Assembly (NCBI GenBank): GCA_021792315.1
Contig: JAJYUX010000023.1
Coordinates: forward strand, 1-19,310
Direction: 5' to 3'
DNA: 19,310 nt
DNA from: an archaeon
GTDB taxonomy: Archaea; Thermoproteota; Nitrososphaeria; Nitrososphaerales; CADDZS01
Shown here: positions 1 to 19,310 of the stretch, piece after piece
How positions within the stretch are numbered: position 1 is the first letter of the stretch
Layout of the letters: every line of letters begins with the position of its first letter
The notes under the pieces: model-generated
What the model saw: only the letters and a program-made list of their open reading frames with translations
Database searches by the model: none
Told to the model about the DNA's origin: nothing
Translations under genes and position numbers: made by a program

Positions 1-1
1 T

Positions 2-580
2 AGCAGAGAGACCTCAAAGACGAACACAACAGTGTTGGCAGTACGACTGTACTTTCCCAACGGTACCAGCCCTCAGGCGGGTAACATGGACGCGGGGTCA
101 TACCACAGCGAATTCATTGATAGTCAATATGTATTCGGTGGCATTGCACCAGGAAATTATCAGCTCAACTGGACGGGAGGACCTGATATTTTCTTTCCTT
201 CAGTCCAAGTGAAAGTGACACCGGGTATAAACTCGTTGAATGTCAGCGTCTTTCAGCTAGAAACGTTTGATATCATCGTCACAGCAGGGCCGGAACTGAA
301 TGGTTCAGTGCCTGCTCCAACAATCAAAGTACCGAACAATACGGTTGTTCAATTTTACATACACAACAACACCACTCTGATCCAAAATCTCGCCATAGTA
401 AGCTCATTGAACAACACTAATTTCTCGAGCATAATGTTCAATTCTTTATCGAACAACATAGGCGCTGGAGGCTCAACGAACGACACATTCATTGTGAACC
501 GGACTGGCAATTTCTTCTATGAATGCTTGATAGGAAACGACGCAAGAGCTGGGGAATATGGCGAATTCCTCGTAGGGTAG
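2..580 (+). CDS. Secreted/surface protein with degenerate cupredoxin-like C-terminal domain (5' partial)
   Basis: The reading frame is open to the left edge of the window, so this is the C-terminal part of a longer protein; the GTG at 32 is in frame but is probably internal. The visible part starts with a beta-rich segment resembling carboxypeptidase-regulatory or other Ig-like surface domains (FGGIAPGNYQLNW). A cupredoxin-like domain follows, with IKVPNNTVVQFYIHNNT and then FFYECLIGNDARAGEYGEF. In a type I copper site the last segment reads about C-x2-PGH-x3-GM. Here the Cys is kept but the His and Met positions are Asp and Glu, and the usual upstream His (HSF/HNF) is Gln-Asn, so copper binding is unlikely. 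The many N-x-S/T sequons fit an extracytoplasmic protein. It converges with the glycosyltransferase at 600. The fold is inferred from motif resemblance; the function is unknown. Confidence 0.75.
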   Translation, partial: SRETSKTNTTVLAVRLYFPNGTSPQAGNMDAGSYHSEFIDSQYVFGGIAPGNYQLNWTGGPDIFFPSVQVKVTPGINSLNVSVFQLETFDIIVTAGPELNGSVPAPTIKVPNNTVVQFYIHNNTTLIQNLAIVSSLNNTNFSSIMFNSLSNNIGAGGSTNDTFIVNRTGNFFYECLIGNDARAGEYGEFLVG

Positions 581-599
581 CAGCATCGGCGACATAGTC

Positions 600-2267
600 T
601 CAACGAACTCTGAGCTGAGTGGGGAATGGTGTGAGCGTTCCGTAGATATCTCCGGGCCTCTTAATCAACATCACTTGCTCGGGCGGGATAACTGCTTGGT
701 CACTGCTCTTGTCTTCACGAATAGACGAGCCTCTCGATTCTGCGTATACTAAGAGTGGCACTGAGAAAGACGCCACAACTTGTGGTGCCGCGAATACGAG
801 TGAAAGGATATGGTCAGACGCAGCGGCGACTACAATCAGAACAATTCCAAAAGAAGTTTCCGTCTTTAGGCTCCTGAAAATTGAGCTTACGCTATGGTTT
901 GAATTCTTGGTCTTTGGAGTTACGACAAATTCTTGCTTTACCTCGAGCTGGACCCCAAAGAGATCGCAGAATCTCATCCAAGCTTTCTGAATTGATGTTT
1001 TCAGAATCTGAACGCCCAACGGAGCCATCATTGGTATGTTATACACGCTTCCCCAGAACAACGCCCGTAACATCTTGCCAGACTTGAGCTCAGGATCTTG
1101 TGTCCTGAGAGCAACCAGCGGCCAGAGAAAGATAACGGTCAGAGCCATTACCCCCGCAAGCTCTGTCGGCACATTGCTGAAGAGATGCGGTAGAGCGATC
1201 GTGGTTGTCAGGAATATCAGCATCAGGAGTACGAGATTTGATATGTGCGTTACCCACCCGTAGAAGAGGAAGAATGCGATTGCGAGAGGATTACGATATC
1301 TCAAAAGGCCGAGTTGTGACACCGCGTCGCGAGACCATCTCAAAGATCGTTTCCTAGAGCTCAGATAATCTGGCGGGACTTCTTCCCAAGTGACCGCGTT
1401 CTCCGCATACAACGACTCGTAGCCACGATCATGCAATCGAGCAAGCGTCTTGTAGTCCTCGTTACTTTCCTCGACAAAGCCGCCTACATATTTTATCGCA
1501 GAAACACTCACTAAGGCATTATGCCCGTAGTATGGAGTTGTGCCGAGCTTCTTCATGGCTTTCTGCACGATTTCCATATAGGCATGCTGAATACATACGG
1601 AGGATCGAGTTAACCTAGAAGGGCTCGATGTCATCGTAAGTGTCTTTGTTTGCACGACGCCTATTTTCCGATTTCTACGAGCAAGTTCAGCGCAATATAG
1701 TATCGATTTAACGCTGGCCTGCGAGTCGGAGTCAAGAATGAAGAAATAGTCAAAAGAATCACCGAAGATGTTTATCCAGTGATTGATAGCACCGGCCTTG
1801 TACCCCTTTCGATTCGGCCTTCTAAGTACCGCGCAATCGCATTCCCTTGAGAATTTCTCAATCTCCGACCTTTTGTGCAAATCGCTGCTGTCATCCAAGA
1901 TGAAGAAGGATAGTCCTCCAGCTCGGCACTGTTGAAGATCGTATCTCGCATGCTCTGGCATGAAATCGTTGTATGTCGCATACAATACCGCAATACGGGG
2001 TTTGAAATTCGAGGCAAAAGATCCAAGCAAAAACTCTTCATCACTTTCGGTGGAGGAACCAATAGGCAAAAGGGATGTCACAGCAAATGCAAAGATACCT
2101 GCTGGTATGAGATTGAGAAATGAGATCACTGCAATCACAGCATAGTCGAAAACAGTCAAGCTTGAGATAGACAACTTTGAAATCAGTAGATACTCGACAA
2201 TGAAGAAGTAACCAGCAAAGAAGACGGTCAAAAGAATTTGGGGCGTACGATGTTGGTCTCTATTCAT
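600..2267 (-). CDS. Membrane GT2 glycosyltransferase, cellulose synthase/MdoH-like
   Basis: A 555-aa family 2 glycosyltransferase, expected to transfer sugars from a nucleotide-sugar and possibly to extrude a polysaccharide through the cytoplasmic membrane. Two N-terminal membrane helices lie at about 10-30 and 40-67. The cytosolic GT-A domain has DDSSD (125-129), RKGYKAGA (153-160), the metal-binding DSDSQ (179-183), SNEDYKT (268-274) as the catalytic-base region, and RSLRW (307-311) where processive enzymes have QxxRW. About five helices follow (330-360, 368-388, 402-423, 472-493, 494-510), with FVVTPK (447-452) resembling the FxVTxK gating segment of BcsA. The Q-to-R change recalls MdoH-type glucan synthases. 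The gene diverges from the bPH2-like gene at 2479. No clear ribosome binding site precedes the ATG. Family assignment is firm; the sugar and product are not predictable. Confidence 0.9.
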   Translation of the reverse strand: MNRDQHRTPQILLTVFFAGYFFIVEYLLISKLSISSLTVFDYAVIAVISFLNLIPAGIFAFAVTSLLPIGSSTESDEEFLLGSFASNFKPRIAVLYATYNDFMPEHARYDLQQCRAGGLSFFILDDSSDLHKRSEIEKFSRECDCAVLRRPNRKGYKAGAINHWINIFGDSFDYFFILDSDSQASVKSILYCAELARRNRKIGVVQTKTLTMTSSPSRLTRSSVCIQHAYMEIVQKAMKKLGTTPYYGHNALVSVSAIKYVGGFVEESNEDYKTLARLHDRGYESLYAENAVTWEEVPPDYLSSRKRSLRWSRDAVSQLGLLRYRNPLAIAFFLFYGWVTHISNLVLLMLIFLTTTIALPHLFSNVPTELAGVMALTVIFLWPLVALRTQDPELKSGKMLRALFWGSVYNIPMMAPLGVQILKTSIQKAWMRFCDLFGVQLEVKQEFVVTPKTKNSNHSVSSIFRSLKTETSFGIVLIVVAAASDHILSLVFAAPQVVASFSVPLLVYAESRGSSIREDKSSDQAVIPPEQVMLIKRPGDIYGTLTPFPTQLRVR

Positions 2268-2285
2268 TTTTGGAACTCTAATCAG

Positions 2286-2340
2286 AATATTAGGTGATGT
2301 TCCAATTTAATAGAAGTGGACGTTTACTATATCAGCTGAT
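2286..2340. promoter_or_regulatory. AT-rich elements and 10-bp palindrome in divergent promoter region
   Basis: This lies in the 211-bp gap between the divergent glycosyltransferase and the bPH2-like gene. For the minus-strand gene, TATA-like TAATATT (2286-2292) and TTAAATT (2304-2310) sit about 22 and 40 bases before the ATG at 2267. A perfect palindrome ATCAGCTGAT occupies 2331-2340, upstream of both genes. A control role is inferred from position only; none of these elements matches a known operator. Confidence 0.3.
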
Positions 2341-2447
2341 TCTATTAACAGATTCCATAAAACTCGTACATGTTGAAATCTGTTTTGCATAATTTCCAAA
2401 GATCTTATCATGCGAGTGGTAAGGAAATAGAAGAAAACAAGATCGCG

Positions 2448-2456
2448 AATATAAGT
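2448..2456 (+). promoter_or_regulatory. TATA box for bPH2-like gene (leaderless start)
   Basis: GAATATAAG is centred about 27 bases before the ATG at 2479. Archaeal initiation is about 25-27 bases from the TATA centre, so the transcript would begin at or next to the start codon. That also explains the lack of a Shine-Dalgarno site and supports the 2479 start. Confidence 0.45.
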
Positions 2457-2478
2457 CTGGTCAACGACACAACGAGTC

Positions 2479-3066
2479 ATGACTCAGATAGATGCGATGG
2501 AGCAAAGAAAGCTGGTCTGGTCGGGACGACCTGCAGTTTCTGTTTATTTTGGGATATACGGCTTAGTATCTATTGTTTTGATTGCAATTTTCATTCCAAC
2601 AGAACTTTGGCTAGGTGATTATTCCAAACTGGGCAGCATAATCTTCCCCACAAAAATCCAAGGCGCAGTATCGATCAGGTATCCAGTAGAGTTAGCCACG
2701 GCAGGGCTAATTTCCGCAGCATACATAGTGGAAGTCATTCGACTAGCCATACTGAGAATGCGGAACTATTACGAGCTCTACGAAGATGGTTTGTATCTCG
2801 ACACAGGGGTGGTGAATCTGCAGAACGTGTATGTCTCTCCAATGGGCTTCTCAGATGCGCGACTGATTAGAATGTGGTCATTACGAATCGCAAAAAGGGG
2901 AAATTTGGTTGTTGACACGAATGATCAACGACACTTCGAATTGAAGTTGCTTGAACAACCAGCTGTTGTGCAGGCCCTTATTCGGAGAACACTGGGACGT
3001 CCAACCGTGAGAGTTGCATACTCTGAAGAGACACCAACCCTTACGCGCGTTGCTAGCAAAAATTAA
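2479..3066 (+). CDS. bPH2-like (DUF304-type) membrane-anchored PH-domain protein
   Basis: A 195-aa protein with the layout of bacterial/archaeal PH-like membrane proteins. The short N-terminus contains VWSGRP (13-18), the usual opening of this family. Two membrane helices follow (about 22-42 and 68-90), then a cytosolic beta-rich domain (about 96-172) beginning YYELYEDGLYLDTGVVN and ending in a helix (QPAVVQALIRRTL). This matches the YxIt-x-RI-x-G pattern of bPH2/DUF304 domains. The family is thought to be a structural or regulatory membrane module, with no enzyme activity known. It sits between two membrane glycosyltransferases, so a role in envelope assembly or its control is inferred. The start is supported by a TATA box about 27 bases upstream; an alternative in-frame ATG is at 2497. 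Confidence 0.7.
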   Translation: MTQIDAMEQRKLVWSGRPAVSVYFGIYGLVSIVLIAIFIPTELWLGDYSKLGSIIFPTKIQGAVSIRYPVELATAGLISAAYIVEVIRLAILRMRNYYELYEDGLYLDTGVVNLQNVYVSPMGFSDARLIRMWSLRIAKRGNLVVDTNDQRHFELKLLEQPAVVQALIRRTLGRPTVRVAYSEETPTLTRVASKN

Positions 3067-3213
3067 CCGAGTGACCGCTCAGCGCGAGAGAGTTGACATT
3101 GAAATTGTCGGTTCCGACTCTACTACTCAAAAATCCAAATGACGCCAAACGCTGCTGCACAGAATATAGTCGTCTTATGTACAAACCATCTGTAGAAATT
3201 ATGAAAGAAGAAG

Positions 3214-3231
3214 CGTTCTAACATTAGAACG
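3214..3231. repeat. 18-bp near-perfect palindrome (operator candidate)
   Basis: The arms CGTTCTAA and TTAGAACG are exact reverse complements separated by CA. The site lies in the 280-bp gap between the bPH2-like gene (stop 3066) and the next gene (start 3347), 115 bases before that start. The two-base spacer favours a dimeric-protein site over an RNA hairpin, though a 7-bp stem with a 4-nt loop is possible. No matching known operator is recognised. Confidence 0.55.
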
Positions 3232-3334
3232 TGTAGAGAGTTAAATCGATCTGATTTTCGGAGACTTAGAGGTTTGAAAAAAGCAATGACAAATATGAAA
3301 TGTGACAAGTCTGTTTTCCGCTCATTGACGAGCT

Positions 3335-3340
3335 GGTGAG
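3335..3340 (+). promoter_or_regulatory. Shine-Dalgarno site GGTGAG for the Zn-ribbon membrane protein
   Basis: GGTGAG lies six bases before the ATG at 3347. It pairs with the archaeal 16S 3' end (complement GGTGATCC) and fixes this start. Confidence 0.6.
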
Positions 3341-3346
3341 AATTAG

Positions 3347-4897
3347 ATGGCTCAATTTTCAGGTTCAAGTCAGCTTTTCGCTCCGATTGCGATCCCCTTG
3401 GCGGTGGTGGCTATAGGAATCTTTTTTGGAATTTTATTTGCACTCCCGAAGAAAAGGAGTACTGGTGCTATAGCTGCAGCGGGCTGGGCGGTCACATCAG
3501 GTGCGGCAATGTGGGCTATTGCGTTGGCGAACTATCAGCAGCTCGCAAACATCCAATTGTTCAGCGACTTTTCTCAGTTAATCCGCAGTTCAGCATACCC
3601 AAAATTGATGTTTGGCGATTTCCAAGATACAGCTGTCGCGACTCTCATTGGTCTATATGAGATAGGACTGATTCTGGGGTTTGCTGCTTTCTCAGATAGA
3701 GGGCAAGTAATCGCCGTAAGGCAGAGCGAACGAGCCATCGCAGCGAAACCCAGAGTACAAGTTGTCGCTCAAACTGAAGGACGATCCACCGATCACATTG
3801 TGATTAAGTCGAGCCAATCGATACAGAATGATGATCCTGAAGTCTTGAAGAACCAATTATATGAACAACCTTCGGAGAGTAATGTCTCTCACGTTTTGGA
3901 CAAGGATGAAAGGACAATCGTGGAACTCTTCCTCTTTGGCAATACTGCAAAGATATTTCCCCGAGTCGATGTCTCTAGGCCAGAAGGATACTATTTCGAG
4001 GGAGCTTCCTCCCTGAAGCTAGACACTAGCAGAATGAGGAGGTTGCTGGACCTTCTTGTGCGAAAGAATATCCTTAAGGCAGAAATGGAGGATAAGATGC
4101 TGGTTTGCAAAGAGTGTGGTTCGCCAAATCTTCAGTTGAGGAGCATGTGCCCAGAGTGCAAATCGATGAAATTGAGCAAGCACAATATCGTTGAGCACTT
4201 CTCCTGTGGTCTAATAGAAAGACAAGAGTCATTTCGTACACCATCAGGGGATCTGGTGTGTCCCAAGTGCAACGCGAAACTCCACCTCGTTGGTTCTGAC
4301 TATCGATACCTGTCACACATGTACGTCTGCTCAGAGTGCAACGCTCTGAACAAAGATTTGTTGCAGCAAATGAAGTGCGGTGAATGTGGAACCGTGTCGC
4401 CGGTGGGGGAAGAACGTGAACAGTATCTCTACACGTACACTTTGAACGAGAGAGCCGCATCTGAACTCGGAGATCAAATAAAGCCTGTGGAGGTATGTTC
4501 TACATATTTCAAATCTAGAGGATACGTCGTTGTTGCTCCTGCATTCGTAAGTGGCGAGTCGGGAACTCAACATATCTTCGACATGCTAGTGCTAGATTCG
4601 CGAAAGCCAACTGGAGCTGAGAATGAAGGAGTATACCAACCGCAGGGCACTGGAAGTATAGTTGTGGAAATACTCGTCTCACAAGGTCAGATCGACCTTC
4701 CAGAGATAACAAGAGTCTACGGAAAGATGTGCGATGTGGATTGTCAAACATTGATATTCGCAGTCCCTGACCTAACAGCAGATGCCAGAAATTATGCGGA
4801 TCGATTCAAAATCAGAGTGGTCGAAGGGAGATCTATTGAAGAGGTTCTGAGAAAGTCAGAGTTCACATCTTTTGCAACAGAGAACGTACGGCAGTGA
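3347..4897 (+). CDS. Membrane-anchored TackOD1-like zinc-ribbon protein with nuclease-like C-terminal domain
   Basis: A 516-aa protein. Three membrane helices (about 11-33, 42-62, 96-116) are followed by a cytosolic linker. A segment at about 185-250 resembles a winged helix (DERTIVELFLFG, then MRRLLDLLVRKNILK). A cysteine-rich block has Cys at 254/257, 268/271, 287, 305/308, 328/331 and 344/347, with IVEHFSCG and GSDYR between them. This pattern resembles TackOD1, a thaumarchaeal signal-output domain. The C-terminal alpha/beta domain (about 383-500) resembles Mrr-type restriction-endonuclease-like folds (FKSRGYVVV, FDMLVLD, IVVEILVS, FAVPDLTADARNYA). D412 and E441 fit a PD-ExK layout, but the catalytic Lys is absent (EIL), so nuclease activity is doubtful. 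The GT2 gene follows 47 bases later on the same strand, so a sensor or regulator role in polysaccharide synthesis is inferred. Domain identities come from pattern recognition only. Confidence 0.75.
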   Translation: MAQFSGSSQLFAPIAIPLAVVAIGIFFGILFALPKKRSTGAIAAAGWAVTSGAAMWAIALANYQQLANIQLFSDFSQLIRSSAYPKLMFGDFQDTAVATLIGLYEIGLILGFAAFSDRGQVIAVRQSERAIAAKPRVQVVAQTEGRSTDHIVIKSSQSIQNDDPEVLKNQLYEQPSESNVSHVLDKDERTIVELFLFGNTAKIFPRVDVSRPEGYYFEGASSLKLDTSRMRRLLDLLVRKNILKAEMEDKMLVCKECGSPNLQLRSMCPECKSMKLSKHNIVEHFSCGLIERQESFRTPSGDLVCPKCNAKLHLVGSDYRYLSHMYVCSECNALNKDLLQQMKCGECGTVSPVGEEREQYLYTYTLNERAASELGDQIKPVEVCSTYFKSRGYVVVAPAFVSGESGTQHIFDMLVLDSRKPTGAENEGVYQPQGTGSIVVEILVSQGQIDLPEITRVYGKMCDVDCQTLIFAVPDLTADARNYADRFKIRVVEGRSIEEVLRKSEFTSFATENVRQ

Positions 4898-4944
4898 GAA
4901 ACTACCTAATGAAAGTGTGAGCAAAGTTCTGGCGAAGATTGCTG

Positions 4945-6483
4945 ATGGCTGGTTCTGACCTGAAACTCGAGGCCCCGCCTATCTTAAACGGCGATTCCTC
5001 AGAGTTTCGAGTAAGAACCTTGACATACGTCCTGTCTGCTCTGACATTGGCGCTTCTCTGTCTCATAGTGGTCGAAGTAGGAACTATTGATATCTACGTT
5101 GCAGGCTTGTGCGCCCTTGCAGGAGACTTGTATGTACTACGTTTGGCTGGCAGCAAGAACATTGTCCGCGAGCAAGGAAAGATCGAAGGGATCGCGCCAC
5201 TATTCCTAGTCACAATTGTACCACTTTTGACTTCCACAATACTTGCTTCACTTGGATACATGGGTTCGCCGATAGAATCGATTCTGAGGATCAGCATGGC
5301 CACGGGCTTCAGCATAGCCATGTTCATAAGCTCATTTCCAATTCCTCTTGCGATCAAGTTCAAGATAAAGGAATCAAGACGCAAAGATAACCTGACTTAC
5401 AGGCCACTAGTTTCCATACTCGTACCAGCGTACAACGAACAGGAAGTGATCTCAAGAACACTTGAAAGCCTGATGGGTCTGAAGTATGAAAACAAAGAAA
5501 TCATAGTAATCGATGACGGGTCGACGGATCTCACTGGTGTGGTTGCATCTTGGTACAAGCAGCATGGAGTTAAAGTCCTGAGTAAGCCAAATGGTGGAAA
5601 AGCCTCTGCCCTAAACTACGGATTGCTTTTCGCAAAGGGTGAAATTGTAATTACTATAGACTCGGACAGCATGGTAGCACGGGATGCGATCAATGAAGTA
5701 GTTCATTTGATGGAGAACCAAAATGTGGTGGCAGTAGCGGGCAACATCAGGGTATTGAACAGCAAGTCGTTGCTTACACGTATACAAGAGTTGGAGTATA
5801 TCATGGCTATTAACATGCTCAGGAGGGCATTCGCACTCTTTGGCACTGTCATGGTGGTTCCGGGAGCATTCGGTGCGTTTCGCAAGAAAGATGTGGTCGA
5901 AGTAGGCGGATACGACAGGGACACTCTGACAGAGGACTTCGATTTGACAATCAAACTGCTCAAGACTCGCGGAATCGTTGACTCAAGCTCTCTAGGGATG
6001 GCGTACACAGAGGTTCCGGCCACTTGGAAGGTCCTATACAAACAGCGCTTGAGATGGAGCACAGGAACCTTCCAGACAATCAATAAGCATAGGAATGCTC
6101 TGTGGAACAGGCGCTTTGGTTTACTCCATGCATTTGTGTTTCCATTATTGTTGCTTTCGGTCTTCAATCCAATTACTAGTTACGTGGCCCTGAGCTCTGG
6201 AATTGCTCTCGCATTGACAGGACATCTGCTTCTCTTTGTAAAGATGGAATTGCTATTTCTCATGGTTCAGGTTCTAGTCGCCCTAGTTTCATTATCTCTT
6301 GACAACGAGAAATACGGTCTTGCCATCTACTCACCGTTCTTCGTGCTGATTTACAAGCAGTTCATAGATTTTACAACAGTTGTGTCAGCGATCAGAGCAT
6401 TACGCAAGTCGAGGAAAGAATGGCATAAGATCGATCGGACTGGAGGAATGCAGGCAATCAAAGTAACGTCGAGAAGCAAGTAG
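4945..6483 (+). CDS. Processive GT2 glycosyltransferase, NodC/PgaC/hyaluronan synthase-like
   Basis: A 512-aa membrane glycosyltransferase, expected to polymerise sugars from UDP-activated donors and export the chain. Four N-terminal hydrophobic stretches (about 28-47, 50-66, 84-103, 117-137) precede the GT-A domain. Its full motif set is present: ILVPAYNE (158-165), DDGSTD (190-195), KPNGGKASALN (214-224), DSDS (239-242), GAFGAFRK (307-314), TEDFDLT (329-335) and QRLRWSTG (367-374). Four helices follow (about 393-482), and KEWHKIDRTG (491-500) matches the C-terminal tail of PgaC/NodC-type enzymes. This resembles beta-linked N-acetylglucosamine synthases more than the GT2 at 600, but donor specificity cannot be read directly. 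It probably shares a transcript with the Zn-ribbon membrane protein. The ATG at 4945 is chosen over an in-frame TTG six bases earlier; neither has a clear ribosome binding site. Confidence 0.92.
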   Translation: MAGSDLKLEAPPILNGDSSEFRVRTLTYVLSALTLALLCLIVVEVGTIDIYVAGLCALAGDLYVLRLAGSKNIVREQGKIEGIAPLFLVTIVPLLTSTILASLGYMGSPIESILRISMATGFSIAMFISSFPIPLAIKFKIKESRRKDNLTYRPLVSILVPAYNEQEVISRTLESLMGLKYENKEIIVIDDGSTDLTGVVASWYKQHGVKVLSKPNGGKASALNYGLLFAKGEIVITIDSDSMVARDAINEVVHLMENQNVVAVAGNIRVLNSKSLLTRIQELEYIMAINMLRRAFALFGTVMVVPGAFGAFRKKDVVEVGGYDRDTLTEDFDLTIKLLKTRGIVDSSSLGMAYTEVPATWKVLYKQRLRWSTGTFQTINKHRNALWNRRFGLLHAFVFPLLLLSVFNPITSYVALSSGIALALTGHLLLFVKMELLFLMVQVLVALVSLSLDNEKYGLAIYSPFFVLIYKQFIDFTTVVSAIRALRKSRKEWHKIDRTGGMQAIKVTSRSK

Positions 6484-6913
6484 CGCCTCATTGAAAGGGT
6501 TGAAGTTACAAATAATTCTTCAAGCTTGTGAATGAGGGCGGACAGTCTTTCTGGATTGAATGAGGATCATTTCTGAATGCAATTGGTCGTTCAAACATAC
6601 TCTGCCTGCTGCCTTCCGAGAAAATCGTTGATTGCTTTCGGTCAAAATAGGTTGCGATAGACACTTCTCAGATGGAATTAAACCGTCGACAAAGCAATTT
6701 GAAAAGTGACTCCGAGAGCAGGCAAACTAATGCATATGTGTTCGGCTAACTGTAGATGAAAGATCAGACGAAAGTCATAGCAGGCATAAGGCCCTGCACA
6801 AACAAAGAAGGAATGGTGAAAGCAAGGCAAAAGGGAGTACCAGAAGAATTCACTTTTGCATCAAGGGAGTAGTAACATAACTCTGAAATTGCCCTTGATA
6901 ATTCCTCTAGCTA
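6484..6913. other. 430-bp intergenic region
   Basis: The gap separates the processive glycosyltransferase from the GH18-like gene. A weak inverted repeat TTGAAG/CTTCAA (6500-6505 and 6518-6523, 12-nt spacer) follows the upstream stop; it lacks a T-run, so calling it a terminator would be a guess. A GCAGG/CCTGC stem (6780-6784 and 6793-6797) lies inside the small ORF described next. I found no convincing TATA box or Shine-Dalgarno site for the 6914 gene, and no tRNA-like fold. Confidence 0.4.
6756..6872 (+). CDS. Possible 38-aa small protein, unknown
   Basis: An ATG-initiated frame of 38 codons that ends 41 bases before the signal-peptide gene at 6914. The product is basic (MKDQTKVIAGIRPCTNKEG start) with no recognisable motif or signal peptide. 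There is no Shine-Dalgarno site and no clear TATA box. It is included only because it fills an otherwise empty gap and its composition is protein-like; it may well be chance. Confidence 0.15.
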   Translation: MKDQTKVIAGIRPCTNKEGMVKARQKGVPEEFTFASRE

Positions 6914-8002
6914 ATGAAACTCAGTCGACTACTCGTCCTTACATGTTCTTTCTTGATTATCGTTTTAGCTTTTTCTTCTGTTCCGGTTAGTGCTCGCGGT
7001 CAAGGCTTTTGCTCTCACAATCCTCATATTAATTGCTCCACCACGAGTTCATCTACCTCAAGTGCAACCACATCCAGCTCTCTTACATCGAGCACAACTA
7101 CAACTTACGTCAGCACAAGTACATCTAGCACAACAACCACTTCCTCAAGCACAAGTGGAGCAAGCTTGGGAAGGCAGTCCTTAGTCTACATGGCCGGAAT
7201 TAACTATGATCAAGCTGTGCAAGACTACTCGACAAGAGAAGGGATTACGGCATTTGGCCCACAAGTCTATGCTCTGGATGGCAGTGGTAATGTATTCCTA
7301 GAAGATGGTTCATTTCTTCCTTCGCAGTTCACCTCGCTAGCTCACTCTTTAGGTTTCCAAGTAACTCCGCTGGTAATGGCAGGTTCGGGCCTTTGTTCAA
7401 GCTCAAGCGATGTGTGGTGCAACGACAATGGAATACTTGCGATAATAACAAATCAAAATCAACTAAGCACGTTCGAGCAAGAACTTGTCGGACTATGTCA
7501 AAACTATGGTTTTGACGGAATTCAGCTAGACTGGGAGACTGGTTTGAGTTCGACCTATCAGACCTCAATGACCGCAGCGTTGAACAGCATCGCAAACACC
7601 TTGCATTCGATGACGCCCAGAAGAAGCTTGTCAGTTACAACGTATTATTGGGATTATCATGCTGGTCCGTACAACACTTGGACGCTTAGCCAAGGTCCAG
7701 TAGACCAATTGAACCTTCAAGCTTACACTAACAGCTTGAGCGACTTTCAGACATGGGTTAGCTCCATGATTGGCGGAATGCAGAATATCTCAAAGCTCGC
7801 CGTTGGAGTGGGGGACTATTCTGGAGTGAATCCTCCAATAGCAGGGCAGTGTATTCAATACATGTTACAGAATGGCATAAACTCCGTAGCAGTCTGGCCA
7901 TCTTGGGGCACTGAAGTGAGTTTTGGAAGCTACGGATACACCGACGTTGTTTACGGGACATCGAACTACTATCAACTATTCCAAGTTTTTTTGTTCAGTT
8001 GA
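6914..8002 (+). CDS. Secreted GH18-like glycoside hydrolase with Ser/Thr linker
   Basis: A 362-aa secreted protein. A signal peptide spans about 1-27 (hydrophobic core LLVLTCSFLIIVLAF, cleavage after VSA). A linker of almost only Ser and Thr follows (about 42-82), then one catalytic-type domain to the C-terminus (88-362). The domain has the TIM-barrel pattern of family 18 hydrolases: YMAGIN, GFQVTPLV, YGFDGIQLDWE (around 199-208) and VAVWPSWG near the end. The active-site signature DxxDxDxE reads DGIQLDWE: D201, D206 and the acid E208 are kept, but the second Asp is Gln204. GH18 enzymes use the substrate N-acetyl group, so GlcNAc polymers are the expected target. It lies downstream of a NodC/PgaC-like synthase and could trim its product, which is inference. 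The Gln substitution may lower or change activity. Confidence 0.85.
   Translation: MKLSRLLVLTCSFLIIVLAFSSVPVSARGQGFCSHNPHINCSTTSSSTSSATTSSSLTSSTTTTYVSTSTSSTTTTSSSTSGASLGRQSLVYMAGINYDQAVQDYSTREGITAFGPQVYALDGSGNVFLEDGSFLPSQFTSLAHSLGFQVTPLVMAGSGLCSSSSDVWCNDNGILAIITNQNQLSTFEQELVGLCQNYGFDGIQLDWETGLSSTYQTSMTAALNSIANTLHSMTPRRSLSVTTYYWDYHAGPYNTWTLSQGPVDQLNLQAYTNSLSDFQTWVSSMIGGMQNISKLAVGVGDYSGVNPPIAGQCIQYMLQNGINSVAVWPSWGTEVSFGSYGYTDVVYGTSNYYQLFQVFLFS
7037..7162 (+). repeat. Low-complexity Ser/Thr-coding linker in GH18-like gene
   Basis: About 40 codons are nearly all Ser or Thr, built from irregular agc/aca/act runs. This gives a flexible linker, probably O-glycosylated, that holds the hydrolase domain away from its N-terminus. 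It is not an exact tandem repeat. Confidence 0.7.
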
Positions 8003-8022
8003 TTTGATTCTTTTCTACCTTA
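7985..8022 (+). terminator. T-rich stretch at the end of the GH18-like gene
   Basis: A T7 run lies in the last codons (7986-7992), and a further T-rich stretch follows the stop (ttgattcttttctacctt). Archaeal RNA polymerase terminates on oligo-T tracts of the non-template strand without a hairpin, so termination here is plausible. The 292-bp gap up to the next gene shows nothing else clear. Confidence 0.3.
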
Positions 8023-8276
8023 TGTTCTTGGATAACGAGTACAAGCTATCTCTTAGTTTGTACTACTCCTATCCCAGATCAGAGAAAATTAGGGTGCACA
8101 TTCACCTTTCTATTATTCGCTTACACTTCGAAATCACCCTCTCCAATCTTTGTATGTCGTCACAAACCACTTTGCTGCAATTTGACTTATAGAATTTCGA
8201 TCAGAAATAGATTCCAAGAAAGTTTCTACACAGTCTAGATATGTGAGGAAAAACTACGCTTGTCCCGCCTGCTCAA

Positions 8277-8286
8277 GAGAGTGATC
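8277..8286 (+). promoter_or_regulatory. Shine-Dalgarno-like site for the surface protein gene
   Basis: GAGAGTGATC is close to the ideal GAGGTGATC and lies eight bases before the ATG at 8295. It implies a leadered transcript. TTATAGAA near 8188-8195 is a possible TATA box with a leader of about 80 bases. Confidence 0.5.
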
Positions 8287-8294
8287 TTCGTTTC

Positions 8295-9656
8295 ATGCAT
8301 GGGAAATCAAGGTATCAGCTACGTTCAAAGCCAATTACCTTACTCTCGGCTTTGATTCTTGTCGCCCTTGCGACATCACCAGCGTTCGTTCAGGCTCAAG
8401 CCCAAGGCGGAGTGAGTATTATTCAGTCGAAGATTGGAAGCTGCAATCCGTGCACTTCTACTAATCTTTCATTGTCATTAGCCACTAGCGTTGCTCAAGG
8501 AGATGTCGTCGTAGTTGGAATAGACAGTAGCGCCTCTCCTGTAACCGGAGTATCTGATTCGCTTGGCACATCTTATGTGCAAGCTATTTCAAGTCAGAAC
8601 ACCGGAAACGTCGCTGTCATCTTTGACGGTACTCTGGCGACCAGTGGTGTGGATACAATAACAGTGTATTTTTCTGCCATACCTTCAGGAGCTGATCTCT
8701 ATATCTACGAAATTGGAGGCGCCGCAACCACAGGAGTAAGTGCAAGTGGCGGTGGCACAGGCACATTGGTATCCACTTCTACGTCTGTGTCATTTCAGTC
8801 CAACGTTTTCCTCTTGGGAATAGTTTCTACGAATTCTTCGGTTGCTGAAGGTACCGGCTTTACCTCCATAGCAGGCTCTGCTGGTATCGCACAATATGCG
8901 GTTGCCGGCGTTTCCTCTCCTACGGACTTTCCAGCTACTTTGAGCTCTTCGGCAAATTGGGCAGAGGCTGCAATAGCGCTAGATCCTGCGGCTACGACAA
9001 CTGTAACTTCTTCTGCGACTTCCACACTTACGACAACAGTGACAAGCACCGAGACTAGCAGAGCAACAACTACATCCACTGCTACCTCAACATCAGTGAG
9101 CACACTAACAACAACAAGCATTTCCACAGTCACAGTTACGTCAACCTCAGTGCCCTCGTCGTCCTTAGTCACCATCACCGCCACCACAACAGAAACAGTG
9201 AATCGCACAGTGACAGGCTCATCAGTTGTTGGTCCGTCTTCTATTCTTGTCTACGCTTACGCTTCAGGAGGAAAACCGATTGCTCAATGTCCAATTGCGT
9301 TGGCAAACTCATCTGGATATTCGGTAACGGCGAATACGAACTCTAGTGGTATAGTTTCATTCTACGGACTCACACCAGGATCAAAATATCTGGTTTCCTC
9401 AACCATCGAAGGAGCAAATCTCTCTGCACCTGTAACTGTTGACAAATTCGGCGGAAACTTGATAGTCGTACTCGAGCCTAGTCCGGACAAAATAACTGTG
9501 ACGACAAACACACCGCCAACCACGATGGAAAGCAGTACAGCTGGTGGCAACGATTTTGGCATCGAAGCTTTAGCGATAGACATCGGAGCGGCAGTCATGA
9601 TCTCGGTAACAGTAATCATCCTAGCAAGAAAGAGGAGCAAATCTCAGAATCCATGA
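8295..9656 (+). CDS. C-terminally anchored surface protein with Ser/Thr stalk
   Basis: A 453-aa multidomain protein. The N-terminal signal peptide (about 1-36) has a basic start, core ITLLSALILVALATSP and cleavage after VQA or AQA. A beta-sandwich-like domain (about 38-232) carries GVSDSLGTSYVQA and LYIYEIGG, a pattern found in repetitive extracellular domains of unknown role. A 75-residue Ser/Thr-rich stalk follows (about 234-308), then a CnaB/carboxypeptidase-regulatory-like domain (about 314-398; NSSGIVSFYGLTPGSKY). The C-terminal membrane helix (about 425-444) ends with a basic RKRSK stop-transfer tail. The likely topology is an extracellular stalked protein anchored in the membrane. Adhesion, polymer binding or S-layer association are possible; no enzymatic motif is visible. 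CNPC at 50-53 (GSCNPCTS) could form a disulfide or bind metal. Confidence 0.8.
   Translation: MHGKSRYQLRSKPITLLSALILVALATSPAFVQAQAQGGVSIIQSKIGSCNPCTSTNLSLSLATSVAQGDVVVVGIDSSASPVTGVSDSLGTSYVQAISSQNTGNVAVIFDGTLATSGVDTITVYFSAIPSGADLYIYEIGGAATTGVSASGGGTGTLVSTSTSVSFQSNVFLLGIVSTNSSVAEGTGFTSIAGSAGIAQYAVAGVSSPTDFPATLSSSANWAEAAIALDPAATTTVTSSATSTLTTTVTSTETSRATTTSTATSTSVSTLTTTSISTVTVTSTSVPSSSLVTITATTTETVNRTVTGSSVVGPSSILVYAYASGGKPIAQCPIALANSSGYSVTANTNSSGIVSFYGLTPGSKYLVSSTIEGANLSAPVTVDKFGGNLIVVLEPSPDKITVTTNTPPTTMESSTAGGNDFGIEALAIDIGAAVMISVTVIILARKRSKSQNP
8995..9225 (+). repeat. Low-complexity Ser/Thr-coding stalk
   Basis: About 75 codons are dominated by Thr, Ser and Val, as irregular alternation (TTTVTS, TSTATSTS) without an exact unit. 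It encodes the extended stalk of the surface protein. The long antisense open frame across it is a by-product of this composition. Confidence 0.7.
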
Positions 9657-9821
9657 TCGCTTTCTGCAGATACCCAGCCTAATCACTTCAAAGATTGTAT
9701 ACTTCGGTCTTTCTGATGTTAGAGAATTCAGGATGCTGGCAGTCTCTTCTTCATTTGCACGACTGAATGTCAAAGTCCGGTGCACATTGGGAAGGCAGCG
9801 AGCCCATATCTGGTCAGTGTT

Positions 9822-10724
9822 TCACACCAACTGAAGCAACTTGGCACCCTTTTGCACTTTGGCATATCTGCGCAACAACTGTACACGTTTTCGCAACGTG
9901 TACGAAGATACTCCAGCAACTCGAGCAACCTCTCTTTGGAGCAGATGTTTCTGCGAAGACAAACTTGCCAGATAGAGTGCGCCGCCCGCTAGACTTCTTG
10001 GATCCAAGCCTGCAACAAGAGAATTTCTTTTCGCTTGCCTCAGGATGGTATAGGCGTCGCGAACAGTCTTCTCATCAACTGAAAATGTGCTTGCTATTCT
10101 TCCTACGTATTTCTCGGATTGTACTATCGGCATCTTGGTTCCTAGCGACTCAATCAAACTGCGATAGTCTCTTGCAAATATCTTTCTTTCGATGCCGCCT
10201 AGCTCAGATATCGCGTCCAGTGTGACAGGGATGCCTGATTCCCTACATGCGTAATAGACACAGACTGCTGCGACTGATCTTACAGAGTGACCTCTCAGAA
10301 ATCCTTTCTTTATCGCCCTGCGATACACAGAAGCCGCTTGATCGCTTGCCAGTCTAGTTATGCTAAGTTTGGAGGAGAGGGTCTCAATAATCCTGAGTCC
10401 CCTTCGTAGACTACGTTGCTTTGGAGTGTAGAATGTTCTCTTCTCCCAGAAACGAAGCTTCTCAGAGCCTCGTCGGCGTTCGATTGTTGTAGCGAGACCC
10501 ATGTCCGGCCTCCTCAGCGATAAGGGAGGACCTACACGTTCGCGCTCTAAACTCTCCTCTCCAAGTTCACGCCACTCCGGCCCAGGGCGCTCCGTTCGCT
10601 CGGCAATCACGGACCCACAGTCTGCACAAAAAATGTCACCTGTATCTCGATCCTCTGTCAAGCGTTTGCTGTGACATATCGGGCAAGTGTGATGCTCATA
10701 ACCACCCTGTGAAAGAGAACTCAT
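9822..10724 (-). CDS. tfb: Transcription initiation factor B (TFB, TFIIB homologue)
   Basis: A 300-aa archaeal TFB, the usual length. It bridges TBP on the TATA box, the BRE element and RNA polymerase. The N-terminal zinc ribbon has Cys 14/17 and 33/36 (CPIC and CADC, with DTGDIFCADCG). The B-finger/linker region contains GPEWREL and a later GLATTIERR. Two cyclin repeats follow: the first (about 105-185) includes RLASDQAASVYRRA and RSVAAVCVYYACR, and the second (about 200-285) includes LDPRSLAGGALYLAS and VARVAGVSSYTLRKR, the BRE-recognition helix region. All core motifs are intact. Many archaea carry several TFBs, so this may be one of a set, which cannot be seen here. No clear SD or TATA lies immediately upstream; a large inverted repeat lies about 140 bases before the start. 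Confidence 0.95.
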   Translation of the reverse strand: MSSLSQGGYEHHTCPICHSKRLTEDRDTGDIFCADCGSVIAERTERPGPEWRELGEESLERERVGPPLSLRRPDMGLATTIERRRGSEKLRFWEKRTFYTPKQRSLRRGLRIIETLSSKLSITRLASDQAASVYRRAIKKGFLRGHSVRSVAAVCVYYACRESGIPVTLDAISELGGIERKIFARDYRSLIESLGTKMPIVQSEKYVGRIASTFSVDEKTVRDAYTILRQAKRNSLVAGLDPRSLAGGALYLASLSSQKHLLQREVARVAGVSSYTLRKRVQLLRRYAKVQKGAKLLQLV

Positions 10725-11057
10725 GCACCGTCACACTACTACTTCAATCCTACACCATTGTCTTGCAAATAGTTGAGGACACTGCTTCATATCTTTGATT
10801 TCATACAAACAAGGAAAGAGAGACAAGCCTGACGGCTCTCGAAATGTCGCAATCATGGTCAACACATTCCTGAATTTCAGCATCGCTTCGTTTCAGGAAT
10901 ATGGCTCTTAAGCAATTAAAATGACGTGACGATCTTCAAGAACGATAACAACCTTGGAGCCATGCTCAATCTGAAACTCGTCAGGAAACGATTGCAAAGC
11001 GCACATGGGAAGGACAAGCCTTTGCAATTGGGCAGAGGCTCCATGAAGTGGCATAAT
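10725..11057. other. 333-bp intergenic region upstream of TFB
   Basis: The gap lies between the TFB start and the end of the oxidoreductase gene, both on the minus strand. Besides the inverted repeat listed separately, I see no small gene, RNA fold or strong TATA box. A weak CTATTTG on the minus strand near 10769 is the only AT-rich candidate. Confidence 0.4.
10863..10903. repeat. Inverted repeat upstream of TFB
   Basis: ATTCCTGAA (10866-10874) and TTCAGGAAT (10892-10900) are exact 9-bp complements around a 17-nt spacer. Two further pairs beyond one mismatch extend the arms to 12 positions. It lies about 140 bases before the TFB start and about 155 bases after the oxidoreductase stop. It could be a pair of half-sites for a regulator or an RNA hairpin. 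No T-run follows on the minus strand, so a classic terminator is unlikely. Confidence 0.45.
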
Positions 11058-12044
11058 CTATGCGATGTCGATCAAGATCTTCCCAACTGCTTTCCCGCTT
11101 TCCAGCATTTCGTGAGCGTCGGCTGTTCTGGAAAGTGGAAACCTGCTTGCAACTTTCGGCTTCAGGAAGCCCATGCGTAATGCTTCTCGGATGTCTCTGA
11201 TAGCGTCCTTGTGAGCTTCCATTGGCATGGCATAGACCAAAACGAAATGGACAGTCAAATCCTTCCTCATAAGAGCGTAGAACTGGATCTTCGGCTCTCT
11301 GTCGGAATCGGATGCGTAAGTGGAAATCACTCCACTCGGTTTCAACAAGGTAGCATCGGTCTCCCAATTTGCCCCAAAGGATACTTCCACAATTCGATCT
11401 ATCCCTTCTGTGGCTATCTGCTTCATCTTTTCGACGATATCATCAGTCTTGTAATTCAAAACATAATCTGCACCGGCCTGTTTTGCGACTAGCGATTTTT
11501 CATCAGAGCTAGCCGTAGCAATTACTCGCTTTGCCTCGCCCCACTTTGCAAGCTGGACGGCGTAGTTTCCGACTGCACCGGCGCCGCCTTGTACAAGCAC
11601 TATTTTTCCTTCAATTGGTCCGTCAGAGAACAGACATCTGTGCGCGGTCATAGCTGGAATACCCAGACTAGCACCGATATCGAAATCAATAGTTTCAGGA
11701 AGTTTCACTGCCCTATATTCTGGAATAACTGCGAGCTCGGCTGCCGTGCCATATGGGCGTCCCAATTGCGCTTCGTATATCCAGACGCGGTCTCCCACCT
11801 TCAGATTTCTCACGTTACTGCCAACGCTTTCAACTACACCAGATCCATCCATATGTGGAATAACTCTGGGTAGCCTAGGGTTCGAGACGCTTGTTCCTCT
11901 TCTCCTCTTCACATCTGACGGATTTAGCCCAGAAACCCTCACCCTAACCATCACTTCATCTTGTCTGGGAACTGGATCCTCCATTTCTCCATAATGTAAG
12001 ACATCTCTCGCTTCGCCGTATTGCTCATACCAGACAGCTTTCAA
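11058..12044 (-). CDS. Zinc-free MDR-family NAD(P)H quinone oxidoreductase
   Basis: A medium-chain dehydrogenase/reductase of the quinone oxidoreductase type, 328 aa when started at the TTG at 12044. The protein then begins MKAVWYEQYG, as family members do. An ATG at 12092 would add an unconserved 16-residue hydrophobic tail. The GroES-like N-terminal half has NPSDVKRRRG, HMDGSGVVESVG and VGDRVW. The Rossmann half has the dinucleotide motif VQGGAGAVGNYAVQLAKWG, and the end matches the family (AHEMLESGKAVGKILI). The structural-zinc Cys cluster of alcohol dehydrogenases is absent. The likely reaction is NADPH-dependent reduction of quinones or activated alkenes in the cytoplasm. It is read after the Nudix-like gene, with a gap of about 180 bases, so co-transcription is uncertain. 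Confidence 0.9.
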   Translation of the reverse strand: MKAVWYEQYGEARDVLHYGEMEDPVPRQDEVMVRVRVSGLNPSDVKRRRGTSVSNPRLPRVIPHMDGSGVVESVGSNVRNLKVGDRVWIYEAQLGRPYGTAAELAVIPEYRAVKLPETIDFDIGASLGIPAMTAHRCLFSDGPIEGKIVLVQGGAGAVGNYAVQLAKWGEAKRVIATASSDEKSLVAKQAGADYVLNYKTDDIVEKMKQIATEGIDRIVEVSFGANWETDATLLKPSGVISTYASDSDREPKIQFYALMRKDLTVHFVLVYAMPMEAHKDAIRDIREALRMGFLKPKVASRFPLSRTADAHEMLESGKAVGKILIDIA

Positions 12045-12221
12045 GCCTCTAAACCCTTTGAGATGGTACAAGAGTAGATAGAAAAGGCTCACTACTTCTG
12101 GGATTGACTTCGATTGAGCGTCTCTGATTGCTCAAAGGTTGGCGTGTTCAGCGTATGTCTAATCAAAGTTCAAGTGAAAAGCCAACAAACTAGCCAGCAA
12201 ACCACAGGCCATTATGAGCTC

Positions 12222-12764
12222 TTAACTTACTCGCGAGACTATGTCCTCATGCGATCTCGCATATTCGCTCCTGCTTAGAGAATCAATATCGATGAATTCC
12301 AATTTCCGCCAAGCCTTTGAAGTCTGCTCGTTCAGAAATTCTGATTGCAGATATGCCTCAAACACAAACTCGAGATCCCAGTGCTGATTTGCTCCGGAAT
12401 ATCGTTTCGGTTCATAGACCTCAGAATAGACTCTAGGTTCTGAAAGCTCTAATTGGTCATCCAATCCCAATTGCTCTCTTGCGACTCTGCGGGCTGCATC
12501 GTGAGGCGATTCGCCGTAAAGTAGGTGACATGAAGGAAGCATCCATCCGTGGCTGTGTGCTTCAATTCGATCTGGCGTGAGAGCCCCAATGTGATCCCAA
12601 CTAGCCTCGGGATTCAATTTGCCCATCAGCACTCTGCGAGGTCTGTCTTTCTGCCTAACTATCAGAAATACGGAGATACAAAAACCATCCTCTGGGATCT
12701 CGGATATTCCGAGCCCTTGCCTGCCATTTTTGGCAAATGCTGCAAACTTTCTTTCAGTTGTCAT
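12222..12764 (-). CDS. Nudix-like protein with degenerate Nudix box
   Basis: A 180-aa protein with a Nudix-fold layout: an early beta strand GFCISVFLIVRQ (27-38), then a Nudix-box-like segment starting at GESPHDAARRVAREQLGL (84-101). The consensus Gx5Ex7REUxEExGU is only partly met. E85, R93, E97, G100 and L101 fit, but the first Gly is C79, the Glu after Arg is V94 and the second Glu of the EE pair is Q98. Loss of metal-binding Glu suggests reduced, altered or absent pyrophosphohydrolase activity; a binding or regulatory role is possible. There is no SD before the ATG, which fits the short leader expected from the TATA box. It may be transcribed alone or ahead of the oxidoreductase gene. Confidence 0.7.
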   Translation of the reverse strand: MTTERKFAAFAKNGRQGLGISEIPEDGFCISVFLIVRQKDRPRRVLMGKLNPEASWDHIGALTPDRIEAHSHGWMLPSCHLLYGESPHDAARRVAREQLGLDDQLELSEPRVYSEVYEPKRYSGANQHWDLEFVFEAYLQSEFLNEQTSKAWRKLEFIDIDSLSRSEYARSHEDIVSRVS

Positions 12765-12801
12765 CTTGAAGGATACACGCTTTGCTGCTATGCGCTCACT
12801 C

Positions 12802-12809
12802 TATTTATA
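12802..12809 (-). promoter_or_regulatory. TATA box for the Nudix-like gene
   Basis: The minus strand reads TATAAATA, a near-ideal archaeal TATA box, centred about 41 bases before the ATG at 12764. That predicts a leader of about 15 bases without an SD. It is the strongest core promoter seen in the window. Confidence 0.6.
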
Positions 12810-12952
12810 CAATAGTTTCTTGACAGAGAGCACTCTTTCTCGTTCAGGTTGCCTATCACTTGCACCTGCTATTCGATAGGAGAGTCTAGATCGAGACGCA
12901 ATACTTTCATTGTGATCTCAATATATCAGCTGTATCTCGCTTTCAGAAGGCT

Positions 12953-13861
12953 TTAGTTTACTTCTGACATGTCATTTTTTGGATGAATAATTATGGATAT
13001 GCTACCAAGACCTTCGATCTTGTCGCTTAGAGCATTGGTCATATTCTCTCTCAACAACTCCGCTTGAGCCAGAGTCATGGTGCTATCGGCAGAGACCGAA
13101 ACGACACCAACTGCAAATCGACCAGCTTTCCTCAATCTGACATCGATCACTCTTACGGGGTATTTCTCCTCGATCAGCTTCCTGATATCTTCTACAAGCT
13201 CCGGATTGCTACAGGCATCCAAGAGAATCAATGAAGCCTCTCTAATCGATACATAAGCAACGGTGAAGATATATCCCGCGATTATCATCCCTCCTAGGGC
13301 GTCGGTATATCCGAAACCAAAGGTGGCTGCCAGAATCGCGACAAAAGCCACAAATGAGCCGGTGGCGTCCTTCACTGCATTTGCAGCGTCAGTTCTGAGA
13401 GAAAGCAAGTTGTATTTCCTTGATATTCTTCGCATCTGCAACGCTCGATAGAGAGCGATTGCACCTGCTGCAAGAGGCGTGATCAACGCGTAGGCTGCAT
13501 ATGAGAGCTCTCTGGGTTGTGCAAGTCTTAGATAAGAAAAGTATGCTAGCGCCGAAGCGCTTCCAACCATACCCACCGAAGCTATCAGTGCTCCAAGTGT
13601 TTCCACTTTGAAATATCCAAAATGAAATCTATTATCGGGAGCTCTTTTCGAGTATCTCAGACCGAGCCATACTATGAAGGATATTGTTGTATCAACCCAA
13701 GAGTCTACACCATCGGCGGTCAGACTGACGCTGCCGCTTAAAGTGCCCACTGCAATTTCAAACGCGCCAACCGCAAAGAGCGTAATTGCGGAGAGCTTTG
13801 CGATTCGCTCACCTTCGGAAAATCCTGTGGAGCGATTTTTCACTTCTTTTTGCAATACCAT
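12953..13861 (-). CDS. Cation diffusion facilitator (CDF) metal efflux transporter
   Basis: A 302-aa CDF protein that exports divalent metal from the cytoplasm in exchange for protons. Six membrane helices span about 23-205, followed by a cytosolic ferredoxin-like domain (about 215-295). The family signature HFGYFKVE is at 80-87. The transport site on helix 2 reads D53-SWV-D57. On helix 5, where zinc transporters have HxxxD, the alignment gives N161-AVK-D165, so the metal-binding His is replaced by Asn. This suggests a metal preference other than classic zinc/cadmium, for example Mn, Fe or Co, but specificity cannot be read with certainty. The gene is third in a same-strand series after ZIP- and VIT-like genes, 39 bases behind the latter. 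Export would balance uptake by the ZIP. Confidence 0.9.
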   Translation of the reverse strand: MVLQKEVKNRSTGFSEGERIAKLSAITLFAVGAFEIAVGTLSGSVSLTADGVDSWVDTTISFIVWLGLRYSKRAPDNRFHFGYFKVETLGALIASVGMVGSASALAYFSYLRLAQPRELSYAAYALITPLAAGAIALYRALQMRRISRKYNLLSLRTDAANAVKDATGSFVAFVAILAATFGFGYTDALGGMIIAGYIFTVAYVSIREASLILLDACSNPELVEDIRKLIEEKYPVRVIDVRLRKAGRFAVGVVSVSADSTMTLAQAELLRENMTNALSDKIEGLGSISIIIHPKNDMSEVN

Positions 13862-13900
13862 GGAAAACCTTCCGAAATTCCTGCGCCCCCAACTCGAGCT

Positions 13901-14608
13901 CTAGATGAAGCCCTTCAGCAAGATGCCGACCAGGTACCCTACAAAAAGCGCGACAATTCCGAAACCAAGAAACTCAGCAGCGCCGACATACCATCTACCC
14001 CCAGCGAATTTGGTTCTCAAACCACTAACTGCCAGCAGTGCGATTGTGGAGGCTGCTATTGAGGCCCAAATTGCCCTGTTAAGGTCTGTCAGTATGAGAT
14101 ACGGCAAGAGTGCGATGAATGAACCTAGAAGATGCGATAGACCGAGCACGACCGACTCTCTAATTGGATTTCCTGTCTTGCCTGGGATAAACTCAAGAAT
14201 ATGCGTGACGTGCGCCTTGAGCCACCTATCTCTATTCAATGACAGGCGATTTACGAACGAATCTGCCTCTTGTGAGGTGAAACCTTCTTCGATGTAGTAT
14301 TTTCGCATTTCACTCTTTTCGATGTCTGGCCACTTTTCAAATTCCTCATCTTCTTTCTCGATCATATGTTCATAGATCTGTTTCTGGGTCTTAGCGGAGA
14401 GAAATTGCAATGTGACAAGAGTTGCTAGACCAGTCAGCATTCCCACCACTGCAGCAATTGCCACCGTTCTTGAGCTACTAGTTGCTGAAGCCACGCCTAT
14501 GGTAAGACCCAATATTGATATCAGCCCGTGCCCGATGCCAAAGACGAGCTGTCTCACTACATCCGCGACTCTCTTTTCGCCGGAATGTGAGTGTTTGGAC
14601 TCAGGCAT
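13901..14608 (-). CDS. VIT1/CCC1-family metal transporter
   Basis: A 235-aa membrane protein of the VIT1/CCC1 (DUF125) family, which moves ferrous iron or manganese. The family core is visible: FGIGHGLISILGLTIGVA (helix 1), a second helix ending LQFLSAKTQKQ, an acidic charged segment between helices 2 and 3 (EKEDEEFEKWPDIEKSEMRKYY) that corresponds to the cytosolic metal-binding region, the NPIRESVVLGLSHLLGSFIALLPYLI region, and two final helices. Helix 1 has GHG where many members have NDG, and helix 2 has LQFLS instead of GEYLS, so two usual acidic residues are changed. It lies between ZIP and CDF genes with gaps of 50 and 39 bases, so co-transcription is likely. In prokaryotes direction and substrate vary; a role in Fe/Mn balance is the best guess. 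Confidence 0.8.
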   Translation of the reverse strand: MPESKHSHSGEKRVADVVRQLVFGIGHGLISILGLTIGVASATSSSRTVAIAAVVGMLTGLATLVTLQFLSAKTQKQIYEHMIEKEDEEFEKWPDIEKSEMRKYYIEEGFTSQEADSFVNRLSLNRDRWLKAHVTHILEFIPGKTGNPIRESVVLGLSHLLGSFIALLPYLILTDLNRAIWASIAASTIALLAVSGLRTKFAGGRWYVGAAEFLGFGIVALFVGYLVGILLKGFI

Positions 14609-14658
14609 AATTCAAACCACAATGGGAATAAGAGAAAATGTCTCGTAACTCCTTTTGC

Positions 14659-15435
14659 TCAGAGTAGCGAATCCAGCACAAGCATAATGATCAGACCCAT
14701 GATCAGAGCAAATGTTGAGGATCTCTCGCTGCCTTGTTTGTGAGTCTCCGGTATTATCTCGTCGCTTATCACAAATATCATCGCTCCTGCTGCAAAACCC
14801 ATTGCATACGGTAAGGCTGAGTGAAAGAGAGTAACAGCCCACGCGCCAATAAGAGCCATTGGCGGCTCAACAAGACCTGACACTACACCTGCAAAATAGC
14901 TCTGATGTCTTGTGTACAATCCAGTGGCTAACAACGAAAATCCCACTGCCAACCCCTCCGGGATGTTTTGTATACCGATAGCTGTCATTAAGGACAATCC
15001 TCTTGCAATATCTCCAGAGCCAAATACAACTCCCACCGCGAGTCCTTCTGGTATGTTATGCAAAGTGATAGCGATGACAAACAGCCAGATGCCTCTCAGA
15101 CGTTCCGTCCTTAATCCCTCGCGCCCGATAACAAAGTGCATTTGTGGGAGAATTCGGTCTGTAAGGCCGAGAACAAGTCCACCAAGAGCTATTCCTATCA
15201 GTACGGGAAACGGCCCGTATCCCTCAAAACCAGGGATAATAAGACTGGTAAATGCCGCTGCAAGCATCACGCCAGCACCAAAACTCAAACCCGAGTCTTG
15301 GAGCTTCTGAGATACTCTGGAGATCAAAAGGACAGGAACGACCCCAACTGCATTTAGGGCTGCCGTGAACCAGCCCCCAATGAAACCAAGGAGAGCAAGA
15401 TTTGAGCTCAGGACGGACAAGTATTCTACTTGCAA
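14659..15435 (-). CDS. ZIP-family metal transporter, GufA-like
   Basis: A 258-aa ZIP transporter, expected to bring Zn, Fe or Mn into the cytoplasm. Eight hydrophobic helices are visible. Helix 4 has HNIPEGLAVG (126-135) and helix 5 has QNIPEGLAVG (156-165), the GufA-type variant in which the second His is Gln. VEPPMAL and SDEIIPETH further on also match that subgroup. No ATG lies near the N-terminus. I chose the TTG at 15435 because TGATCC, part of the ideal SD, lies eight bases upstream; a TTG at 15462 would add nine residues. It is the first gene of the ZIP-VIT-CDF series. No metal-regulator site was recognised in the 93-base gap behind it, although it contains a short AT-rich dyad near AATTCTCATGAATT. 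Confidence 0.9.
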   Translation of the reverse strand: MQVEYLSVLSSNLALLGFIGGWFTAALNAVGVVPVLLISRVSQKLQDSGLSFGAGVMLAAAFTSLIIPGFEGYGPFPVLIGIALGGLVLGLTDRILPQMHFVIGREGLRTERLRGIWLFVIAITLHNIPEGLAVGVVFGSGDIARGLSLMTAIGIQNIPEGLAVGFSLLATGLYTRHQSYFAGVVSGLVEPPMALIGAWAVTLFHSALPYAMGFAAGAMIFVISDEIIPETHKQGSERSSTFALIMGLIIMLVLDSLL

Positions 15436-15555
15436 TCCTTGTGGGATCAGTCTCCTTTGCAAATGTCGGTTCTTACAATTCTCATGAATTCTTTCCTGAT
15501 AGTATCTTGAGAACAGATCGAATTTGGTACGAACAAAATCCCCAATGTCGTGGCC

Positions 15556-16512
15556 CTATTGAATGCGAATGTGACGCGGCCTCTTCAAGTAGTACTTCTT
15601 ACCTTGATATTCGACCTCTTTCAGCTTGTTTTCGCTGATGAGTTTCTCTACCGTATTCCAAGTGGCATCTGCGGTTGAGAGAAGTCTTTCAACGCCATCC
15701 CTCCTGATAGGATGTACGGCTGCAATGCCAAGCAGATCTTCCTCGACATTGCCAGTGGAGACAAATTCGCTTCCCTCATAGCCTGTCAGCAGCTCAACGT
15801 ACCCCAAGTTCTCTTTGAAGATTTGGTATGCGGTGTTGAGAATGCTTTCCGAAGGCGGCCTTACCCACGCTTCGGCCGGAGGTCGCGTCGGTATCGCAAC
15901 ATATGCTTTGTCTGGATCTATCTCTCTCAAGAATCCAGCCACATGTCTTATTTCTTCCTCTTTGTCATTTATCCCATCAACGAGCATGGTCTCGGTGGTC
16001 AACTCTCCTTTGTAATCTCTGGAAAAGTCACGAATGCCATCCAAAATCCTCTGAAGTTTCAGAGAATGTTCTGGTCTGTTAACTGTCTTCCAGAAAGAAT
16101 TGTCTACAGAATCGACCTTCAGAGAGATCCAATCCGCTTTCATTAGATCCTCTTTTACGTCCTCTCGCCACACTAGCGATGAATTACTGAGAACTGCGAT
16201 TCGAAGTCCAAAGGTCTTCAAAGATTCGATCTCCTCCCCAAGATTGACGTCCAGTGTCGGCTCGCCGTCCGGTACAAATGTCAGGAAGTCGATTCTTTCC
16301 TGTTTCTCTCTAACTCTCTTCACCTTGTCTGAAACTTCACGGAAAATCCTCTTCGTAGAATAGAAACGCTTGCGTTCGACCTGCTGATGCAACGCGCTTC
16401 CAAGCTGGCAGTAAACGCAGGAATAACTGCATACCTTAGGAGGGATATTATTTACCCCCACACTTCTTCCTAGCCGCCTGGAGGGGACAGGCCCGTATAC
16501 AATCGAAGTCAT
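15556..16512 (-). CDS. Radical SAM protein, COG0731/TYW1-related family
   Basis: A 318-aa radical SAM enzyme. The cluster motif is C28-x3-C32-x2-C35 (CSYSCVYCQLG), preceded by the family opening GPVPSRRLGRSVGVNNIPPK, which is characteristic of COG0731 Fe-S oxidoreductases related to the wyosine enzyme TYW1. Further matching segments are FVPDGEPTLD, the SAM-binding GEPT motif, and VLSNSS. Residues about 250-310 form a winged-helix-like tail (VERLLSTADATWNTVEKLI, then VEYQGKKYYLKR). The enzyme would cleave S-adenosylmethionine with a 4Fe-4S cluster in the cytoplasm; the substrate of this subgroup is not known to me. GTGATC four bases before the ATG supports the start. The stop of a possible small ORF overlaps this start as ATGA. 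Confidence 0.88.
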   Translation of the reverse strand: MTSIVYGPVPSRRLGRSVGVNNIPPKVCSYSCVYCQLGSALHQQVERKRFYSTKRIFREVSDKVKRVREKQERIDFLTFVPDGEPTLDVNLGEEIESLKTFGLRIAVLSNSSLVWREDVKEDLMKADWISLKVDSVDNSFWKTVNRPEHSLKLQRILDGIRDFSRDYKGELTTETMLVDGINDKEEEIRHVAGFLREIDPDKAYVAIPTRPPAEAWVRPPSESILNTAYQIFKENLGYVELLTGYEGSEFVSTGNVEEDLLGIAAVHPIRRDGVERLLSTADATWNTVEKLISENKLKEVEYQGKKYYLKRPRHIRIQ

Positions 16513-16613
16513 GAATGATCACGATCGCAATGCCAAGAATCCTCAAAATTGCTCGGCATCATCCGCAACACATTTTCCATTTCAGATATGCGCGAATTAC
16601 TATCTATACCCAT
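16509..16613 (-). CDS. Possible 34-aa ORF coupled to the radical SAM gene
   Basis: An ATG-initiated 34-codon frame (MGIDSNSRISEMENVLRMM start) whose TGA overlaps the ATG of the radical SAM gene as ATGA, a typical layout for translational coupling. The SD of the radical SAM gene lies inside its last codons. The C-terminus is rich in His, Cys, Asp and Trp (SWHCDRDHS), but no known motif is recognised. A TATA-like TTTAAT near 16657-16664 is a possible promoter. It may equally be chance. Confidence 0.25.
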   Translation of the reverse strand: MGIDSNSRISEMENVLRMMPSNFEDSWHCDRDHS

Positions 16614-16882
16614 ATGCTTGTTATCAAAATTGAGAATCGTCTAGAACCCTGAAAGTCATTAAATTCGAGAAACAAAACGACTGATCCAAGAAATCTAGTG
16701 TTTCACTCATAATCATGATTTGACGATTTGATCTTATGGGGAAGATCTGGGAACTCTTCGCATGGAACTTTGCGCCTCAAGCGCATTCTTTGCGCGGAGA
16801 TACTTTGCTCAAACAGACGTCAGCGACATTTGATCTAACCTATCCTAATCATTCCAGCATGAGTTGGAGAAGAAAGAGCATT
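16614..16882. other. Rest of the gap between the CapA-like and radical SAM genes
   Basis: Together with the small ORF above, this makes a 370-bp space between two minus-strand genes. It holds a perfect 10-bp palindrome AATCATGATT (16711-16720), a short TGCGC/GCGCA stem with a 5-nt loop around 16770-16785, and a pyrimidine-rich run just after the CapA-like stop on the minus strand that could aid termination. No RNA gene was recognised. Confidence 0.35.
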
Positions 16883-17866
16883 TCAGTGACGAACTCTCAA
16901 TTCTAGGCAGGCAAGTGTCGCATTCGATTTGAAACCAGTTCCGTATTTTGCGCTTAACTCTTTCATCTTGTCTGTTATCTCCAATCTCTCATGATCTCGA
17001 GCAAATCTAGCCTGAAAATTCTCGATCATTGTGGGATGGAGTCTCAATCGATTGATTTTGCCATCAGAGACATCGACCACATAGACACAAGATTGATCAT
17101 TTCTCTCAGTGCGATCAACTGCATAATCATCGATGAAGTTCCCTGCGCAGTAAAGAATCAGGTGCTGATTGTAGATCTCAATACCTCTGAAGACATGGCC
17201 AGAATGTCCGAACACAATGTCCGCCCCTGCATCTATCATGGCATGGGCGAAGGGAACATGCTCTGCGGGAGGCTCGTAGCCCCAGTTCGGTCCCCAGTGA
17301 GCCGACACAACTAGCAAATCTACTTCTCTCTTGGTTATCTCGATGAGGTCAAGGAGTTCTTTCGCACGCGCGTCGTTCAAATCTATTGGGACATAGAAGA
17401 TTCCAGGCCGGTGTTTGGAAGATTCCCACTCGGGCTGGTTGTCTGTGAAAGCTATCATTCCCACTTTCTTTCCAAAGATATTCAAGACCGCTGGCCGCTT
17501 AGCCTCTGCGAAACCAAGGCCAGCTCCGGCATGTTCTATGCCAGATTTGTCCAGAACTTTTAGCGTATCTTCAAGTGCGTCAATACCAAAGTCTAGGACA
17601 TGATTGTTCGCAAGAGACACCAGATTAATGCCTGCTTCACTCAGTACTCGAACATTCTTGGGGTCTGAGCGAAAGTGAAATTCCTTCGGAGTAACTGTCC
17701 AAGGCTCCCCCCTGTTTGATACGGCACACTCCAAGTTGCATATGCCAAAATCCGTATTACTGAACAGGGATAAAGTATCACCCCATGGATAGCTTGCGTT
17801 CCTTCGCTTCAACGATTCATTGACAAGTCGGCCAAGCATTACGTCTCCGACAAGTGCAAGTTTCAA
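16883..17866 (-). CDS. CapA-family metallophosphoesterase-like protein
   Basis: A 327-aa CapA-like protein (PGA_cap domain, calcineurin-like fold). Motifs in order are GDVMLGR (7-13), CNLECAVS (43-50), SLANNHVLDFG (84-94), SAHWGPNWGYEP, GADIVFGHSGH and YCAGNFIDD, all family hallmarks with the metal-binding Asp, Asn and His residues kept. Bacterial CapA takes part in poly-gamma-glutamate capsule synthesis, but many relatives occur without capBC, as appears to be the case here, and their substrates are unknown. There is no signal peptide or anchor, so it is probably cytosolic. The start is a TTG at 17866; an in-frame stop upstream and the conserved MKLALVGDVM opening support it. It is last in a run with the mini zinc finger (39-base gap) and the CBS gene. 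Confidence 0.9.
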   Translation of the reverse strand: MKLALVGDVMLGRLVNESLKRRNASYPWGDTLSLFSNTDFGICNLECAVSNRGEPWTVTPKEFHFRSDPKNVRVLSEAGINLVSLANNHVLDFGIDALEDTLKVLDKSGIEHAGAGLGFAEAKRPAVLNIFGKKVGMIAFTDNQPEWESSKHRPGIFYVPIDLNDARAKELLDLIEITKREVDLLVVSAHWGPNWGYEPPAEHVPFAHAMIDAGADIVFGHSGHVFRGIEIYNQHLILYCAGNFIDDYAVDRTERNDQSCVYVVDVSDGKINRLRLHPTMIENFQARFARDHERLEITDKMKELSAKYGTGFKSNATLACLELRVRH

Positions 17867-17905
17867 GTCTTGCTTACACTCATTTCAACTCGATCAAAGC
17901 TCGCA

Positions 17906-18040
17906 CTAATGAGCGTGCTCTTCTTCTTCGTGTGATTCTTCACAAGCAATTGCTTGCGTGTAAGTGGCGAAGTAAGAGTGACATTCTTCGCATTCGTATC
18001 TAACCACGTGTGTTTTTCTGTCCATGATTTCAATCTGCAT
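17906..18040 (-). CDS. 44-aa mini zinc-finger protein (C2HC, TFIIIA-like spacing)
   Basis: A 44-codon gene that starts 12 bases after the stop of the CBS gene and ends 39 bases before the CapA-like gene. The core reads YECEECHSYFATYTQ. The ligands C17, C20, C33 and H37 give C-x2-C-x12-C-x3-H, the exact spacing of classical C2H2 fingers with Cys in place of the first His. F24 sits at the conserved Phe position and A30 at the Leu position. A very acidic, His-containing tail follows (EESHEEEEHAH), which could bind metal too. An in-frame TAA immediately precedes the ATG, which fixes the longest start; M6 at 18025 is an alternative. No SD is obvious, so it may be translated by coupling to the CBS gene. 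A competing 70-codon frame over this stretch has no recognisable features. Function is unknown. Confidence 0.6.
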   Translation of the reverse strand: MQIEIMDRKTHVVRYECEECHSYFATYTQAIACEESHEEEEHAH

Positions 18041-18052
18041 TTAGAATGCACT

Positions 18053-18493
18053 TCAGGCCAATTCATGAGGTACAAATCTTGCCTTAATCAGTTCATGTAG
18101 ATAGCCCACCATTATCGGTTCGGTTCTGATTATGTCTGTCGAGGTGATTATCCCGACCAATCTCCCATCTTCGAGTACTGGCAGTTTTGATACCTTCTTA
18201 GACGACATAAGTCGAGACGCTTCTTCCAATGTCACCTCCTTACCAACAGTCGTCACATTCTTGGACATGACCTTCTCCACTGGAGTCGTCTTTGGGTCTA
18301 GTTCACGTAGTACACCCTTCCTCAATACGTCACCCTTCGTCACGATGCCGACCACTTCATCGTCTTGCAGCACTACAATGCAGCCCACATCAGATTCGAT
18401 CATCTTGTAAACCGCTTCGAACACGGTCGCTGACCTGTCAACGCAAACTACGCTTTTCATCATTACGTTAGAGACTTTGACTACCGCGCTCAT
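18053..18493 (-). CDS. Paired CBS-domain protein
   Basis: A 146-aa protein made of one CBS pair (Bateman module). CBS1 is about 10-60 (VFEAVYKMIESDVGCIVVL, VVGIVTKGDVLRKG) and CBS2 about 74-124 (VMSKNVTTV, EEASRLMSSKKVSKLPVL, LVGIITSTDII). Both end in the usual G-I-[IV]-T-x-x-D nucleotide-contact pattern. Such modules bind AMP, ATP or SAM and act as cytosolic energy or ligand sensors, usually by contacting a partner protein. No catalytic domain is present. CAGGAG seven bases before the ATG is a good SD. The neighbours are the thiamine-binding gene 63 bases upstream and a mini zinc finger 12 bases downstream; the finger is the closest candidate partner, by position only. Confidence 0.92.
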   Translation of the reverse strand: MSAVVKVSNVMMKSVVCVDRSATVFEAVYKMIESDVGCIVVLQDDEVVGIVTKGDVLRKGVLRELDPKTTPVEKVMSKNVTTVGKEVTLEEASRLMSSKKVSKLPVLEDGRLVGIITSTDIIRTEPIMVGYLHELIKARFVPHELA

Positions 18494-18556
18494 TTTCTAT
18501 CTCCTGTACTACTGACCCAGTTCGCCATGAATTTTCGGATCTCTGTTGATTTCACT

Positions 18557-18859
18557 TTACCGCGAAACCGGCTTTGCTATTGTGAGAGGCTTGTCTCTTC
18601 GATCATCAATCTTGAGAATGGTTTCGACTCTCTTTTCACCGAAACCTAGAACCGCTTCATGAGCTACCTTAGCGGCCTGCAGAATAGTATCCAGTCTCTC
18701 GCTTTCAAGAAGTGTGCCCATCGCGTTGACTTCATATTTCAGACCTTCGATTCTTTTGATGGCATTAATCGCTTCATCGATCTGCCTTCTGATGCTTGTT
18801 GTTCCGGAACCAATCGGATTGATACTTAGCTCGGCTATTATTACACTCTTTGAAGACAT
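18557..18859 (-). CDS. MTH1187-family thiamine-binding protein
   Basis: A small ferredoxin-like protein of the MTH1187/YqgV (DUF77) family, 100 aa as called. Family segments are all present: VIIAELSINPIGSGTTSIRR near the N-terminus, GLKYEVNAMGTLLE in the middle and KRVETILKIDDRRDKPLT near the end. Members bind thiamine or related pyrimidines and are thought to act as cytosolic carriers or sensors. I chose the ATG at 18859 because GGTGA lies eight bases upstream. An ATG at 18874 would add five residues, and TTTATC about 26 bases before it would suit a leaderless start. A longer in-frame extension further upstream has no family similarity. It heads the series thiamine-binding, CBS, mini zinc finger, CapA-like. 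Confidence 0.92.
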   Translation of the reverse strand: MSSKSVIIAELSINPIGSGTTSIRRQIDEAINAIKRIEGLKYEVNAMGTLLESERLDTILQAAKVAHEAVLGFGEKRVETILKIDDRRDKPLTIAKPVSR

Positions 18860-18895
18860 TGCCGTCGTCACCATTAAGCGATATGTCGGTGAAGA

Positions 18896-18932
18896 TTGAT
18901 AAATGGAGCACATGATTATCAAACATGATAAT
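18896..18932 (-). promoter_or_regulatory. TATA-like box and dyad upstream of the thiamine-binding gene
   Basis: CATTTATCAA (minus strand, 18905-18896) is a TATA-like element about 26 bases before the ATG at 18874. Just upstream, ATTATCA (18915-18921) and TGATAAT (18926-18932) are exact 7-bp complements around four bases. A dyad of this size next to the BRE/TATA region is a typical place for a repressor or activator site. A thiamine-linked role is only a guess. Confidence 0.4.
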
Positions 18933-18984
18933 TTAAGCTCCGGGCATTGAGCTAACAAAGAGCAAAATCGCAAGGCAGAGTAAC

Positions 18985-19122
18985 TCAGGACTCGTCCTGT
19001 GCTACAAACACGCCAGGATGCTCTTGCTTGATGTGTTGAGCCAAGGCAAATGCATTTCTGAACCTTTTGCCGCATACCGGACATGTGCGACTTCTTCTAT
19101 CGTATGGGGTTGTCACTGTCAT
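18985..19122 (-). CDS. 45-aa classical C2H2 zinc-finger protein
   Basis: A 45-codon gene encoding one textbook TFIIIA-type finger: CPVCGKRFRNAFALAQHIKQ followed by EH, that is C14-x2-C17-x3-F21-x5-L27-x2-H30-x4-H35, with every structural position filled. The N-terminus before the finger is basic (YDRRSRT) and a short acidic tail ends the protein. An in-frame stop lies five codons before the ATG, so the protein cannot be much longer; a GTG two codons downstream is the only other early start. No SD or TATA is clear. It is followed, after 125 bases, by the thiamine-binding gene on the same strand. It may bind nucleic acid or another protein; single fingers usually bind DNA weakly without basic flanks or a partner. 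The function is unknown. Confidence 0.75.
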   Translation of the reverse strand: MTVTTPYDRRSRTCPVCGKRFRNAFALAQHIKQEHPGVFVAQDES

Positions 19123-19310
19123 GACAAAAAGTCAACGGCCAATCATTTCGACGGGTTTAGATGCGCGAATTCCTTCTATTGTTAGATTAGGGATACTTCT
19201 GTTTAAAGCGATCTTTTCACGTCGTCTTTAGTGAAAAACTTCATCGCGATCAAGTTACTACTTCTCTTGCGCTGAGTTGTCTGCAATGATTCAGAATTTC
19301 TGCCGTCTTA

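Follow-up and report, generated by a model that had tools for sequence, protein, structure and literature searches.

The window, the whole 19,310-nucleotide stretch of DNA that we analysed, carries on its minus strand a predicted gene for an acidic mini zinc finger (17906-18040), translation of which yields the 44-residue product MQIEIMDRKTHVVRYECEECHSYFATYTQAIACEESHEEEEHAH, followed by a stop. Directly upstream lies the gene of a 146-residue protein with two CBS domains (18053-18493, minus strand; Pfam CBS, two stretches, E 4.5e-29), preceded in turn by a gene of the thiamine-binding-protein family (18557-18859, minus strand; PF01910, E 2.2e-23). On the other side, the gene for a PGA_cap (CapA-like) protein (16883-17866, minus strand; PF09587, E 6e-78) begins with a TTG codon 39 nt past the finger stop. 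These Pfam matches confirm the CBS and CapA-like neighbours named in the initial annotation, and the 12-base distance that it gave proved exact, as bases 18041-18052 separate the CBS stop from the finger ATG. All twelve frames counted as genes between 9822 and 19122 run along the minus strand. They include a compact metal-transport run downstream of the finger (12953-15462, minus strand) with ZIP (14659-15462), VIT1 (13901-14608) and cation-efflux (12953-13861) genes. At the head of the gene run stands a second mini zinc finger of 45 residues, a classical C2H2 one (18985-19122, minus strand; PF00096, 3e-06, 27.8 bits against a cut-off of 25.2), so that the thiamine-binding-family and CBS genes lie between one mini-finger and the other. 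We also observed a perfect inverted repeat, ATTATCA-N4-TGATAAT (18915-18932), about 55-75 bases upstream of the thiamine-binding-family start and adjoining what by eye is a TATA-like stretch, with further half-site pairing at 18896-18902; it looks like a candidate operator. A second perfect copy is absent from the window, in which allowing up to 3 mismatches yields 3 matches against 1.17 expected. Elsewhere the window carries a TFIIB gene and, near glycosyltransferase genes, one for a TackOD1 (thaumarchaeal output domain) protein that also matches a double zinc ribbon (3347-4897, plus strand).

The translated product bears out the 44-residue frame, the exact ligand spacing and the Phe position that had been claimed for it. 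Its putative ligands follow C-x2-C-x12-C-x3-H, formed by C17 (codon 17990-17992), C20 (17981-17983), C33 (17942-17944) and H37 (17930-17932), with F24 at the classical aromatic position and two further histidines in the tail, H42 (17915-17917) and H44 (17909-17911). When frames of at least 30 residues, with length counted from the first ATG, were scanned, this exact pattern turned up a single time in the window and in none of 200 dinucleotide-preserving shuffles, and a looser pattern (two cysteines, then two Cys/His) had two occurrences in the window and was present in 9 of the 200 shuffles. That the frame is no gene at all, having opened by chance in the gap between the CBS and CapA-like genes, might be suggested by its shortness and by the absence, on inspection by eye, of a strong ribosome-binding site; the shuffles speak against this, and 14 homologues with invariant columns in effect refute it. 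The competing 70-codon frame with a TTG start (17863-18075, minus strand) is without a match above cut-off in a Pfam scan (best TAF8_C, E 0.075), and protein searches made with the overlapping finger frame showed homologues for that frame; on these grounds we judge the longer one to be no gene. The homologues and their invariant columns constitute strong evidence, at the level of sequence, that the 44-residue frame is a genuine and conserved small protein-coding gene.

Six of these homologues were found by a single-sequence protein search (E 6.6e-17 to 7.8e-12), and two further rounds with growing alignments raised their number to 14, with final profile E-values of 3.2e-22 to 1.4e-13 that for 12 of the 14 refer to sequences already inside the profile, P0014 and P0015 being the new ones. 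They were accepted from 43 candidates (limit E 10), all 14 at E-values of 1.4e-13 or less. The homologues are 44-57 residues long, the protein collection carrying some of the same length as predicted proteins, and pairwise identity in the set of 15 that includes the window protein spans 48-89%. Eight columns (D7, E18, C20, E34, H37, E41, H42 and H44) are invariant in all 15 sequences, and position 24 is aromatic throughout (Tyr in 10, Phe in 5). The initial annotation had held that a lack of ligand-bearing homologues would speak against its proposal and had asked whether the four ligands are conserved; the search returned such homologues, and the complete set is present in 13 of the 15 sequences, the exceptions being P0010 (C33Y) and P0011 (C17F). 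The acidic, His-rich tail that it had remarked upon is a real family trait: E41-H42-x-H44 is kept in 15/15, so that the tail is at least as conserved as the ligands, and net charge ranges from -8 to -13 across all 15 sequences.

Neither a scan of genome contigs with the finger nor a scan of viral contigs with a wider profile confirmed a homologous finger locus, and by tblastn the window protein had no match in plasmids and P0014 none in phages. Whole-genome searches with the finger profile, in overlapping draws of 4, 400, 61, 300, 4, 300, 9 and 46 genomes, yielded no clean copy. Six genomes gave a match at E <= 0.001: a decayed copy adjoining a CBS gene in G303, a C2H2-like frame adjoining a CBS gene in G320, a DUF7128-like match in G281, a C2H2 match in G141, a partial match within a 338-residue frame in G317 and a partial match containing a stop in G474. 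Looser cut-offs produced more weak partial matches (at E <= 0.05, in 11 of 46 genomes of one draw). Among the nine genomes searched in the family of G001, G001 and G002 included, a match at E <= 0.001 was absent, the best reaching 0.0075.

An AlphaFold model predicts a beta-beta-alpha finger (mean pLDDT 88) with strands at residues 2-6 and 13-17 and a helix at 27-42. When this model was compared to known structures with Foldseek, the top eight rows were Kaiso C2H2 fingers at E 0.57 and above, the first 50 rows also included RNA polymerase II subunit and Pin1 WW chains, and no row reached E <= 0.001. For the window protein and its 14 homologues we saw no Pfam or NCBIfam cut-off reached; the comparison used scores against cut-offs for the window protein and five of the homologues and, for the rest, the best E-value per family, which was no better than 7.5e-4 in Pfam or 0.0054 in NCBIfam. 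The classical zf-C2H2 family (PF00096) had no match to the window protein at E <= 1 and touched 2 of the 15 sequences, at best with E 0.084 and 13.8 bits against a cut-off of 25.2. DUF7128 (PF23447) likewise had no match to the window protein at E <= 1 but matched 9 of the 15 sequences at that level, with 19.8 bits for P0014 as the best, short of the cut-off of 25.7.

Of 200 genomes from the class to which G001 belongs, 65 matched DUF7128 at E <= 0.01, 4 of them above the cut-off, and 3 of 14 control genomes (E. coli, M. jannaschii and H. volcanii) also matched, one above the cut-off; a literature search found no mention of DUF7128 by name. We built a mini-finger alignment (A4) of 10 rows, consisting of L025 and nine rows picked by eye, from 30 loci of the DUF7128 search, for a shared C-x2-C-x12-C-x3-C; its row L066 scores 30.1 bits against PF23447. 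Against this selected alignment, hhalign gave the window family a probability of 92.8% over 27 columns. The closest group that we found for the window family is accordingly the DUF7128-like mini-fingers of the class Nitrososphaeria, and from the profile-profile match we conclude that the family is a diverged branch of that group, with His as fourth ligand and an acidic tail, the direction of change being the more conjectural part. In two genomes (L025 and L066) the DUF7128-like mini-finger adjoins a trehalose-phosphatase gene (PF02358; E 9.4e-49 and 1.7e-47).

The CBS protein encoded next to the finger carries the stretches GIVTKGD and GIITSTD, which we take to resemble the G-h-x-T-x-x-D stretches of adenylate-binding CBS pairs. 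Its four closest relatives found are 64, 57, 56 and 54% identical, the best genome matches being G001 (a MAG labelled 'bacterium isolate clean1828', 64%) and G002 (a Nitrososphaerales archaeon, 54%); the class-wide genome draw used for the CBS search includes Nitrosotalea devanaterra (G004). Searches for relatives with the radical SAM protein (matches in 3 of 41 genomes, best 48% over part) and with TFB (matches in 13 of 13, best rows about 40%) turned up no close genome. Together with the TFIIB and TackOD1 genes, the CBS matches make an unsampled lineage within or close to Nitrososphaeria the most probable source. G001, an archaeal MAG, also encodes an apparently membrane-bound protein of 283 residues (L020, 994-1845, plus strand), with a hydrophobic N-terminal half, as judged by eye, and four tandem C2H2 fingers at its C-terminus (PF13912, E 1e-19, four stretches). 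Among PDB chains, the CBS protein is best matched by 9znf_5 ('CBS domain-containing protein', E 5.5e-22), and it also matches a chain of the hibernation factor HibA (9sr9_H, E 6.1e-13), whose entries were identified via the data section of PMC13324472. According to that paper, the CBS modules of hibernation factors (HibA, Dri, CM-1 to CM-6) consist of two CBS tandems; the CBS protein of the window has a single CBS pair in its 146 residues.

The initial annotation suggested that the finger and the CBS protein might form a ligand-responsive pair. The shared strand and the 12-nt gap favour a pairing, and 2 of the 6 genomes with a profile match at E <= 0.001 have that match beside a CBS frame. In G303, a frame that aligns to finger-profile positions 2-44 (25 bits, with an E-value of 4.5e-5 in that genome) starts roughly 23 nt 3' of a four-stretch CBS gene; this copy has decayed, with one internal stop, the first Cys kept and the second Cys, third Cys and H37 lost. 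In G320, a C2H2-like open frame starts 21 nt past a two-stretch CBS frame, with ATGs 72 and 102 nt from the stop. The same locus (L026) shows a CBS-pair protein with a weakly B-box-like C-terminus (E 0.0031, below cut-off) followed by the C2H2-like mini-finger frame. No finger was found beside the four closest CBS relatives.

For a wider view, we scanned 139 CBS frames (137 distinct sequences) at 112 loci, window included, of which 60 were a chosen subset of the places listed in the class-wide CBS search and some share a contig (L001/L031, L003/L150). Among the 136 frames with 250 nt downstream, a zinc-motif frame followed on the same strand in four cases (window, L121, L137 and L141); upstream there were none on the same strand, and on the opposite strand there were two (L142, L165). 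The finger profile matched the window, L026 and L028, the latter two having been included for the sake of their finger; its match to L165 was no better than E 0.27. This leaves the window alone with a clean finger copy downstream of CBS among the 136 frames. The frames at L121, L137 and L141 (three genomes) encode a different small zinc protein, KCSDCGR...CQVC..IICVNCMWYNR, 3' of the CBS frame on the same strand, with its first Cys 50-66 nt from the CBS end. With so few zinc-motif frames near CBS genes and a clean copy at the window alone, we reject a general CBS-finger linkage. Of the proposed pairing, the 12-nt gap and the decayed G303 copy speak for it, whereas the finger-less closest relatives and the single clean copy in 136 speak against it, and we regard the ligand-responsive pair as a weakly supported hypothesis.

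We favour the reading that the window protein is a one-domain zinc micro-protein that serves as a protein-contact adaptor, with the CBS protein as a possible partner; we assign the statement as a whole a probability of about 0.5, with the doubt falling mostly on the partner. C17, C20, C33 and H37 would hold zinc in a short beta-beta-alpha finger, and the strongly acidic helix, ending in the invariant E-H-x-H, would dock on a basic partner, while the tail histidines may form an additional, weaker site for metal. A possible partner is the CBS protein, whose gene lies immediately upstream and is presumably co-transcribed; adenylate level (via CBS) and metal (via the finger) would then be read together. 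The charge of -8 to -13 argues against a DNA-binding finger, in keeping with the earlier remark that the acidic tail is unusual for such a finger; of the alternatives then offered for that tail, protein contact belongs to the favoured reading and metal binding to its main rival. The adaptor reading is weakened by the lack of a finger beside the closest CBS relatives and in the G001 family, by the ligand missing in 2 of 15 sequences, and by the Foldseek rows all lying above E 0.001.

The main rival to the adaptor reading, possible but unlikely in our estimate, is a metal-handling micro-protein (a zinc buffer, chaperone or sensor) in which the C3H site would bind structural zinc and the E-H-x-H a labile second one, serving the metal transporters nearby. 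The invariance of the tail suits such a role, as does the cluster of ZIP, VIT1 and cation-efflux genes, which shares the finger's strand at a distance of 2.4-5 kb, but two other genes and a 370-nt gap lie between finger and cluster, and beside the cluster nothing matches the operator-like repeat even when up to 3 mismatches are allowed. A nucleic-acid-binding regulator would have a precedent in the small zinc-finger protein Brz of Halobacterium, which increases transcript levels of the neighbouring bop gene; point mutations of its Cys and His residues strongly lower bop mRNA (PMC2253796). The window protein is of the same size class, has adjoining genes that it could regulate and a C2H2-like predicted fold, and yet its net charge and the Glu-rich helix at the would-be DNA-contact positions make this reading improbable. 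A ribosome-linked factor could be imagined from the relation of the CBS protein to the CBS part of HibA and from the likeness of the finger to a C2H2 mini-protein on the Thermococcus 70S ribosome (6skg chain Bo; archaeal ribosome proteins are treated in sections of PMC10516650), and we consider it very improbable. Also improbable, and the boldest of these readings, is one in which CBS protein and C3H finger would be a split, two-gene version of archaeal CBS-plus-zinc-module proteins: CBS would read adenylates, the E-H-x-H finger would read metal, and the acidic helix would dock on the CBS dimer, switching a shared target, possibly the ribosome.

Under the favoured adaptor reading, a finger next to a candidate partner of an adenylate-sensing class offers a cheap two-protein test that sets adaptor against gene regulator, and the CBS pairing, if true, would connect energy sensing with metal sensing. 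Independently of partner, the family signature is firm, combining a C3H site and an invariant acidic E-H-x-H end in proteins that reach none of the family cut-offs seen, and it adds a further family to the mini zinc proteins of archaea, which are numerous and poorly understood.

Archaea possess many one-domain zinc micro-proteins, for few of which a partner or target is known. The C(P)xCG micro-proteins among them (Brz, HVO_0758, HVO_2753) are similarly tiny, with a predicted zinc site and no other domain (excerpts of PMC2253796 and PMC11241148), whereas the window protein has CEECH, neither CxxCG nor CPxC. CPxCG small zinc fingers are defined as proteins of <100 residues in which two paired Cys/His patterns lie 7-40 residues from each other and at least one reads CPxCG, CxxCG or CPxCx (PMC2253796); strictly, the window protein (CEECH ... 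CEESH) falls outside, and the 5 of 15 family members with Gly after the second Cys (CEECG) would qualify. Deletion of single mini-finger genes in Haloferax gave a phenotype in at least one condition for 12 of 16 mutants (PMC6562870), a point in favour of the preferred reading; several Haloferax C(P)xCG proteins, on the other hand, bind no zinc (PMC11241148), which weakens the zinc reading of the window protein. With the classical TFIIIA-type C2H2 finger (PF00096), the window protein shares spacing, aromatic residue and the beta-beta-alpha fold of the AlphaFold model; it differs in its acidic helix and third ligand, which in place of the His of C-x2-4-C-x12-H-x3-5-H is Cys in 14 of 15 sequences and Tyr in one. 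Fusion of a zinc module to a CBS pair is already known from the PDB relative 3ghd, titled 'a cystathionine beta-synthase domain protein fused to a Zn-ribbon-like domain', and we take Ta0289 (1pvm/2qh1) to be likewise a CBS-Zn-ribbon fusion; literature searches for Ta0289 and CBS-Zn-ribbon proteins listed no title on the subject. In these proteins one chain unites a CBS pair with a small zinc module, whereas in the window a stop codon and 12 nt separate two genes, and the module is of the finger rather than the ribbon type. The DUF7128-like mini-fingers of Nitrososphaeria (for example L066, L025, L072) are also short frames in which some residues precede C-x2-C-x12-C-x3 (core in L066, YECEECH..Y.....A..CE), but they have Cys as fourth ligand, a fifth Cys and the ending C-S-x-E-I-T, in contrast to H37 and the acidic E-H-x-H tail of the window family. 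We place the window family, as a new family, among the one-domain zinc proteins of archaea.
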